NCBI RefSeq assembly: GCF_000223215.1
Contig: NC_017243.1
Location: 868,001-932,000, forward strand
DNA from: Brachyspira intermedia PWS/A
Lineage (GTDB): Bacteria > Spirochaetota > Brachyspiria > Brachyspirales > Brachyspiraceae
DNA: 64,000 nucleotides
Direction: 5' to 3'
The notes under the pieces are model-generated. The model had not been told where the DNA came from. It searched no databases and was given only the letters and a program-made list of their open reading frames with translations. Below, piece after piece: positions 1-64,000 of this stretch (positions are counted from its first letter, which is position 1; every line of letters starts with the position of its first letter). A program made the position numbers and the translations under genes.

Positions 1-84
1 TGATAAAAAATTTTCTTTTTGCTTTTGGTAAAAAAAATTATTTATAAAAAACATTGGAATTAATTTATATTTTTTTCTTATATT

Positions 85-102
85 ATATAGTATAGACTAT
101 AT
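85..102. promoter_or_regulatory. Palindrome in the upstream region of the first gene
   Basis: The sequence ATATAGTATAGACTATAT has 7-bp inverted arms around a 4-bp spacer, about 100 bases before the start codon at 200. It could be an operator or a chance AT-rich dyad. The rest of positions 1-199 is AT-rich and shows nothing else I can name. Confidence 0.3.
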
Positions 103-199
103 TACAAATAAAAAATAGTCAATAAAGAATTATATAATTTTTTATTATTGCCGATATTAATAATGAGATATCATATCTTAATTTTAAGGGGATTATACT

Positions 200-700
200 A
201 TGCCGCCAGTAATAATAGAACATGAAGAATATCCGTCTGTAGTTGTTATTGAGTATAATAGCATATACAGAAATGAATTACAAAATTTTATTCATAATAT
301 AAAAATCAAAGATAATAAAGAAGAAGTTTTTGTTGAACCTTATTTCAATAAAATTCTTCACACAAATAATACTAATATAGGTCTTTTGACTATAGATGGA
401 AGAATTAATGGATATTATTATATAAATAAAGATTGTGTACTTAAATATATATATATGAATTATCCATATAGAAGAAATGGTTTTGCTAAGCTGCTTTTAA
501 CTCATGCCATCAAAGCTAATCCTAATATACAATTTGAGAAGAATGCTAATCAGGCTTATACTAGACTTATCAGTTCTCCTATATTTGAAGATGTGCTTAA
601 AGGCAATTCTTCAGGAGCATTTGATAATTCTGGATCAATGGATACATTTGAAGATCTTAGCGGCGGCGGAAGTAAAGAAGGGGAGCTTACTTTATTTTAA
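200..700 (+). CDS. GNAT-like hypothetical protein
   Basis: A 166-residue protein of uncertain function. Residues about 90-110 (YPYRRNGFAKLLLTHAI) look like the acetyl-CoA-binding motif A of GNAT N-acetyltransferases (R/Q-x-x-G-x-A/G followed by a helix). The preceding strands are a plausible but divergent GNAT core. The C-terminal 40 residues are rich in Ser, Gly and Asp and look disordered. The start ATG has a GGGG ribosome-binding site 9 bases upstream. The 3' end overlaps the proposed start of the following lipoprotein, which suggests co-transcription. The acetyltransferase assignment rests on one motif, and no substrate can be inferred. Confidence 0.6.
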   Translation: MPPVIIEHEEYPSVVVIEYNSIYRNELQNFIHNIKIKDNKEEVFVEPYFNKILHTNNTNIGLLTIDGRINGYYYINKDCVLKYIYMNYPYRRNGFAKLLLTHAIKANPNIQFEKNANQAYTRLISSPIFEDVLKGNSSGAFDNSGSMDTFEDLSGGGSKEGELTLF

Positions 701-1116
701 CTTTAAAAAGATTTTTATATGTAAATACGATACTAATCATATTCCTTATTGTATCATGTGCTCATAATGCAGTTTCAATAGCAGAAGAACCTGTAATTGA
801 AGAAAAAATTAAAGTTTATCGTCTTATAAGTATGCATACTGCTATGAATATAACTATTAGTGTAGATGATAATAAAATATATGGTAAATCTGCTATAAAT
901 GATTATTGGGCTAATTGTAAGATTGATGGAGAAAGCATATCAATAGATATGATAAAAACCACAAGAAAAACTGATAATGCTGAAAAGAGAAGGGCAGAGG
1001 GTGATTATTTATCAATACTTCAAACAGCATATTCAATCAAAATAGAGGGAAACAGACTTATAATATATACAAGGTTTATAGATGAACCTCTTATCTATGA
1101 AGAAATAAAAGATTAA
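694..1116 (+). CDS. Small lipoprotein, apparent ATT start
   Basis: An open frame runs from a stop at 673-675 to the stop at 1116. It begins with a typical lipoprotein signal: Lys-Arg, a hydrophobic stretch and the lipobox LIVSC, followed by about 115 residues of mature protein with no recognised domain. The first ATG (832) lies beyond the lipobox and would discard the signal peptide. No ATG, GTG or TTG precedes the signal in frame. The only near-cognate start is ATT at 694, eight bases after a strong AAGGGGAG ribosome-binding site, overlapping the stop of the upstream gene. Either ATT is used or the original start was lost (TTA at 703 may be a decayed TTG). The mature protein is probably anchored in a membrane. 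Confidence 0.6.
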   Translation: MLTLKRFLYVNTILIIFLIVSCAHNAVSIAEEPVIEEKIKVYRLISMHTAMNITISVDDNKIYGKSAINDYWANCKIDGESISIDMIKTTRKTDNAEKRRAEGDYLSILQTAYSIKIEGNRLIIYTRFIDEPLIYEEIKD

Positions 1117-1132
1117 AAAATGAGAAAATAAA

Positions 1133-1162
1133 GGCTGTACTTAAATAAGTACAGCCTTTTTT
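1133..1162 (+). terminator. Rho-independent terminator
   Basis: A perfect 10-bp stem (GGCTGTACTT paired with AAGTACAGCC) around an AAAT loop is followed by six T. It closes the plus-strand pair at 200-1116. The stem may also serve the convergent minus-strand transcript. Confidence 0.9.
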
Positions 1163-1176
1163 ATATTGCTTTATTG

Positions 1177-1332
1177 TTAGCGATATATTAAACTAGCAAT
1201 ATATCTTACAAACTCAGCTATTAAAAAGATCATTACTATGAAACCCAAGAATATCCAAGATTTCAAAGTTCTTTTTCTAGTTTCCTTTTTATTAAATTCT
1301 CTCCTAAAAGGATCGTTATTATCATATTCCAT
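1177..1332 (-). CDS. 51-residue single-span membrane protein
   Basis: A short ORF lies 14 bases downstream of mglC on the same strand and so probably in the mgl transcript. The N-terminal half is highly charged (Arg/Lys-rich, with a DNNDPFRREF segment). It is followed by one hydrophobic helix (about residues 26-44) and a short basic tail. The ATG is preceded by AGGG about 8 bases upstream. I do not recognise the family. The topology (basic N-terminus inside, one membrane helix) is typical of small membrane-associated regulators, but no function can be assigned. Confidence 0.55.
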   Translation of the reverse strand: MEYDNNDPFRREFNKKETRKRTLKSWIFLGFIVMIFLIAEFVRYIASLIYR

Positions 1333-1346
1333 AATAAAACCCTATA

Positions 1347-2369
1347 TCATACTTTTTTCAAATATTTTTGTGTATCAACTGCAACAGCAGCAATTATGAT
1401 AGCACCCTTAATGATGTATTGCATATATGGAGAAATACCAACGAATGACATACCATAGTTAATAACTTGGAATATCAATACACCAGATACAATACCTATA
1501 ATAGAACCGATACCGCCAGAGAAAGAAACTCCTCCTACAACACAAGCAGCAATAGCATCAAGTTCATAACCGTTACCTAAGTTGTTAGTAGCAGATCCAA
1601 CACGAGCAACCTCTAATGAACCAGCTATACCATATAAAGCACCAGCCATAGTATATACTATCATAAGAGTAAGAGGAATGTTTACACCAGAAACAGCAGC
1701 AGCTTCAGGGTTGCCTCCAACAGCAAATATATTTTTACCTAATTTAGTTTTATTCCAAATAACCCACATTATCAAGGTTATAATGACAGCAAATATGATC
1801 AAATATGATATAGTGAAGCCTCCTAATTTTATACCGCCTTGAGCAAGATTAGTAAATCTAGGATCAAGTCCTCCGATAGGCTGAGCACCATAAGGAGGTC
1901 TGTCAAAATAAGTACTAGTTACACCATAAAGTATAAGCTGCATACCTAAAGTGGCAATAAATGGAGTTACATAAAGTTTAGAAATGATAAAACCGTTTAT
2001 AAGACCGAATATCATAAGTATAAGCATAACTAAGAGTATAGGAAGTATAACCGGAAGCATAGGTAAATCCGGATACATTCTAGTAGGGTTAGAAGGAGAT
2101 TGTAAAAGTGAAGCACTTACAACCGCAGCAAGTCCTACAGCTCTACCAGCACCTAAATCGTTACCTTGAGTAACAAGAAGTGTTCCAATACCTACAGCTA
2201 TTATCATACGAGTAGAAGCTTGAGCAAATATATTTAAGAAGTTGCTCAATCTGAAGAAAGTAGGCTCTTTAATGATAATACCTATAAGTATTACAAGTAA
2301 TGCTGCAAATATAGCATTGTTTAATACAAATGATTTAATAGTTTTAATGTTTATTTTATTTTTATCCAT
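1347..2369 (-). CDS. mglC: Galactose/methyl galactoside ABC transporter permease MglC
   Basis: A 340-residue inner-membrane permease of the BPD_transp_2 (RbsC/MglC) family, close to the 336 residues of E. coli MglC. It has multiple hydrophobic helices and the family signature NGFIISKLYVTPFIATLG, plus GGVSFSGGIGSIIGIVSGVL near the C-terminus. It would form the transmembrane channel of the MglBAC importer, working with MglA (21 bases upstream) and the lipoprotein MglB. The ATG has a GGAAGG ribosome-binding site 3-8 bases upstream. It is the third gene of the mglB-mglA-mglC transcription unit. Confidence 0.95.
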   Translation of the reverse strand: MDKNKINIKTIKSFVLNNAIFAALLVILIGIIIKEPTFFRLSNFLNIFAQASTRMIIAVGIGTLLVTQGNDLGAGRAVGLAAVVSASLLQSPSNPTRMYPDLPMLPVILPILLVMLILMIFGLINGFIISKLYVTPFIATLGMQLILYGVTSTYFDRPPYGAQPIGGLDPRFTNLAQGGIKLGGFTISYLIIFAVIITLIMWVIWNKTKLGKNIFAVGGNPEAAAVSGVNIPLTLMIVYTMAGALYGIAGSLEVARVGSATNNLGNGYELDAIAACVVGGVSFSGGIGSIIGIVSGVLIFQVINYGMSFVGISPYMQYIIKGAIIIAAVAVDTQKYLKKV

Positions 2370-2390
2370 GATCCTTCCTTTTGATTAAAA

Positions 2391-3896
2391 TTATAAATAT
2401 TTAGCAGACAATGCCATGATTTCTTCTTGATTAGTATTTTTAGTTTCAACAATACCAGCCACTCTTCCATTACTCATAACCATGATTCTGTCAGTGATAC
2501 CGAGTAATTCAGGCATTTCAGAACTAACCACTATTACAGCTTTTCCAACAGTAGCTAAATCTATAATAAGTCTGTATATATCATATTTAGCACCAACGTC
2601 AATACCTCTTGTAGGCTCATCAAGCATAAGAATATCAGGTTTACTTAAAAGCCATCTTCCTAATATAACTTTCTGCTGATTACCTCCTGATAATGATTGT
2701 ATAGCTGTTTTTTCAGAAGGAGTTTTTACCTGCATACTGTCTATAACCCATTTTGTATCTTCCTGCATCTTTTTATTATCCAAGAATCCAAATTTATTTT
2801 TGTAATGGTCTATATTAGCTATAGTAGAATTGAAATTGATAGATAGCATACCGAATATACCTGTTTGTCTTCTTTCTTCGGTAACCAAAGCAAATCCATT
2901 TTTTATAGCTTTTCTTGTAGAAGAATTGTTAACTTCTTCAGACATTTTAAATACATGACCTGAAGATAAAGTTCTCATACCGAATATACTTTCTAGTACT
3001 TCAGTTCTTTTTGCTCCAACAAGTCCTGCAATACCAAATACTTCTCCTTTTCTTACACTAAAGTTAACTTCTTTAAGAGAAGGCTGATAAAATGCAGTGA
3101 AATCTTTTATTTCTAAAATATCCTCTCCAGGAACATTTGTTTTTTCAGGGAAACGATTAGTTAAATCTCTTCCTACCATCTGTTTAATAATCATATCAGT
3201 AGTTAATTCTTTAGATGGGGTAGTGGCAACATATTTACCGTCTCTCATTATAGTAACTTCATCAGATATTTGAAGTATTTCTTCCATCTTGTGAGATATG
3301 TAGATCATACCTACGCCTCTGCTTTGAAGTTTTCTAATGATTTTAAATAATTTAGCAACTTCTTTTTCAGTAAGAGAACTTGTAGGCTCATCTAACACCA
3401 ATATTTTAGAATTATAAGAAACCGCTTTTGCTATCTCTACCATTTGCATTTCAGATACAGATAATGTAGATACTTTTGTTCTAGGATCTAGAGGTATTTC
3501 CAAATCATCAAAAATTGCCTTAGTATCATCATACATCTTTTTCTCATCAATAATAACGCCGTATTTGGTAGGATATTTTCCAAGCCATATATTATCTTGT
3601 ATATTTCTTTGTCTAACTTGGTTAAGTTCTTGGTGTACCATAGCTACACCATTATTCAAAGCTTGTTTGGGTGATATAAAGTTTACTTCTTTACCATCTA
3701 AGAATATATGTCCTTCATCTTTACGGTATATACCGAATAAACATTTCATCAAAGTAGATTTTCCAGCACCATTTTCACCCATAAGAGCAACTACTTCGCC
3801 CTCTCTTACGGTTAGCTGTACATCATCTAATGCTTTAACACCCGGAAAAGACTTTGAAATACCTTTCATTTCAAGAACAATTTTTTTATTATCCAT
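2391..3896 (-). CDS. mglA: Galactose/methyl galactoside ABC transporter ATP-binding protein MglA
   Basis: A sugar importer ATPase with two tandem ABC domains. The first has Walker [10 protein letters not shown], the signature [15 protein letters not shown] and Walker [12 protein letters not shown]. The second has the degenerate P-loop GLVGAKRTE and the signature LSGGNQQKV, as expected for the MglA/RbsA family. I place the start at the ATG at 3896 (MDNKK), 501 residues, because AAAGG lies 8 bases before it. An upstream in-frame TTG overlaps that ribosome-binding site and is unlikely to be used. It lies between mglB, separated by a strong stem-loop, and mglC. Confidence 0.95.
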
Positions 3897-3959
3897 ATTA
3901 AAACCTTTATTTTTCAAACTCTGCTAATATAAAAATAAATTAGATATTAGATAATTAAG

Positions 3960-3993
3960 AAACAGGGATATTAAAAGATTAATATCCCTGTTT
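3960..3993 (-). terminator. mglB-mglA intercistronic stem-loop (attenuator)
   Basis: A 15-bp perfect stem (AAACAGGGATATTAA with its complement) encloses an AAGA/TCTT loop in the gap between mglB and mglA. On the minus strand it is followed by a modest TTTCTT tract. It may terminate most transcripts or protect the 3' end of mglB mRNA. Either would make the binding protein more abundant than the membrane components, a common arrangement in ABC import operons. Confidence 0.8.
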
Positions 3994-4009
3994 TATCACA
4001 AATTAATTA

Positions 4010-5056
4010 TTATTTATAAGCTTCTTCAGCAACGTTTATATTGTCTTTAGTTATAGGTACATAAGGGACGCGAACTGCTTTAACTTCGTCTAAAGTCCAA
4101 GTAGTACCATCTAATGGGTCTTTTCCAGCAGCAACATTTAAAGTAATGTCAACTAGAGCTTGAGATTGACCAACTGGGTCATTAAGAACAGAACCTACTA
4201 CAGTTCCTTTTTTGATTTCATTGATCATATCAGGAATAGCATCAACACCTACTATAGGTATGAATTTAGTAGTATCGCCTTCTTTGTTGTATCCTAAAGC
4301 TTGTACTGACTGTAAAGCACCTAAAGCCATAGCGTCATTGTTACAGAATATATATTCAAGTTTATCACCGTATTTCTGTATCCAAGCATCAACTATATCT
4401 TTAGCTTTTGCAGTGTCCCACATAGCTGTTTGTTCTTCTAATTTTTCTACTTTAAGACCATTGTTAGTAACGTATAAAGTAACATGGCTAGTTCTAGCTT
4501 CAGCATCTGGGTGTCCTGGTTCGCCTTTTAATAAAGCATACTGTATAATTCCATCACCGTTTTTGTCCCAAGTAGGATTAGCTTTCCAAGTATCTACAAC
4601 GATTTTACCTTGCATATCGCCTGATTCTTCTGGAGTAGTTCCTACATACCAAGTTTTATCATAGCTAGCCATAGCTTCAGCACTAGGCTGTTTGTTGAAG
4701 AATACAACAGGTATATTTTTAGTTTTAGCTTTATCTATGATAGTTTGAGCTGCTTGAGGGTCTACCAAGTTAATAGCTAATGCTTTTGAATCTTTTTGAA
4801 TCATAACATCAACTTGGTCATTTTGCTGAGCTTGGTTGTTTTGTGAGTCATTGATTATCAAATTTGCTTTTCCGCTAATTCTAGTTTCAATGTTTCTTCT
4901 GTAGAATGACATAAAGTTATCATCGTAACGATAAATTGTTACTCCGATAGTTGGGCCATCAGTAGTTGTGGATGAAGAAGATCCGCCTCCGCAAGATACC
5001 ACGAAAAGTGAAGACATTATAAATAATGCCGCCATAACGATAAGTGACTTTTTCAT
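4010..5056 (-). CDS. mglB: Galactose/glucose-binding lipoprotein MglB (copy 1)
   Basis: A 348-residue substrate-binding lipoprotein: signal MKKSLIV, lipobox VVSC, then a Gly/Ser-rich linker. It aligns well with E. coli MglB from memory. YDDNFMS (sugar-contacting Asp14/Phe16), INLVD (Asn91), GHPDAEAR (His152, Asp154, Arg158), TAMWDT (Trp183), NNDAMALGA (Asn211) and GVDAIP (Asp236) are all present, as is the calcium loop DKNGDGIIQ. It should therefore bind D-glucose and D-galactose. The ATG has AAGGAG upstream. It is first in the operon with mglA and mglC and has its own promoter (5100-5127). Confidence 0.95.
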   Translation of the reverse strand: MKKSLIVMAALFIMSSLFVVSCGGGSSSSTTTDGPTIGVTIYRYDDNFMSFYRRNIETRISGKANLIINDSQNNQAQQNDQVDVMIQKDSKALAINLVDPQAAQTIIDKAKTKNIPVVFFNKQPSAEAMASYDKTWYVGTTPEESGDMQGKIVVDTWKANPTWDKNGDGIIQYALLKGEPGHPDAEARTSHVTLYVTNNGLKVEKLEEQTAMWDTAKAKDIVDAWIQKYGDKLEYIFCNNDAMALGALQSVQALGYNKEGDTTKFIPIVGVDAIPDMINEIKKGTVVGSVLNDPVGQSQALVDITLNVAAGKDPLDGTTWTLDEVKAVRVPYVPITKDNINVAEEAYK

Positions 5057-5099
5057 ATTAGAAAACTCCTTAAATTAATTAATATTCTCTTAATTAATT

Positions 5100-5127
5100 A
5101 GTATATAAATTTATTTTATTAAATCAA
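5100..5127 (-). promoter_or_regulatory. Probable promoter of mglBAC
   Basis: On the minus strand a TTGATT (-35) and TATACT (-10) are separated by 16 bases. The -10 element lies about 45 bases upstream of the mglB start codon. A dyad GTTATC-N11-GATAAC (5179-5201) sits some 50 bases further upstream, where an activator or repressor could bind. Confidence 0.6.
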
Positions 5128-5178
5128 GTAAAATCACTTTTTTTGACTTTTGGATATTTATATGAAGTCTAATTTTAT

Positions 5179-5201
5179 GTTATCTTTAGTGTTATGATAA
5201 C
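5179..5201. promoter_or_regulatory. Dyad containing the GTTATGATAAC motif upstream of mglB copy 1
   Basis: The half-sites GTTATC and GATAAC are 11 bases apart, and the right part itself forms GTTATGATAAC, a 5-1-5 palindrome. The same 10-11 bp motif occurs upstream of four other genes in this window, so it is a candidate regulator-binding site. The regulator is unknown. Confidence 0.4.
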
Positions 5202-5264
5202 TTTATTTACACTTTTTATTTTTATTTGTAAATATAATTTATATAATGAAAAAAAATGCTATAT

Positions 5265-5307
5265 AAAAAAGGCAAATTATTGCTTGAATAATACAATAAC
5301 TTGCCTT
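5265..5307 (-). terminator. Terminator downstream of mglB copy 2
   Basis: On the minus strand AAGGCAAGTTATTG pairs with CAATAATTTGCCTT (14 bp including one G-U pair) and is followed by TTTTTTAT. It separates the mglB3-mglB2 unit from mglBAC. Confidence 0.85.
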
Positions 5308-5342
5308 TGATAATCAATATAGTAATTAATAATATTTACAAT

Positions 5343-6371
5343 TTATTTATAAGCCTCAGCAGCATCATTTATATTTTCTAATGTGATAGCTCTATAAGGT
5401 ACTCTTACAGCTTTTACCTCATCTAATTTGTATTCTGTTCCTGTTAATACATCATTTCCATTTGCAGCATTCATAACCATATCAACTACAGCTTTAGCCT
5501 GATCTTTAGGGCTTTGTAAAACAGTACCAACTACAGTTCCTTTTTTAATTTCTTCAATAATTTCAGGAATAGCATCAACACCAACTATAGGTATGAATTT
5601 ATTGCTGTCTCCTATGTTGTAACCTTGTTTTTGAATAGATTTTAATGCTCCCAAAGCCATAGCATCATTATTTGAGAATATAAACTCTATACTGTTTCCA
5701 TATTTTTCTACCCAAGAGTCAGCGGCTGTTTGAGCCTGAAGTATATCCCAATTTGCTGTTTGTTCATCTAATTGTTCTATAGTTATTCCATTATTAGTTA
5801 AAACTGATTTAATTCTTTCTGTTCTAGCTTCAGCATCTGGGTGTCCTGCCTCTCCTTTTAATAAAACATATTGAATTTTTCCATCTCCATTTTTATCCCA
5901 AGCAGGATTCTCTTGCCAAGCCTTAACTACTATATCACCCTGTATATTTCCAGATTCTTCACTCAAAGTACCTACATACCATGCTTTATCATAAAGCATC
6001 ATATCTTCTTTGCTAGGCTCTTTATTGAAAAATATTACAGGTATTCCTGTAGGCTTTATTTTATTAATCATAAAACTAGCTGATGCAGGATCTACTAAGT
6101 TAATTGCTAAAGCATCAACCTCTCTTTGAATGGCAGCATCTACTTGATCATTTTGCTTAACCTGATCATTTTCTGAATCATTCATTATAAATTTAGCTTT
6201 TCCATTTAACATAGTTTCAATATTTCTTCTCATAAATGAAATAAAGGCATCATCATATCTGTAAATAGTAATACCAACTTCTATTTCATTATTAGCTTTT
6301 GAAGAATTGCCGCAGCTTACTAATGATATAAACAATAAAATTGATGAAATAGTAACTATTGCTTTATTCAT
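5343..6371 (-). CDS. mglB: Galactose/glucose-binding lipoprotein MglB (copy 2)
   Basis: A paralogue of the operon-borne MglB, about 342 residues, with lipobox SLVSC. All sugar contacts of E. coli MglB that I can place are retained: YDDAF, INLVD, GHPDAEAR, TANWD, NNDAMALGA and GVDAIP. The calcium loop is DKNGDGKIQ. It should still bind a glucose/galactose-type ligand, possibly with different affinity. I choose the ATG at 6371 (MNKAIV), six bases after GGAG; a TTG 12 bases further upstream overlaps that site. It follows copy 3 by 84 bases with no obvious terminator between, and ends at a strong terminator. It has no permease or ATPase of its own and presumably delivers sugar to MglAC. Confidence 0.92.
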   Translation of the reverse strand: MNKAIVTISSILLFISLVSCGNSSKANNEIEVGITIYRYDDAFISFMRRNIETMLNGKAKFIMNDSENDQVKQNDQVDAAIQREVDALAINLVDPASASFMINKIKPTGIPVIFFNKEPSKEDMMLYDKAWYVGTLSEESGNIQGDIVVKAWQENPAWDKNGDGKIQYVLLKGEAGHPDAEARTERIKSVLTNNGITIEQLDEQTANWDILQAQTAADSWVEKYGNSIEFIFSNNDAMALGALKSIQKQGYNIGDSNKFIPIVGVDAIPEIIEEIKKGTVVGTVLQSPKDQAKAVVDMVMNAANGNDVLTGTEYKLDEVKAVRVPYRAITLENINDAAEAYK

Positions 6372-6455
6372 AAAAAACTCCAATTTTTTATATAATAATA
6401 TCCAGTTTATTAAAAAAAGATATATAAGTCAAATTAAATTATGAAAAAATATAAT

Positions 6456-7472
6456 TTATTTATATATTTTTATTGCAGTATCTATATTAGATTTATTTAC
6501 AGGTATATAAGGTATTACAATATATTTATCATTATAAATGGTAAAATGTAAACCGTCTAAAGGAGATTTTCCGCTTATTATATTACTTGAAACAGAGCAT
6601 AGCGTTTGAGCCTGTATTTGAGGATTTTGCATAACAGTTGCAAATATTCCATAATTATTAATCTCTTCCAAGCATTCAGGTATTCCATCTATTCCTATTA
6701 TAGGTACATAATTAAGCATTCTGCTGCTGTTATTATATTTAAATTCTCTCAAAGTATCCAATGCCCCTAATGCCATATTATCATTATTACATATTATATA
6801 CTCTATTTTTTTACCGTATTTAGATATTAAAGTTTTCATTACCTTTGCTGCTTCGTCTCTTCTTCCCATAGCTGAAACTTCTTCTAGTACATTTAATTTT
6901 ATATTATTAGAAGCTATGTATTTTTTCATATACTCTGTTCTTTTTATAGTGTCAGTATCATTCAAATCGCCTTTTAATATGACACATTGTATTTTACCAT
7001 CTTCATTTTTATCCCAATTCATTCTGTCTTTCCAACTTTCTACTATTACCCTGCCTTGAGCACTTCCTGCCTCTTCGCTTATTCCGCCTATATACCAAAC
7101 CTTATCATAAGTTTTTACAACTTCTAGTCCCGGTTCTCTATTAAAAAATATTATGGGTTTATTATTTATGCTTATTTTATCCAATACTTTTTGAGCTTGA
7201 GATTTATCTACCAAATTTATAGCTAATAGATTGACATTCTTTTGTAAGAACATATCTATTTGACCATTTTGAGTTGATTGACTATTATAAGAGTCTGCCA
7301 TAAGCAGAGAAGTATTTCTATTTATATTTTTTTCTATATACTGCTTTAAAAAACTCATATAACTGTCATCGTATCTATAAAGTGCCACACCTATAGAATT
7401 TGTTTTTTTCTGTGTATACAATAACACAGAAGATGATAATAATACTAATAATAAAATAATAAATCTTTTCAT
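6456..7472 (-). CDS. Divergent MglB-like periplasmic protein (copy 3)
   Basis: A 338-residue MglB paralogue with a hydrophobic N-terminal signal but no lipobox cysteine, so it is probably soluble or signal-anchored rather than lipidated. The fold markers remain: calcium loop DKNEDGKIQ, INLVD, NNDNMALGA and GIDGIP. The ligand pocket is altered. The Phe16 equivalent is Tyr (YDDSY). GHPDAEAR is replaced by NDTDTIKR, losing His152 but keeping Asp154 and Arg158. TAMWD is replaced by SAMGR, losing the stacking Trp183. A changed ligand or a non-binding sensory role is likely. It is first in the transcript with copy 2, behind a consensus promoter, and has a TAGGAG ribosome-binding site. Confidence 0.88.
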   Translation of the reverse strand: MKRFIILLLVLLSSSVLLYTQKKTNSIGVALYRYDDSYMSFLKQYIEKNINRNTSLLMADSYNSQSTQNGQIDMFLQKNVNLLAINLVDKSQAQKVLDKISINNKPIIFFNREPGLEVVKTYDKVWYIGGISEEAGSAQGRVIVESWKDRMNWDKNEDGKIQCVILKGDLNDTDTIKRTEYMKKYIASNNIKLNVLEEVSAMGRRDEAAKVMKTLISKYGKKIEYIICNNDNMALGALDTLREFKYNNSSRMLNYVPIIGIDGIPECLEEINNYGIFATVMQNPQIQAQTLCSVSSNIISGKSPLDGLHFTIYNDKYIVIPYIPVNKSNIDTAIKIYK

Positions 7473-7501
7473 TTATATATACTCCTAATAATGACTTTTA
7501 A

Positions 7502-7529
7502 ATTATAGTAAAATAGTTTTTATTGTCAA
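7502..7529 (-). promoter_or_regulatory. Consensus sigma-70 promoter of mglB copy 3
   Basis: On the minus strand TTGACA and TATAAT are separated by 16 bases. The predicted start of transcription lies about 23 bases before the ATG at 7472. Both hexamers are perfect, suggesting strong expression of the mglB3-mglB2 unit. Confidence 0.85.
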
Positions 7530-7678
7530 GTTTATAAATATTCAAATATGATTTTTATATTATGAAAGTTTGTTTTTTTATACAAAAAATATATAAAACT
7601 TTTTTAGTTATTATAAAATATGATTTAATGTTTTTTATTTTTTAAAATGATTTATAATGAAAAAAAATATAAAATATA

Positions 7679-8752
7679 ATGGATTTTAATGCTATGAATA
7701 AAGTAGAAGTAAAAATAAAAAATGATTCGATTATCAATTATGATATTTTAGTTCAAAAAGGATTGATAAAAGATACTGGTAAATTAGTAAAAAATATACT
7801 AAGAGGAAAAAGAGCCTTAATAGTTACAGATGATATAGTAGATAAACTTTATACTAATATAGTAAAAGAAAGTTTAGAAAAGGAAGATATTATCACTTCT
7901 GTATGCGTTCTTCCAAATGGAGAGCCTAATAAAAATATAGAAAGCATTAATAATATATTCTCCGCATTGGCAAAAAATGAATTAAGCCGTAAGGATATAA
8001 TAATTGCATTGGGAGGCGGAGTAATAGGAGATATGGCCGGATATGCTGCTGCTGTTTGGATGAGGGGGATAGATTTTGTGCAGATTCCAACTACATTGCT
8101 TGCATGTGTAGATTCTTCTGTTGGCGGAAAGACAGGTATTAATATAAAAGAAGGTAAAAATTTAGTAGGTGCTTTTCATAGTCCAAAACTTGTTATAATA
8201 GACAGTAATACTTTATTAAGCCTTCCTAAAAGGGAGTTTAATGAAGGAATGGCTGAAGTTATCAAGCATGCATTTTTATTTGATGAGGCACTTTTGGAAT
8301 TGATAGAGGCACATGTTCATAATAATACTAATTTGGATATGGATTTTGTATTAAAGAGAAACTGCGAATTAAAGGCTCATATTGTAGAAATAGATTATAA
8401 AGAGCAGAAAGAAAGAATGTTTTTAAACTTCGGACATACTATAGGGCATAGCGTTGAGAATGCTGCTGGTTATGGTGTATTGCTTCATGGGGAGGCTGTT
8501 GCTATAGGTATGATTTTTGCTATAGAGTATGGTATTAGAAAAGGCATCACTAAAGATAAAAATATATTAGAAAGAGCCAAAAATATATTGAGTAAATTCT
8601 CTCTCCCAATATCAATACCTGATAATATGAATTTAAAAGATTCAATTAAACTCGATAAAAAAAGAAGCGATGATAAAATCAATTTCGTATTTTTAGAATC
8701 TATTGGAAAGCCTTGTGTTGAAAAAGTAAGTGTGGAGGATATTTTAAAATGA
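7679..8752 (+). CDS. aroB: 3-dehydroquinate synthase
   Basis: AroB, the second enzyme of the shikimate pathway, converts DAHP to 3-dehydroquinate using NAD and a divalent metal. The protein has the NAD-binding ALGGGVIGDMAG, the substrate region QIPTTLLACVDSSVGGKTGIN, and zinc-ligand segments EVIKHAF, NFGHTIGHSVE and LLHGEAVAIGM. Its 357 residues match the family. The start is uncertain: ATG 7679 (MDFNAMNKV) and ATG 7694 (MNKVEV) are both possible and neither has a clear ribosome-binding site. The latter fits a TATAAT at 7675-7680 better. Its stop overlaps the start of the following lipoprotein by 4 bases (ATGA). Confidence 0.93.
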   Translation: MDFNAMNKVEVKIKNDSIINYDILVQKGLIKDTGKLVKNILRGKRALIVTDDIVDKLYTNIVKESLEKEDIITSVCVLPNGEPNKNIESINNIFSALAKNELSRKDIIIALGGGVIGDMAGYAAAVWMRGIDFVQIPTTLLACVDSSVGGKTGINIKEGKNLVGAFHSPKLVIIDSNTLLSLPKREFNEGMAEVIKHAFLFDEALLELIEAHVHNNTNLDMDFVLKRNCELKAHIVEIDYKEQKERMFLNFGHTIGHSVENAAGYGVLLHGEAVAIGMIFAIEYGIRKGITKDKNILERAKNILSKFSLPISIPDNMNLKDSIKLDKKRSDDKINFVFLESIGKPCVEKVSVEDILK

Positions 8753-9392
8753 GTAAATTTATTTTGGCACTTATGCTTTCTATCGTTATGCTAATATTAT
8801 GTGCTGCTAATACAAAATCTGAATAAAAAAAATAAAAGTGTCAGATACTGCTTCTATTGATATAAAAGATAATACTTACACTAATATAGATGAATATGTT
8901 ATGGAAACTTTAAATGCTTATAGGGTACATGCTACAAATATCATTGATATAAGCGGAAATAAATATTATATTTCTAGTGTAGATATTCTTAATACTAATG
9001 ATGAAAGTTTTGATGAAAAAAAAGATAAAGAGAATTATATTTATATAAGTATATGGAAATTAAATAATAATAAAGCAAATTTTGTTTCTGGTTTTTATCC
9101 GTATACTATATCTGCTGACTGGATAGGTGATATAGTTTCAGAAGTGAGCAACAATATGCTTGAATTTGTATTAGATCGTTATTCAAAGAAATATTCCTGT
9201 CTTAATTTTTATAAATTTAATATAGTAAAAAAGAATAATACAGTTAATTTTTATCTTACTAACTTTTCAGAAAGAACTTTTAAGATAAATCCTAATACAG
9301 GAGAATTGTCAGCACCTGAATATTTCTTTGATCATGACAATGTTATGATGAATGATATTGGTAAATATTATGAGTATTACAATTTTAATTAA
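8749..9392 (+). pseudogene. Lipoprotein gene split by a frameshift after the signal peptide
   Basis: ATG 8749, overlapping the aroB stop, opens a lipoprotein signal (MSKFILALMLSI, lipobox LILC) that hits TAA at 8824 after 25 residues. The mature part continues in another frame from 8823 to 9392. Adding one A in GAATA (8821-8825) joins them. The only other start for the second part is GTG 8838, with no ribosome-binding site and no signal peptide. The 184-residue mature part is rich in Asn, Tyr and Asp. I recognise no domain. The gene is either inactivated, phase-variable or affected by a sequencing error. Confidence 0.65.
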
Positions 9393-9507
9393 GAAGTAAT
9401 AAAAAGTAAATTTGATTAATGAAAACAAAAAATTATAAACTTAAAAATTTTTAGTATATATCATAAAAATAAGTATGTATATTATAATCTTTAATTAATA
9501 AATAATT

Positions 9508-9547
9508 AAGAGGCATTAACTTTTTTATAAGCTAATGCCTCTTTTTT
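9508..9547 (+). terminator. Terminator, probably bidirectional
   Basis: AAGAGGCATTA pairs perfectly with TAATGCCTCTT around a 14-base loop and is followed by six T on the plus strand. It lies between the convergent lipoprotein and flavodoxin genes. Upstream, 9443-9466 resembles the end of the repeat described at 35949-36363 (AACTTAAAAATTTTTAGTAT). Confidence 0.85.
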
Positions 9548-9568
9548 GTTTTAGGATTTATTTAAAAC

Positions 9569-10000
9569 TTACGCTTTCAATAGGGCTTCACCCAAAGATT
9601 TACATTCATCAACAGCATCATCGTCTGGAGTAAGATTTGTAATGAGTCCATCTTTTACCAAAGAAGCACCTGTATCTTTTACATCATCTTGCCATATTCT
9701 CATCCATTCTCCATCACCCCAATCATAAGAACCGAACAAGGCAACTTTTTTACCTGATAAACTTCCTCTTATAGAATCATAGAAAGGCTGAAATTCTGAT
9801 TCTTCCAAAACTTCAGCTCCCATAGCAGGACAGCCTAAAGCCACTTTTGAATAGTTATTTATATTTGCAGTATCAAAACTAGATACAGGGAAAATATCAG
9901 CTTCTCCTCCGGCATTTTCAATACCTTTCTGTACATTCTGTGCCATAATTTCAGTATTTCCTGTACCGCTCCAATATATTATTGCTATTTTATTATTCAT
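9569..10000 (-). CDS. Short-chain flavodoxin
   Basis: A 143-residue FMN-binding electron carrier. It has the phosphate-binding loop WSGTGNTE near the N-terminus (residues about 9-16), the region GCPAMGAEVLEESEF for one side of the isoalloxazine ring and LFGSYDWGDGEWMR for the other, all characteristic of clostridial-type flavodoxins. The start is the ATG at 10000 (MNNKIAII), eight bases after GGAGG; an in-frame TTG upstream overlaps that site. It follows a DUF3793 gene by 28 bases. Flavodoxin next to DUF3793 is a recurrent pairing in anaerobes, suggesting a shared redox task. It is probably controlled by the operators at 10612-10671. Confidence 0.93.
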   Translation of the reverse strand: MNNKIAIIYWSGTGNTEIMAQNVQKGIENAGGEADIFPVSSFDTANINNYSKVALGCPAMGAEVLEESEFQPFYDSIRGSLSGKKVALFGSYDWGDGEWMRIWQDDVKDTGASLVKDGLITNLTPDDDAVDECKSLGEALLKA

Positions 10001-10028
10001 ATTTGTTACCTCCAATTTGTAATAATTA

Positions 10029-10610
10029 TTAATTTTGAATATACATTTTGTAATCGTCCATTATTTCCAATATACCCTTGCCGTTTAAAAATGTATTTAT
10101 ATAAAAACTTCTGCATTCATTATATCTATTGAATGTTTTTATAGCTTCATTTTTATTATGATACACTTTCCAATATCCTGTATGCAGGCTGTTCTTGCCG
10201 TAATTATTTATAAAGCCGTATATGTCCATAAGAGGATAGCCTAAAAATATTCCTATCTCATGAGGAAAATCTTTATTGTTCTGCATTCTATATTTTAATA
10301 GTTCTATACACTTATACACATCTTTAGCTTCATATCCATAAAGCTCTAAAAAATCGAAAACATCATCATTCAAAATATATTCTTCAAGCCTTTTTTTATT
10401 ATAAACATATACTATAACTTTATTATCATAGTCTTTTATTATAGATACATTTATATTACGGCTGTTTAATATTTTATTGTATGATGCTGCTTTTTTGTAA
10501 ACCTCCTTTTTAGAGCCGTATTGGTATGTAAATATATTAGCTATCTTTATACCTGACAGAGCAGGGGCACAGTGATTTATAATTAACTCATCAAAACTAT
10601 ATTCTTTCAT
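10029..10610 (-). CDS. DUF3793 family protein
   Basis: A 193-residue cytoplasmic protein with the DUF3793 hallmarks HCAPALSGIKIAN at the N-terminus, FPHEIGIFLGYPLMDIYGFI around residue 120, and a Trp-Lys-Val-Tyr motif (TGYWKVY) followed by a cysteine-containing FNRYNECRSFY. The conserved His-Cys and Cys residues suggest a redox or metal role, but the biochemical function of the family is not established to my knowledge. It is upstream of and co-directional with flavodoxin. The -10 hexamer lies only about 9 bases before the ATG, so the mRNA is probably leaderless. Confidence 0.85.
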   Translation of the reverse strand: MKEYSFDELIINHCAPALSGIKIANIFTYQYGSKKEVYKKAASYNKILNSRNINVSIIKDYDNKVIVYVYNKKRLEEYILNDDVFDFLELYGYEAKDVYKCIELLKYRMQNNKDFPHEIGIFLGYPLMDIYGFINNYGKNSLHTGYWKVYHNKNEAIKTFNRYNECRSFYINTFLNGKGILEIMDDYKMYIQN

Positions 10611-10611
10611 T

Positions 10612-10671
10612 GTTAGAGTATTCTAACATATAATTTTAGAATTGTCAATACTTTTGTTAGTATATTCTAAC
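10612..10671 (-). promoter_or_regulatory. Promoter with two 16-bp operators before DUF3793-flavodoxin
   Basis: On the minus strand TTGACA (10643-10648) and TAGAAT (10620-10625) are 17 bases apart. Two near-identical palindromes, GTTAGAGTATTCTAAC (10612-10627) and GTTAGTATATTCTAAC (10656-10671), flank the promoter. The first contains the -10 hexamer and the second lies just upstream of -35. This layout is typical of a dimeric repressor that blocks polymerase, possibly with looping. No regulator gene is adjacent. Confidence 0.8.
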
Positions 10672-10710
10672 TTTTTTAAATGCTTTTATTTTAATAATTT
10701 TATAAATATA

Positions 10711-11640
10711 TTAAAATTGTATAAAACTTACTATGATGCAGAATATTAAAGACATTATTATCTGCAATGACAAGAATCCTGATAGAAATTTATTAACTTT
10801 TTTATCATTCGTATACATTAATAATATAAAAGGTGAGGGTGATAGAAAATATATAATCATAGATTTAACAAATATAGAATTAACAGTTATTATTTTAGAT
10901 ATTACAAATAAAATTAATGATATTAATACAGCCATTGTAGCGAATCTTATAAAAAATAATTTAATAGCCTTTTTTAATATATCAATTTCAAATTCAAGTT
11001 CTGCCCCTATACATAATAATATCATAGGAGATAAAGGCTCTGTCAAAAAAGATATTATTCTATTGTAAGTGCCGGATAAATTTGAATTATCTATCTTTTC
11101 ACCCAAATTGAATAATGCTCCTATTATACCTAATATAAGGCTTATTATTATTGGGCTTTTTATTATAGAGTTTATTACTTGCTTTGTACTTTGCTTTTTA
11201 CCTGATATCAAAGTCAAACCTGTTGTAACTACAGTAAAAACAAATATATTATTTACCATATCCATTTGTATTATTTGAAATAGATTTTCCTTGCCTATAA
11301 TCATATTAAGTATAGCTAATGCAAACATTCCGCTTTCAATACAGGTATTAGTATATGGTACATATTTTTTTATATCGTCGCTGAATAATGGTTTAAACAA
11401 GAAACCTAATAAATACGCTGAAAATATTATTATAAATCCTGCTACTATTAATACTATAGAATCTTTATTGAATGTGCCATGAATAAGTATATTAAAAAAA
11501 GTAAATGGAAGAAATAAATTCACTGCTAAATTTTTTATAGTTTTTATTCCTTCATTGCTTATTATATTAGTATGTTTTAATATTTTACCGAAGGCTATTA
11601 AAATGAATATTGGAAGTATTAATTCTATAATAGTATACAT
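10711..11640 (-). CDS. AEC family transporter
   Basis: A 309-residue integral membrane protein with about ten hydrophobic helices in two halves, matching the auxin efflux carrier (AEC)/malate permease family. The N-terminal IIELILPIFILIAFGKILK and IKTIKNLAVNLFLPFTFFNIL segments are typical, as is SPMILLCIGAELEF near the centre. AEC members export or import organic anions. The substrate here is unknown. The start at 11640 has only a weak GGAT upstream. It stands alone on the minus strand and is divergent from htpG. Confidence 0.85.
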   Translation of the reverse strand: MYTIIELILPIFILIAFGKILKHTNIISNEGIKTIKNLAVNLFLPFTFFNILIHGTFNKDSIVLIVAGFIIIFSAYLLGFLFKPLFSDDIKKYVPYTNTCIESGMFALAILNMIIGKENLFQIIQMDMVNNIFVFTVVTTGLTLISGKKQSTKQVINSIIKSPIIISLILGIIGALFNLGEKIDNSNLSGTYNRIISFLTEPLSPMILLCIGAELEFEIDILKKAIKLFFIRFATMAVLISLILFVISKIITVNSIFVKSMIIYFLSPSPFILLMYTNDKKVNKFLSGFLSLQIIMSLIFCIIVSFIQF

Positions 11641-11832
11641 TTTTGAATCCGTTTATTAATATAATGTCTGTATTATTATAGCATGAAAATAATCAATTTA
11701 ATATTATATTTTACTAAAATATTATTATGATAGTTTATATATTAAAATAGTTGATTTTTTTATTATTTGTTATATTATATATTAATTCAATTTTTAGACT
11801 TTATATATTCACTTTAATACTTTTATATTTAA

Positions 11833-11848
11833 TCTTTAACCGTAAAGA
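11833..11848. promoter_or_regulatory. Dyad in the htpG leader
   Basis: TCTTTA-ACCG-TAAAGA forms a perfect 6-bp inverted repeat around a 4-base loop, 32 bases before the htpG start codon. No CIRCE element (HrcA site) is present. The dyad could be an operator or an RNA hairpin in the leader. Confidence 0.35.
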
Positions 11849-11879
11849 ATTTTAAATTAATTAAACGAAGGAGTTTATT

Positions 11880-13799
11880 ATGGCAGAAAAACAAATACTT
11901 AATTTTGAAGCCGAAACTAAACAAATATTAAATTTAATGGTGCATTCTATATACACTCATAAGGAAATATTTTTAAGAGAGCTTATATCAAATGCAAGTG
12001 ATGCTTTGGATAAGGCAAGATTTGAATCTATAACAAACACAGATAAATACACAGATATAGATAATTTAAGAATAAAAATAGAAGTAGATGAGCAAAATAG
12101 AACATTAACTATAAAAGATAACGGAATCGGTATGACAAGAGAGGACGTTATTAATAATATAGGTTCTATTGCAAGAAGCGGAACTAAAGCATTTTTAGAA
12201 AAAATACAAAAGGATAAAGAGGCATCAAAGGAAAGCGGAATAGATTTGATAGGACAATTCGGAGTAGGATTTTATTCTGCATTTATGGTTGCTGATGATA
12301 TAGTAATAGAAACAAAGCATGTTGATAGTGAAAAAGGCGTTCGTTGGGAGAGTAATGGAGATGGTTCTTACTCTATAGAAGATATTGATAAACAAGATAG
12401 AGGAACTACTATAACATTAAAGCTGAAAGGAAAAGATGAAAAGTTAGAAGAAGACGGTTTTGTTGATGATGATTACTGTAACAGATACACTTTAGAGAGT
12501 TTAATACATAAATATTCAAACTATGTTCATTATCCTATAGTTATGGATATGCCTATACCTAAAAAAGAGGAAAACGAAGTTCAGCAATACGAAGAAAAAA
12601 CTATTAACTCTATGATTAGTATTTGGCAGAAATCAAAAAGCGATGTTAAACCTGAAGAGTATAATGAGTTTTATAAAGAGCATTTCCATGATTATGCAGA
12701 ACCTTTTGAAGTTATACATACAAAGGCTGAAGGTACTATAGAATATACAGCACTTTTATTCATACCTTCAAGAGCTCCTTTCAATTTCCTACATCCAGAT
12801 TTTGAAAGAGGATTAGAGCTTTATTCTAGAAATGTATTTATAATGAGCAAGTGTAAAGATTTGCTTCCTGAATATTTAAAATTTGTTAGAGGTTTGGTTG
12901 ATTCTCCTGACTTCTCACTCAATATTTCAAGAGAGATTTTACAGCATAGCACTCAATTAAAAAGAATAGCTTCTAATGTTGAAAAGAAAATTTTAGATGC
13001 TTTAGAAAATATACTTAAAAATGACAGAAAGAGATATGAGAAATTCTTTAAAGAGTTTGGTGAATCTATAAAAATAGGAATATATTCAGATTTCAGCAAA
13101 AAAGATAAATTAGCTAATCTTTTATTATTCCAATCTTCAAATACAGCTGATGATGAATATACAACATTAGCAGAGTATAAATCAAGAATGAAAGAAGGTC
13201 AGGAGTATATATATTATGCTGCTGCTAAGGACAAATCTGCTATAGAAAAACTTCCTCATATGGAAGGTATGAAAGATAAAGGATATGAGGTTCTTTATTT
13301 CACTGACAGAGTAGATGAATTTATGATTACTATGATGAAAGAGTTTGACGGTACTAAACTTCATTCTATACTTCAGGCTGATAATAATGATTCTGAAAAT
13401 AAAGATGAAAATAAAGAATCTGCTAATAAAGATATACTTAATGCTATAAAAGATGTATTAGGTGCAGATAGAGTTGCTGAGGTAAGAGAAACTAACAGAC
13501 TTAAAGAAAGTGTTGTATGTTTATCTAATAAAGAAGATTCTATCAGCTTTAATATGGCTAAAGTTCTTGCTGAAACAGGCAATAATATGTTTGGAATGAA
13601 GCCTGAAAGAGTATTAGAGATTAATACTTCTCATGAGGTTTTCAAAGCTATGGAAAAAGAATATCAGGCTAATAAAGTTTCAGAAACATTTAAAGAATAC
13701 AGCGAACTTCTTTATGATGAAGCTTGTATACTTGAGGGACTTCCTCTTGAAGATCCTAAATTATTTGCAAGCAGAATGAGTAAATTAATGCTTAAATAA
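11880..13799 (+). CDS. htpG: Molecular chaperone HtpG (Hsp90)
   Basis: A 639-residue ATP-dependent cytosolic chaperone. The GHKL ATPase motifs are in order: EIFLRELISNASDALDK (N box), IKDNGIGMT (G1) and IGQFGVGFYSAFMVAD (G2), plus the catalytic-loop region SRAPFNFLHP in the middle domain and the C-terminal dimerisation region. Length and order match HtpG. A short Asp/Glu/Lys/Asn-rich insert (about residues 501-518) lies between the middle and C-terminal domains. The ATG has AAGGAG 8 bases upstream. It is monocistronic, with a terminator at 13847. Confidence 0.97.
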   Translation: MAEKQILNFEAETKQILNLMVHSIYTHKEIFLRELISNASDALDKARFESITNTDKYTDIDNLRIKIEVDEQNRTLTIKDNGIGMTREDVINNIGSIARSGTKAFLEKIQKDKEASKESGIDLIGQFGVGFYSAFMVADDIVIETKHVDSEKGVRWESNGDGSYSIEDIDKQDRGTTITLKLKGKDEKLEEDGFVDDDYCNRYTLESLIHKYSNYVHYPIVMDMPIPKKEENEVQQYEEKTINSMISIWQKSKSDVKPEEYNEFYKEHFHDYAEPFEVIHTKAEGTIEYTALLFIPSRAPFNFLHPDFERGLELYSRNVFIMSKCKDLLPEYLKFVRGLVDSPDFSLNISREILQHSTQLKRIASNVEKKILDALENILKNDRKRYEKFFKEFGESIKIGIYSDFSKKDKLANLLLFQSSNTADDEYTTLAEYKSRMKEGQEYIYYAAAKDKSAIEKLPHMEGMKDKGYEVLYFTDRVDEFMITMMKEFDGTKLHSILQADNNDSENKDENKESANKDILNAIKDVLGADRVAEVRETNRLKESVVCLSNKEDSISFNMAKVLAETGNNMFGMKPERVLEINTSHEVFKAMEKEYQANKVSETFKEYSELLYDEACILEGLPLEDPKLFASRMSKLMLK

Positions 13800-13846
13800 T
13801 GATTGTTGATATAGTTTAATTAACATAATAACGATAAAAAATATTA

Positions 13847-13880
13847 AAAGGGCTGTATTAAAAATGCAGTCCTTTTTATT
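13847..13880 (+). terminator. htpG terminator
   Basis: AAAGGGCTGTATT pairs with AATGCAGTCCTTT (13 bp including two G-U pairs) and leads into a T-rich tract. Confidence 0.85.
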
Positions 13881-13905
13881 TAAATTTTATACCTAAACAA
13901 AACTT

Positions 13906-13980
13906 GGGCGGGCATGCTTTTATTTGTAAATGAAGTTTAAAATATGTATAGAAATCATAAAAATCTATAGGGCGGGGAAT
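13906..13980. repeat. G-rich intergenic repeat, copy A
   Basis: GGGCGGGCATGC is followed about 58 bases later by ATAGGGCGGGGAATG in an otherwise AT-rich gap. A second copy with the same layout lies at 35314-35403. Each copy carries four G3 tracts on one strand. Its function is unknown. Confidence 0.6.
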
Positions 13981-14041
13981 GTATTTCAATTAAAAAAGAA
14001 ATTAGATTAAAATATAATATATTTTTTATCTATATTTATTT

Positions 14042-14467
14042 TTAGTCATCAAATTTCTGTCCTAAAAGCTGACCATTGCTTGCATCTATATAAAGCTCCA
14101 TCATATTATTAAGTTTTACTTCATATAGATTCCATTTCTTTTTTATTTTTGTTATTACGGTATTAGGATAAGTTTTTGAAACTGTATTTGCTACAGGCTG
14201 AGGCAATATATTTGAAGGTAATGCCGTATAATTTCCATCTATTTCTTTTAATTCTCCGTTTCTAAAGAATTCCATTTCGACACCGTTATCCAATGCAATT
14301 TCATATTTTTTTCTATCTATTTCAGCATACATTATAGAAGAATTTGGAAAGAAAGCATTTATAAATTGCAGTATATTATTTGGAAGCTGATTAGGTGCTA
14401 TATATATATCATCAGCATATACAGTAATTACTGCAATAAAAAATAAAAGTATTGTTTTTTTTATCAT
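14042..14467 (-). CDS. PepSY-like secreted protein (copy 1)
   Basis: A 141-residue exported protein with a cleavable signal (MIKKTILLFFIAVITVYA) and two PepSY-like repeats of the beta-lactamase-inhibitor-like type (PF11396). Repeat 1 covers about residues 26-80 (LPNNILQFINAFFPNSSIMYAE, then YEIALDNGVEMEF) and repeat 2 about 85-140 (LPQPVANTVSKTYPNTVITKI, then YEVKLNNMMELYID). It is probably periplasmic. The family is common in Bacteroidetes and spirochaetes but its role is not established. It is 14 bases downstream of a paralogue. The start has GGGG 5 bases upstream. Confidence 0.85.
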   Translation of the reverse strand: MIKKTILLFFIAVITVYADDIYIAPNQLPNNILQFINAFFPNSSIMYAEIDRKKYEIALDNGVEMEFFRNGELKEIDGNYTALPSNILPQPVANTVSKTYPNTVITKIKKKWNLYEVKLNNMMELYIDASNGQLLGQKFDD

Positions 14468-14481
14468 ATATCCCCTTCAAA

Positions 14482-14895
14482 TTAATCTGGTACTTTTTGC
14501 CCTATTAGCATTCCTGCAAAATCTATGAATATATTTATATAATTATCTAAACTTATTACATACATATTCCATCTTTTCTTTATATTTATAATTGCTGCAT
14601 TAGGATTCGTTTTTCTTACAGTATTTAATACTTTTTTATCTATAAAGTTTATTGGTATAGGAGATGAATTTCCGCTTACTTCCTGCCAATATCCGTCCAA
14701 ATCAAAATGTATTATTATATCATCATTGAATATTACTTCATAAAATTCGTTTGTTTTAACTATATTGATTATATTATTATAGTTAAAATAATCGTTTATG
14801 AATTTAACTGACTTTTCAGGAAGTAGATTATCGTATGAAAATAAAGCCATACAAATAAGAATAAATAATAATGTAGCTGTTAATACTCTGTTCAT
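14482..14895 (-). CDS. PepSY-like secreted protein (copy 2)
   Basis: A tandem paralogue of the gene at 14042-14467, with a signal peptide (MNRVLTATLLFILICMALFS) and two PepSY-like repeats (LPEKSVKFINDYFN and YEVIFNDDIIIHF; then VLNTVRKTNPNAAIINI and YVISLDNYINIFID). I start it at the ATG at 14895, which begins the signal peptide. An in-frame TTG 54 bases upstream would add an unlikely N-terminal extension. No ribosome-binding site is visible before 14895. The two copies share the C-terminal (L)GQK motif and presumably a role in the envelope. Confidence 0.8.
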   Translation of the reverse strand: MNRVLTATLLFILICMALFSYDNLLPEKSVKFINDYFNYNNIINIVKTNEFYEVIFNDDIIIHFDLDGYWQEVSGNSSPIPINFIDKKVLNTVRKTNPNAAIINIKKRWNMYVISLDNYINIFIDFAGMLIGQKVPD

Positions 14896-15043
14896 TTTAC
14901 ATAATTTAATACTATATTGAAAATATAACAAAAATTTTATAAATATCAATAAAAATAATTAATTAAAAAAATGAAAATGAACTAGAAATTAATGTAAAAT
15001 GGTATAAAATATTAACAGGTATAATTTGTTAATGGAATGTTAT

Positions 15044-16480
15044 ATGATAGTAGATTTAAAAAAATATTCTTTAATAGATTGGCAGCAAATAAAGACTAAT
15101 ATTGACAGCATAAAAGATATGCATCTCGATATTATTATCATTAATGAAGATGGTATATTGAGTGTAATACCTTATGAAAAGATAGAAGATGTTTTATTTC
15201 CATTAGACGGATCAGAATATATTAAGAAATCTTCAATCTATGTGGATAAATCATTAATTTCAATAATTGGTAAACAGGTAACTATAGATTTAAATAAACA
15301 GCATGCTGATATACATGATATCAATATTTTTTATTCACTCTATAAAAACTGCAGATTTGAAACTGATAAAGACTATTATGAGACACATTTTAATGAATTA
15401 ATATCTATAAGAAATATAGAAAGGATAGATTATTTAAAAGAATTATTTAATAAATTAAGATTATTTACAACCCAAAATAAGGTAGATTTGGAATTAGCAA
15501 AATTAATAGGAAATATTTTAACAGATATAGGTATTATAGAGAGATTAAATTTGATATACCATTTGAATTATATAAAGCAGAATAACATATCTGATTTAAA
15601 AAATTATCAAAATGTTAAGAAAGATGATCTTCTTTTTGCTGATATTATAGGAACTATAGTTAACTTGTTAGAGAAAGAATATAGTGATATTTCTATATTT
15701 CACAGTATTTCTTCATTTACAGATGATAATGTAATATGCCATAGCAATAGAGTATTTGTTATGATGGTTGAGTTTTTATATTATTATAATGAGGAAATAT
15801 CTAGAGGTGTTGCTTCCAAATTAAGAGTAGATTATAAAAAGAAATATTATTCATATTATAATGAAATAGGTAAAAAATATAATATACTCACCAAAGCAGA
15901 TAGAATAGAAGATATATCAAAAGTAGGATTTAGAAAAATAGAACAAAATGAAATTAAATATTATGCCAGAGCTGCTTTTTGGCATGATATAGCACTTGTT
16001 GATGTTCTTCCTAATATTCCTATTGTTAGTAATAATGAAGGAGATAATCATGCTGTATTAGGATTTAATTTGCTTAAATACTGTATGGCACAGAATGAAT
16101 ATACTTATGCTACAGTAGGACTTCATCATGAATATTATGGAAACGGATACGGTATATTTACAAATATGTATAATAAGCAGTTTGCAAATAAGACTTATAA
16201 TAATATAGAAAATATATTAACTTATGATTCAAATGATATTGAGAATTTAACTGCATTGTCATATTTTCCTGCTAAGGCATTAGAAATAGTGGATTCTTAT
16301 GATAGTTTATACATGAATATTTCTAAGACTGGTACAGGAAATATTGCTAATGAAGTAATTTCTTATATGTATGAGAATTTTTTAGGATATAATATAAAGA
16401 TAGACCCTGTAATTTTCTATATATTTATTAAATATTTAGAAAAAGTAAGAGGGGCTTATATATTTGATTGTCCTTTATAA
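15044..16480 (+). CDS. Degenerate HD-GYP-domain protein
   Basis: A protein of about 478 residues. The C-terminal half retains the HD-GYP order: CHSNRV, FWHDIALVD, NHAVLGFNLLKYC, VGLHHEYYGNGYG and VDSYDSL. The metal-binding His/Asp residues are kept. The HDIGK lysine is lost (HDIAL) and GYP reads GYG, so cyclic-di-GMP phosphodiesterase activity is doubtful. It may be a sensor or a degenerate enzyme. The N-terminal 200 residues match no domain I recognise. A TATAAT at 15020-15025 lies close upstream. ATG 15044 (MIVDLKK) follows GGAA and is preferred; ATG 15032 is the alternative. The next gene is a sigma factor. Confidence 0.75.
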   Translation: MIVDLKKYSLIDWQQIKTNIDSIKDMHLDIIIINEDGILSVIPYEKIEDVLFPLDGSEYIKKSSIYVDKSLISIIGKQVTIDLNKQHADIHDINIFYSLYKNCRFETDKDYYETHFNELISIRNIERIDYLKELFNKLRLFTTQNKVDLELAKLIGNILTDIGIIERLNLIYHLNYIKQNNISDLKNYQNVKKDDLLFADIIGTIVNLLEKEYSDISIFHSISSFTDDNVICHSNRVFVMMVEFLYYYNEEISRGVASKLRVDYKKKYYSYYNEIGKKYNILTKADRIEDISKVGFRKIEQNEIKYYARAAFWHDIALVDVLPNIPIVSNNEGDNHAVLGFNLLKYCMAQNEYTYATVGLHHEYYGNGYGIFTNMYNKQFANKTYNNIENILTYDSNDIENLTALSYFPAKALEIVDSYDSLYMNISKTGTGNIANEVISYMYENFLGYNIKIDPVIFYIFIKYLEKVRGAYIFDCPL

Positions 16481-16499
16481 TTAAATATTTATTATATAC

Positions 16500-16527
16500 T
16501 TGACAATTTATAAAAATCTTATATCCT
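16500..16527 (+). promoter_or_regulatory. Probable promoter of the sigma factor gene
   Basis: TTGACA (16500-16505) and TATCCT (16522-16527) are 16 bases apart. The predicted transcript would start near 16534, leaving about 26 bases of leader with an AGGGA ribosome-binding site before the ATT at 16560. Confidence 0.55.
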
Positions 16528-16559
16528 AATAGTAATGTTTTTTTGTTTTAGGGAAAGTA

Positions 16560-17489
16560 ATTGTTAAAAAAGATATTAATCAAGAGTATAAGGGACCTGT
16601 TAGCGTATATTTAAAGCAAATAGGTGAAATAAGAAGACTCACTAAAGAAGAAGAACTTGATTTATGGCAGCGTCTGGAAGTTTGCCGAGAGAATAGAGCA
16701 GCATTAGAAAATAATGATGATGAAGAGTCTTTAAAGAAAATAGAAGAGATAGATAAAGAAATAGATTCTATACAGCATAAGCTTGTAAAATCTAATTTAA
16801 GGCTTGTTATAAGTATAGCTAAGAGATATTATAATAGTGGAGTACCTTTTATTGATATTATAGATGAGGGAAACATAGGGCTTATAGAGGCTGTTAAAAG
16901 ATTTGAATATAAAAAAGGATTCAAATTTTCTACTTATGGCGTTTGGTGGATAAAACAGAGCATAGTTAAAGAAATATCAAGCAAAAGACATATTATAAGA
17001 TTCCCTATGCATATAGCAAGACTTATAAAAAAGAGCATACAAACATCAAAAACACTTACTCAGAAATTAGGCAGAGAACCTACAATAGATGAAATATCTA
17101 AAGAAATGAAAATAGATAGAAAAACTTTATCTTACATTATGATATTTACTCAGGATACTGCCAGTGTTGATTCTTTTTTCAGAAATTCTGATAATAATGA
17201 TATGACTTCTATAATAGAAGATAAAAATTTCCCATCTCCGCATCAAAAAGCATTTATGGATAGTTTGAGAGATACTTTGACAGAAGCCCTTAAATGTTTA
17301 GATGAAAAAGAGAGAACAGTTATCATATCAAGATACGGATTATATGGAAAAGAGGCTAAAACTCTTGAAGATACTGGGAAAGAATTGAATATCACAAGGG
17401 AAAGAGTAAGACAGATTCAGATAAAAGCCATAAAGAAACTTGCAGGACTTAATTTATCTAAAGAATTAAAAAGTTTCTTATGGGATTAA
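16560..17489 (+). CDS. Sigma-70 family factor (RpoD/RpoS-like), apparent ATT start
   Basis: A group 2-type sigma factor of about 309 residues lacking region 1.1. Visible parts are region 1.2 (GPVSVYLKQIGEIRRLTKEEE), region 2 (LVKSNLRLVISIAKRYY, then FIDIIDEGNIGLIEAVKRFE and the promoter-melting FSTYGVWWIKQSI), region 3 (LGREPTIDEISKEM) and region 4 (LDEKERTVIISRYGL, then NITRERVRQIQIKAIKKL). The reading frame opens at 16536, and no ATG, GTG or TTG lies before region 1.2. ATT at 16560 sits 6 bases after AGGGA and is the best start. ATG 17007 would delete regions 1.2 and 2. Alternatively, a T7-to-T6 change at 16538-16544 would bring ATG 16535 into frame. Confidence 0.85.
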   Translation: MVKKDINQEYKGPVSVYLKQIGEIRRLTKEEELDLWQRLEVCRENRAALENNDDEESLKKIEEIDKEIDSIQHKLVKSNLRLVISIAKRYYNSGVPFIDIIDEGNIGLIEAVKRFEYKKGFKFSTYGVWWIKQSIVKEISSKRHIIRFPMHIARLIKKSIQTSKTLTQKLGREPTIDEISKEMKIDRKTLSYIMIFTQDTASVDSFFRNSDNNDMTSIIEDKNFPSPHQKAFMDSLRDTLTEALKCLDEKERTVIISRYGLYGKEAKTLEDTGKELNITRERVRQIQIKAIKKLAGLNLSKELKSFLWD

Positions 17490-17583
17490 ATAATTTTCAT
17501 TTTATAATTATATTTTTTTATTAAACAATTTATATTTTTACCGAAAAATTAATATAATAAAATATAATCATGGATGGGAATTT

Positions 17584-18453
17584 ATGTCTAACGAAATGAA
17601 AGCAAAATTAAAACCTATAATTATAATAGTAATATTACTTGTAATTTTAGTTGCAGGTTTCTTTATTACTAAGAGCATATTGAGCAGCAATAATATACCT
17701 ATTTTAGATTTCGGTGCAGCCAATACAAATGATATGCCTGAAGATACTTTGACAACAGATGATATATTCGGCGAGGATATAACTCCTGAAGAAAAAGATT
17801 TCTTAGCTACAAATAACACCATATTAACAGATAATAATACAAACACTAAATCAACAAACAAAGATTCTTCTATAAATCTTACAGATAACGGATTATATGA
17901 GGCAGGAAATAATCTTGATATACCAGATATAAAACCTCCTGTTTCTAAACCAAATAACAGCAGTTCAGCTTATACTTATAATACTGATAATACAGTTTTA
18001 GTAACAAGTTCTAATACTCTTAGACCTAATGATAATATGATGAATACAATGTCATCTACTGAAACAAATGTGAGAATAAGTTCATTTATCATCAATTATA
18101 ATGATAGATTCGTTGCTACTAGAACTAATCCTGTTTTAATAACTTTAGCAGTAAAATCTCCTGCTGAAGGAAAATATGCTAAAATAAGAGTATATGCTAG
18201 AAGAGTAGATAACAATTATAATATATTAAGCAGAGATTTAGTATTCTATTTGCCTAAAATATATGTATTGGACGGACAGGCACAGACTCAATTCTACTTC
18301 GCAGGAAGAACTTCTGCAGGCGGAAAGTACTTGCCTAAAGGAAGATACTTATTATATGCCGAAGCAGAAATTACAGATGCTAACGGCAGATCAGTTGGAA
18401 AAACAGGAAGATATCCTGTTCCTCAATGGAATTATGTTGTAACATTACAGTAA
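17584..18453 (+). CDS. Membrane-anchored protein with Asn/Thr-rich linker
   Basis: A 289-residue protein. A basic N-terminus (MSNEMKAKLKP) precedes one membrane helix (residues about 11-32). An Asn/Asp/Thr/Ser-rich, probably disordered linker follows (about 40-160), then a compact C-terminal beta-rich domain (about 165-289; NPVLITLAVKSPAEGKYAKIRVYARR, then GKYLPKGRYLLYAEAEITDANGR). That domain resembles Ig-like or FlgD-like extracytoplasmic modules, but I cannot name the family. The ATG follows TGGGAA. It is monocistronic and ends at the terminator at 18476. Confidence 0.8.
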   Translation: MSNEMKAKLKPIIIIVILLVILVAGFFITKSILSSNNIPILDFGAANTNDMPEDTLTTDDIFGEDITPEEKDFLATNNTILTDNNTNTKSTNKDSSINLTDNGLYEAGNNLDIPDIKPPVSKPNNSSSAYTYNTDNTVLVTSSNTLRPNDNMMNTMSSTETNVRISSFIINYNDRFVATRTNPVLITLAVKSPAEGKYAKIRVYARRVDNNYNILSRDLVFYLPKIYVLDGQAQTQFYFAGRTSAGGKYLPKGRYLLYAEAEITDANGRSVGKTGRYPVPQWNYVVTLQ

Positions 18454-18475
18454 AAAATATTTTGCTGTGATGCAT

Positions 18476-18512
18476 AAAACTCCCCGATATTTTTAGAATA
18501 CTGGGGAGTTTT
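18476..18512. terminator. Bidirectional terminator
   Basis: AAAACTCCCC pairs with GGGGAGTTTT; T tracts follow on the plus strand and, through the A run, on the minus strand. It sits between convergent genes. Confidence 0.88.
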
Positions 18513-18519
18513 TATTTTA

Positions 18520-18966
18520 TTATAGATTTTTTAATTTCATATAAATAATAGGAAAATTGTTTCCTAGTTCATCATATTCATCTCTTTTATAATCTTCAAA
18601 ACCTATATGCTTATAAAAATTGTACGCATTTGTATTTTGTTCATTGACTGATACTTCTTCGATATTATAATTGTAAGCAGCATATTGTATTAATTTTCTG
18701 CCTATGCCATTTCCTATAACTTCAGGATCTAGAAAAAGCATTTCTAATTTTTTATTTTCTATTCCCATAAAACCAACAATATTATTTTCCATCTCTGCAA
18801 TTATTAAATGCTTTATCTCTATTAAATATTTTTTAACGTATTTGGATATATTTATAATATCATCTTCTTTAAGAAATAAATGAGTTGCTCTCACAGATTT
18901 TTCCCATATTATATAAAGTTTATCTATTAATTCATCATCTCTATTTTTTGTTTCATATATTGTCAT
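18520..18966 (-). CDS. yjaB: YjaB-like GNAT acetyltransferase
   Basis: A 148-residue GNAT N-acetyltransferase that resembles E. coli YjaB along its length: IWEKSVRATHLFL near the N-terminus, LEMLFLDPEVIGNGIGRKLIQYA (acetyl-CoA motif A with G-x-G-x-G/A), VNEQNTNAYNFYKHIGF (motif B) and a conserved Asp-Glu-Leu-Gly tail. YjaB binds acetyl-CoA, but its physiological substrate is not firmly known. The ATG has AGGA about 10 bases upstream. It is alone on the minus strand. Confidence 0.88.
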   Translation of the reverse strand: MTIYETKNRDDELIDKLYIIWEKSVRATHLFLKEDDIINISKYVKKYLIEIKHLIIAEMENNIVGFMGIENKKLEMLFLDPEVIGNGIGRKLIQYAAYNYNIEEVSVNEQNTNAYNFYKHIGFEDYKRDEYDELGNNFPIIYMKLKNL

Positions 18967-19017
18967 AATATAAAAGTCCTAATAAAAATTATAATCAAAA
19001 AAAATTATAATAAAAAA

Positions 19018-19054
19018 TATCTATGCAAATTAATTAAATTAATTTACATAGATA
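19018..19054 (-). terminator. Terminator of the amino-acid-binding protein gene
   Basis: An 18-bp inverted repeat with one mismatch (TATCTATG...CATAGATA) is followed on the minus strand by TTTTTTATTATAATTTTTTTT. Confidence 0.75.
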
Positions 19055-19086
19055 AAATATTTATTAATTATATATATTATTTCTAA

Positions 19087-19833
19087 TTATTGGAAATTCT
19101 TTTCTATTAATTTTTCATAAGTACCATTTGTCATTATTTGAGAAAGTCCAGCATTTATTTTTTCTAAAAGTGCAGTATCTTCTTTTCTTAAAGCAATGGC
19201 ATAATTTTCTTCTACAGCATCGCTTTCTATTAATTTTATATCATCATTGTATTTAGCAAAACTTTTACAAGGTTCTTTATCAAATACAACAGCTGATATT
19301 TTCTTTTCTTTCAATGCAAGTACAGCAGCAGCACCTGTATCAAATTTTTCATTATTTACGCCTTCTTTTTCACTCATTATAGTGTCTCCTGTTGTACCTA
19401 TAACAACGCCGATATTTTTTCCTACTAAATCATCGAATGTTTTTATTGAATCATCATCTTTATGAACTAGCATAACCTGACTTGATACATAATAAGGCTC
19501 TGAGAAATTAACGAACTGTTTTCTTTCTTCTGTAACAGTCATACTTGCTATTATAGCATCTAATTTTTTAGCTTGAAGTGCAGGCAAAAGTCCGTTAAAC
19601 TGCATATGAGTAAACTCTACATTCAAACCTGATAATTTAGCAACTTCACTCATTATATCATAATCAAAACCGCCTATTTTTCCATCGCTGTCCAAATATC
19701 CGAAAGGCGGAAAATCAACATCTATTCCGACATATATTTTTTTGTTTTCAGTGTCAGATGTTTTTGATGAATTACTGCATGATACAAAGATCATTGAAGA
19801 GATAATCATCATTAATATTAGTATTTTTTTCAT
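19087..19833 (-). CDS. Amino-acid-type ABC substrate-binding lipoprotein
   Basis: A 248-residue family 3 (SBP_bac_3) binding protein. The signal and lipobox FVSC are followed by YVGIDVDFPPFGYLDSDGKIGGFDYDI, the family start motif, then ASMTVTEERKQFVNFSEPYY and GKNIGVVIGTTGD. Such proteins deliver polar amino acids to an inner-membrane ABC transporter. No permease or ATPase is adjacent, so this is an orphan component. It has its own promoter (19888-19916) and terminator. Confidence 0.92.
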   Translation of the reverse strand: MKKILILMMIISSMIFVSCSNSSKTSDTENKKIYVGIDVDFPPFGYLDSDGKIGGFDYDIMSEVAKLSGLNVEFTHMQFNGLLPALQAKKLDAIIASMTVTEERKQFVNFSEPYYVSSQVMLVHKDDDSIKTFDDLVGKNIGVVIGTTGDTIMSEKEGVNNEKFDTGAAAVLALKEKKISAVVFDKEPCKSFAKYNDDIKLIESDAVEENYAIALRKEDTALLEKINAGLSQIMTNGTYEKLIEKNFQ

Positions 19834-19887
19834 TTTATAACCTCTTTTTTAATTGATTAATAACTATTTGTAGAATTATTGCGTAAT

Positions 19888-19916
19888 ATACTACTTTAAT
19901 ATGCTGTAAAAGTCAA
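19888..19916 (-). promoter_or_regulatory. Promoter of the amino-acid-binding protein gene
   Basis: On the minus strand TTGACT and TAGTAT are separated by 17 bases, about 50 bases before the start codon. The GTTATCATAA motif at 19937-19946 lies just upstream of the -35 and also upstream of divergent birA. Confidence 0.65.
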
Positions 19917-19936
19917 TAAATAAATATTAAAATATA

Positions 19937-19954
19937 GTTATCATAATATTGATA
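19937..19954. promoter_or_regulatory. GTTATCATAA motif between divergent genes
   Basis: GTTATCATAATATTGATA lies between the divergent amino-acid-binding lipoprotein and birA. It shares its first 13 bases with the sites at 26260 and 35180. Confidence 0.4.
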
Positions 19955-19983
19955 TAATGATTATTTAATTATATAATAAAAAG

Positions 19984-20751
19984 ATGAAAGTTAACATATT
20001 TACAGAAAAATTAAATACTAAGATATACGGACAAAATACTTTATTATTTGAATCATTAGAAAGTACAAATAAAAAAATGATAGAAGATTTGAATAGTGGG
20101 GTAAAATTAGAAGAGGGTACTGTATATATAGCTTTGGTGCAGACATCTGGAAAAGGCAGCTATGGCAATAAATGGGAATCTAATAATAATTTAGGATTAT
20201 GGTTTAGCGTTTTAGTTTATTCGCCATATAAGAAAGAGGCTTTAAGTTTCCTACCCGGTATAGCATTAAGTAAATGTTTGAGAGAAAAATATAATGTTGA
20301 TGCCCATGTTAAATGGCCTAATGATGTTTTGGTGGGAAGTAAAAAAATATCAGGAACTCTTATACAAGTTACGCCTATTGAAGATATAAATGCATGCGTT
20401 ATAGGAACAGGAGTTAATTTATATCAAAGCAGTGAAGATTTTGATTTGAGTATAAGAAATAAAGCTACTTCACTTTATATTGAAACAGGCAAAAAAATAG
20501 AATTAAGTGATTTTTATAAAGATTTAATTCATTATTTTGAAGATGTTTATACAGGAAGTAAAGAATTATCAGAATATTTCAAAGAGTATAGCAAAATGAT
20601 AGGTAAAACTATAAAGGCTATAAAAGATAATGCTGAAATATATGCTGATGTAAAAGGGATAACAGAAGAAGGATATTTAAAAGTTGAAGTAAATGGAAAA
20701 GATGAAATTTGGATATCCAGAGCTTCTTTAGATATAGATACAAAATATTAA
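19984..20751 (+). CDS. birA: Biotin-protein ligase (BirA without HTH domain)
   Basis: A 255-residue enzyme that activates biotin with ATP and attaches it to carboxylase biotin carrier domains. Motifs: LESTNKKM, GKGSYGNKWES (biotinyl-adenylate loop, normally GRGRxGRxW), LWFSVLVYSP and KWPNDVLVGSKKISGTLIQ, with a C-terminal SH3-like domain (TEEGYLKVEVNGKDEIW). It lacks the N-terminal DNA-binding domain of E. coli BirA, so it is a ligase but not a biotin repressor. The ribosome-binding site is weak. A small membrane-protein gene follows 24 bases later. Confidence 0.95.
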   Translation: MKVNIFTEKLNTKIYGQNTLLFESLESTNKKMIEDLNSGVKLEEGTVYIALVQTSGKGSYGNKWESNNNLGLWFSVLVYSPYKKEALSFLPGIALSKCLREKYNVDAHVKWPNDVLVGSKKISGTLIQVTPIEDINACVIGTGVNLYQSSEDFDLSIRNKATSLYIETGKKIELSDFYKDLIHYFEDVYTGSKELSEYFKEYSKMIGKTIKAIKDNAEIYADVKGITEEGYLKVEVNGKDEIWISRASLDIDTKY

Positions 20752-20775
20752 AAATAAATAAACGGAAGGTAATTT

Positions 20776-21012
20776 ATGAGAAAACCAATACCATACAAGA
20801 AACCTGTGGAAAAGAAACATATAAATAAAAAGAGTATAGTTCTTCTTATCGTATTTGAATTAATCATTATAGTGCTTTCAATAGTTACAACAGCCATAAT
20901 ATCATTATTATTCGGAATCAATCCATATATAAGTGCTGGAATAAGTGCTGCTATACTTATAGTGTTTAGTGTATTTGTTGCTAGGGAGTTTTTGCTTAGC
21001 ATTAATAAGTGA
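20776..21012 (+). CDS. Small two-helix membrane protein
   Basis: A 78-residue protein. A Lys/Pro-rich cytoplasmic N-terminus (MRKPIPYKKPVEKKHINKK) precedes two membrane helices (about 24-46 and 51-72) joined by a short turn containing NPY. I do not recognise the family. It has a strong GGAAGG ribosome-binding site and is probably co-transcribed with birA, ending at the terminator at 21036. Confidence 0.8.
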   Translation: MRKPIPYKKPVEKKHINKKSIVLLIVFELIIIVLSIVTTAIISLLFGINPYISAGISAAILIVFSVFVAREFLLSINK

Positions 21013-21035
21013 TAAATAAAGGAGCAATAAAAATA

Positions 21036-21076
21036 CCTACCATATAATAAATGGGGTTTATTATGGTAGGCTTTTT
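21036..21076 (+). terminator. Terminator of the birA unit
   Basis: CCTACCATA(TA)ATAAA pairs with TTTATTATGGTAGG, with a short bulge, around a GC-containing loop and is followed by CTTTTT. Confidence 0.85.
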
Positions 21077-21115
21077 AAGAAAACATATGATAAAAAATAA
21101 AAACAATCTATAATG

Positions 21116-21129
21116 TATAGTATACTATA
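21116..21129. promoter_or_regulatory. Perfect 14-bp palindrome in a gene-free gap
   Basis: TATAGTATACTATA lies between the birA-unit terminator and the 3' end of the iron permease. A TTGACA-like element follows on the minus strand and a TATAAT precedes on the plus strand, but neither points at an obvious gene. It may be a small-RNA promoter or a chance AT-rich dyad. Confidence 0.25.
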
Positions 21130-21261
21130 TATAGTTTTTGTCAATATAAATTTTTAAAATATTAAAAAATAAATAATATAAATTTTAAAAATATTCATTT
21201 TTATTTTACATATAATACAAACAAATAGCATGTTATATAGTTATTATAGCATGTTATATAA

Positions 21262-22893
21262 TTATAGAGTTATTTCTTTCTTATTGCTTATCTTAAAGAA
21301 TATAATAAGCGATATGATAGTAGTTAAAGTAAGTATTGTAGAAAGGGCCGCAGCTGTTCCATAACTAGCCCTTATAACTTCCTGATAAATAGCCACAGAC
21401 ATAGTTCTTGATTTTGTCGTATAAAGTATAACAGATGAGCTTAATTCGTTAATAACAGTTATCCAGCTTAATATAGCCCCTGATAATACGCCTGAAAGCA
21501 TTAATTTGGCTGTTATATAAAAAAATGTTTTTATTTCTGAAGCACCAAGACTTATAGAGGCCTCATCTACATTCTTATCTATTTGATAGAGTATAGCTGA
21601 GCTTGATCTTAGAGTATAAGGAAGTCTTCTTATCACTAATGATATAATAATGATTATGGAACTTCCTGTCAATATTATAGGAGGTTTATTGAATGCTGTT
21701 AAAAAAGTTATTCCAAGTACAGAACCCGGTATTATATATGGAAACATTGATACTATATCTATTATACTAGTTAATATATTTTTTCTTCTTATTGTTATAT
21801 ATGCAGTGAGCATTCCTACGATTATTATTATTGCTATTGTGATTATTCCGTATATATATGTGTTTTTTATTGAAGAGGCTAGGGAGCGGAATATTGTTTC
21901 ATAGCTTTCAAAAGAAAATTGACTAGTAAAAACTGATCTATTTGTCTTTAAAAATGAAGTATATATAACTGTAATTTGAGGAAGTATAGAAATCAAAACT
22001 AAAATATATATTATACTATGAATCAATATAGATTTTATACCTTTTATATCTTTTGATTTTATAGTGTTCATAGCATTCATAGCATAGGATCTTTTATTTA
22101 CAATATATTTTTGTGAAATGAACATTATAGTTGTAATTATAACCATTATAACGGACATTGAAGCAGAAAAGTTTGCATTGCTTCCTACTTCGCTTATGAA
22201 CTCTGAATATATCATAGTAGGCATAGTTCTATATCCTTCGCCTATAAGCATAGGAGTACCGAAATCTGCCAATGCATTCATAAACACAATGAGTCCTGCT
22301 GAAACTATAGTTGGCTTTATTAATGGTATAGTTACAGTCATATTTCTCATAAAACTAGAAGCACCTAGATTTTCAGAAGCCTCTAAAAATATATTATCAA
22401 TTTTTCCTAAAGCTCCATAAACATACATAAATATAAATGGATATAGCTTCAAAGAAAAAACTAAAAGTATACCATCAAAACCATATATAGTTGGTATATT
22501 GATACCTATATATGAAAAAAATCTGGTAATAACTCCGTTTCTTCCAAGAAGCAGTATCCATGAATAAGCACCTATGAATGCAGGAGACATCATAGATATA
22601 ATTATTAAAATTTCTATGATTCTTTTGCCTTTAAGATTATACATTTTCATGCAATATGCTAAAGGCGTACCTATTAATACAGCAAGTATAGTTACAGAAG
22701 TAGTTACTACAAAACTATTTATTAAAGTGCTGTAATAATATTTTTTGGTGAAGAATCTTATAAAATTATTTAATGTCCAAGCATCTGTTTTTATATCTTT
22801 AAAACTACTTAAAAATAATGAGAACAATGGATAAACTAAAAATAAAGCAAAAACAAATGTTATTATTATAGTAACATATGTCCAAAAGTCCAT
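21262..22893 (-). CDS. Iron(III) ABC transporter fused permease (FbpB-like)
   Basis: A 543-residue integral membrane protein with two BPD_transp_1 permease units in tandem, about 12 helices. It has an EAA-type loop in each half (EASENLGASSFMRNMTVTIPL at about 192 and EASISLGASEIKTFFYITAKL at about 465), as in FbpB/SfuB iron permeases. It lies downstream of three iron-binding lipoproteins. The start at 22893 has no ribosome-binding site. An upstream ATG (22925) with a weak AGAG would join it if an A7 tract (22893-22899 complement) had one more A, giving a basic N-terminal leader. No ABC ATPase gene accompanies it. Confidence 0.88.
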   Translation of the reverse strand: MDFWTYVTIIITFVFALFLVYPLFSLFLSSFKDIKTDAWTLNNFIRFFTKKYYYSTLINSFVVTTSVTILAVLIGTPLAYCMKMYNLKGKRIIEILIIISMMSPAFIGAYSWILLLGRNGVITRFFSYIGINIPTIYGFDGILLVFSLKLYPFIFMYVYGALGKIDNIFLEASENLGASSFMRNMTVTIPLIKPTIVSAGLIVFMNALADFGTPMLIGEGYRTMPTMIYSEFISEVGSNANFSASMSVIMVIITTIMFISQKYIVNKRSYAMNAMNTIKSKDIKGIKSILIHSIIYILVLISILPQITVIYTSFLKTNRSVFTSQFSFESYETIFRSLASSIKNTYIYGIITIAIIIIVGMLTAYITIRRKNILTSIIDIVSMFPYIIPGSVLGITFLTAFNKPPIILTGSSIIIIISLVIRRLPYTLRSSSAILYQIDKNVDEASISLGASEIKTFFYITAKLMLSGVLSGAILSWITVINELSSSVILYTTKSRTMSVAIYQEVIRASYGTAAALSTILTLTTIISLIIFFKISNKKEITL

Positions 22894-23000
22894 TTTTTTA
22901 ATATAGTTATTATTTTATCTTTCATAATTATTTTCTCTTTTCAATGCTGATAATATATTTTTATCAGTATGACTTTAGTAAGAAAATATATAAATACTTT

Positions 23001-24017
23001 TTAAATGCCTGCTGTAACTATATTTTTAAATTTTTCAAGCCAAGCTTCTTTATTTTTATCAACCATTTCTTCATCTTCTTTTATATCATTAATATTTTCA
23101 AGAGGCATAAGTATTTGAGAACCATCTAAATTTTTTATTATAGCTCTTGTGAATAACTCATCATTGATAATTTTTTGTGCATCATAGCTTGTTACAAAAT
23201 CTACAAACTTTTTAGCATTTTCTAAGTTTTTGGCATCTTTTATTATAGCCATAGAATGTGCTTTAGTTAGTACGCCTTCTTTCATATATATAACATCTAT
23301 AGGAGAGCCAGTATGTATATAGTTTGCAGCGGCACTTTCAAATGTAAGTCCCACAGCATATTCATTATCAGCTACGCCTTTATATACAGCAGAAGAACTA
23401 CTTAAAAGTTTGCCGTCTAAATTAGCATACAATTTTTCTACATAATTCCAGCCGTTTTCAGGGTTACCGTTACCCATAGCATAAAGCATATTAACTAATT
23501 GTTCAAAAGATGATGATGAAGTAGTAGGGTCATTAAAAGCTATTTGTCCTTTTAAAGCAGGATTAAGCAAATCAGCATATCCTTCTACTTTTATATCTTT
23601 TATTAAATTTGTATTTATTATCAATACGCTTGGGCTAAGCATAAAGCCTGTTATGTATTTTTCTTTACTTCTGTAATCTTCGTATATATTATCATAATTT
23701 GTTGTAACGTATTCTTGAAAAAGCTCTGAATTATATTTTAGTATATTTTCATTAGCAGCAAAAAATATATCGCCTAAAGGATCATTTTTTTCAGCTTCTA
23801 TTCTTTTTATTATTTCAGCGGTACCAGCTATTATTATTTCTACATTTATATCAGGATTTTTTTTGTTGAACTCTTCTACAAGCCTATCAATAAAGAATCT
23901 AGTTGCTGGCGTGTATATTACTAGACTATTAACTTTTTCTTCTTTTTTGCTAGAGCATGAAAGAATTGATATCACTATCAATAAAGATACTAAAAATAAT
24001 TTAATGATATTTTTCAT
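23001..24017 (-). CDS. Iron-binding ABC lipoprotein (BitC-like)
   Basis: A 338-residue family 1/6 iron-type binding protein with lipobox SILSC, then LVIYTPATRFFIDRLVEEF at the mature start, GFMLSPSVLIINTN, AFNDPTTSSSSFEQL and SSSAVYKGVADNEYAVGLTFE. It is the third of three tandem paralogues resembling the published Brachyspira BitA-C proteins. The ATG has GAGGA upstream. It is followed by a 107-base gap holding a small CTGATAA hairpin and then the permease. The protein should sit on the outer face of the inner membrane and hand Fe(III) or a chelate to the permease. Confidence 0.88.
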   Translation of the reverse strand: MKNIIKLFLVSLLIVISILSCSSKKEEKVNSLVIYTPATRFFIDRLVEEFNKKNPDINVEIIIAGTAEIIKRIEAEKNDPLGDIFFAANENILKYNSELFQEYVTTNYDNIYEDYRSKEKYITGFMLSPSVLIINTNLIKDIKVEGYADLLNPALKGQIAFNDPTTSSSSFEQLVNMLYAMGNGNPENGWNYVEKLYANLDGKLLSSSSAVYKGVADNEYAVGLTFESAAANYIHTGSPIDVIYMKEGVLTKAHSMAIIKDAKNLENAKKFVDFVTSYDAQKIINDELFTRAIIKNLDGSQILMPLENINDIKEDEEMVDKNKEAWLEKFKNIVTAGI

Positions 24018-24039
24018 ATTTTTATCCTCGTTTTTATTT

Positions 24040-25068
24040 TTATTGTTTAGATATTATAATATCTTTTAATTTTTCTAACCAAATTTCTTTATTATTTGAA
24101 GATTCTTTTGATATTTTCTCTAATTCATTGCTATCTGTTATTGTATTTATTTCATTAATGTCTATTAAAACATTAGATTTAGGTAAATCTTTCCTAATTG
24201 CCCTTGCATTTAATTCATCATTCATTTTTTTCTGTGCTTCAAAACTTGTAATATAATCTATAAATTTTTTAGCATTTTCTATGTTTTTAGCATTTTTTAC
24301 TATACAAGCTCCATTAGCTTTCATTATTACACCTTCTTTCATATATACTATTTGTACAGGAGCACCTGAAGATACATAATCAGCAGCAGCATTTTCATAA
24401 GTTAATCCGACAGAATATTCTCCGTCAGTAACGCCTTTATATACAGCAGAAGAACTATCTAAAATTTTGTTGTCCAAATTTGAGTATAATTTTTCTATAT
24501 ATTCCCATCCATTTTCTATATTTCCTTCTCCCATAGTATAAAGCATATTCACTAAATGCTCGAATGCAGATGATGAGCTGGAAGCATCATTGAATGCTAT
24601 TTTTCCTTTTAATTGTTCATTAGTTAAATCTGTATATCCTTCTATATTTATATTACCTATAAGATTAGTATTAACTATTAATACACTCGGACTAAGCATA
24701 AATCTAGTTATAGAACCTTCAATATTTTTAAAATCATCATGTATATATTCTTCATTTGTTGATATATAATTTGTAAATAAATTGGTATTTTCTTTCATAA
24801 AATCAACATTAACTGTCATAAGAACATCGCATAATGTATTATCTTTTTCTGCTTCTATTCTTTTTATAAGTTCTCCGCTTCCAGCCATAATGATTTCTAT
24901 ATTATCTATATCTGGATTTTTTTGTTTAAAATCCTCAATTAATGGATCTAATAAAGTTCTTGATGCTGGTGTATATATTACAAGTTTATTATTTGTATTT
25001 TCTTCTTTTGAACATGAAAAAATTAAAAGTGCAGATAATATTAAAAATGAAATAATAATTTTTTTCAT
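24040..25068 (-). CDS. Iron-binding ABC lipoprotein (BitB-like)
   Basis: A 342-residue paralogue of its neighbours, with lipobox LIFSC and the same conserved blocks (LVIYTPASRTLLDPLIEDF, RFMLSPSVLIVNTN, AFNDASSSSSAFEHL, SSSAVYKGVTDGEYSVGLTYE). It is the middle gene of three tandem copies, separated by 22 and 13 bases from the neighbours, with a GGA ribosome-binding site. Sequence divergence among copies in the ASSSSS/TSSSS region and near the C-terminus suggests specialisation for different iron forms or affinities. Confidence 0.88.
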   Translation of the reverse strand: MKKIIISFLILSALLIFSCSKEENTNNKLVIYTPASRTLLDPLIEDFKQKNPDIDNIEIIMAGSGELIKRIEAEKDNTLCDVLMTVNVDFMKENTNLFTNYISTNEEYIHDDFKNIEGSITRFMLSPSVLIVNTNLIGNINIEGYTDLTNEQLKGKIAFNDASSSSSAFEHLVNMLYTMGEGNIENGWEYIEKLYSNLDNKILDSSSAVYKGVTDGEYSVGLTYENAAADYVSSGAPVQIVYMKEGVIMKANGACIVKNAKNIENAKKFIDYITSFEAQKKMNDELNARAIRKDLPKSNVLIDINEINTITDSNELEKISKESSNNKEIWLEKLKDIIISKQ

Positions 25069-25081
25069 AATTTTTCCTTTT

Positions 25082-26125
25082 TTATAATTTATCTGTAATT
25101 ATATTTTTAAATTTTTCAAGCCAAGTTTCTTGATTTTCTTTTACAAAGTTATCTATATATTCTAATTCTTCATTTGAAGTGATAGCATTTATATTTTTTA
25201 TATCAACTAGTATAGGGGAAGCTCCTAAATCTTTTCTTACAGCTCTTGCATTAAGTTCATCATTCATTTTCTTTTGAGTATCAAAGCTAGTCATATAATC
25301 CAAAAACTTTTTAGCATTTTCCATATTTTTAGCATTTTTTATTATATATATTCCTGCAGGCTCCATTATAACTCCTTCTTTCATATATACTAATTTTACA
25401 GGAGAACCTGAAGCAGCATAATTTGCAGCGGCATTCTCAAATGTAAGTCCAACAGTATATTCATTATCAGCTACACCTTTATATACTGCAGATGAACCTG
25501 TTAGTAATTTTCCGTCTAAATTATCGCATAATTTATCAATATATTCCCAACCTTTATTGATATCATCTTTTCCCATTGTATACAATATAGTAACTAAATG
25601 CTTAAAAGATGATGAAGATGTGGATGGATCATTAAATGCTATTTTTCCTTTTAATTGTTCATTAGTTAAATCAGAGTAGCCTTCTATATTTATATTGCCT
25701 ACAAGATTAGTATTGACTATTAATACGCTTGGGCTAATCATAAATCTAGTCATTGTGCCTTCTACATTTTTATAGCTGTCTAATATTTCATTTTCATTTG
25801 TTGTTGTGTAATTTTCAAACAAATCCTGATTATTCTTTACCAAATTAATATTGGCTGCCATTAAAACATCGCATAATGGATCATTTTTTTCTGTTTCTAT
25901 TCTTTTTATTAATTCACCTGTACCTGCTATTATTACTTCTACATTTATATTTGGATTCTTACTTTTGAAATCTTCTATTAGTGGATCAATAAAATCTCTT
26001 GATGATGGTGAGTATATAACCAATGATGAATTTTGTGATTCGCTTTCATTCTTATTGCATGAAAATATTATTATAGAAATCATTAAAATTATGATTAGTC
26101 TTATAAAGTGACCTAAAAATCTCAT
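25082..26125 (-). CDS. Iron-binding ABC lipoprotein (BitA-like)
   Basis: The first of the three paralogues, about 347 residues. The start is ATG 26125 (MRFLGHF), eight bases after GGGA; a TTG 15 bases upstream is less likely. It has a basic-hydrophobic signal, lipobox IIFSC, then LVIYSPSSRDFIDPLIEDF and the shared blocks RFMISPSVLIVNTN, AFNDPSTSSSSFKHL and SSAVYKGVADNEYTVGLTFE. An upstream TTGACA lies at 26175-26180 on the minus strand. A GCAA-N6-TTGC dyad (26137-26150) overlaps the leader and may be an operator. Confidence 0.88.
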   Translation of the reverse strand: MRFLGHFIRLIIILMISIIIFSCNKNESESQNSSLVIYSPSSRDFIDPLIEDFKSKNPNINVEVIIAGTGELIKRIETEKNDPLCDVLMAANINLVKNNQDLFENYTTTNENEILDSYKNVEGTMTRFMISPSVLIVNTNLVGNINIEGYSDLTNEQLKGKIAFNDPSTSSSSFKHLVTILYTMGKDDINKGWEYIDKLCDNLDGKLLTGSSAVYKGVADNEYTVGLTFENAAANYAASGSPVKLVYMKEGVIMEPAGIYIIKNAKNMENAKKFLDYMTSFDTQKKMNDELNARAVRKDLGASPILVDIKNINAITSNEELEYIDNFVKENQETWLEKFKNIITDKL

Positions 26126-26136
26126 AATTGTATCCC

Positions 26137-26150
26137 GCAATTAATTTTGC
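26137..26150. promoter_or_regulatory. Dyad in the leader of the iron-transport unit
   Basis: GCAATTAATTTTGC is an inverted repeat (GCAA/TTGC around six bases) just upstream of the ATG at 26125 and close to the promoter. A TTGACA (minus strand) begins about 30 bases further upstream. It is a candidate iron-responsive operator, unproven. Confidence 0.35.
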
Positions 26151-26259
26151 AATAAAATATATTATATTGTGTTTTTGTCAATAAAAAAATAAAGTTTTTA
26201 GTACTATAAAGTGTAAATTAGAGGAAAAAAGTTTACATAATAAAAAAATGCTAATAAAA

Positions 26260-26279
26260 GTTATCATAATATCGATAAT
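26260..26279. promoter_or_regulatory. GTTATCATAA motif between the iron unit and the TPR gene
   Basis: GTTATCATAATATCGATAAT contains the recurrent 10-mer and an inverted TTATC/GATAA pair. It lies between two divergent genes, about 120 bases upstream of the first iron-binding lipoprotein and 40 bases upstream of the TPR gene. GATAAT-type hexamers are also the unit of Fur boxes, so an iron regulator is one possibility. Confidence 0.4.
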
Positions 26280-26317
26280 TATGTTAACACTTTAACATTA
26301 GGATTATAATACATAAT

Positions 26318-27427
26318 ATGAAAAGCAAAATAGCTGACAAAGCATATACTCTCATAAAGAAAAAGAAATATAAAAAAGCAAAAGATTTTCTTCTTAGTAA
26401 TAAAAGTAAAATATTGCATGATGCGGAAGCTCTTGCTATGTTTTCTTTTGCTGATATATTTTTAAAAGATTTCTATGGTGCTGAGGAACTTTCAAGAAAG
26501 GCACTTAGAGAGGATAGTTTTTGTTTTAATGCTATGCTTGCCAAGGCCTATGTAAGTTTACACAATGGACACAGAGAAAATGCTTTGAGAGAGTATTTCA
26601 GAATATTAGATTTAGAGCCTGAAAATAAAATTGCAAGAGACAATATAGAGAGAATAAGATTTTTAACCAACAATGCAAGAGGCGATGAGATAAATCCTAG
26701 AGCGTATTTACTTGGCAAGAAAAAATTATCAATGTCAAGATTTATAGTTCTAATACCTATAGCATTCATACTCACATTTTTATCATACATAACAATAGAC
26801 AGAGTTTACCCTAAAATAAGATATGTACTTCTTGATAAAGAGCAAAAAGAATTAAGAGAAAAGCTTGAGAATGTTTACTTATTTGAGGGGTTAGAAGACG
26901 GCAAGATTCCAGAGAGTGCGAAGAGTCCTACATACTCACCGCGTGAAGTAGCTGAGATGTTTGACAAGGCTAAAAACAATATGAGAAGTGCCTCTGTTAA
27001 TGAAGCTGTTATGATAATTAATGGTGCATTGAAAAGCGACATAAACGAATATTTAAAAGAGAGATTCAGAGTGCTTAAAGAATTTGTAATAGCACCGGAT
27101 TATAATATTTTTAGAGAGAGTCCTAACTATCTTACAGTAGTTGAAAATTATGACTTATACAATGGCGGTTATGTGAAATGGAAAGCTGATGTAAATACTG
27201 TAAGTCAAACCAATATAGACGGCATACCAAAGAAAAAAGCAAGACTTTTGATTTATGATACAGCCGACAAGAACATTGCAGGCGTTGCTGATTTAATAGT
27301 GAATGTTACTGTAACATTAGAGCCTAAAAACTATATAGAAGTGTATGGTAAGATTTTGGGCTATGATGCCAAGCAGAAATCAATACAGCTTGAAGGTCAG
27401 ATTATAAAGCATTTGCCTAAGAAGTAA
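26318..27427 (+). CDS. TPR-containing membrane protein
   Basis: A 369-residue protein. Three to four TPR-like helical repeats (about residues 1-115; AMFSFADIFLKDFYGAEELSRKAL, then AMLAKAYVSLHNGHRENALREYFRIL) precede one membrane helix (about 141-160) and a C-terminal region (about 165-369) with a helical hairpin and a beta-rich tail. The N-terminal TPR part would be cytoplasmic and the C-terminal part extracytoplasmic. I do not know the family's role. It is preceded by a TATAAT about 12 bases before the ATG and has no clear ribosome-binding site. Confidence 0.8.
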   Translation: MKSKIADKAYTLIKKKKYKKAKDFLLSNKSKILHDAEALAMFSFADIFLKDFYGAEELSRKALREDSFCFNAMLAKAYVSLHNGHRENALREYFRILDLEPENKIARDNIERIRFLTNNARGDEINPRAYLLGKKKLSMSRFIVLIPIAFILTFLSYITIDRVYPKIRYVLLDKEQKELREKLENVYLFEGLEDGKIPESAKSPTYSPREVAEMFDKAKNNMRSASVNEAVMIINGALKSDINEYLKERFRVLKEFVIAPDYNIFRESPNYLTVVENYDLYNGGYVKWKADVNTVSQTNIDGIPKKKARLLIYDTADKNIAGVADLIVNVTVTLEPKNYIEVYGKILGYDAKQKSIQLEGQIIKHLPKK

Positions 27428-27471
27428 AAATTAAAGTTCTAAATATGTTATGTAAACTTTACGATATATAA

Positions 27472-27496
27472 AAATACTTTATTAATAAAGGTATTT
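27472..27496 (+). promoter_or_regulatory. Hairpin masking the ribosome-binding site of the restriction gene
   Basis: AAATACTTTATT can pair with AATAAAGGTATTT (one bulged G). The AAAGG ribosome-binding site of the downstream gene lies in the 3' arm, 7 bases before the ATG at 27499. The pairing could limit translation or serve as a weak terminator of the TPR gene. Confidence 0.35.
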
Positions 27497-27498
27497 GA

Positions 27499-30227
27499 AT
27501 GTTATCTAAAATGTTGCAAAATTCTATAGAAGTTGAAATAGGGAAAAGAAGTATTGAGAAAATTGAAATACCTATTTCTATTACTAAAAATATAAAAAAT
27601 ACTTTAAGACCATATCAAGTAAACTGTTTACAGTATTTTATAGCATATTTAAATGAATATGATAATAATAATAAAAATAATCATTTAATGTTTAATATGG
27701 CTACAGGAAGCGGAAAAACATTAATAATGGCTTCTTTGATACTTTACTTATATGAAAAAGGATATAGAAATTTTTTATTTTTTGTAAATTCTGTAAATAT
27801 CATAGATAAAACGAGAGAAAATTTTTTTAATATATCAAGTAATAAATATCTTTTTAATAATGAAATTATAATCAATAATAAAAATGTTGAAATAAAAGAA
27901 GTTAATAATTTTGATTATTCAGATGATTATAATATAAATATATTTGTAACTTCTATACAATATTTACATAATTTATTAAAAGAAAATAAAGAAAATGCTT
28001 TTGATATAACAAACTTACAGGATAAAAAAATTGTTATATTAGCAGACGAAGCACATCATTTTAATGCAGAAACTTCTAAAAATAAAATTGTTCAAAAAGG
28101 ATTTTTTGAAGAAGAAAAATCAAATGAAAAAGAAACAGTAAAAAATGATAATTGGGAAAGTACTGTACAAACTATATTTCAATCTAACAAAGAAAATTTT
28201 TTATTTGAATTTACAGCTACTATAGATTATGAAAACAAATCTATAGTTGATAAATATTTGGATAAAACAATATTTAAATATGATTTATTAAAATTTAGAC
28301 AAGATTTATATTCTAAAGAAATTGATATAATACAAAATGATGTTGATAAAAAATACTTAATGCTTGGTGCTGTTATACTTAGCGAATACAGGAGAGAAAT
28401 TGCTTCAAATAATGGTATAGAGTTAAAACCAATAATTTTATTTAAAGCACATAAACTTATAAAAGAATCTCAAGCAAATCAGGAAATATTTAATGATTTA
28501 ATAGATAATTTAAAAGAAAAAGATATTGATAAATTATACAAATCTAATCTTAAAGAAAATGATAAAAAAGACATCATATATAAAGCTATAGGATATTTTA
28601 AAAATAAATATAAAGATTTTGATATTTTTATAAGCAGAATAAAAGAAGCTTTTAAAAAAGAATATCAATTAATAACTAATGAAAAAACTAAATCATCAGA
28701 AGAAAAAATGATAAAGATAGTAAGGAAATGTCAAAACAAAATAAATTGTTAAATACACTTGAGAATAAAGACAATCCTATAAGAGTTATTTTTAGTGTTA
28801 ATAAATTAAATGAAGGTTGGGACGTTTTAAATTTATTTGATATAGTTAGATTATATGAAAAAAGAGATGCAGATACAAAAAATAAAAAAGCTGGAAAAAC
28901 TACAATAAGCGAGGCTCAATTAATAGGAAGAGGAGCAAGATATTATCCTTTAAAATTAGATTATTATAATGATGATGAAATATATAAAAGAAAATATGAT
29001 AAAGATTTGGATAATGATAAAAGAATATTAGAAACATTATATTATCATAGTATAAAAGATAGCAGATACATATCAGAATTGAGAACTGTATTAAGAGAGC
29101 ATGGACTTTTAGATGATGTATATTGCAGAGAAGAAGATTTTAAACTAAAAGAAAATGTAAAAAAATACGCTGATACAAATTTTATATTTTCTAATAGAAA
29201 AGAAGAAAAAGCTAGATTTTATAAAGAAGATAAAACATTAGTAGGAAATAAAAAATCTTTTGAAGATATTAAATCTTATTTTAGAAATATTACATTAGAA
29301 TATAATTGCAGAACAGGTATAAGAAAAATAGAACATGCTATTAGCATTGAAGAAGAAAAAAATTTAACAGAAAGTGAAAAACTTCAAAATCTTAAAATAG
29401 AATCTTTGGGAAAACCTAAACATATAAGTTTTGGAGATATTAAAGATTATATAAAAATTAATGCTTGGTATAAAATGAATTACGGATTTGATAAACTTAA
29501 ACCTAAATTCCAAGATTTAAAAAATATAGGAGAACTATTTGACTATTTAAATGATGTAAAATTTCTTTTTTTCAATTTAAATGATAAATATGTAAATCTA
29601 AATTATGAATATATTAATTTTCTTACAACAAATTTTTATCCTAAATTAATTAAAATAATTGATGAAAATTATAGTGAATATATAGGAACAAAAGATTTTT
29701 ACCCACAATTAATAAAAGATGTATTTAGAGATAAAAAGAAAAAAATATACAATGAAAAATTATGTGATGATATGGAAAAAATAGACTATTATGCACAAAA
29801 TTTTTTATATGCTGATAGCGATTTAGAAATATCTTTTTCTAAAAAACATATAAATGATGTTATAGAATATTTAAAAGAAAAAGGCTATAGCAATATATAT
29901 TTATTTAGAAATGACCAAGATTTAGCTATATATAATTTTGATAATGGAACAGCTTTTTACCCTGATTTTATTTTAATATGCGAATATAAAAAAGAACAGA
30001 TTCATTATCAAGTATTTTTAGAACCTAAAGGAAAAGGTTTAGGAGATTCTCCAAAAGAAAAAGCAAAACAAGATTTTTTACTATCTATAAAAAATGATAG
30101 TACTTTAAATAAAGATATTTTTGAGCTTGATACAGATAAATATATTTTATTCGGTATGAGATTTTTTACTGATCAAATGGATATTCAAAAATGGAATGAT
30201 GAATTGAAAAATGAGTTTAAAGGATAA
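27499..30227 (+). pseudogene. Type III restriction endonuclease subunit Res, frameshifted
   Basis: The SF2 helicase-nuclease subunit of a type III restriction-modification system, in two frames. The first part (27499-28752) has Walker A MATGSGKT, DEAH-box ADEAHH and motif III FEFTATI. The second (to 30227) has FSVNKLNEGWDVLNLFDIVR and QLIGRGARYY (motifs V-VI) and a C-terminal PD-(D/E)XK nuclease (YPDFILICEYKK...FLEPKGKG). Adding one A to the A6 tract at 28703-28708 restores a single frame of about 909 residues. It is followed 4 bases later by mod. As read, the second part could start at ATG 28728 but would lack the ATPase motifs. Confidence 0.88.
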
Positions 30228-30231
30228 TTAA

Positions 30232-32170
30232 ATGGAATATATACATAATTATTTAAAAAAGTTATTTAAGAAAAATAATAACTATATAGGAAAAGATGGG
30301 GATTTGTTAATATCAAAAATAGCTGAAGATGCAAGACTTTATAATTCAGAATTAATAAAATTTCTGCTTAATGATAAAAGATGCCAATATTATTTTTTAG
30401 AAAAAATAGATGATGTAACTATTTTCAAATCAGAAGATTTCAGAATGTGTATAAATGATGCAAGATTTTTAGGAAATAGTTTTACAAAATACGGAAATAA
30501 AATAGGTTTGATAACTGATAAAAGTATTGTCAAAATAATGAATGAAGATTATGTGGTATTAAGTTATCCTTATAAAGACTGCACTCTTGACGGAGGAATG
30601 ACAAAAACAGAGGCAAAAAGAACAAACAGAAAAGAAACGATGATAAATAATATTCTTTTCAAAGATGATATACATAAATTAAAAAGCCCTAAAGCATTTA
30701 AAAATTTTAAAAAATATAGTTTTGAAAATGAAAAATTAAAAGAGGAAACACCTGAAGCTATAAAAGGTAATGAAAATTTAATTATTAATGGTAATAACTT
30801 TGCAGCTTTATGCAGTTTGAAAGCAAAATTTGCTGGTAAAATAAAATTAATATATATAGACCCTCCATACAATACTGGAAGCGATACATTTTCTTATAAT
30901 GATAATTTTAATCATAGTGCTTGGCTTGTATTTATGAAAGACAGACTGCAATTAGCCAGAGAATTATTGTCTGATGACGGAGCAATCTTTGTACAATGCG
31001 ATGATAACGAGCAGGCATACCTAAAAGTTTTAATGGACGAAATTTTCGGAAGAGATAATTTTATATCTAATTTTATTAGAAAAACAGGTCAAGCTGCTAG
31101 AATTGATGCTAAATATATTGCTAAACAACATGATTATTTATTATTATATTCTAAAAATATTGACTATATTTTAATAAATAAAGAAATTGCAGATAATATG
31201 GATTCATATATATATGAAGATGAATTTGTATATACAAGAGGTAAATATAAATTAAATAAATTAGATAGAGGAAGTATAAGATATTCTGATTCTTTAGATT
31301 ATCCAATTAAAGCACCAGATGGAACTTTAATATATGCTGGTGGAGTAAAAGAATATAATGGTTGGTGTTGGAGATGGAGCAAAGATAAATTGGATTGGGG
31401 TATAGAGAATAATTTTATAGTTTTCAAAAAAATAATAATGGAATATGGTCTGTTTATTTTAAACAATATCAATTTGTAGATAATGATTTAAAAAATATAG
31501 TAAGACAAAATCCATATAGTACACTTTTAATAGATGGTTTTAATAATGAAATAGGTACAAAGGAGCATTATGATCTATTTAATAATAAAATATTTGGATA
31601 TCCAAAACCAGAAATTTTATTAAAAAGAGTTATTGAAATTTCTACTAACGAAAATGATATTGTTCTTGATTTCTTTGCTGGGTCTGGTACTACTTTAGCC
31701 GTTGCTCATAAAATGAATAGGCGATATATAGGAGTTGAGCAGATACAAGAGCATTTTGATATTTGTGTTGAAAGGCTTAAAAAAGTTATTGAAGGTGAGA
31801 ATTCAGGTATTTCTAAAAATGTTAATTGGCAGGGCGGAGGAGAATTTATTACTTTTGATATTGCTTCATATAATGCTGATTGGGCTAAAAAAATTGAAAA
31901 AATAAAAGATGATAAAGAGTTAAAAGAAATATTTGAAGATATGAAAAATAAATCTTTAATTAATCATAGGCTTCAAATAGATTATTTTGAAAATAAAAGT
32001 TTTGAAGATGATGAAGAATTTTTATCTTTAAAATTGGAAAGAAAAAAGAAATTTTATTAGAACTGCTTGATAAAAATATGTTTTATGTACCTTTTTCTGA
32101 AATGAAAGATAAGACTTTTAAATTATCTGATGATGATATCAAATTATCTAAACAGTTTTATAAAAATTGA
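30232..32170 (+). pseudogene. Type III DNA methyltransferase subunit Mod, two frameshifts
   Basis: The beta-class adenine methyltransferase of the type III system. IYIDPPYNTGSDTFSYNDNF (motif IV) precedes the target-recognition region. The S-adenosylmethionine motif LDFFAGSGTTLAVAHKMNRRYIGVE lies near 31670. Frame breaks occur at an A7 tract (31426-31432) and an A6 tract (32042-32047). Adding one A to each restores one ORF ending at 32170. As read, the first part (30232-31479, 415 residues) lacks the FxGxG motif and should be inactive. Start: ATG overlapping the end of res, with AAGGA upstream. Confidence 0.88.
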
Positions 32171-32273
32171 TTGTAAAATTACTCAAAAAAAGATAATTTT
32201 CTATTTGTGAATTTTTTATTATATAGTATAATATCTAAAGGACAAAGCTATATTTTAAAAGGAGTTTACAAAT

Positions 32274-32429
32274 ATGGTTACAGCTATTACGACGACTGAT
32301 ACAACCAATACGTATACTACGTCAATAGGCGGGGTAAATGTCACTGTCAGAAATAATTTCTCTGACAAAACAGCTACTGTTGAAGTAGAGCCGAAAATCA
32401 CGGGGGGTGCTTTAAATGTGCAAGGATAA
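32274..32429 (+). CDS. Thr-rich 51-residue hypothetical protein
   Basis: A short ORF with a strong AAAGGAG ribosome-binding site 9 bases before ATG and a TATAAT-like box near 32227. The product starts with a Thr-rich run (TAITTTDTTNTYTTS) and continues with a Gly/Val/Asn-rich strand-forming segment (IGGVNVTVRNNF) and EVEPKITGGALNVQG. It has no signal peptide and no recognised family. Codons such as ACG, GGG and GTC make it clearly richer in GC than its neighbours. RNA hairpins lie inside and just after it, so an RNA function is an alternative. A terminator follows at 32514. Confidence 0.5.
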   Translation: MVTAITTTDTTNTYTTSIGGVNVTVRNNFSDKTATVEVEPKITGGALNVQG

Positions 32430-32513
32430 TTTCCCCCTTGTCGCATTTATATTATCGGTTCTTTAATTTAATACTTTAATAAAAAAGTAGTTTTTTGTTC
32501 GATTATTAAAAGT

Positions 32514-32549
32514 AATGGGGTTGTTCGTGGGAGGCAGCTCCATTTTTTT
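32514..32549 (+). terminator. Terminator downstream of the Thr-rich mini-ORF
   Basis: AATGGGGTTG pairs with CAGCTCCATT (two G-U pairs) around an 11-base loop and is followed by seven T. The gap 32430-32513 also contains a C5 run able to pair with the G6 run at 32402-32407. Confidence 0.85.
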
Positions 32550-32564
32550 ATTTATGAATAATAA

Positions 32565-33539
32565 TTATTGATTAACGTTTTTTATTTTCTTCTGTATTGA
32601 TATAGTGTTTCGCTCCCAAAATACATTACCTGTGTAGCCTTGTATTTCTTTGTTGCTTTCAGCATTTTCGATTCTTTTTTCAGCCCAAGCACAATATGTT
32701 TTATGCTGTTCTATACCTGAATAATTTCTTCCTAGTTTCTTCGCTACCACTGAAGTAGTGCCGCTTCCCAAAAAAGGATCAAATATAAAATCATCGGCAT
32801 TTGAACTTGCTAATATCAATTTCGCTATTAACTTTTCAGGCTTCTGAGTAGGGTGAGCAGTGTTTTCTGACATAGACCAATAAGGCACAGATATATCGTC
32901 CCAAAAATTAGACGGACAGGTATCTCTGAAATTGCCGTCTTCTGTTTCCGTCCAATCTTTAGGCTTTCCTTCTATTCTATATGGAGCTATTACCTTTCTT
33001 CTTATTTTTACATCATCTACATTGAAAGTATATTTATTTGATAGGGTAGCAAACCATATATCTTCCATTCCATTCTTCCAATTATTTTTAGCCCCTCTGC
33101 CTTTCTCTCTCTGCCAAGTGATTCTGTTTTGTATGTTGAAATATTTTTCTAAAACATTCCCTATTACAAGACTAGACTTCCAATCACAGCATACATATAT
33201 AGTGGCATTTTCTTTTAATATTGGAATAATGTCTTCTACCCATAGATGAGTATATTTTTCATAGCTTAAATTATCTATATCTTTGAATTTAAAACCATGA
33301 TAATTTTTGGATATATTATAAGGCGGATCAACTATCATTAAATCAGCTATATTTTTTTCTATTTTTTTTAAAACATCAAAAGTATTGCCGTTTATAGTTT
33401 TATTTATAATATTTTCTTTTTTGTATTCTATTATATTTTCATTGTCTATAATACATTTGTTTAGATATGATTTACCTTCTTCTGTATTTATATCAAAATC
33501 AATAGTTTTATTTTTGACTGATTTAACTTTAGTATTCAT
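32565..33539 (-). CDS. Site-specific DNA methyltransferase (orphan)
   Basis: A 324-residue beta-group DNA methyltransferase. MIVDPPYNISKNYHGF (motif IV) is followed by a recognition region and, near the C-terminus, TAHPTQKPEKLIAKLI and FDPFLGSGTTSVVAKKLGRNYSGIE (AdoMet-binding motif I). DPPY suggests N6-adenine, though N4-cytosine enzymes of this layout exist. No restriction endonuclease is adjacent; it lies 22 bases downstream of guaA and probably shares its transcript. It is convergent with the broken type III system but of a different type. Confidence 0.9.
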   Translation of the reverse strand: MNTKVKSVKNKTIDFDINTEEGKSYLNKCIIDNENIIEYKKENIINKTINGNTFDVLKKIEKNIADLMIVDPPYNISKNYHGFKFKDIDNLSYEKYTHLWVEDIIPILKENATIYVCCDWKSSLVIGNVLEKYFNIQNRITWQREKGRGAKNNWKNGMEDIWFATLSNKYTFNVDDVKIRRKVIAPYRIEGKPKDWTETEDGNFRDTCPSNFWDDISVPYWSMSENTAHPTQKPEKLIAKLILASSNADDFIFDPFLGSGTTSVVAKKLGRNYSGIEQHKTYCAWAEKRIENAESNKEIQGYTGNVFWERNTISIQKKIKNVNQ

Positions 33540-33561
33540 GTATTTCCCGCTATTATAAAAA

Positions 33562-35106
33562 TTATTCCCATTCTATAGTAGCAGGCGGTTTTGAAGATAT
33601 ATCATAAACAACGCGGTTAATACCTTTAACTTCATTTATTATTCTGTTTGATATTATACCTAAAACATTATAATCAATTTTAGCCCAATCAGCAGTCATA
33701 GCATCAACACTTTCAACAGCCCTTACAGCACAAACCTGCTCATAGGTTCTGCCATCACCCATAACGCCGACACTTTTTACAGGAAGAAGTATAGCAAAAG
33801 ACTGCCATAATTTTCTGTAAAGTCCTGCCTTTTTTATTTCGGTTACAACTATATCATCAGCTTCTTGAAGTATTTTAACTCTCTCTTCTGTGATATCGCC
33901 TAATATTCTAACCGCCAAACCAGGACCAGGGAAAGGCTGTCTGTATACTATATCTTCAGGTAATTTTAATTCTAAACCTATTTCTCTAACTTCATCTTTG
34001 AATAATTCTCTGAAAGGCTCTAAAAGTTCAAATTTCATGTCCTTTGGTAGTCCGCCAACATTATGATGACTTTTTATAACAGCAGAACTTCCTCTTAAAG
34101 ATACACTTTCTATAACATCAGGATAAAGCGTACCTTGTGCTAAAAATCCAACATTTTCTATCTTTTTAGCTTCGTCATTAAATACGCTTACAAATTCATG
34201 TCCTATTATTTTTCTCTTTTGTTCCGGATCTGTAACACCAGCTAATTTATCTAAAAATCTCTTTGAAGCATCAACATAAATCAAATCAATATTGAAATTA
34301 TCTCTAAATACTTCAACAACCTTTTTATCTTCATCTTTTCTAAGAAGTCCATTATTAACGAATATACATTTTAATTGCTTTCCTATAGCTTTTTCTATTA
34401 ATACAGCCGCTACAGAAGAATCAACTCCTCCAGAAAGCCCTAATATTACATTTTTATCGCCTACAGTTTCTCTTATTCTTTTTATTTCATATTCTATAAA
34501 AGAGCCCATATTCCAATTTCTTTCGCATTTACAAATATTAAATAAGAAATTTTCTATTATTTTTATACCATTTTCTGTATGAACTACTTCAGGGTGAAAC
34601 TGTATAGCATAAATATTTTTTTGTTTATTTTCTATAGCAGCGAGTTCAGTATTTGGAGTTTTTGCTATAAGTTCAAAACCTTCAGGTATAGATTTAATAC
34701 TGTCGCCATGACTCATCCACACAATATTACTTTTACCGAATGATTTAAATATGCTTTCATGATTAGTTATTTCAATTTCAGCTTTTCCGTACTCTCTTTT
34801 GTCAGCACTTTCAACTTTTCCGCCCATAGAATAAACTATTATCTGCATACCATAACATATTCCAAGTATAGGCACTCCTAAATTAAATAACTCTTTATCT
34901 ACTTTTGGTGCATCTTCTTCGTATACACTTGAAGGACCTCCTGAAAGTATTATTGCCTTAGGATTAAATTCCTTTATAAAATCTATTGAAACATGAAATG
35001 GGTGAATTTCTGAATACACATTCAATTCTCTTATTCTTCTTGTAATAAGCTGTGTAAATTGTGAGCCGAAATCTAGTATTAAAACCTTATCAATATTATT
35101 TTGCAT
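33562..35106 (-). CDS. guaA: GMP synthase (glutamine-hydrolysing)
   Basis: A 514-residue enzyme converting XMP to GMP in purine synthesis. The N-terminal class I glutamine amidotransferase has the nucleophile region GICYGMQ and catalytic QFHPEV. The central ATP-pyrophosphatase has [11 protein letters not shown]. The C-terminal dimerisation domain ends in the family tail KPPATIEWE. The length is typical. The ATG has AGAGGAA upstream. The 600-base region before it contains several dyads (35166-35287) that may regulate it. Confidence 0.97.
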
Positions 35107-35165
35107 ATATTCCTCTTTTATAAAAAATAAACTATGAATTTTTTAATATTACATTAAAATAATAA

Positions 35166-35287
35166 AATTTCAATTATTAGTTATCATAATATTTTGATAA
35201 TTACGCACGGTAAGTTGATTTTTTGAATAATTGAAATTGCTTTATTCTTAGCATACTTTATTTTTATAATTATTTAACGTGCGTTAA
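35166..35287. promoter_or_regulatory. Nested dyads upstream of guaA
   Basis: The 13-bp arms AATTTCAATTATT and AATAATTGAAATT enclose the GTTATCATAA motif and the box TTACGCACGGTAA. A second box, TTAACGTGCGTTAA, a 6-2-6 palindrome, lies 61 bases beyond the first box. The paired boxes could bind one regulator at two sites. The large hairpin could be an RNA structure only if transcription starts upstream of it. Confidence 0.45.
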
Positions 35288-35313
35288 TACCATTTTTAAC
35301 CTAAATAATACTA

Positions 35314-35403
35314 GGGTGGGTGTTATCATTCATGTTAAAGCAATAAAGATAAAGAAAATTATAAATTCAAAATTAATTAATAAATATAGAGGGTGGGGAG
35401 TGA
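35314..35403. repeat. G-rich intergenic repeat, copy B
   Basis: GGGTGGGTGTTAT is followed about 70 bases later by ATAGAGGGTGGGGAGTG. It matches copy A (13906-13980) in layout: two G3-N-G3 blocks separated by AT-rich DNA, the second ending in GGGG. Confidence 0.6.
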
Positions 35404-35720
35404 GAACAAAATTTAAAATCTTAGTATATGATTAATTTATAGTTTTTGTTTTGTTTGAATTATTGATTTTCTTTATATGTAAAAATAACACAAGTACAGG
35501 CATATATTAATAAAAAATATTATGTTAATTAAACTATATTAATTTTTTATTGCTTTTTGATTAGGCTTTATTTTTCTACTATATTTGTTTCGTATGGGAA
35601 AGCTATATTATAAAAATATTGTAAATATTTATTATAAATCTAAAAAAATAATTTAATAAAATAAATTTTGATATGTAATTATTATAGATTTAATATATAA
35701 TAATTTAAGAGGATATTTAG

Positions 35721-35948
35721 GTGACAGAGTTAAGAGAAAAAACATTAAATTTAATTAAAGAATTACCAGAAGATAAACTTTTATCAGTAATAGATTTTAT
35801 AAATAATGATTCAAATGAAAAAATAATAAATGATAAAAAACAGGCTTTAGAAAATTTAAAGAAATATCAAGGAAGATTACCTGAAAATTTTGATTATAAA
35901 AAAGAACTAGAAGAATATAGAGATGAAAAGAATTTTAATTTATACTAA
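35721..35948 (+). CDS. Antitoxin-like protein without a toxin partner
   Basis: A 75-residue protein with a GTG start and an AGAGGA ribosome-binding site. The N-terminal LREKTLNLIKELPEDKLLSVIDFI is typical of small antitoxins of the DUF2281/VapB-like group. The C-terminal LKKYQGRLPENFDYKKELEEYRDEK resembles toxin-wrapping tails of PIN-toxin antitoxins. No PIN or other toxin gene follows. Instead a GC-rich repeat begins directly after the stop codon, and an outward promoter at its end points back into this gene. It may be a decayed or orphan module. The family call is tentative. Confidence 0.6.
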   Translation: MTELREKTLNLIKELPEDKLLSVIDFINNDSNEKIINDKKQALENLKKYQGRLPENFDYKKELEEYRDEKNFNLY

Positions 35949-36363
35949 TATATACTGAAACAAATATATTTTGTCAAAAATAATTTTTTTAAATTTAACT
36001 ATATGCAGGGCTTTGCCCTTAATAAGTACACAGCTTGCAGCACCACAGTTCTTTTACCGACGCTTTGCGTGCCGTAGGGAGGTACCTTTCAGTATTGGTA
36101 TAGGTGAAGACCACCTCGCTGTGCGTGCCTTCGGCAGGCAAGAACCTATATCCTCAACAGGTTGGATACGCTTCGCGAAAGACCGCATTTTTAATCTGAC
36201 ATTATGGTTATACCAAGTTTTATACATATTCTTAAAATATTAAGTTATAGTATATGCGTTTTTTGCTACTTTGGCGAAGCCCGCAGAGCGTGTGCGTCAA
36301 AAAAAGTAGATAAAATTTACATAAAGAGCATCGGTTGACAAACTTAAAAATTTTTAGTATAAA
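35949..36363 (+). repeat. GC-rich MITE-like repeat with outward promoters, copy 1
   Basis: About 415 bases. Each end reads outward as TTGACA-17-TATA: minus at 35949-35977, plus at 36335-36363. The interior is much richer in GC than the genome and holds mini-hairpins such as GGGCTTTGCCC and CGCTTCGCG. It shares both ends and a core of about 50 bases (36140-36190) with an inverted copy at 46465-46815. No transposase is encoded; the open frame at 35971-36243 has no protein-like features. It may be a non-autonomous mobile element. Confidence 0.65.
36335..36363 (+). promoter_or_regulatory. Promoter at the repeat end driving murJ
   Basis: TTGACA and TATAAA are separated by 17 bases. The predicted leader before murJ is about 83 bases. 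The hexamers belong to the terminal sequence of the repeat. Confidence 0.7.
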
Positions 36364-36452
36364 TTCGCTTTTTATTATATGTTTGATATACTGTTATAAT
36401 TAATAATATTTAAAATAAAAACTATTAGCAGTTTATTTATAATAGAGGCAAT

Positions 36453-38066
36453 ATGTCAGAGAATAAAACAGTAAGTAAAGAAAAGATAGCTAAATCATCA
36501 TTAAAAATGTCATTAGTAACTACAGTAAGCAGAGTATTTGGGCTTGTAAGGGATCAAATACAGGCTGCTTTGCTTGGTACTACATTCATAGCAGATGCTT
36601 TTGCAATAGGATTCATACTTCCAAATTTATTGAGGCGATTATTTGCTGAAGGTAATATGGTTGCAAGCTTTATACCTGTATTTACAGAGCTTGAAAAAGA
36701 AAAAGGCATTGAAGAGTCAAAGAAATTTTTTAGGGCTGTTTTTACATTATTGGGATTAATACTTATAGTAGTTGTAGCTATTGGAATAATAATATCTCCT
36801 TTGCTTGTGAGAATACTTTATAAATCAGCACATAATAATATAGAAGCTCTTAATCTGGCATCGGATTTGTCAAGAATAATGTTTCCTTATCTTTTATTTA
36901 TATCTTTGGCAGCTTTAATGCAGGGTGTACTTAATATAAGGGGCTATTATTCAATATCAGCTGCAAGCCCTATACTTTTAAATACTGTAATTATATCTAT
37001 GGCTTTGTTCTTTAAATTTTTTCTTCCTAATTTTTTTAATAATATGGCTTATGTATTCGCATTTGCTGTACTGCTTGGAGGGTTTGTACAATTTGCCTAT
37101 CAAATGCCTTTTGTACATAAACAGGGTTTTAGTTTCAAGCCTTATTTTCATTTTAAAGAACCTTATGTTATAAAGATGATAAAATTATTTGCTCCGGGTA
37201 TTTTCGGTGCTAGTATATATCAGATAAATTTGCTTGTTTCTACTGCATTTGCTGGAGCTATAGGAGAGGGCAGGGTTTCAGCTGTTACTTTTGCTACTAG
37301 AATACATGAATTTGTTTTGGGTGTCTTTGCTGTAAGTGTGGCAACTGTTATGCTTCCTACTTTAAGTAAATTAATAGCTGATAACAAAAAAGATGAAGCT
37401 GTTGAAAATTTAGGATATTCTTTAAGGCTTGTTGCTTTAGTTACAATTCCAGCTACTTTTGGATTTGTGGTACTTGGCAGAGAAATTGTAAGAATGATAT
37501 TTGAGTACGGTGCTTTTTCTTCAAAATCTACATATTTAGTATCTAGTGCTTTAAGATATTTATCTATATCATTATTCTTTGTGGCAAGCTATAGAATACT
37601 TGTACAGTCATTTTATGCTATGAAAGATATGAAAACTCCTGTATATGTAGCATTTTTTACATTTATTATTAATGCTGTTAGTAATTATTTATGTGTTTAT
37701 ATATTTAAATTCGATATTATAGGAATATCTATATCAAGTGTTGTTGCAAATATTGTATCTTTTTGTATACTATATGTATTGCTTATAAAGAGAATGGCAG
37801 TGAAATCGATAATAAATAAAAAAATTGAGGTTGTAAAGACATTGGCTGCTAGTTTATTTATGGCGGCTTCTGTCTATGGAATGAAATATTATTTGTTATC
37901 TAGTAATGCTGATTCTAGGGTATTTTTTATATTAAAAGTATTTATAGTAATATTATTAGGAGTTGTTGTTTATTCTATAATGAACATTATATTAAGAAAT
38001 GATGATTTTGTTTCCTTTATTAGTATGTTTAAAGGCAGATTATCAAGAAAGTTTCTGAAAAAATAA
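36453..38066 (+). CDS. murJ: Lipid II flippase MurJ (MviN)
   Basis: A 537-residue protein of the MOP superfamily with about 14 helices that translocates lipid II for peptidoglycan synthesis. Family marks: VSRVFGLVRDQIQAALLG at the N-terminus, AFAIGFILPNLLRRLFAEGNMVASFIPVF (with the Arg-Arg and Glu of the central cavity) and GEGRVSAVTFATRIHEFVLGVFAVSVATVMLP. The ATG has GAGG upstream. Transcription probably starts in the upstream repeat element. The MCP gene follows about 80 bases later. Confidence 0.95.
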   Translation: MSENKTVSKEKIAKSSLKMSLVTTVSRVFGLVRDQIQAALLGTTFIADAFAIGFILPNLLRRLFAEGNMVASFIPVFTELEKEKGIEESKKFFRAVFTLLGLILIVVVAIGIIISPLLVRILYKSAHNNIEALNLASDLSRIMFPYLLFISLAALMQGVLNIRGYYSISAASPILLNTVIISMALFFKFFLPNFFNNMAYVFAFAVLLGGFVQFAYQMPFVHKQGFSFKPYFHFKEPYVIKMIKLFAPGIFGASIYQINLLVSTAFAGAIGEGRVSAVTFATRIHEFVLGVFAVSVATVMLPTLSKLIADNKKDEAVENLGYSLRLVALVTIPATFGFVVLGREIVRMIFEYGAFSSKSTYLVSSALRYLSISLFFVASYRILVQSFYAMKDMKTPVYVAFFTFIINAVSNYLCVYIFKFDIIGISISSVVANIVSFCILYVLLIKRMAVKSIINKKIEVVKTLAASLFMAASVYGMKYYLLSSNADSRVFFILKVFIVILLGVVVYSIMNIILRNDDFVSFISMFKGRLSRKFLKK

Positions 38067-38145
38067 TATATATCATTCTTAATAATAAGAAAAAAGTATC
38101 CGATAATTTAAGCAGTAATTTTTTATTTAATATAAGGTTTTTTCT

Positions 38146-41040
38146 ATGAGTCTAAAAAATAAGGTACTTTTATTAGTTATTATAGTTGTAATTTTAGCAT
38201 TATCCCCAACAATATTCATAAATACTAGAACGAATAGAGAAGCATTATATAATTCTGCTATGAATATTTCGCAGAACTATTTTTATGATGTATCTTCTAC
38301 TTTTGATAATATATTCACTTCAACGACTGTAGGTACTGTTTCCTTATCAGATATAGCTACAGTATCTTATGATTTATACTCTACAGGAAGTGTTACAGAT
38401 GTTGCTACTAATTTAAGAAAAATAATATATAGATTCCATAAATCTCAATTAGGTTTGCATCATGTTATAGCAAATGGTATATATTTTGAGCCAGATATCA
38501 TAGATAATAATCCTTATATGAGAGGACTTTATTCTTTATATTTGTATGATGTAGGTAATACTGGTAATATGCAGCCTAAAATAGAAACAGTTAATGATAA
38601 CTATAATCAAGAGGAATTTTATTCTTTGGCTCTTCCTGAGAATTGGAATAGAGAGGCTAAAAGACCTAGAACTATTTATTATTCTTCTCCATATTTGAAG
38701 AATATTGATAAGCCTCAAAAAGTTATTTCTTTCTCATCTCCTATATATTCCAGTATAAATGATAATTTGATAGGAGTTTCTTTATCAGATGTTTCTTTAG
38801 AAATAGTTCATGAAATGTTTACTAATATAGTAAAAACAGGACCATTCAATACTGTTATATTTGATTCTAGAAATAGAAGGATAGTTTATCATGATAATGC
38901 TAATTATATATTAAGTGATTTAAAAGATATAGAATGGATTAACAATGCAATAGATAATACAACATTCTATACTAATACTAGAATAAGGGAGAATTATAAA
39001 GTAGGCGATAATACATATACTTTATTTTTCAAACAGTTTGATAATGGTTTTTATAATATATTTATGTATGTTCCTACAAGCTTTTTCTATAATGTATTGG
39101 TAACAACTAATAATACAATATTCTTTATATTAATAGTTGCCATTATAGTTATAATAGTAGTTTTGAATATTACTATTCCTATATCATTAAAGCCTTTGGA
39201 TAAAATATCTCAGGAATTGGAATCTGGGGTGTTTGATAATAATATATTTGTTAATGTAAGTAAGATTCATTCTAGAGACTCTCTTGGAGATTTAAGCACT
39301 TGGATAAGAATATTTTTTGATATGGTTCAGCATGTGTTTTCAAGTGTATCAAAAACTCTTAAAGTATCAAAAGAGCAAAGTAATGCTTTAAAAGTTAAGA
39401 TGGTAGATATATCCGAAGCTGCTGGTTCTATGACAGAATCTGTAAGTTTAATAATAGATAATATATCATCTCAGCAAACAGAATTCAAACATGTAGAAAC
39501 TAGTAATTTGGAAATATATAAAATTATAGCTTCTAGCTTGGCTGAATTAATTTCCATTGATGATATGACTAATAATCTTCAAAGCAAAATCGATGATCAG
39601 TCTGTAAGTATAAATCAAATTAATTCATTAACTATGACTATGCAAAAAGATATGCAGGAAGTATCTCTTTCAGTAGGTAAGGCCAAAGAAGAATCTGAAC
39701 ATGTTGTATCTTTAGCAGAGGATAGTAAAGAAAAAATAGTTAAAACTGAAAATATTACAAAATCATTAATAACTTCTATAAGAGGTATTACAGACTTCGT
39801 AAATTCTACTATTGATATATCTCAGCAGACAAATATGTTAGCGATGAATGCTGCTATTGAGGCTGCACATGCTGGAGAACAAGGTAAAGGATTCGCAGTT
39901 GTTGCTGAAGAGATTAGAAAATTAGCTACTACAACAAATTTGCAGTCTGAAAAAGCTTGGAAGATATTAAGAGATATAGAAAAAGAAATGAATCTTATTA
40001 TGTCAAGTATGACAGAAAGAATAGTAACTACAGAAGATATGTTAGTTAAGCTTCAGAATTTTGTTAATACTATGACTAAGGTGAAAAAAGTTGCAGATGA
40101 AAAATATGATTCTACAAAAGAGATAAGTGTATCTATAGAAAGTCTGTATGATGCTGTTAAAGAGATTAAAGAACAATATACAAATTTACATGGAAGAATA
40201 TCTATAGCGAAGGATGATTTGGTAAATCTTTCTGATTTCTCTAAGAAAAATGATGAGGCCATGAAGCTTGTATCACAAAATAGTGATGATATAGTTTCTA
40301 AGACTCAGGATATGGGAAATCAAATAGGAAATGTATTTGGTTTAATAAAAGAAATAGAACAGCTTTCTAATGTAGCCAGTGATTCAGTTGATATGTTAGA
40401 AAAAGAAATGTCTAATTATGTTATAAAAGATTTTGAAGATGTTATTAAAGAGAAAATAAAAATTATTAATGAAGGCGATAGGGCATACAGCAGACAGGCA
40501 TTCGTAGAAAGTATTTATAGATTTGTTGTAGCTACTTTTGGAAAGGATAAATTCCAAACTCTTTTAGATCAAATGCCTGATGAATGTAAAAACATATTTA
40601 AAGATTTGAAAAAGACTAAATTTAGAAAGAAATATCCTTTGTCTACATCTTGTTTTATACCTATGACTTCAATAATGGATGAGTTCTATGATGGAGCAAG
40701 AGAAGGTATTAGACAAAAAGCTAGATATGATTTTAAAAGGTTTAGTTTTATTAAAAAAGTATTTATAAAACTTGCTAAAAAGAATTCATTAGCTGATGTA
40801 TTTGTTAACTTTACTAAGAAAATGTTTAAAAATATCCATGTAGAAGTAGTTAAAGCAGAGAAGAGACGTATTATTTATCATCTTCACTACTTCCCTAATT
40901 ATGATTCTATGATAGAAACTTATTTTGATGAGATGATAAAAAATATATTTAGATTCAAATATCCTAATGGTTCTAAAGTAAAGATGACTAAGTCTATAAG
41001 TAAAGGTTATATTTATACTGAATATATAGTAACTTGGTAA
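38146..41040 (+). CDS. Methyl-accepting chemotaxis protein with extra C-terminal domain
   Basis: A 964-residue transmembrane chemoreceptor: helix 1 (residues about 6-25), a large extracytoplasmic sensor of about 300 residues with dCache-like spacing, helix 2 (about 325-348), HAMP (about 345-400), coiled coils, and the signalling hairpin [23 protein letters not shown] at about 560. After the methylation bundle comes an extension of about 200 residues (757-964) with no similarity to ordinary MCPs. It is helical, then basic ([23 protein letters not shown]), and ends in a beta-rich [10 protein letters not shown]. The layout faintly recalls DUF2378, without proof. The usual NWETF-type tail is absent. 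Confidence 0.9.
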
Positions 41041-41057
41041 TTATTAATAAACATATA

Positions 41058-41093
41058 AAGTCTGAATCTTTAATATGGTTCAGGCTTTTTTAT
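41058..41093 (+). terminator. MCP gene terminator
   Basis: AAAGTCTGAATC pairs with GGTTCAGGCTTT (two G-U pairs) and is followed by a T6 tract. Confidence 0.85.
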
Positions 41094-41156
41094 TGCTAAT
41101 ATAATTTTAATGATTTCCGATATAATTAACGATACAATTTTACTACAGGAAAGATT

Positions 41157-41540
41157 ATGAATATAACTGATAAATATAATTTAAGTATGGGCAGTGCTAA
41201 TTTGACTAAATTAGAAAATGCCAAAAAACAATATGGAAATGCTAAATTCTCTATAGATACAACTCCAACAGAAAATGTAAATAATGCAATATCCAAATAT
41301 AATAAAGAATTTGAAAAAAAACGTTTAAGACAAGTATCTGAAGACTTTGAAGCTTTGATGATTAATCAAATGCTTAAAGAGATGAGAAAAACTGTTGATA
41401 AAAGCGGTTTAATAGATGGAGGTATGGCTGAGCAGATATTTGAGGATATGCTTTATGATGAATATGCAAAAGAATTCTCAAAAACAAAAACTTTTGGTCT
41501 TGCTGATATCATATATAATCAAATGGAAAAATATGTATAA
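41157..41540 (+). CDS. flgJ: FlgJ-type rod-binding protein
   Basis: A 127-residue protein matching the N-terminal rod-binding domain of FlgJ: QVSEDFEALMINQMLKEMRKTVDKSGLIDGGMAEQIFEDMLYDEYAKEFSK is the conserved block (about 55-105). The peptidoglycan hydrolase domain of enterobacterial FlgJ is absent, as in spirochaetes. It would assist assembly of the periplasmic flagellar rod. It is not near other flagellar genes in this window. The ATG has AGGAAAG upstream and a TATAAT-like box before it. Confidence 0.9.
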   Translation: MNITDKYNLSMGSANLTKLENAKKQYGNAKFSIDTTPTENVNNAISKYNKEFEKKRLRQVSEDFEALMINQMLKEMRKTVDKSGLIDGGMAEQIFEDMLYDEYAKEFSKTKTFGLADIIYNQMEKYV

Positions 41541-41574
41541 TATAGTTTTAATTTAAAAACATAATATTAATATT

Positions 41575-42018
41575 ATGACAAAATTTTTAAAACTTATATT
41601 AATATCTTTTTTAGTATTTTTTATAAATTACGACAGCAATAAACATTTTGATAAATATTATATCCCAATAGATAGATTGTGTATGATTAGAAATGTTACA
41701 GGATATCCATGTCCAGGATGTGGAATGACAAGAGCACATATAGAAGTTTTAAAATTAAATTTCAAAAAAGCTTTTTATTATCATCCATTATTCATATTTC
41801 CAAGTATTATTTTCTTTGTAGTGATTTTTAAAAAAAGGTTTAAAATAGCAAATTATATCTATCATAATAACTATATTATAATCTCTATGTTATTAATTTT
41901 TATAATCGTATATATCATTAGATTTATATTATTATTTCCGAATGAAGAGCCTTTTACATATAATTATGACAGTGAATTTTACAGAGCATTCAAAATTATA
42001 AAAAATATACTTAAATGA
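41575..42018 (+). CDS. DUF2752 membrane protein
   Basis: A 147-residue integral membrane protein. The DUF2752 signature GYPCPGCGMTRAHIEVLKLNF lies near residue 43, followed by YYHPLFIFPSIIFFVVIFKK and further helices. Family members are small inner-membrane proteins of unknown function with a conserved Cys-Pro-x-Cys-Gly motif. It sits 34 bases after the FlgJ gene. The ribosome-binding site is weak. Confidence 0.88.
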   Translation: MTKFLKLILISFLVFFINYDSNKHFDKYYIPIDRLCMIRNVTGYPCPGCGMTRAHIEVLKLNFKKAFYYHPLFIFPSIIFFVVIFKKRFKIANYIYHNNYIIISMLLIFIIVYIIRFILLFPNEEPFTYNYDSEFYRAFKIIKNILK

Positions 42019-42116
42019 TTATTATATGTAAATTCGTTTTACATCTATTAATTTTTCAAATTTCTATTTTATTGGTTTAAGTTTATACATTGTTAAATGA
42101 GATAGGAATAAAAAAT

Positions 42117-43475
42117 ATGCCGGCTTTTTTATTAATATTATTATATATGTTTTTGTCTTTTCCTATTTATGCTGAAGATAATATTCTGTCTGAAGATGAA
42201 AATGCATTTGACTATGAAATTATACAAGAAGAAACAAATGAAATTCAAGCATCTCATAAAGAAAAGCAATTTCTCTTTGACAAATCAATATATATAAGAA
42301 AAAGTCAAATAAAGTCATCTAAATCACAAAATATGGCAGAACTTATAAAAGAATATTGTAATATAGATATAAAAAATAAAACAGTATATTCTCAGTCTAC
42401 ATTTATATTGAATGGTAAAGTACTTAATAATGATGAAAAAAAAATATATTTATTTTTATATAATAAAGATGATATAGATTCAATAAATATTAATTATTAT
42501 GCATCAAGCGGAAGTATTGTATATGATATTTTGAGTAAGAAATATTCTAAATCTGAAGAACTACTATATACAAAATTATCAAGAGATATTAAGCTTGAAT
42601 CGGATAAAACTATTAAGTATGTAAAAACTCAAACCAATGAAAGTAAATCTTCTGGTAAAATGAATTTGCTTGAATATAATATAAAAAATCAAAATAATAG
42701 TTCATTAAATTTTAATTTAGATACTTCAGGAGAGGAAAGGGGATTCAGCAGTAAGAAAAGTAAGACAGCAGATTTCAGATCATACGTGAATGGAAATGTT
42801 AATTTTAATGTAAGTCCTATAAAACAGATAAGTGTAACAGGAAGATATTTTGTTAATATGCAAACTGATATTGCATTATTAAATAGGGGATACACTAATA
42901 ATATAAAAAATCAGAATTTATATCAGGGCGGTAATATTAAATTATCATTAAAACCACATGATATAGTTACTCTTGAAGCTTTATATTTTATAAGCTCTAA
43001 AAAAGATTTACTTACAAATAATAATCAATATCTTACAACTCAAGGAACTAAAACTAGTATAATATTCAATATACCAATAAAAGATATTAGTTCAACCATA
43101 AGGATAAAAGGTAATTATTCATATTTGGTTGGTAAAAATTTATATAATGTAAGTGTAAATAATAATGATTTACCGGGACTTCCAAGGCATCAGTTTAATA
43201 CATCTTTGGAATATATATATAGTCGAAATAAGGATTTTGAATCAAGCATACTTTTTAATGTACAATATATAGGGGATCAATATAATAATACAACAAAATC
43301 TGAAGTTGATAAGTCTTATACCACATTTGATATAATAAGTTCATTTGTATTTAAAAAAGATATATCTCTAAAATTTGGTGTAAAGAATGTATTAGATGTT
43401 AAGTATGAAACTATTAAAGGCTATCCTATATCAAGCAGAGAATATTTTGTAAATGTTTCTGCCAAATTACGATAA
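42117..43475 (+). CDS. Short TonB-dependent-receptor-like outer membrane protein
   Basis: About 452 residues from ATG 42117, which starts the signal peptide MPAFLLILLYMFLSFPIYAED; the upstream TTG adds nothing plausible. The N-terminal 150 residues hold a reduced plug-like segment (NMAELIKEYCNID, then FILNGKVLNNDEKKI and NKDDIDSINI). The rest alternates amphipathic strands and ends in the family-typical LKFGVKNVLDVKYETIKGYPISSREYFVNVSAKLR. It is much shorter than usual receptors (600-800 residues), with perhaps 12 strands rather than 22. The ligand is unknown. Confidence 0.75.
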   Translation: MPAFLLILLYMFLSFPIYAEDNILSEDENAFDYEIIQEETNEIQASHKEKQFLFDKSIYIRKSQIKSSKSQNMAELIKEYCNIDIKNKTVYSQSTFILNGKVLNNDEKKIYLFLYNKDDIDSININYYASSGSIVYDILSKKYSKSEELLYTKLSRDIKLESDKTIKYVKTQTNESKSSGKMNLLEYNIKNQNNSSLNFNLDTSGEERGFSSKKSKTADFRSYVNGNVNFNVSPIKQISVTGRYFVNMQTDIALLNRGYTNNIKNQNLYQGGNIKLSLKPHDIVTLEALYFISSKKDLLTNNNQYLTTQGTKTSIIFNIPIKDISSTIRIKGNYSYLVGKNLYNVSVNNNDLPGLPRHQFNTSLEYIYSRNKDFESSILFNVQYIGDQYNNTTKSEVDKSYTTFDIISSFVFKKDISLKFGVKNVLDVKYETIKGYPISSREYFVNVSAKLR

Positions 43476-43519
43476 TAATTAAGTTATGTAATCTATTAAA
43501 AAACAATTATGGAAATATT

Positions 43520-46285
43520 ATGAAAAAAACATTTCTTATTATCGATGCATTTGGTATACTTTACAGATACCATTTTATTTTTTTGAAAAGACCTCTTTTA
43601 AACTCTAAGGGGCAAAATGTTTCATCTATTAATGGTTTCATGAGAACTTATTTCTCGCTTATTAATACATATCCTGCTGAATATGTTGCTATAGCTTTGG
43701 ACAGTTCTAGAAAAACTTTTAGAAATGAAATATATAAAGAGTATAAAGAGAATAGGGAGAGTATGCCTGATGATTTAAGAAGTCAGATACCTATACTTTA
43801 TAATCTTATAGATGCTTTAGGTATATCTAGAATAGTACTAGAGAATTATGAGGCTGATGATATAGTTGGAACTATTGCTGAGAAAAATAAAAAAGAGAAT
43901 ATAAAAACTATAATTTATTCTCCTGATAAAGATATACTTCAGCTTGTTTGCGATGATGTAAGAGTGGTTGCAAGCAATAAAGATAATGAGTTAATGGAAT
44001 ATGATGCTGAGGCTGTTAAAGAAAAGAGGGGAGTTTATCCTAATCAAATAATAGATTTACTTGCCCTTATGGGTGATGCTTCTGATAATATACCTGGAGT
44101 TAAAGGAGTAGGAGAGAAGACTGCTTTAAAACTTCTTGAAGAATATAAAAGTTTAGACGGTATATATGAAAATATTGATTCTATTAAGGGTAAGATTCAA
44201 GAAAAACTCTTAGAATCAAAAGATATGGCATATATGAGCTATAAACTTGCTACCATCGAAAGAGATATTAAAGATTTTAATTTAGATTATAATGAAATAG
44301 CAAGCAGTAAAATAAATATTGATGAAGTTAATAAAATATTAGATGAATTAGAATTAAAACAGATAAGAGATAAAATTAATTCATATATATATGGTTCTTC
44401 TTCAAATAAAAAAGCTGAAAAAGTAAAAATATCTGATGAAAAAACAAATAGCAATGAAACAGTAAAAGAAGAAAGTCCTATACTTAGTGCTAAAGATAAT
44501 AAGGCTAGCTATTATTTAATAGAGAATGAAACAGAATTAGAAAATCTTTTAAAAGATATTAACAGTAAAAAACTTGTATGTATAGATTTTGAAACTACAG
44601 GACTTGATACTTTCAAAGATACTATAATAGGAATTTCATTTGCTATAAGATCTAATGAAGCATTTTATTTAGATTTAAGCGGAAGAACTAATATTGATAA
44701 AGATAAATGTATGAATCTTGTATTTGATACTTTATCTAAAGAAGATATAAAGGTTATAGGTCATAATCTTAAATATGAATACAAGATGATGAGAGCTATT
44801 GGTAAAAGTTTAGGCAATATGTACTTTGATACTATGGTTGCTGCATATTTGATTAATCCTACAAGAGGAAGATACAATATGGATGATTTAGCTATGGCTT
44901 ATCTTTCATACAATACAATCAAATACAGCGATTTAACTGATAATGCTAAAAAGACATTATTAGATGCACCTTTAAAAGATGTTGTTGAGTATGCTTGCGA
45001 AGATGCTGATGTAACATTCAGATTCTATGAATGTTTTGCTCCTCTTTTAAAAACTCATAATCTTGAAGAATTATTTTTTAATATAGAAATGCCTTTAGTT
45101 AGCGTACTTGCTGATATGGAATTTGACGGTGTTTATATAAGCAGCGAAAGAATGAAAGCATTATCCGATGAGTATACTTCACTATTAGAAAAGACTAAAG
45201 AGAAAATATATAAAGAAGCAGGAGAAGAATTTAATTTACAATCTCCTAAACAGCTTGAGTATATACTATTCGATAAAATGGGAATACCTCCAACTAAAAA
45301 AACAAAAACAGGTTTCTCAACTGATGAAGAAGTATTAACAGAACTTTCTCAAAAATACAAAATAGCAGAATACATGCTTACATATAGAAAATATGCAAAA
45401 TTAAAAAATACTTATCTTGATGTGTTCCCTACTTTGATAAATGAAAAAACAGGAAGAATACATGCTTCATTCAATCAAACTGTAACAGCTACAGGACGTT
45501 TATCATCATCAGAACCTAATTTGCAGAATATTCCGGTGAGAGGTGAAGAGGGTAGAGAGATAAGAAATACATTCATACCAGAAAAAGGCAATTTACTTAT
45601 AGCAGCAGACTATTCTCAAATAGAATTAAGATTATTGGCACATTTCAGTAATGATCCTGTATTAGTAGAAGCATTCAAAAATAATGATGATATTCACAGA
45701 AAAACAGCAATGAAAATATATTCTGTGAGCAAAGAGCATGTAACTGCATCAATGAGAAATATTGCTAAGATAATAAACTTCTCTATCATTTACGGTAAAA
45801 CAGCATTCGGACTTTCAAAAGAGCTTGGAATAAAAAGAAAAGAAGCTGAAGATTTTATAAAAGGATATTTTTCAACATATTCAAGAGTGAAGCCTTTCTG
45901 TGAGGAAGTAGTTGAAGAAGTAAGAAATAAAGGCTATGTAAGAACTATGTGCGGAAGGATTAGGGATTTATCAAAGACTATCAATTCTTCAAATGCTATG
46001 GCTAGAAATGAGGCTGAAAGAATGGCTTTGAATACTCTTATTCAGGGAAGTGCTGCTGACATGATAAAGGTTGCTATGGTTGCTATACATAAAGAGTTTA
46101 AAAATCATTTGAAGACAGCAAAAATAGTTATGCAAGTTCATGACGAATTAGTAGTTGAAGTTTCTGAAAAAGAGGCTGACAAGGCTATGACTATAATGAA
46201 AGAGATAATGGAGCATTCAGTAAAAACTAATGTGCCTATAACTGTTGATATACATAAAGGAAACAGCTGGGGAGAGGTTCATTAA
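43520..46285 (+). CDS. polA: DNA polymerase I
   Basis: A 921-residue enzyme with three domains. The 5'-3' exonuclease (about 1-290) has NYEADDIVGTIA and LALMGDASDNIPGVKGVGEKTA. The 3'-5' exonuclease (about 335-510) has CIDFETTGLD and YACEDADVTF. The polymerase (about 540-921) has DYSQIELRLLAH, KIINFSIIYGKTAFGLS and MQVHDELVVEV. In the second exonuclease motif the catalytic Asp424 equivalent is Glu (GHNLKYE, residue about 420). This may lower but not abolish proofreading. It functions in Okazaki fragment processing and repair. A terminator follows. Confidence 0.97.
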   Translation: MKKTFLIIDAFGILYRYHFIFLKRPLLNSKGQNVSSINGFMRTYFSLINTYPAEYVAIALDSSRKTFRNEIYKEYKENRESMPDDLRSQIPILYNLIDALGISRIVLENYEADDIVGTIAEKNKKENIKTIIYSPDKDILQLVCDDVRVVASNKDNELMEYDAEAVKEKRGVYPNQIIDLLALMGDASDNIPGVKGVGEKTALKLLEEYKSLDGIYENIDSIKGKIQEKLLESKDMAYMSYKLATIERDIKDFNLDYNEIASSKINIDEVNKILDELELKQIRDKINSYIYGSSSNKKAEKVKISDEKTNSNETVKEESPILSAKDNKASYYLIENETELENLLKDINSKKLVCIDFETTGLDTFKDTIIGISFAIRSNEAFYLDLSGRTNIDKDKCMNLVFDTLSKEDIKVIGHNLKYEYKMMRAIGKSLGNMYFDTMVAAYLINPTRGRYNMDDLAMAYLSYNTIKYSDLTDNAKKTLLDAPLKDVVEYACEDADVTFRFYECFAPLLKTHNLEELFFNIEMPLVSVLADMEFDGVYISSERMKALSDEYTSLLEKTKEKIYKEAGEEFNLQSPKQLEYILFDKMGIPPTKKTKTGFSTDEEVLTELSQKYKIAEYMLTYRKYAKLKNTYLDVFPTLINEKTGRIHASFNQTVTATGRLSSSEPNLQNIPVRGEEGREIRNTFIPEKGNLLIAADYSQIELRLLAHFSNDPVLVEAFKNNDDIHRKTAMKIYSVSKEHVTASMRNIAKIINFSIIYGKTAFGLSKELGIKRKEAEDFIKGYFSTYSRVKPFCEEVVEEVRNKGYVRTMCGRIRDLSKTINSSNAMARNEAERMALNTLIQGSAADMIKVAMVAIHKEFKNHLKTAKIVMQVHDELVVEVSEKEADKAMTIMKEIMEHSVKTNVPITVDIHKGNSWGEVH

Positions 46286-46300
46286 TATTTGAATTTTTTA

Positions 46301-46344
46301 AAGAAAAAGAGTATTTTATTTTTTATATAAAAACTCTTTTTCTT
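46301..46344 (+). terminator. polA terminator
   Basis: AAGAAAAAGAGT pairs perfectly with ACTCTTTTTCTT around a 20-base AT-rich loop. Between here and 46464 I see only AT-rich DNA. Confidence 0.7.
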
Positions 46345-46464
46345 AAATAAAAATTAATAAATCATTGTTATATATTTATTATTTTTGATGTGATTTATAA
46401 AAAACAATGAAAAATAAATCTATTATATTTCAATAGTTTTTGTAATATTTATATTATTCTTTAG

Positions 46465-46815
46465 TATATACTGAAAATTTTTAAGTTTGTCAATGTTTTC
46501 TTGTTCTTTTTCCCGCCGCAAAAAGAACCAGACAAAGTCCGCCTGCGGCGAAAGTGCAAGTATAAAATTAGTACTAAATAATACTAATTTTGTCTTACAT
46601 GCAAGATAATTTATTAAATTAAAGACTAAATGCAGTCTTTCGCGAAGCGTATCCGAGCCTGTCGAGGATATAGGTTCTTTTTACCAATACCACAGGCACT
46701 CTTTTCAGTCGCAAAAGAACTAGGGTTCGGCACGACTGTGTGCTTCGCAGCAAAGCCCTGAAAATATTTTGAATTAAAAAAATTATTTTGACAAAATATA
46801 TTTTTTTAGTATACA
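46465..46815 (-). repeat. GC-rich MITE-like repeat with outward promoters, copy 2
   Basis: About 350 bases, in inverted orientation to copy 1. The ends carry TTGACA-17-TATATA reading minus (46465-46493, towards the 3' side of polA) and TTGACA-16-TATACA reading plus (46788-46815, towards the GrpB-family gene). The shared core is at 46628-46679. This copy has an extra hairpin, AAAATTAGTA/TACTAATTTT (46564-46591). It encodes no protein. Confidence 0.65.
46788..46815 (+). promoter_or_regulatory. Promoter at the repeat end upstream of the GrpB-family gene
   Basis: TTGACA and TATACA are separated by 16 bases. The leader before ATG 46846 would be about 24 bases and includes a TTGGAG ribosome-binding site. 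Confidence 0.6.
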
Positions 46816-46845
46816 TAATAATTTTATTATATTTGGAGTTTGTGA

Positions 46846-47385
46846 ATGAGAATAATTGAAATTGTTGATTATGATCCTAATTGGAAGAATTTATATAGAG
46901 AGGAAGAATCAAAAATAAAAAATATTATTAATGATATACTTATAAGCATTCATCATATAGGAAGCACATCAATAGAAAATTTAAAAGCAAAACCTATTAT
47001 AGATATATTGGCTGTAGTTGATGACATAAATAAAGTTGATAGTTATAATGATGATTTTGCTAATATTGGTTATAAAGCCATGGGAGAAAATGGAATAGCA
47101 AAGAGAAGATTTTTTATGAAAGATTATATTGATGATAACGGTACCCAAAAAAGATTTTCTCATATACATATATTTGATATTAATAATAAGTTTGATATTG
47201 AAAGGCATTTAGCTTTTAGAGATTTTTTAAGGGCAAATAAAAATATTGCTGAAGAATATGTTAAAATAAAATTGGAAGCTTTGAAAAATTGTAATAATGA
47301 TATTGAATTATATTGTAATTATAAAGATAAATTTATAAAAGACATAGAAAAAAAGGCATTAGAATTTTATAGAAAGAATTTATAA
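46846..47385 (+). CDS. GrpB family (UPF0157) protein
   Basis: A 179-residue protein of the GrpB family, which has a nucleotidyltransferase-like fold. It has [41 protein letters not shown] (the Gly-Ser plus Asp catalytic-type motif), RRFFMKD and FSHIHIFDI, then a helical C-terminus with [19 protein letters not shown]. The family's biological role is not settled. It is transcribed from the promoter at the end of the upstream repeat. Confidence 0.9.
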
Positions 47386-47492
47386 ATATTATTATATACT
47401 ATTTTATTAAATTTATTATTAATTACAGAAAATATTTTTAAGAATAAAGGATTTTATATTTTAATTTAAAAACTTTATTTTGAATATTGCTA

Positions 47493-48440
47493 TTATTTTG
47501 TAAAACCTTTAGTCTTTTCAAAAATTTCTATGTATTTCTTTATACCTTCGGCAGTAGCTTTTACCATTTTTAATCTTGTTTCTTTGGTGTTCATAAACTT
47601 AGCATCAGTCGGATTTGTTATGAATCCTAATTCTATTAATGTTGAAGGCATAACGGCACCCTTAAGAACATAAAATAAAGCATTCTGTACAGGTTTAGTT
47701 CTTCTTGCCACTCCTGATACTTTGAGAACTTGTTCTGTGATTGATTCAGCTAATAATTTGCTTTCTTTTTGATACTGTTCTACAAGCATATAGTTATGAG
47801 TTATTTGCGAGGAATCTTTTTCATATTTTGAAGTATCTATATTATCAAACTTTACCAAAGCCTCATTCTCAAACATAGACACTGCTCTTGCATATTCGCT
47901 TGACTCCTGAGCACTCACAAAATAAGCCTCAAAACCTCTAGCATTAGGGCTAAATGAAGCATTGGCATGTACGCTTACAAATAATGCATTTTTTGCTTTA
48001 TCAGTATTGATTTTTGCGGCATTATTAGCTATTTCAAAACGCTTTTCAAGAGTAGGGTATGTGTCTCCTGTTCTTGTAAGTACTATTTTTACATTTGGAA
48101 GCAAATCCTCTAATTCTTCTTTTAACTCTAATGAAAAGGCTAAAACTATATCTTTTTCAAATAATTTATTTACTCCCACAGCTCCTGGATCTTTTCCTCC
48201 ATGTCCGGGATCTATAATTATTGTAGATATAGTTTTCTCACTGAATTTACTTACAGCTGGATTAAAAGCCTCTTTCAAATCTTCTACTTTTATATTTAAA
48301 TTATTTAGTTTTATCTTATCATTATTTTGCGGATAAAGTAGATAACAAGTATTAAACAGAGCTAATACAGTAATTAATAGTAATGTTATTCTTCGTCCTC
48401 TTTGATTTCCTCCGAATAACCGCAATCTTCCTTGATACAA
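47493..48440 (-). CDS. N-acetylmuramoyl-L-alanine amidase (Amidase_3)
   Basis: A zinc amidase that cleaves the bond between MurNAc and the stem peptide. Visible motifs are IIIDPGHGGKDPGAVG (first His ligand), LFVSVHANA (His ligand) and TLIELGFITN (catalytic Glu). An N-terminal hydrophobic anchor (ITLLLITVLALFNTCYLLY) exports it. The start is uncertain. TTG 48440 lies inside the end of topA and adds 17 basic residues. The anchor could begin at an ATA (48389) that overlaps the topA stop and follows GAGG by 7 bases. It is the last gene of the dprA-topA group. Confidence 0.9.
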   Translation of the reverse strand: MYQGRLRLFGGNQRGRRITLLLITVLALFNTCYLLYPQNNDKIKLNNLNIKVEDLKEAFNPAVSKFSEKTISTIIIDPGHGGKDPGAVGVNKLFEKDIVLAFSLELKEELEDLLPNVKIVLTRTGDTYPTLEKRFEIANNAAKINTDKAKNALFVSVHANASFSPNARGFEAYFVSAQESSEYARAVSMFENEALVKFDNIDTSKYEKDSSQITHNYMLVEQYQKESKLLAESITEQVLKVSGVARRTKPVQNALFYVLKGAVMPSTLIELGFITNPTDAKFMNTKETRLKMVKATAEGIKKYIEIFEKTKGFTK

Positions 48441-50535
48441 ACTTTAAACAATCCTTTGTTTTTAATATTCTTCTCAACCATAAGTCCTCCGCATTTAGGA
48501 CAAGGTTCTTGAAGAGGTTTATCCCAGCTTACGAAATCGCATTTAGGATAATTAGAACAACCATAGAATTCTCTTCCTCTTTTTGAGCGTTTTAATGTTA
48601 TATCGCCTCCGCATTTAGGACAAACGCCAAAAGATATTCCTTTAGTGTTTTTACATTCAGGGAATCCGGAACAAGCTATGAAATATCCATATCTTCCCAA
48701 ACGCTTAATCATCTTCTTACCGCATTTTTCACATACGAAATCAGTTTCTTCATTGAAAAAGTCTTTCATATTGTTAATATTTTCAGTAGCTGTTTTCAAT
48801 GTATCCAAAAAATGAGGATAGAATTCTTTTAATATATTATTCCATTCTATATTATCGTCTTCTATTTTATCAAGTTTACTTTCCATGTCGGCAGTAAAGT
48901 TAATATTTACAAGTTCAGGGAAATTTTCGCTTATAAGTTCATTAACTAATTTTCCTAATTCTGTAGGTACTAATTGCTTTCCTTTTCTCTGTACATAATG
49001 CCTTGATATTATTGTTTTAATAGTTGGGGCATAAGTAGAAGGTCTTCCTATTCCTGATTCTTCAAGTATTTTTACGAGTGAAGCATCTGTATATCTTGGA
49101 GGAGGTGTTGTGAAATGCTGCTGAGGATTATTTTCAACAAATTCACATACATCATCTTTTGATAAATTAGGCATTTTTGAAGCTTTTTCTTTATCTTCTT
49201 TGTCTATTGTAAGAACCTTCATAAATCCGTCAAATTCTATTTTTGAAGAAGAAAGAGAAAACTCACAATCTCCAGCCACTATTATAGCCCTTGTGTTTTT
49301 CATTTTTGCAGGAAGCATTTGAGACGATACAAATCTCTCCCATATAAGTTTATACAGTTTATATTGATCTGTTTTCAAATATTCTTTAATGCTGTCAGGA
49401 GTTAAAAATACATTAGTAGGTCTTATAGCCTCGTGAGCGTCCTGAGCATTCTTTTTTACTGAATATGTAGGAGGTTCAGGAGGTAAATAATTGCTTCCAT
49501 ATTCTTTTTCAATAAACTCTTTAGCCTGTTCCTGAGCAACAGGAGATATTCTTACACTATCAGTACGCATATAAGTTATTAAACCAGTAGCCTCTCCTGC
49601 TATATCAACACCTTCATAAAGTGATTGTGCTACCTGCATAGTTTTTGAAGCACTGTATCCTAATGCACTGCTTGCTGCCTGCTGAAGCTTACTTGTAGTA
49701 TATGGAGCAGTAGGGTTTCTTAATCTGTCTTTTACCTCTATGCTTGCAACAGTATAAGTTTTGTCTTTAAGATGTTCCATTATATCTTCAACATCTTGTC
49801 TAGTTTTTAAATCAGGCTTTTCACCTTTATATTTTTGAAGTTCTGCTAAAAACTCTTTATTTTTATGCTTTAAAAATACTCCGAAAGTCCAATATTCTAC
49901 AGGTACAAAAGTTTCAATTTCATCTTCTCTATTACAAATAATAAGTAAAGCTACATTCTGTACTCTTCCTGCCGAAAGTCCTCTTTTTATTTTATCCCAT
50001 AATAATGGGCTTAAATTATAACCTATAAGTCTGTCTAATACTCTTCTTGCCTTTTGAGCATTAACTTTTGAAATATCTATATCTCTTGGCTGATCAATAG
50101 CTTCTTTTAATGCATCTTTTGTTATCTCATGAAAAACTATTCTCTTTATAGGCACAGCAGAGTTTACGCCTCTGATTTTATTTCCTATATGCCAAGCTAT
50201 GCTTTCTCCCTCTCTATCATCATCGGCAGCTAGTAATACTTCTTCCGCTTTTTTTGCCTCTTTTTTCAAATCATTTAATATTTTAGCTCTTCCTCTTATA
50301 GTGATGTATTCAGGTTCAAAGCCATGATCTACATCTATAGCCAGTCTGCTTCTAGGCAAATCGATTAAATGCCCCATTGATGACATTACAAGATAATCAG
50401 AGCCTAAATATCTATTAATTGTTTTAGCTTTCGCTGGAGACTCCACTATAACAAGTTTTTTCTTTTTAGACTCTTTTTTGTCTTTTGTCTTTTTACTTGC
50501 TGTTTTTTTACTTTTTCCTCTGTTGTTGTAGCCAT
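48386..50535 (-). CDS. topA: DNA topoisomerase I, N-terminal frame broken in an A7 tract
   Basis: A type IA topoisomerase that relaxes negative supercoils. It has a Toprim domain (LVIVESPAKAKTINRYLG, DDDREGE), the active-site Tyr in GLITYMRTDSVRIS, and three C-terminal four-cysteine zinc motifs (CEKCGKK..., CPKCGGD..., CPKCGGL...). ATG 50535, seven bases after AAGGAGA, opens MATTTEEKVKK but leaves the frame. One extra A in the A7 tract (50503-50509 complement) would join it to TASKKTKDKKESKKKKLVIVESPAK. Without that, the first start in frame is GTG 50446, which has no ribosome-binding site and cuts into the Toprim domain. Confidence 0.93.
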
Positions 50536-50577
50536 AGTTAAATCTCCTTTTATAAATCCTAAAGTTATATATATTTT

Positions 50578-51849
50578 TTATTTTTCTATAGTATAATATT
50601 TTCCTGAAAGCTGCTTTATAATCCCTTTTATCTCTAATTGCATAAGCATAGAAGTTACAGTATTCACTTTCATTTTGCTTTCCTCTATAACTTCATCAAT
50701 ATGTATTTTATCATTTTGTTTTATTATATTATAAAGCAATGCCTCATTTTCTTCTAAACTGCTTATAATAGATTCATCATTTTGTTTTGATATTTTGCTT
50801 TTTTTCTTTTCCTCTTTTTTTACTGTTTCTTTTTTTATTTCTTTCCTTTCTTTACTATTATTGCTTTCAGTTTTTATAGAATCATTTTTTACGGCTTTAG
50901 ATTTTATATCTCCGCCTTCAAAATATTTTAATTTCATTTTCACATAATCATCATCATTTGAGAATATTGAATCAAAATCTTCAAGTATATCAATATAATT
51001 ATATGCTATTTTAGCACCATCTTTATATAGTTTATGATTTCCAAAATAACAGCTTTTTTTCTCATCATAAGGTGCAATATAAACATCTCTGCCTTGATTA
51101 AGAGCATAATCAACAGTAATTAAAGCACCGGATTTGCTTGCAGCTTCTACCATAACAACAGCATAAGAAAGTCCTGATATTATTCTGTTTCTTCTAGGGA
51201 AATTCATTCTGTCAGGCTTTCTTCCTATTTCAAATTCGCTTACTATCAATCCTTTTTCTGATAATTTATTATATATCTGCAAATTTTCAGAAGGATAAAC
51301 ATTATCAATGCCATTTCCCAAAACTGCTACAGTATTAATATGAGATGATATTGCCCCAAGATGTGCCTCTCTATCGACTCCTTTAGCCATTCCTGATACA
51401 ACAGATATATTCAAAGATGATAATTTACTAGCAAGCTCGAAAGAATATTTACGGCTTTCATTTGTAGGCTCTCTAGTACCTACTATAGCTATAGCATTTC
51501 TTCTTAGCTTTTTTAAATCTCCCTTATAATAAAGTATATAAGGCGGATTATCTATTTGTTTTAAATTAAATGGATAATCTTCATCAAATAAACTTAATAT
51601 TCCTATACCATAGTTATTTGATTTTTCTACTATTGTATTTGCTTTATCTAATATCTCATTTTTATCAAAATTACCTATTTGAGATTTAAATTTTTTTTCT
51701 AATAATTCCTTTATATTTTCTTCTTTATCATCAAAAATATTTTCTACAGATTCATAATGATTTATAAGTTCGGATATTCTTTTATCTCCTACTTTATCAA
51801 TTTGATTTAAGGCAATCAAATAAGTTTTAACATCATAATTATTACTCAA
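50578..51849 (-). CDS. dprA: DNA processing protein DprA
   Basis: A 423-residue protein that loads RecA on single-stranded DNA during transformation and may also take part in repair. An N-terminal SAM-like helical region precedes the Rossmann core with VGTREPTNESRKYSFELASKL, VSGMAKGVDREAHLGA, NGIDNVYP, FPRRNRIISGLSYAVVMVEAASKSGALITVDYALNQGRDVY. A charged Lys/Glu/Ser-rich linker (about 325-355) leads to a C-terminal winged helix (SSLEENEALLYNIIKQ). TTG start with AGGA 9 bases upstream, overlapping the preceding stop by 4 bases (TTGA). topA follows. Confidence 0.93.
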   Translation of the reverse strand: MSNNYDVKTYLIALNQIDKVGDKRISELINHYESVENIFDDKEENIKELLEKKFKSQIGNFDKNEILDKANTIVEKSNNYGIGILSLFDEDYPFNLKQIDNPPYILYYKGDLKKLRRNAIAIVGTREPTNESRKYSFELASKLSSLNISVVSGMAKGVDREAHLGAISSHINTVAVLGNGIDNVYPSENLQIYNKLSEKGLIVSEFEIGRKPDRMNFPRRNRIISGLSYAVVMVEAASKSGALITVDYALNQGRDVYIAPYDEKKSCYFGNHKLYKDGAKIAYNYIDILEDFDSIFSNDDDYVKMKLKYFEGGDIKSKAVKNDSIKTESNNSKERKEIKKETVKKEEKKKSKISKQNDESIISSLEENEALLYNIIKQNDKIHIDEVIEESKMKVNTVTSMLMQLEIKGIIKQLSGKYYTIEK

Positions 51850-52559
51850 TTTCTCTGTCCTATAATTTGCTCAATATTTTTTAATACCGTTTCTTTAACA
51901 TTATTTTCAACAGGGAGATTGAGTATTTTTCTGTACGCTGCCACCGCTTCATTATAATTTCCCCTGCTGTACTGTATTCTTGCAAGCAGCATTAAATAAT
52001 CTGCATTATTAGGATTCATTTCAACAGCTTTTTTTATATTATCAAATGCTTCTTCATAATTATCCTGATGCATTCCCTTTAATGATGCTAAAGCAGCATA
52101 ATAGTTTGCATTGTTAGGGTCTTTATCTATAGCAAATCTAATATTGTTTTCTGCTCTTTGTATAAAATTACTCTTTTTTTCATAAGTATCAGCACTTTCT
52201 GCTAAATTGGCATAAGATATTCCAAGTCCGTATCTTAAATAAGGACTATTTGGAAGTATTTTTAACGCCTCAGTAAAATATTTTGCTGAATATGCATACT
52301 GTTCTTTTACTAAACTTCTTTCACCCAATGTTCTATATACAGATGCTAATCTATCCTGAGCATATATTTTCTGATTTATAATGTCATTATAGGTGGAAGT
52401 TATTTCAAGAAGTGCCTTATCATCATCTGCATTCTTTCCTTTTTCATATAGATTATAAGCTCTGTTTAAATTAAATCTATTGAAAAATACCTGCTTATCA
52501 CATGATATGATAGATAAAAAACAAATTATTAATGTAAAATATTTTAAAATTACTTCCAT
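51846..52559 (-). CDS. TPR lipoprotein
   Basis: A 237-residue lipoprotein (lipobox LSIISC) with about four TPR repeats: AYSAKYFTEALKILPNSPYLRYGLGISYANL, RAENNIRFAIDKDPNNANYYAALASLKG, EEAFDNIKKAVEMNPNNADYLMLLARIQY and EAVAAYRKIL. It is probably a periplasmic scaffold, perhaps for envelope assembly. Its stop overlaps the dprA start, so translation is likely coupled. ATG with GAGG 8 bases upstream. Confidence 0.88.
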   Translation of the reverse strand: MEVILKYFTLIICFLSIISCDKQVFFNRFNLNRAYNLYEKGKNADDDKALLEITSTYNDIINQKIYAQDRLASVYRTLGERSLVKEQYAYSAKYFTEALKILPNSPYLRYGLGISYANLAESADTYEKKSNFIQRAENNIRFAIDKDPNNANYYAALASLKGMHQDNYEEAFDNIKKAVEMNPNNADYLMLLARIQYSRGNYNEAVAAYRKILNLPVENNVKETVLKNIEQIIGQRN

Positions 52560-52712
52560 TCATTTTCCTCACAATTATAATATATACATTATAATAGAAA
52601 AAAGTAAAGAAAATTATTAATATAATAGAAATAATTAATAAAAATATATTGTAATAATATATAAATACAGTGTATTTTATAATAAATATGATTAAAATTT
52701 GATATTCATAAT

Positions 52713-55700
52713 TTATTTAAGGAATATAATATCAGTTTTTATTTTATTTTTATCTATATCAGCATTATTTGTTTTCATAACTTCTTCAAACATAAACTTA
52801 TAAATATTTAATTGATCTTGATATTTATTTATATTATATTCGCTTTCTTCTGCTACTTTATAGTCTATTATATAATATTCATCATTTTTATTTTTAGTTA
52901 TAATATCAATTTTTCCAGTTATTAATTTTTTCCCGTTATCATGTTGGTATGTATGCTCTCTTGATACTATTTCTTCATCACCATTAAGTATATTTTGTAT
53001 ATGATAATTTTCAAATAGTTTTTTAAATGCTGTATTTAATATTTCTGTTAATTGCTCTTTATTATAATGATTATTGCTTTTCAAAATATATGATTTTATT
53101 TTATCTAAATATTTTTCTTTTTCTTTTTTGTATTTATCAAAATTAAAATATTCAAGCATTTTATGTATTATTATTCCTATATCCTTATATGATATAACTT
53201 CTATGTCCTCATTATATTCATTATCTGTATTATTTATATCATTTTCAAGTTTTGATATTTTTCTATCAAGAAGCTCTGATATATTAACATAATTTTTATT
53301 GAACTTGTTATTTAAAGACGGATTAATATTTTTTATATATTCATTATTATTTTCTTTTTTATCTTCTTTTGAAAGACTATTTATTTTTTCTTTTATTGAC
53401 TGAGCATCTTTAATATCTATTTCTTCTTCTCTTTTTATAGCTAATCCGTAGAAATATGTATCAATAAATTTATTTTCTAGATCATCAATTTTTATTAATC
53501 CTTCTGTATCTTCGCTTATAATATCTGCTTTGTATTTCTTTGTTTCATCATGAAAATATTTATCTAAATATGATCTGTATGTTTCTTCTTTTGTATGTTC
53601 CCCTGAAAGTATTAAATTGTTTGATGCTCTTGTTAATGCTACGTATAATAATCTTCTTTTTTCTGAAAATTCGCTTTTTTTATTGTAGTCAGTATTTAAG
53701 GCTGAGAAATCTACAGTATAATGTTTATTTTTTACAGGAAGTTTTATAAATGATGAATCTTCTATAAAATCAAAATCTGATAAATTAGGTCTTATATGAC
53801 CGCCTATTCCAGCAACAAATACATTATTAAATTCAAGTCCCTTAGATTTATGTATAGTCATTATTTTTACAGATTCTACTGATAATTTCGGTATAGCAGA
53901 GTAGGCTTCATTATCATTGGTATTTTTTAGATTGAGTACAAAATCATAAATATTATTGCCTGTTTGATTTTCAAAATCATTTGCTATTTTTTTCAATTTT
54001 TCTATATTGGCATAGGAAATTTCCGCATCATTCATAGTCATTAAATAATTATAGAAATTAGTATCAATACATATAGTTTCTATTATTTCAGCGGCATTCA
54101 TCATAGGTATTTTACTTTCTATGCTGTTTAATAATTCTTTGGCTGTTTTTAATTGATTATAATAACTTTTTGATTTAGCTATATTTTCTATTTCTTTATA
54201 TTTATTTTCATCATATATCATTTTTGGAAAATAATCTTTTATATCCAGATTTCTTACATATAAGCTGAATAGGAAATCTGATAAATTGCCTATATCAATA
54301 TCGAATAACTCACTTCTAAGAATTTCAGGAAGTTTTGCATGATCTCTTAATATTAAATATTCCAAGAATGTTTTTATTAATACTATTTCTTCTCTTGAGT
54401 AGAATTTATTTCCGCCGTCTATATAGTACGGTATTTTATAATCTGATAATGCTTTTAAATATTTATCTAATCTACTGAATGTTGGAAGAAGTATCACAGT
54501 GTTTTTATAATCATTACTATAATTATTTTTTATATACTCAGCTATTGCATAGGCTTCTAATTCTGTTTTATCATCGGCATATAAATGAATGCTCTCATCT
54601 TCTATATTGTTATTTAATATTAGTAAAGATACTGATTTATCATCTGTTTTTTTATTATAATCCAAATCATCTTCATCTTTATAATTAATATCATCATTTA
54701 TAAATACTGTACTTTTGAATAAATCGTTAAAGAAATCTATAAGCATAGAATTGCTTCTGTAATTATCTTTTAAATATCTTACATAATCGCTGAAATTTTC
54801 CTGAGTATTAGTGAAGGCATTTACATCAGCATTTCTGAATCTGTATATTGACTGCTTTCTATCTCCTACTATCATTAATTTTTTATCTGTTTTTGATTTG
54901 CTTGTTATTTCTCTTTGTCCGAATACTATTAAATTTATGAAATCAAATTGTAAAATGCTTGTATCCTGAGCTTCATCTAATATTAATGCCGATATATTAT
55001 CTCTTATTTCTTTTGATATGTTGTTATTTTCTAATGCTTCTATGGCTTTATACATCATATCTTCATGAGAGTATATACCTATATTAGATTTTATTTTTTC
55101 TATATGATTGTATGTTTCTTTTATAAAATCTATTACCGCTTTGTAATTTTTTTCGTTATATAATATATCAACATAATGAAACATAGATTTAGTGCATTGT
55201 TTTAAATCTTCCAACACGGCTCTAAATTCATCATGCTTTGTATTTCCTAATTTAGCATCTGATACATTATCTAATGCAATTCTAATATATTCATAATCTT
55301 CTGATTTTAATTTTTTTATTTTTTCTTTATTTTTTATTAAATCAATCTTTTGAAGGAGAAGAGATATTCTATTTTTGCATTCTGTTATGAATTTACCGCT
55401 TTTTAGATTATCATTTATAAGCTCTATACTGTAATTATATATGTTGTTATATAGCTTATTATATTCTTTATCATCTATTTTTATTATTTCTAATGCTCTT
55501 TCTTCAAATCTATTTATATTTTCTAGTCTTGGCTTTATTTTTAGTAAGAAATGCAGTATTCTTTGGGCAAATTTATTTTTACTGTCTTCTGTAGATATTC
55601 TATATAGAGAACGTATGATTTCTGCATGTTTTGATTGTCTTAAAATATTTAAAATCTCGCTTTTTAATGTTTCCTGAATATCAATACTATCTTCCAATAT

Positions 55701-56102
55701 AGCCATATTAGGAGGTATGGAAAGATACATTGCATTTTCCATAGCTATAGAATTGGCAAATGCATTTATTGTTGAAATTTTAGCACTTGTAAGTATATCT
55801 TTATAAACATTCTGCCAGTATTTTTTTTCTTTTAGAGATTTTTCATCATTTGTATTTTTTATAGAATCTATTTTATTTCTTACTTTGGATCTTATTCTAA
55901 AAAGCATTTCATTAGCTGCAGCTTTTGTGAAAGTGATAACTACTATATTTGAAACTTTTTCTCTATTTTCTAATAATTTTATATATATTTCTGTTATAGT
56001 GCTTGTTTTTCCTGTTCCTGCCGATGCATTAACAAAGCATAAGCCATTATCTTCAAAACATTTTATTATATCTTTTTGTTTATCATTTAAATTGAATACC
56101 AT
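52713..56102 (-). CDS. addA: Helicase-nuclease AddA
   Basis: A 1129-residue UvrD-type (SF1A) helicase with a C-terminal nuclease. Motifs in order: VNASAGTGKTSTITE (I), VITFTKAAANEM (Ia), LILDEAQDTS (II), IVGDRKQSIYRFRNADV (III), VKIMTIHKSKGLEFNNVFVAG (V), RRLLYVALTRASNNLILSG (VI), and a PD-(D/E)XK nuclease GKKLITGKIDIITKN...YIIDYK. It would process double-strand ends with AddB, which is not in the window. A minus-strand TTGAAT-16-TATCAT lies just upstream, with only six bases between -10 and ATG and no ribosome-binding site, so the mRNA is probably leaderless. Confidence 0.92.
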   Translation of the reverse strand: MVFNLNDKQKDIIKCFEDNGLCFVNASAGTGKTSTITEIYIKLLENREKVSNIVVITFTKAAANEMLFRIRSKVRNKIDSIKNTNDEKSLKEKKYWQNVYKDILTSAKISTINAFANSIAMENAMYLSIPPNMAILEDSIDIQETLKSEILNILRQSKHAEIIRSLYRISTEDSKNKFAQRILHFLLKIKPRLENINRFEERALEIIKIDDKEYNKLYNNIYNYSIELINDNLKSGKFITECKNRISLLLQKIDLIKNKEKIKKLKSEDYEYIRIALDNVSDAKLGNTKHDEFRAVLEDLKQCTKSMFHYVDILYNEKNYKAVIDFIKETYNHIEKIKSNIGIYSHEDMMYKAIEALENNNISKEIRDNISALILDEAQDTSILQFDFINLIVFGQREITSKSKTDKKLMIVGDRKQSIYRFRNADVNAFTNTQENFSDYVRYLKDNYRSNSMLIDFFNDLFKSTVFINDDINYKDEDDLDYNKKTDDKSVSLLILNNNIEDESIHLYADDKTELEAYAIAEYIKNNYSNDYKNTVILLPTFSRLDKYLKALSDYKIPYYIDGGNKFYSREEIVLIKTFLEYLILRDHAKLPEILRSELFDIDIGNLSDFLFSLYVRNLDIKDYFPKMIYDENKYKEIENIAKSKSYYNQLKTAKELLNSIESKIPMMNAAEIIETICIDTNFYNYLMTMNDAEISYANIEKLKKIANDFENQTGNNIYDFVLNLKNTNDNEAYSAIPKLSVESVKIMTIHKSKGLEFNNVFVAGIGGHIRPNLSDFDFIEDSSFIKLPVKNKHYTVDFSALNTDYNKKSEFSEKRRLLYVALTRASNNLILSGEHTKEETYRSYLDKYFHDETKKYKADIISEDTEGLIKIDDLENKFIDTYFYGLAIKREEEIDIKDAQSIKEKINSLSKEDKKENNNEYIKNINPSLNNKFNKNYVNISELLDRKISKLENDINNTDNEYNEDIEVISYKDIGIIIHKMLEYFNFDKYKKEKEKYLDKIKSYILKSNNHYNKEQLTEILNTAFKKLFENYHIQNILNGDEEIVSREHTYQHDNGKKLITGKIDIITKNKNDEYYIIDYKVAEESEYNINKYQDQLNIYKFMFEEVMKTNNADIDKNKIKTDIIFLK

Positions 56103-56108
56103 TTTTAT

Positions 56109-56136
56109 ATGATAACATAAATATTTAATAATTCAA
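56109..56136 (-). promoter_or_regulatory. Leaderless promoter of addA
   Basis: TTGAAT (56131-56136) and TATCAT (56109-56114) on the minus strand are 16 bases apart. The start codon follows the -10 by six bases. TATCAT lies within a GTTATCAT sequence like the recurrent motif. Confidence 0.55.
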
Positions 56137-56224
56137 ATTAAAATGCTTGAAAAATATATTATATATATTATTATAAAAACCTAATTAATTTTATTAATTT
56201 GGACTATTTTATTTTGGAGATTTT

Positions 56225-57343
56225 ATGAATAAAAACAATATAGGCTATATTTTCTTTATAGCTTTTATATTCCTGTCTATATTTATAATGTATAAATTGT
56301 TAAGACCTTTCGGCATGATAATATTCTTTGCCGTTGTTTTTTATGTCATATTAAATCCTCTTTTTATAAAGGCTATGGGTGATAGCTATAAAAAAACAGA
56401 CAAGCTTTCTATAATCAAAAAAAATACTTTAGCATTGCTTTTTTCTCTTATATCTTTAATTATATTTTTAGTTCCTACAAGCATATTAGCCTATACTATA
56501 ATAGTTCAGCTTATAGATATTTCAAACATTGGTATTAAATATTTTATGAATTTAGATGTTAATGAAGTTATGAATAATTCTAATATAAATAATTTCCTTA
56601 AATCTTTGCCTATAGATGTATCTATGGAAAGTATATTAAAAAGGATACAGGATTCTTCTCTTTCAAATTTAACATTTATAAGTTCATATCTTACTCAAAA
56701 TGTAGCTAGTTTATTAAAAAGTACAGGTGGATTTGTAAGTTCATTTATATTTATGATGTTCTCATTATTTTTCTTTTTTGTAGACGGAGAATATTTGATA
56801 GGTCAGGTAAGAACATTAGTTCCTATAGATGCAAAATATCTTGACAGACTTATAAAGCAAGTTTCTGAAGGTATAAAAGGAATAGTATTTGGAAATTTAT
56901 TTACAGGAATGTTTCAAGGTCTTTGTGCTTTTATAGTATACACTATATTTGGAGTTTCAAATTCATTTACATTTGCATTTCTTACTATAATAGCATCTTT
57001 CATGCCTATAATAGGAACTACTATAATATGGATACCGCTAGGAATATTATTTCTAATAAACGGAGAAATTATTAAAGCCATTATATTTATAGTATGTTCA
57101 TGGTTCTTTATTACAATACCTGATAATTTTGTACGTCCTTTGCTTCTTGGAAACAGAATAGAACTTCATCCATTATTTATTTTCTTTGCTATACTTGGAG
57201 GTGTATTATTCTTTGGACTTTCAGGAATTATATTAGGCCCTTTAAGTTTTATACTATTCTTTGAGATTATGAAAATATACAATGAAGAAAGAGCATTAGA
57301 ATCAAAAAAGGAAAGAATGTTAAAAAGACGAAGATTATCATAA
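56225..57343 (+). CDS. AI-2E family transporter
   Basis: A 372-residue membrane protein of the PerM/TqsA (AI-2E exporter-like) family, with about eight helices. Two N-terminal helices precede an amphipathic cytoplasmic segment (about 115-155). The C-terminal signature includes GIVFGNLFTGMFQGLCAFIVYTIFG, FLTIIASFMPIIGTTIIWIPLGI, VRPLLLGNRIELHPLFIFFAILGG and GLSGIILGPLSFIL. The substrate is uncertain; some family members are cation/H+ antiporters. ATG with TTGGAG upstream. The GT9 gene follows 29 bases later. Confidence 0.92.
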   Translation: MNKNNIGYIFFIAFIFLSIFIMYKLLRPFGMIIFFAVVFYVILNPLFIKAMGDSYKKTDKLSIIKKNTLALLFSLISLIIFLVPTSILAYTIIVQLIDISNIGIKYFMNLDVNEVMNNSNINNFLKSLPIDVSMESILKRIQDSSLSNLTFISSYLTQNVASLLKSTGGFVSSFIFMMFSLFFFFVDGEYLIGQVRTLVPIDAKYLDRLIKQVSEGIKGIVFGNLFTGMFQGLCAFIVYTIFGVSNSFTFAFLTIIASFMPIIGTTIIWIPLGILFLINGEIIKAIIFIVCSWFFITIPDNFVRPLLLGNRIELHPLFIFFAILGGVLFFGLSGIILGPLSFILFFEIMKIYNEERALESKKERMLKRRRLS

Positions 57344-57372
57344 TTTAATAATAATTATCAAGAGTTTTATAT

Positions 57373-58362
57373 ATGATAAAAATATTGATTATAGGAATGA
57401 ATTATATAGGAGATACTATATTTATAACTCCTTTAATAAGAGCCATAAAAAAACATTATAATGATTGTATTATTGATGTTGTAAATGGAGCTAGGGGAAT
57501 AGATATTTTACAAGAGAATCCTTATATAAATAATATTATAGTCAGAGATGATAAAGCATTAGAATATATAAAAAATCAGAACTATGATATAGGTATTACA
57601 GCTACAACAGCATTTTATGGGGCTTCACTTCTATATAAGGCAAAAATACCAATAAGAGCAGGTGTAAACAGTGAATGCAGAGGATTTCTTCTTAATAAAA
57701 AAACTTCTTGGAAAAAACATAAAAGACATATAGTAGATACGATACTTTCTATATTAAAACCTATGAATATAGAAACAGACGGAATAAATACAGAAATCTT
57801 TTTGAATGAAAAAGAAAATGAATTCGGTATTAATAAAATGAAAGATTATAAAAATGCTTTGCTTGTTCATGGCGGGGCTACTAGAATAAGTAAAAGGTAT
57901 GGAATAGATAATTTTTCAAAACTTATAGAGATGTTTTATAAAGAAAAACAAGTGCCTATAATATTGATAGGTGCTAAAGATGATTTAGTTTTTTCTGAAG
58001 AGATGAAAAAAAGATTAGGCAATATAATAACTGATGATTTTACTAATAAATTGAGTATAAGAGAGCTTATATCAGTAATAAAACATTCTTATGCCTTGAT
58101 TGGTGGAGATAGTGCCCCTTTGCATATAGCTAATGCCTGCAATATATATTCTATAGGTATATTCGGAGATACTTTACCTTTGATTTATGGAGCTAGAGGA
58201 GATAAAGCTATAAATATAGAGGCAAGAAAAAAATACTGCACAGCATTAAAAAGTTTTCATTGTGAGTATATGAAAAGAGGGTGCAAAACTATTGACTGCT
58301 TAAAAAAACTTGAGCCTGAAGAAATTCTTCCTTCACTTTTGTCTGTTTATAAAGCTATTTAA
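57373..58362 (+). CDS. Glycosyltransferase family 9 (heptosyltransferase-like)
   Basis: A 329-residue GT-B enzyme of family 9. MIKILIIGMNYIGDTIFITPLIRAIKKHY is the N-terminal signature. The donor-binding domain has LLVHGGATRISKRYG, VPIILIGAKDD and ALIGGDSAPLHIANACNIYSIGIFGDT. GT9 enzymes usually transfer heptose to lipopolysaccharide or lipooligosaccharide core, fitting the lipooligosaccharide of Brachyspira. The exact sugar is unknown. The C-terminal cysteines (YCTALKSFHCEYMKRGCKTIDCL) are a common feature of the group. Confidence 0.92.
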   Translation: MIKILIIGMNYIGDTIFITPLIRAIKKHYNDCIIDVVNGARGIDILQENPYINNIIVRDDKALEYIKNQNYDIGITATTAFYGASLLYKAKIPIRAGVNSECRGFLLNKKTSWKKHKRHIVDTILSILKPMNIETDGINTEIFLNEKENEFGINKMKDYKNALLVHGGATRISKRYGIDNFSKLIEMFYKEKQVPIILIGAKDDLVFSEEMKKRLGNIITDDFTNKLSIRELISVIKHSYALIGGDSAPLHIANACNIYSIGIFGDTLPLIYGARGDKAINIEARKKYCTALKSFHCEYMKRGCKTIDCLKKLEPEEILPSLLSVYKAI

Positions 58363-58369
58363 TCTTATT

Positions 58370-58398
58370 TTGACAAATTAAAATGTTTTTAGTATAAT
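58370..58398 (+). promoter_or_regulatory. Perfect, leaderless promoter of the Rpn gene
   Basis: TTGACA and TATAAT (58393-58398) are separated by 17 bases. The ATG at 58405 lies at the predicted transcription start, so the mRNA should be leaderless. Confidence 0.8.
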
Positions 58399-58404
58399 TA
58401 AGTT

Positions 58405-59321
58405 ATGAAAGAAATTAACAGACTCAATGATTTATTTGTACGATATCTAATTGGTACTAAAGGCGATGAGGATATATTAGAAAATATTGTTAATGCTGTT
58501 TTAAATGATGTTGGTTTTGAATCTGTGAGCAATCTTGAAATTATTAATCCTTATAACTTACCTGAAAATGAAAATTTAAAAGAGTCTATTCTTGATGTTA
58601 AAGCAAAAACTAAAGATGGTAAGAAAATACTTATTGAAATACAGTTAGTAGGAAATAACAATTTTATAAAAAGAATATTGTATTACATAGCTAAAAATAT
58701 AGCTTCAGAATTAAAAGAAAGTGATTTATACATTAATATAAGCCAAATGATTAGTATTAGTTTTATCAATTTTAATTTAGATATTGGAAGCGAAACTGAT
58801 ATAAAAAAGAACATAAATGTTTAACATTTTCAGATATTAACAATCCTAATCTTAGACTGGACGATTTTCAGATACATTTTATAGAGATAAAAAGGTTTGC
58901 AGAAATATTAAAAAATGCTAGTATATATGACTATAATAAAAATAAACTTTTATCTTGGATTGATTTTTTTACAACAAAAGATTTAGAAAAAGGAATTGAT
59001 AAACTTATAGGAGGTAATGATATAATGCCTAAAGTTATAGATAAATATAAAAGATTTGTAGCTGATGAAAAAGAGATGTCTGCCTATAATGAAAGAGATA
59101 CTTTTCTTTACGGACAGGCTGCTATGCTTCAGTATGAGAGAGAGGAAGGAAAAAGAGAAGGTATAGAAATAGGTATTCAGAAAGGGATAAAAGAAGGTAT
59201 AGAGAAAGGTATAGAGAAAACAAAAATATCTATGGCTATAAATATGAAGAGAGATAAAGTTGATTTGAATACAATATCAAAATATACAGGATTAAGTATA
59301 GAAGAGATAAAAAAATTATGA
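58405..59321 (+). pseudogene. Rpn / PD-(D/E)XK nuclease family transposase-like protein, frameshifted
   Basis: A full-length Rpn-type protein (about 305 residues) in two frames. The N-terminal part has NRLNDLFVRYLIGTKGDED and the nuclease core SILDVKAKTKDGKKILIEIQL (Asp...Glu-x-Gln). It breaks in an A6 tract (58803-58808); adding one A continues into a typical FSDINNPNLRLDDFQIHFIEIKR. The C-terminus is a Gly-Ile/Glu repeat (GIEIGIQKGIKEGIEKGIEK) and a small helical tail. Rpn proteins are DNA nucleases linked to recombination and anti-phage defence. As read, the nuclease part ends prematurely at 58824. Confidence 0.85.
59025..59321 (+). CDS. Intragenic RpnS-like C-terminal protein
   Basis: A 98-residue ORF in frame with the restored Rpn protein. 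It has its own AGGAGGT ribosome-binding site (59009-59015) about 9 bases before ATG. It would produce only the C-terminal part: a helix, the Gly-Ile/Glu repeat and the tail DLNTISKYTGLSIEEIKKL. In E. coli, Rpn genes encode such internal small proteins that act as antitoxins to the full-length nuclease. That role here is an inference. This part is intact despite the upstream frameshift. Confidence 0.65.
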   Translation: MPKVIDKYKRFVADEKEMSAYNERDTFLYGQAAMLQYEREEGKREGIEIGIQKGIKEGIEKGIEKTKISMAINMKRDKVDLNTISKYTGLSIEEIKKL

Positions 59322-59415
59322 GTATATTTTGAGTTTACTTAAAATATGCTAAAAGCGAATAATTTTTTTATAAATATAGAAAGATATAAAAAAATTGTAA
59401 AAATATAATTGTAAT

Positions 59416-60066
59416 ATGTTTAATAAAATAGATTTAAATAATTATAATAGAAAAGAACATTATGAAATGTATATGAATAATATTCCATGTACATATAGTA
59501 TAACAGTGCCTTTAAATATCACAAAATTTAAAAAAGCTGTTAAAGATAAGAATATTAAATTTTATGCCTCTGTTATTTACTTAATATCAAAAGTTGTAAA
59601 TAAATACAAAGAATTTAAAATGGTATTGAATGATAATAAAGAACTTGGCTATTATGATATTATTAATCCAAGTTATACCATATTTCATAATGATACAAAA
59701 ACTTTTTCATCTATCCATACAGAATATAATGAAAAATTTGATTTGTTTTATAAAAATTATATTTCGGATATGGAAACCTATGGAGAAAATAAAACTTTTT
59801 TAGCTAAGCCATGTGATATAAAAAATATATTTAATATTTCATCTCTTCCATTATCAACTTTTACTAGCTTTAATCTTAATTTACCAAATAGTTTTGAGTA
59901 TTTAGCTCCGATATTTACTATAGGAAAATATTATACAGATGATAAAAACAATATAATAATGCCATTAGCACTACAAATACATCATAGTGTATGCGATGGA
60001 TATCATGTAGGTATTTTCTTTGAGGATTTACAGCATGAATTTGATGAATTCGATTTATTATATTGA
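59416..60066 (+). CDS. cat: Chloramphenicol acetyltransferase (CatA-like)
   Basis: A 216-residue trimeric-type enzyme that transfers acetyl from acetyl-CoA to chloramphenicol. NRKEHYEMY near the N-terminus, TIFHNDTKTFSSIHTEY, STFTSFNLN (with the conserved active-site Ser), PIFTIGKYY and the catalytic QIHHSVCDGYHVG (His195-type, with Asp199) are all present in order. The length matches CatA (about 219). The ATG has no ribosome-binding site and follows a TATAAT by six bases. It sits beside an Rpn gene but has ordinary base composition for the window. Family members can act on other substrates. Confidence 0.92.
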   Translation: MFNKIDLNNYNRKEHYEMYMNNIPCTYSITVPLNITKFKKAVKDKNIKFYASVIYLISKVVNKYKEFKMVLNDNKELGYYDIINPSYTIFHNDTKTFSSIHTEYNEKFDLFYKNYISDMETYGENKTFLAKPCDIKNIFNISSLPLSTFTSFNLNLPNSFEYLAPIFTIGKYYTDDKNNIIMPLALQIHHSVCDGYHVGIFFEDLQHEFDEFDLLY

Positions 60067-60192
60067 ATTCTTTCTTGAAAAAATATAACTTTATTATAAA
60101 ATATATGTTAATAACATTATATTTAATTAAAAATTTTATTTTTTATTTGTAATAAGAGTTTTATAGTTATATTAATTGAGGTTTATGATAAT

Positions 60193-61434
60193 ATGAAATT
60201 TACATTGAATAAGTTATATCTATTTATATTTTTATCTTTATTTTTTATATCCTGTGCTACAACTTCTAAAAGCACATCAAGCGGCGGAGTATATGTAGGA
60301 GAAGACACTGGAGAAATAGGAATAGTTAATAATTGGAAGAATCCTGATTTCAAAGGCGGAAAAACCACAAAAATAATCGCTGAAGGTTATGCATCTGCTG
60401 ATGGAAGAGGTGAGGCTGATGCTATAGAAAGATCCATTGAAAGTGCTAAAAGAAATGCAGTAGAGCAGGCAGTTGGTTCTATAGTTAATGGAAGTACTTT
60501 GGTAGAAAATAACAGACTTATAAGCTCTAAAATATATGATAATACAACAGGTTATATATCTGCCTATAAAGTTATGAATATATCTAAATCCGGTTCTGTT
60601 TGGTATTCTAAAATAGAGGCTACAGTTGGTGTGGACATGCTTCAGGATAATCTTCAGGCAATGGGCATACTTATGGACAGAAAAAATCTTCCTCTTATAG
60701 TTGTGCTTGTTACAGATGAAACAGGAAATTTAAGCGAATCTTTTAATGTAGAATTAGAAAAAAATATGAGTGAGAAAGGATTTAAATTTGTTAGTCCTTC
60801 ATCTTTAGAAAATGTAATGAGAAAAGAAAATATAACTTACGAAGATACAAGAGGTTCCCGTTCATCTTCTTCAATAAAAAAGATAGCTGATGCTACAGGG
60901 GCACAAATAGCTATAATAGGTAAAGCAGATGCAGCTTTCTTCACAACTATACAAGGCACTGCTATGAAAAGTTATAGAAGTGATGTTGCAATAACAGCCA
61001 TTAATATATCAGATTATTCTACTATAGCCCGTGCTACACATCAGGCAGGAGGTGTTGGAGGAAGTGATAAGGATGCACATTCTATAGCTTTAGTAAAATC
61101 AGCAGATTATGTATCAGATGATTTTGTTAATCAGATAGTTAATAAATGGCAAAGCGAAGTTCAGAACGGTACAGAGTATACTATATATGTAAGCGGACTT
61201 GACTTTAATGAGTCTATAGGTTTTGAAGAAGCCATGAAAAAGAATATAGGTGGATTAAAAAACATTTATAATAGAGGAGTATCCGGAGAGTCTTCAAGAT
61301 ATGTTGTTACTTATGTAGGAAGCAGCAGAGATTTGGCTGTTGATATTAATTCTAAAGCTAAAAATATGGGCTATCAGATAATAATAAATAGCTTTGATGA
61401 TAAAACTATCACTTTAAAAGCAAGTAAGAGGTAA
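60193..61434 (+). CDS. LPP20/FlgT-like lipoprotein
   Basis: A 413-residue lipoprotein (lipobox FFISC). Residues about 60-150 (IIAEGYASADGRGEADAIERSIESAKRNAVEQAVGSIVNGS) match the N-terminal domain shared by FlgT and LPP20-type lipoproteins. A middle domain (about 165-275; PLIVVLVTDE, then ADATGAQIAIIGKADAAFF) resembles the second FlgT-like/CsgG-like module, followed by a C-terminal repeat of similar fold (about 335-413). A role in envelope or flagellar assembly is plausible but unproven. ATG with GAGG upstream. queH follows 10 bases later. Confidence 0.82.
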   Translation: MKFTLNKLYLFIFLSLFFISCATTSKSTSSGGVYVGEDTGEIGIVNNWKNPDFKGGKTTKIIAEGYASADGRGEADAIERSIESAKRNAVEQAVGSIVNGSTLVENNRLISSKIYDNTTGYISAYKVMNISKSGSVWYSKIEATVGVDMLQDNLQAMGILMDRKNLPLIVVLVTDETGNLSESFNVELEKNMSEKGFKFVSPSSLENVMRKENITYEDTRGSRSSSSIKKIADATGAQIAIIGKADAAFFTTIQGTAMKSYRSDVAITAINISDYSTIARATHQAGGVGGSDKDAHSIALVKSADYVSDDFVNQIVNKWQSEVQNGTEYTIYVSGLDFNESIGFEEAMKKNIGGLKNIYNRGVSGESSRYVVTYVGSSRDLAVDINSKAKNMGYQIIINSFDDKTITLKASKR

Positions 61435-61444
61435 TTTTTCTATT

Positions 61445-61990
61445 ATGGCAATGAAAGAAAAATTAGTGGTTCATACTTGCTGTGCTGTTTGTATGTCTTA
61501 TCCTCGTACTATTTTAGAGGATTATGATACAGTATTTTATTTTTATAATCCTAATATATATCCAATAGAAGAATATAAAAGAAGAAGAGATGAGTTTATA
61601 AATTATACTAATACTTTGGGTATAAAAACTTATATATCCGAAGAAGATGATGATGTTGCTAAATGGTATAATGATATAAAAGGTTTAGAGAATGAACCTG
61701 AAAAAGGGGCAAGATGCAGTATTTGTTTTAAGCATAGAATGAAAAAGGCTTTTGAATATGCTGAAAGTATAAATGCTAAATATGTCGCTACTGTAATGAC
61801 TGTAAGCCCGCATAAAAACAGCAAAGTTATTGAGATGATAGGTAAAAGTTTAGCTGAGAATTATGAAGGAATAGAGTATTTGCATTTTGACTTTAAGAAG
61901 AAAGACGGATTTAAAAAGACTAATATAATAGCTAATGAAGCTGGACTTTACAGACAAAATTATTGCGGATGTGAATTTAGTATAAGATGA
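61445..61990 (+). CDS. queH: Epoxyqueuosine reductase QueH
   Basis: A 181-residue non-cobalamin epoxyqueuosine reductase, the last step of queuosine modification of tRNA. It has the expected cysteine motifs VHTCCAVC (N-terminal pair), GARCSICFKHRM and YRQNYCGCEFS (C-terminal pair), which bind an iron-sulfur cluster and an additional metal. Also FYFYNPNIYPIEEYKRRRDE and ATVMTVSPHKNS. The end overlaps the convergent XRE gene by 31 bases. AGAGG lies 13 bases before the first ATG. Confidence 0.94.
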   Translation: MAMKEKLVVHTCCAVCMSYPRTILEDYDTVFYFYNPNIYPIEEYKRRRDEFINYTNTLGIKTYISEEDDDVAKWYNDIKGLENEPEKGARCSICFKHRMKKAFEYAESINAKYVATVMTVSPHKNSKVIEMIGKSLAENYEGIEYLHFDFKKKDGFKKTNIIANEAGLYRQNYCGCEFSIR

Positions 61991-62361
61991 TTTAATATAT
62001 TATTCGTTTTTTCTTCGTTTTTTATTATATTGTTTAAATGATCTATCATGTTTCCTATGAAATCTAATTTATTTTCTTCAAATTTTTTGAGTTTTTCTGA
62101 TATTGCAAATATTTTTTCTTCTGAAGTTTTTAAATTATATGGTTTCATATTCAATAATATATCTGGAGAAGTTTCTAATGCTTTACAGATTTTATTTAGA
62201 TTTTTGATTGATATATTTCTATTTCCAACTTCTACACCCTGAAGATATTTTCCAGAAAGTGAAGATTTTTCAGCTAATTCATCTATAGTCATTTTTTTGT
62301 TTTTTCTTAACTCTCTTATGTTTTGACCTAAATTTTTTAATACTACTTCTGTATCCATCAT
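61960..62361 (-). CDS. XRE-family transcriptional regulator
   Basis: A 133-residue DNA-binding protein. A Cro/C1-type helix-turn-helix spans about residues 9-65 (LGQNIRELRKNKKMTIDELAEKSSLSGKYLQGVEVGNRNISIKNLNKICKALE). A coiled, charged C-terminal part (about 70-133) is probably for dimerisation. Its target is unknown. It overlaps queH at the 3' ends. The start has GGAG about 7-8 bases upstream. Confidence 0.9.
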   Translation of the reverse strand: MMDTEVVLKNLGQNIRELRKNKKMTIDELAEKSSLSGKYLQGVEVGNRNISIKNLNKICKALETSPDILLNMKPYNLKTSEEKIFAISEKLKKFEENKLDFIGNMIDHLNNIIKNEEKTNNILNHLILNSHPQ

Positions 62362-62505
62362 AAAAAAAACTCCATTTATACTTATGTCTATTTGTTTATG
62401 ATATACAAAAATTTTAATTAAAAAAACAATTTATAATTTGATTATTAGTGAAAAAAGTATATTTTTGGTGTTTTATAGTGGGTATATTTTATTTAACATT
62501 AAAAT

Positions 62506-62537
62506 AAAAAAGCTGCCAATAATAAATATCAGCAGCC
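62506..62537 (-). terminator. Terminator of the YjfB-like gene
   Basis: On the minus strand a GCTGC/GCAGC stem with a 15-base loop is followed by TTTTTTATTTT. Confidence 0.8.
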
Positions 62538-62560
62538 TTATAAAAATTACTTTACTTTAA

Positions 62561-62749
62561 TTAAGCATAAGTGCTTAATCTTTCACCTACACCAGGTCTC
62601 ATAGGTGCAGAAACAGCTTGAGGCTGCATGCTAGTCATGATTTTATCAACAGCCTGAGCTTGCATGTCTGAAGTTTTTCTTATCATGCTTAAAGAAATAT
62701 CTTGTTTAAGCATTCCAGTAGAATAAGAACTATAAGCTGAAAGATCCAT
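62561..62749 (-). CDS. YjfB-like putative motility protein
   Basis: A 62-residue protein. The start is ATG 62749 (MDLSAYSS) about 8 bases after GGAGG. The central QDISLSMIRKTSDMQAQAVDKIMTSMQ matches the YjfB-type small motility-protein family (helical, Gln/Ala/Met-rich). The C-terminus is a Pro/Val tail ending in LSTYA. The family is named from genomic association and its function is not established. A related gene lies at 63000-63203; both end in similar YA tails. Confidence 0.7.
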   Translation of the reverse strand: MDLSAYSSYSTGMLKQDISLSMIRKTSDMQAQAVDKIMTSMQPQAVSAPMRPGVGERLSTYA

Positions 62750-62870
62750 AGTATATACCTCCATTTAAATTTATAAATTTAAAACTAATTTACTGTATAA
62801 TTGTAAATCAATGCTATATTAAATCAAGAAAAATATTTAAAAATATTAAAAAATAAATACTATAGAATGT

Positions 62871-62881
62871 GTTATGATAAC
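62871..62881. promoter_or_regulatory. GTTATGATAAC palindrome upstream of the YjfB-like gene
   Basis: A 5-1-5 palindrome identical to the one at 5191-5201, about 120 bases upstream of the minus-strand start codon. Confidence 0.4.
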
Positions 62882-62920
62882 AATATAGTTTACATAATGT
62901 ATTTTTTTGTTAAAAGAGAT

Positions 62921-62988
62921 GACCAATTATGTTTTCATTATTTTTATTTTTTATCAACTTATAGAGCGGAACTTTCACATAATTGGTC
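62921..62988 (-). terminator. 12-bp stem with long loop downstream of the second small protein
   Basis: GACCAATTATGT pairs perfectly with ACATAATTGGTC across a 44-base loop. It lies just after the gene at 63000-63203. On the minus strand CTCTTTTAAC follows, so termination is possible but weak. A small RNA or processed 3' end is an alternative. Confidence 0.5.
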
Positions 62989-62999
62989 AAAACTAATAA

Positions 63000-63203
63000 T
63001 TAAGCATATACATCCAAAGTCTTTCCAATATTGTTATTTATAGGAGCAGATGATCCCTGAGGAGTTACCATGCTTGCAACTTTATCAGCAGACTGAGCAG
63101 AGCCGTAAGCAGAAGAGTTGTAAACATTTAATCCTGCAGAAGTCATATGTCTAGTCAATGGAAACATATCGGATGAATAAATAGAGTTAAGTGAAACACC
63201 CAT
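63000..63203 (-). CDS. Small hypothetical protein, relative of the YjfB-like neighbour
   Basis: A 67-residue protein with a strong GGAGG ribosome-binding site. It shares with its neighbour a Ser/Tyr-rich N-terminus, a central Ala/Gln/Ser helix (SAYGSAQSADKVASMVTPQ), a Ser-Ala-Pro turn and a tail ending in DVYA. No signal peptide or membrane helix is present. Its function is unknown, and the relation to YjfB is weaker than for the gene at 62561. Confidence 0.6.
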   Translation of the reverse strand: MGVSLNSIYSSDMFPLTRHMTSAGLNVYNSSAYGSAQSADKVASMVTPQGSSAPINNNIGKTLDVYA

Positions 63204-63410
63204 TTAAAACCTCCAAAGACTTATTATACATATAATATCGGAATATTTATTATTAAAATGAACATAAATATAGAAAATGGAAGAAATGTATAAAATTTTC
63301 TATATTTTCATAATTTAAAGTTTAAGTGAAAATACAAAGCATTATTATTACAGCAATATTGTTTAATATAGTAATATAATATTTTTTATTATATTTTTTT
63401 CTTAAAAATA

Positions 63411-63446
63411 TTGACTTATTTTTTAATAATACATATACTAGGTATA
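63411..63446 (+). promoter_or_regulatory. Promoter with overlapping palindrome
   Basis: TTGACT and TATACT are separated by 17 bases. The -10 is part of a TATACTAGGTATA palindrome (63434-63446), a candidate operator for the flavoprotein gene that follows. Confidence 0.7.
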
Positions 63447-63480
63447 TTAAGAATAAAATACTATCTGGGAGTTTTATGCT

Positions 63481-64000
63481 ATGAAAAAAATATTAATAGT
63501 AGGTGGTGTTGCAGGCGGTGCTTCTGCAGCTGCAAGACTTAGAAGATTAAATGAAGAAGATAAAATAATAATGTTTGAAAAAGGTCCTCATGTATCTTTT
63601 TCTAATTGTTCTCTTCCTTATCATGTAGGAGGACTCATACCTAATGAAGAAACTTTACTTTTAATGAATCCTGAGAAATTTTTAAAACAGTTTAATGTAG
63701 ATGCAAGAGTTAATAGTGAAGTTGTAGCAATAGATAGAAAAAATAAAGAGGTTGTAGTTGTATCTGAAGGTAGAGAGTATAGAGAAAGCTATGATAAACT
63801 TATACTTTCAATGGGTGCTAAACCTATAGTACCTTCTATTAAGGGAATTGAAAAAGTTAATGTATTTACTGTAAGAAATGTTGTTGATATAAGCAAAATA
63901 CATAATTTCCTCAATGGAAAGCCAAATGCTAAAGTGTCTGTTATAGGCGGCGGATTTATAGGTATTGAGATGGCTGAGAATTTGAAAAAAGTAGGATATG
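63481..64000 (+). CDS. CoA-disulfide reductase / NADH oxidase-like flavoprotein (partial)
   Basis: The first 173 residues of a pyridine-nucleotide-disulfide oxidoreductase, cut by the window end. The FAD-binding KILIVGGVAGGASAAARLRR is at the N-terminus. The redox-active cysteine lies in FSNCSLPYHVGG (about residue 43), as in CoA-disulfide reductases and NADH oxidases. The NAD-binding VSVIGGGFIGIEMAENL begins near residue 157. It would reduce CoA disulfide, polysulfide or oxygen; the choice needs the missing C-terminus. A GGGAG ribosome-binding site is about 10 bases upstream. Confidence 0.88.
   Translation, partial: MKKILIVGGVAGGASAAARLRRLNEEDKIIMFEKGPHVSFSNCSLPYHVGGLIPNEETLLLMNPEKFLKQFNVDARVNSEVVAIDRKNKEVVVVSEGREYRESYDKLILSMGAKPIVPSIKGIEKVNVFTVRNVVDISKIHNFLNGKPNAKVSVIGGGFIGIEMAENLKKVGY

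Follow-up and report, generated by a model that had tools for sequence, protein, structure and literature searches.

A core 51-residue protein gene of Brachyspira and its possible silencing by a sigma28-type small RNA

Introduction

Between the genes of a type III restriction–modification (R-M) system and a DNA methyltransferase gene, a Brachyspira chromosome of 3.3 Mb carries a short, GC-shifted stretch with one small open reading frame (ORF). The stretch lies at 32227-32549 of the window, that is, of the whole 64,000 nucleotides analysed (G000:C2:868001-932000). Does this locus encode a protein or mainly a structured RNA, does it belong to the genus or to variable cargo, and what controls it? 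A sequence-only reading had described a mini-gene of 51 residues with a strong ribosome-binding site and inverted repeats, and proposed an accessory element that could specify a secreted or toxic peptide or act mainly as RNA. Comparison across 26 Brachyspira genomes, with B. innocens, B. hampsonii and B. alvinipulli among the relatives, partly supported that reading, which had missed an antisense sigma28 promoter and a small RNA (sRNA) complementary to the leader.

Results

A small protein gene of the genus core

The 51-residue ORF (Table 1) was found as a single copy in 23 of the 26 Brachyspira genomes, and no paralogue was found in the window's own genome. Two of the three genomes without the gene are incomplete, and the third (G021, 99% complete) seems to lack it. 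No homologue was detected in other genera among 393 genomes of the spirochaete phylum, nor in phages, plasmids or viral contigs. Protein identity is 90–98% between the window's genome and 16 close genomes (the main set, n = 17), and 50–62% for the homologues in divergent genomes. The pooled pN/pS of the 17 close genomes was 0.10 (also given as a dN/dS of about 0.10), and the 22 aligned homologues keep frame and start without internal stops, as expected for a protein-coding small gene. The ORF is a real protein gene and belongs to the genus core; the proposal of an accessory element gave way to this distribution and to the exchange of the adjoining R-M genes between species, and that of mainly a structured RNA to the pN/pS value.

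The AlphaFold2 model of the protein contains four strands (residues 2-7, 11-18, 21-28 and 33-40; pLDDT 79), and the same four strands were obtained for a divergent homologue (pLDDT 80). The predicted fold is a four-stranded antiparallel sheet. The C-terminal tail KxTGGALN, with K41, T43, G44, G45, A46 and L47 invariant, is highly conserved and predicted to be flexible, which would fit a segment for binding or assembly. No match above threshold was found in Pfam, NCBIfam, PHROG or PADLOC, and comparison with protein families and PDB sequences gave weak chance matches only (e.g., FliD_C, E 0.1). The fold search returned nothing at E <= 0.001; the best score (VIA Z 5.2) is uninformative since the sheet is so small. 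The sequence is polar and Thr-rich, with no visible signal peptide or membrane segment, and nothing was seen of the secreted or toxic peptide once suggested.

Class II bacteriocins have a helical leader with a double-glycine consensus and a transporter/peptidase gene nearby. This class was rejected, as the IGG at residues 18-20 lacks the leader consensus, the N-terminus is predicted as a strand and the flanking genes are R-M, guaA and murJ-type genes.

Composition agreed with the first description. The GC content is 0.410 in the ORF, 0.344 in the stretch and 0.268 in the window as a whole; the value of the stretch is nevertheless reached by 7.8% of all 323-nt segments. ACG accounts for 5 of the 13 Thr codons, whereas six large ORFs use it for 2 of 180. 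Despite the odd GC content and codons, nothing points to recent transfer, as the gene is found genus-wide.

Table 1. Features of the locus and its neighbours, in window coordinates.
Feature	Position	Strand	Remark
Type III R-M genes (res, mod)	27499..32173	+	Variable cargo, frameshifted here; outside the unit
Putative sigma70-type promoter, TTGTGA, 16-nt spacer, TATAAT	32205..32232	+	10/12 consensus positions
Leader, 34 nt from the putative start	32240..32273	+	Near-invariant in 17 genomes
9-bp complement GGACAAAGC of sRNA segment GCUUUGUUC	32240..32248	+	mRNA 5′ end
Leader hairpin, Shine-Dalgarno in loop, start codon in stem	32246..32279	+	Predicted
15-bp complement UUACAAAUAUGGUUA of sRNA linker	32266..32280	+	One G-U; Shine-Dalgarno spacer over AUG
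51-residue ORF	32274..32429	+	Preceded by AAAAGGAG Shine-Dalgarno
ORF-internal hairpin TGTCAGA/TCTGACA	32345..32367	+	Arms 32345-32351 and 32361-32367; pairs mostly kept
Inverted repeat G6/C5	32402-32407, 32433-32437
Inverted repeat AAATGTGCAAGG/CCTTGTCGCATTT	32414-32425, 32436-32448
Stop-codon-spanning hairpin GUGCAAGG/CCUUGUCGCAU	32418..32446	+	Several broken pairs
Sigma28 promoter TAAAGTAT-N11-ACCGATAA	32452..32478	-	Antisense into ORF; putative start near 32445
Intrinsic terminator	32514..32550	+	Stem 32514-32544, then T-run
N6/N4 DNA methyltransferase gene	32565..33539	-	Converging neighbour, outside the unit

Genomic surroundings

The position between type III genes and a methyltransferase gene is as first described. 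In most genomes of the main set, a TPR gene and guaA bound the region that holds the gene (window 27430-33560; stretches L034-L049), and modification genes (type III, type II-like or orphan) vary on both sides of it across species. It adjoins ispG in G016, G017 and G024, and occupies other sites in G011 and the divergent genomes. Since these neighbours change between species while the gene is kept, they are a poor guide to its function.

Compared with G004, each type III gene lacks one base, res near 28707 and mod near 32042, and the frameshifts fit phase variation, decay or assembly error alike. Against the same genome, mod also has a replaced segment in its middle (31107-31620), where a target-recognition domain usually lies.

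Transcription unit, leader and hairpins

The sequences of different species start to agree about 7 nt past the sigma70-type promoter motif. From the motif and this onset, transcription would start near 32240, and the gene appears to form a one-gene transcription unit. The 35 nt before the start codon have a mean identity of 0.96, compared with 0.63–0.90 at neighbouring genes. The third codon positions of the ORF are not more conserved than those of neighbouring genes, and a conserved function of codons 14-22 beyond the protein was rejected as marginal (any-window P 0.026). In the divergent clade, the leader and the 3′UTR are wholly different and the protein is retained.

The stretch folds at −80.1 kcal/mol (z −3.1), with none of 100 shuffles as stable, and all three inverted repeats of the earlier description are present. 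Covariation, the check it had proposed, held for the terminator stem; the ORF hairpin showed one-sided changes only, and the stop-codon hairpin weak covariation with broken pairs. The terminator, also recognised earlier, was the only one found, against 0.2 expected in shuffles. Its loop sequence GUGGG is invariant and extends to GUGGGA in 14 of the 17 genomes, complementary to UCCCAC in the terminator loop of the sRNA described below.

A sigma28-type promoter facing the gene

The 3′UTR is otherwise variable but conserves ATTATCGGTT and TACTTTA, which on the minus strand give TAAAGTAT-N11-ACCGATAAT, a sigma28-type promoter. CCGATAA and the -35 element are co-located in 17/17 close genomes, 15 of which have the strict form, and the site is absent from all five divergent genomes tested, though the protein is kept there. 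The strict motif TAAAGT-N14-CCGATAA gave 91 matches in the 26 genomes versus 16 for the reversed control, and stands also before fliF; FliA is encoded in the genome. CCGATAA is the sigma28 -10 element mapped at Treponema denticola flaB2, and flaB1 and flaB2 of B. hyodysenteriae are sigma28-controlled (PMC9481697). No terminator was found for the predicted antisense RNA. A 63-residue antisense ORF was rejected as a gene, being present in only 2 genomes.

The arrangement resembles cis-antisense control of small-protein genes in that a promoter in the 3′UTR is directed over the ORF. It differs in that sigma28 opposes a sigma70-type promoter, in the restriction to the main clade, in the lack of a detected antisense terminator and in a product that is not a membrane toxin.

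A second conserved strict motif was observed in stretch L074 (about 1501-1527), antisense in the first codons of a 521-residue ORF. Its ends are kept in many genomes and its spacer is variable; it could be another antisense promoter.

An almost invariant candidate small RNA

Tracing sigma28 sites led to a sequence elsewhere in the genome that is identical across species while its flanks are not. This unannotated candidate sRNA of about 78 nt (RNA at G000:C2:1263487-1263579; locus G000:C2:1263468-1263579, stretches L063/L127) has the sequence AGUUGAUUGGACUACCCCCCAAUAACUAUAUUUGUAAUAAGCCGCUUUGUUCAUCCCACAAAAGCGGUUUAUUUUUUU, in which an unpaired linker joins a first hairpin to the terminator hairpin, and its flanking genes differ between genomes. 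The promoter is of the sigma28 type, TAAAGTT-N-GCCGATAA in most genomes; in the others the -35 TAAAGT is kept and the -10 is relaxed to CGATAAT or CGATATT. The fold has a z of −4.8, the terminator hairpin is followed by a T-run, and there is no conserved ORF, since stops break all three forward frames.

The sRNA was found in 24 of the 26 genomes, including all 21 of good quality. Main-clade copies show 99–100% identity, those of the divergent clade 98% and that of G010 92%; 14 of the 24 copies are identical to the query over the matched length. Rfam gave no match at this locus or within the window, and a full-text literature search, judged by title and abstract, found no paper on small RNAs of Brachyspira.

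MotR and FliX of Escherichia coli are sigma28-dependent base-pairing sRNAs of the flagellar regulon. The candidate shares with such RNAs the flagellar-sigma promoter, the stable fold with its own terminator and no ORF, and the predicted pairing to mRNA leaders, with two flagellin leaders ranking high as partners here. It differs in being a free-standing gene absent from Rfam, with no known sequence relation to them and almost no variation across its genus. In addition, no match to PF17209 (Hfq) was found in the genome, with control genomes behaving as expected, so the candidate does not classify as an Hfq-dependent sRNA.

Complementarity between the sRNA and the leader

Two segments of the mRNA 5′ region are complementary to the sRNA, in the correct antiparallel order. 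At the mRNA 5′ end, the 9-bp match GGACAAAGC/GCUUUGUUC was equalled by 47 of 5000 shuffled sRNAs. Around the start codon, the linker UAACUAUAUUUGUAA would pair without gaps to UUACAAAUAUGGUUA over 15 bp, a match reached by none of 5000 shuffled sRNAs. Part of the complement sits in the sRNA terminator stem, which would need opening. When the leaders of four main-clade genomes were shuffled, 1, 0, 0 and 5 of 3000 sequences reached the observed energy. The start region of the 51-residue ORF has the longest contiguous match (rank 1) and is 4th by duplex energy among 1018 sampled start regions. These regions, whose start codons were assigned automatically, come from the window and 60 stretches (1.2 Mb), which together cover about 38% of the chromosome. 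Since the sRNA was reached via its promoter and not by complementarity, few hypotheses were tried on the pairing.

In the divergent leaders, GGGGUAG or UUGGGGGG would pair with the C-rich loop of the sRNA and an 11- or 10-nt match (AUUUGUAAUAA) with the linker; 30, 103 and 165 of 3000 shuffles were as good, which lends the pairing modest support in this clade. For G010, it is no better than chance (658/3000). Thus, complementarity of the ribosome-binding region goes beyond chance in the main clade and is weaker in the divergent genomes. Since the sRNA barely varies, no two-sided covariation between sRNA and mRNA is seen.

Two further contacts were considered. The SL1 loop could pair with codons 20-21, a contact rejected as not significant on its own (657/5000 shuffles), and the complementarity between the two terminator loops was equalled by 117 of 5000.

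The leaders of two flagellin (flaB) genes (stretch L179 near 10197 and L146 near 7682) ranked 11th and 15th of the 1018 by duplex energy in the window's genome. The sRNA occurs also in G021, where no 51-residue gene was found, so this mRNA would not be its sole target; together with the rank of the flagellin leaders, this suggests that it probably has several.

Discussion

The best explanation, to which we assign a probability of about 0.55, is that the flagellar (sigma28) programme acts through the sRNA, after transcription, to silence a conserved gene on a sigma70-type promoter. When FliA is active, the sRNA would be made from its sigma28-type promoter and would pair with the mRNA 5′ end and across the AUG and the Shine-Dalgarno spacer before it; ribosomes could then no longer load, and translation would stop. 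In the main clade, the sigma28 promoter in the 3′UTR would yield an antisense RNA over the ORF and add to the silencing. Since the pairing covers the AUG, repression rather than activation would be expected.

The strongest alternative is that this is simply a small protein gene specific to the genus, whose leader and terminator are under strong selection, and that the sRNA match and the antisense promoter are coincidental. Selection on the protein is evident with no need to invoke RNA regulation, the cis hairpin could by itself account for the invariance of the leader, and the SL1-loop contact is not significant. Coincidence has to accommodate, however, a start-codon match that no shuffled sRNA equalled and that ranks first among the sampled start regions, an sRNA found by its promoter, and a sigma28 element conserved within a variable 3′UTR; this account therefore seems doubtful, though it deserves to be kept in mind.

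The mRNA itself might be the regulator, its leader or 3′ region titrating the flagellar sRNA or releasing a 3′UTR-derived sRNA, with the peptide secondary. Such a role would suit the structured mRNA, the complementary terminator loops and the presence of flagellin leaders among the other likely partners of the sRNA. It is unlikely against the strong purifying selection on the protein, which the divergent clade keeps while the leader and 3′UTR are completely changed.

For CsrA as the leader partner in place of the sRNA, the GGA of the Shine-Dalgarno in the hairpin loop would be a CsrA-type site, and CsrA is encoded in the genome. The CsrA/FliW control of spirochaete flagellin leaders likewise acts on translation at a Shine-Dalgarno in a hairpin loop; the target here is not a flagellin, however, and the leader holds a long RNA complementarity. 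This partner is improbable, since any looped Shine-Dalgarno would look alike and the remaining GGA motifs are not conserved between species. The mRNA as a CsrA sponge was rejected for the latter reason.

An accessory toxin in an R-M hotspot, with the antisense RNA as its type I antitoxin, could claim the antisense promoter and the variable neighbourhood, but is hardly credible for a single-copy core gene with no toxin-family match, whose product is a polar, Thr-rich beta protein instead of a hydrophobic membrane peptide and whose antisense promoter is missing from the five divergent genomes that keep the protein.

In length and lack of a family match the protein resembles other genus-restricted small proteins; it differs from them in its conserved leader and antisense signals, which suggest a specific regulatory context. 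On this regulatory evidence, the protein is probably tied to motility, and one may guess that it acts in a state that opposes active synthesis of flagella or is tuned against it. More tentatively, the near-invariant, genus-wide sigma28 sRNA, in a spirochaete with no detectable Hfq, might be a flagellar hub that, together with the sigma28 antisense RNA, doubly silences a core beta-sheet protein and whose further targets include flagellin mRNAs.

The genus Brachyspira consists of motile bacteria of the gut and includes pathogens. If the preferred reading is right, they would possess a near-invariant sRNA with its promoter and a strong candidate target, all accessible to a small number of test mutations, and the control of motility would be linked to a protein family whose function is unknown.

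What the first reader, a model, noticed from the sequence alone, without database searches (positions are those of the whole stretch)
58405..59321. Rpn nuclease gene carrying an internal start with a perfect ribosome-binding site
Inside the frameshifted Rpn gene, AGGAGGT at 59009 precedes an in-frame ATG at 59025 that would yield just the C-terminal 98 residues. E. coli Rpn loci are reported to encode an intragenic antitoxin of this type, which restrains the toxic nuclease used against phage. Here the nuclease part is broken while the putative antitoxin is intact, the safe configuration for the cell. The long form has a leaderless promoter and the short form a strong ribosome-binding site, so the two could be translated by different routes.
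Basis: partly seen in the sequence, partly recalled or inferred. Interest (0 to 1): 0.75.

Follow-up and report, generated by a model that had tools for sequence, protein, structure and literature searches.

The report
Nuclease gene with internal antitoxin start
Nearly every copy of a bacterial DNA-cutting (Rpn) gene in the spirochaete genus Brachyspira carries a conserved second start signal that should make its C-terminal part separately as a built-in antitoxin, while the full toxin is apparently made from an mRNA with no leader at all; the copy in this window fits the pattern although its toxin half reads as broken.

Summary
In detail: AGGAGGT at 59009-59015 precedes an in-frame ATG at 59025 that opens a 98-residue ORF, the C-terminal part of an Rpn (TIGR01784/PF12784) gene. 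In this copy alone it is weak evidence, because the encoded I-G-G-N gives such a signal about half the time by codon chance. The survey of relatives settles it: 115 of 115 distinct intact Brachyspira rpn ORFs, plus the window piece, have a strong Shine-Dalgarno sequence before an in-frame internal ATG. It lies at this column in 57 and ten codons upstream in 59; none has both or neither, and rare codons (AAG, GAG) are used there. In 105 of 116 the long form starts 5-8 nt after an exact TATAAT and nearly all lack a Shine-Dalgarno sequence, so it is probably leaderless. Best explanation: an RpnL/RpnS gene-within-gene toxin-antitoxin of the E. coli type, in a variant with a leaderless toxin, an SD-led antitoxin and a start about 30-40 codons further upstream. 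The 'broken nuclease' is less certain: the frame is lost in a short A-run, and the matching published genome was sequenced by 454 at 14x. Lesions avoid the antitoxin half only as a trend. Translation and toxicity are not shown.

The parts
58370..58398 (+). sigma-70-type promoter TTGACA-N17-TATAAT, 6 nt before the long-form ATG (predicted leaderless start)
   Evidence: Read. Exact TTGACA-N17-TATAAT-N6-ATG occurs 4 times in the 3.3 Mb genome and 3 of these are rpn genes. Exact TATAAT 5-8 nt before ATG in 105 of 116 rpn starts against 4 of 40 window ORFs.
58405..58824 (+). N-terminal piece of RpnL (139 aa): PD-(D/E)XK core with the D...ExQ motif (D64, E78, Q80 by family numbering)
   Evidence: PF12784 E=1e-25; TIGR01784 E=4e-19; invariant columns.
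58803..58808 (+). A-run at which the reading frame is lost relative to intact copies (A_AAA_AAG context)
   Evidence: The copy L103 has the same lesion. Intact copies exist in the same genome (L105) and at the same locus in a relative (L101/L269).
58800..59321 (+). downstream open frame: end of the nuclease core plus the C-terminal domain
   Evidence: TIGR01784 positions 136-273, E=1e-15.
59009..59015 (+). internal Shine-Dalgarno AGGAGGT (duplex energy -11.6 kcal/mol with the anti-SD)
   Evidence: Conserved in all 57 members of its group; the other 59 members have it ten codons upstream.
59025..59321 (+). predicted RpnS (98 aa), separately translated C-terminal antitoxin
   Evidence: ORF; ATG column conserved; C-terminal match of the family to E. 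coli RpnA residues 254-288.
59124..59126 (+). downstream Met lying 8 residues before the repeats (the E. coli-like distance); weak SD, not the preferred start here
   Evidence: Column +35: 93 ATGs, median -3.2, only 1 at or below -5.
59145..59219 (+). tetrad repeats (G-I-E-K type) of variable number, as in E. coli RpnS
   Evidence: alignment; 0-9 tetrads among copies.
59220..59318 (+). C-terminal domain corresponding to RpnA-S (PDB 7th0)
   Evidence: hhalign E=1.8e-6 over 35 columns for the family profile; 7th0 = RpnA residues 244-292.

Best explanation
This is a degenerate member of a genus-wide family of gene-within-gene toxin-antitoxin genes of the Rpn type. One transcript starts at the long-form AUG (leaderless) and encodes RpnL, a PD-(D/E)XK nuclease. 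The same transcript carries an internal Shine-Dalgarno sequence and AUG from which the C-terminal 98 residues are translated on their own as RpnS. RpnS binds the matching C-terminal domain of RpnL and restrains it. The long form would depend on leaderless initiation at the 5' end and the short form on ordinary SD-led initiation, so antitoxin should be made in excess. In this copy the long form reads as frame-broken while promoter, internal SD and RpnS remain intact. Shown here: the sequence features and their conservation. Taken from the E. coli work: toxicity, inhibition, phage defence. Inferred: leaderless translation and the ratio of the two products.
For: Internal SD plus in-frame ATG in 116 of 116 (57 at this column, 59 ten codons upstream, none both, none neither). 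The SD is kept although the encoded residues differ (I-G-G-N against K-E-V-N, in another codon register). Codons at the site are the rare ones: GAG 70% against 20% elsewhere, AAG 65% against 13% (Fisher 3e-31 and 8e-25, not corrected for relatedness). Synonymous recoding reproduces the SD in only 14% (upstream column) or 38% (this column) of trials. The same scan recovers the proven start of E. coli rpnA, M244 (PMC10327210). 23 of 37 other spirochaete rpn ORFs have an internal SD, mostly near residues 185-205. Leaderless-type promoter in 105 of 116, SD at the long start in 1 of 116. Family and C-terminal domain homology. Tetrad repeats vary in number.
Against: No ribosome profiling, TSS map or toxicity data for Brachyspira were found. 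Spacing at this clade's site is long (10-11 nt). The start differs from the E. coli position. SD accessibility is not better than at random sites. No internal promoter signal was found, whereas E. coli rpn genes have one (PMC10327210). The two groups differ by a single shift, so the 116 copies are not 116 independent observations.
Confidence: 0.75

Rival explanations
1. The internal ATG and AGGAGG are by-products of a conserved protein sequence (an Ile-Met turn at the end of the nuclease core preceded by Gly-Gly or Lys-Glu) and are not used for initiation.
For: The Met column is conserved in nearly all members, also in those whose SD lies ten codons upstream, so the Met itself may have a structural role; I-G-G-N gives the SD about 55% of the time by codon chance.
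Against: The SD goes with a different ATG in half of the family and is never missing. The codons are the rare ones. K-E-L-N and K-E-V-I contexts give it only 3-4% of the time by chance. Other internal ATGs of the same genes rarely have one.
Confidence: 0.08
2. The frame break is not a mutation: it is a sequencing error in a 454-based assembly, and the gene is intact.
For: By size and plasmid the genome fits B. intermedia PWS/A, which was sequenced with 454 FLX at 14x, estimated 1.5 errors per 10 kb, with gaps finished by Sanger. The break is a length change in an A-run, the classical 454 error (my knowledge). An intact orthologue sits at the same locus in a relative (L101/L269).
Against: A second genome, whose size matches B. 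murdochii finished with Sanger plus 454, has the same lesion in a paralogue (L103). Broken rpn copies are common (about 21 seen).
Confidence: 0.35
3. Programmed -1 frameshifting at A_AAA_AAG joins the two frames, so both a short and a full-length product are made by design.
For: The frame is lost exactly at a heptamer of the kind that slips in E. coli dnaX (dnaX from my knowledge).
Against: Only 2 copies of the subfamily have this heptamer in this register; the others read straight through. No stable structure follows (-3.9 kcal/mol over 70 nt).
Confidence: 0.04
4. RpnS here is kept as an orphan antitoxin that guards against related intact RpnL proteins of the same cell or of incoming DNA, and not as a by-product of decay.
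For: Of 16 copies with lesions in one half only, 13 have RpnS intact. At this locus two of three orthologues lost the nuclease frame at different points and kept RpnS. A remnant with an intact RpnS frame and SD lies at G000:C2:256748-257005.
Against: The bias is not significant against target length (P 0.13-0.17). In E. coli RpnS is specific to its own RpnL and to repeat number (PMC10327210); the nearest intact paralogue in this genome has a different repeat number.
Confidence: 0.2

Closest known systems
E. coli RpnL/RpnS (RpnA-E, RpnP2; Zhong et al. 2023, PMC10327210; PDB 7th0 RpnA-S)
   Same: PD-(D/E)XK nuclease with an in-frame internal RBS and ATG giving the C-terminal domain; tetrad repeats of variable number; homologous last ~35 residues; TIGR01784 over its cut-off for both.
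   Different: Other Pfam branch (PF12784 here, PF04754 in E. coli); RpnS about 98-110 aa instead of 49; start about 40-50 residues before the repeats instead of 8-20; long form apparently leaderless (E. coli rpnA has an SD at the long start); no internal promoter signal.
Clostridioides difficile Rpn (PMC10327210)
   Same: An RpnS product made from an internal start was shown experimentally outside Enterobacteria.
   Different: The position of its start could not be read here (supplement not available).
Type II toxin-antitoxin operons
   Same: A protein antitoxin binds and blocks a protein toxin.
   Different: Here the antitoxin is the toxin's own C-terminal domain, made in the same reading frame.

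Membership tests
Rpn family (TIGR01784 / COG5464) | PD-(D/E)XK nuclease domain | tested here: met
   PF12784 and TIGR01784 over cut-off for the N piece, TIGR01784 over cut-off for the C piece; intact paralogue E=7e-37.
Rpn family (TIGR01784 / COG5464) | C-terminal domain like RpnA-S | tested here: met
   hhalign E=1.8e-6 to RpnA residues 254-288. Only 35 columns; AlphaFold model too poor to use.
RpnL/RpnS intragenic toxin-antitoxin | internal RBS plus in-frame start conserved in relatives | tested here: met
   116 of 116.
RpnL/RpnS intragenic toxin-antitoxin | repeats beginning 8-20 residues after the RpnS start (a description of known members, not of the mechanism) | tested here: not met
   About 40 residues from 59025, about 50 in the other group.
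RpnL/RpnS intragenic toxin-antitoxin | variable number of four-residue repeats | tested here: met
   0-9 tetrads among 115 copies.
RpnL/RpnS intragenic toxin-antitoxin | internal promoter for the short transcript | tested here: inconclusive
   No sigma-70 signal above synonymous recoding (mean P 0.51); TSS data needed.
RpnL/RpnS intragenic toxin-antitoxin | RpnS is made and neutralises RpnL | not testable with these tools
   Needs expression and growth assays.
Leaderless mRNA | transcription starts at the AUG | tested here: inconclusive
   Promoter geometry conserved in 105 of 116, SD in only 1 of 116; no 5'-end mapping.

The most novel reading that the evidence does not exclude
Brachyspira rpn genes use two translation routes on one mRNA as a switch: the toxin starts on a leaderless 5' AUG and the antitoxin on an internal SD. 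Conditions that favour leaderless initiation or impair SD-led initiation (phage take-over, ribosome damage, change in initiation factors) would then raise the RpnL:RpnS ratio and release the nuclease, without a dedicated sensor.
Probability: 0.25. Interest if true: 0.82.

Novelty: new variant of a known kind. Interest (0 to 1): 0.6.

Why it matters
The E. coli study left open how RpnL is released and noted that RpnL:RpnS ratios vary widely (PMC10327210). A genus in which almost every copy has a leaderless-type toxin start and an SD-led antitoxin start makes one answer directly testable: the ratio may follow the state of the translation machinery. It also extends sequence evidence for the internal antitoxin start to the PF12784 branch and to spirochaetes, and shows that the start can move by tens of codons while the arrangement persists. 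For annotation: up to 40 copies per Brachyspira genome would each encode a second, probably unannotated protein.

Tried and rejected
AlphaFold2 of an intact paralogue on 16 close sequences: mean pLDDT 41, not used. RpnS and RpnL in viral contigs: no relatives. RpnS or the RpnL profile against PDB sequences: no Rpn hit. Internal promoter for RpnS: not above synonymous recoding; one clade has TTAACA-N17-TATAAT about 90 nt upstream of its internal ATG, within the null. SD exposed by RNA folding: not different from random sites. Met 59124 as the true RpnS start: weak SD throughout. Programmed frameshift: heptamer not conserved, no structure. Lesion bias to the nuclease half as proof of selection: P 0.13, not claimed. 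The PADLOC match (C3a178 'putative invertase', E 1e-4) falls on the repeat region and is taken as composition.

Full report
What is there. The window gene at 58405-59321 has a consensus promoter (TTGACA-N17-TATAAT) ending 6 nt before its ATG, an ORF of 139 codons that loses frame in an A-run at 58803-58808, and a second frame open to 59321. In the second frame AGGAGGT (59009-59015) precedes ATG 59025, which opens 98 codons. The two pieces match the start and the end of TIGR01784, the Rpn family; the first matches PF12784. The genome's 16S ends ...CACCTCCTTT. By size (3,304,788 + 3,260 bp) I take the genome to be B. intermedia PWS/A (the 3,260 bp plasmid is in PMC3163572; the chromosome size is from my own knowledge).

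Survey. The genome has 13 PF12784 copies, and 26 of 29 genomes of the family have them, up to 40 each. From about 100 fetched stretches plus search loci I obtained 115 distinct intact ORFs and aligned them with the window's C piece. For every in-frame internal ATG I computed pairing of the upstream region with the anti-SD. Two alignment columns stand out: the column of 59025 (111 ATGs, 57 with energy at or below -7) and a column ten codons upstream (59 ATGs, all 59 at or below -7). Every sequence has exactly one of the two. The type changes once on the tree of the nuclease half.

Is it more than protein conservation? For this copy alone, no: I-G-G-N produces the signal in about 56% of synonymous recodings. 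For others, yes: K-E-V-I 3.5%, K-E-L-N 3.5%, N-L-E-A-S 2.6%; the means are 14% for the upstream column and 38% for this one. In the six codons before the internal ATG, Glu is GAG in 88 of 126 (20% elsewhere) and Lys is AAG in 49 of 75 (13% elsewhere). Other internal ATGs have the signal in 10 of 748. As a positive control the same scan of E. coli rpnA finds ATG 244 behind AAGGAG, the start proven by mutation (PMC10327210). Caveat: the sequences are related, so the Fisher values overstate the independence.

Leaderless long form. 105 of 116 starts have exact TATAAT 5-8 nt before ATG (99 at exactly 6 nt), with TTGACA, TTTACA or TTTACT 16-17 nt further up in most, and only 1 of 116 has an SD. Control: 4 of 40 window ORFs. 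The full exact pattern occurs 4 times in the genome, 3 of them rpn. Leaderless-type promoters may not be restricted to rpn here: TATAAT-N4-8-ATG has 1633 matches against 1284 for the reversed pattern. Other spirochaetes: 22 of 37 have an SD at the long start, 6 of 37 look leaderless-like, 23 of 37 have a strong internal SD. So the internal start is shared widely, while the leaderless long start looks characteristic of Brachyspira among those sampled.

Same as and different from E. coli. Same: family, gene-within-gene layout, variable tetrad repeats, homologous last ~35 residues (the E. coli crystal structure is 7th0). Different: the E. coli protein is PF04754 and this one PF12784; the start lies about 40 (or 50) residues before the repeats instead of the 8-20 reported; the Met at 59124 that would fit has a weak SD in all but 1 of 93 sequences. 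RpnS here is therefore about twice as long.

This copy. Relatives with an empty site (L041-L043) go from the glycosyltransferase stop straight to the acetyltransferase-like gene; in the window, L039 and L040 the promoter begins within 10 nt of that stop, so promoter and gene probably arrived as one unit. Of three genomes with the insert, one orthologue is intact (L101/L269) and one is broken elsewhere (L098). The window's own break is in an A-run of a 454-based assembly at 14x with an estimated 1.5 errors per 10 kb (PMC3163572), so it may be an error. A paralogue in a genome whose size matches B. murdochii (Sanger plus 454) has the same lesion, which suggests that such a lesion can be real. 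Across broken copies, by my manual reading, 13 have only the nuclease half damaged, 3 only the C-terminal half and 5 both; against target length P is 0.13-0.17, a trend only.

Mechanism. Shown: the two start signals and their conservation. From the literature (E. coli): RpnL is a toxic nuclease, RpnS blocks it by binding, the pair limits some phages. Inferred: that Brachyspira RpnL starts leaderless, that RpnS is made in excess from the same mRNA, and that the ratio depends on initiation route. I found no internal promoter signal and no accessibility advantage, so the SD itself is the main predicted driver of RpnS.

Verdict. I rate it a new variant of a known kind.

Noticed in passing
G000:C2:256748-257005 (L253): A 14th locus of this genome keeps an intact RpnS frame with a strong SD while the nuclease half is eroded to a remnant.
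   Followed up: partly
L149 (G007), L162 (G000:C2:3032108-3032791): In these copies a stop codon lies just before the internal start region, so nuclease core and RpnS have become two adjacent ORFs, reminiscent of the separate rpnS genes described in E. coli.
   Followed up: no
whole genome G000: TATAAT-N4-8-ATG is in excess over its reversed control (1633 against 1284), which hints that leaderless genes may be fairly common in Brachyspira.
   Followed up: no
G000:C2:281788-281825 (L263): The only non-rpn exact TTGACA-N17-TATAAT-N6-ATG match leads into a 12-codon ORF followed by a hairpin-like stretch; possibly a leader peptide or a small RNA.
   Followed up: no
L165, L170, L176, L184, L192 (internal, about 90 nt before the internal ATG): Members of the upstream-start group share a TTAACA-like/N17/TATAAT site inside the gene that could be an internal promoter; not above the recoding null.
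   Followed up: partly
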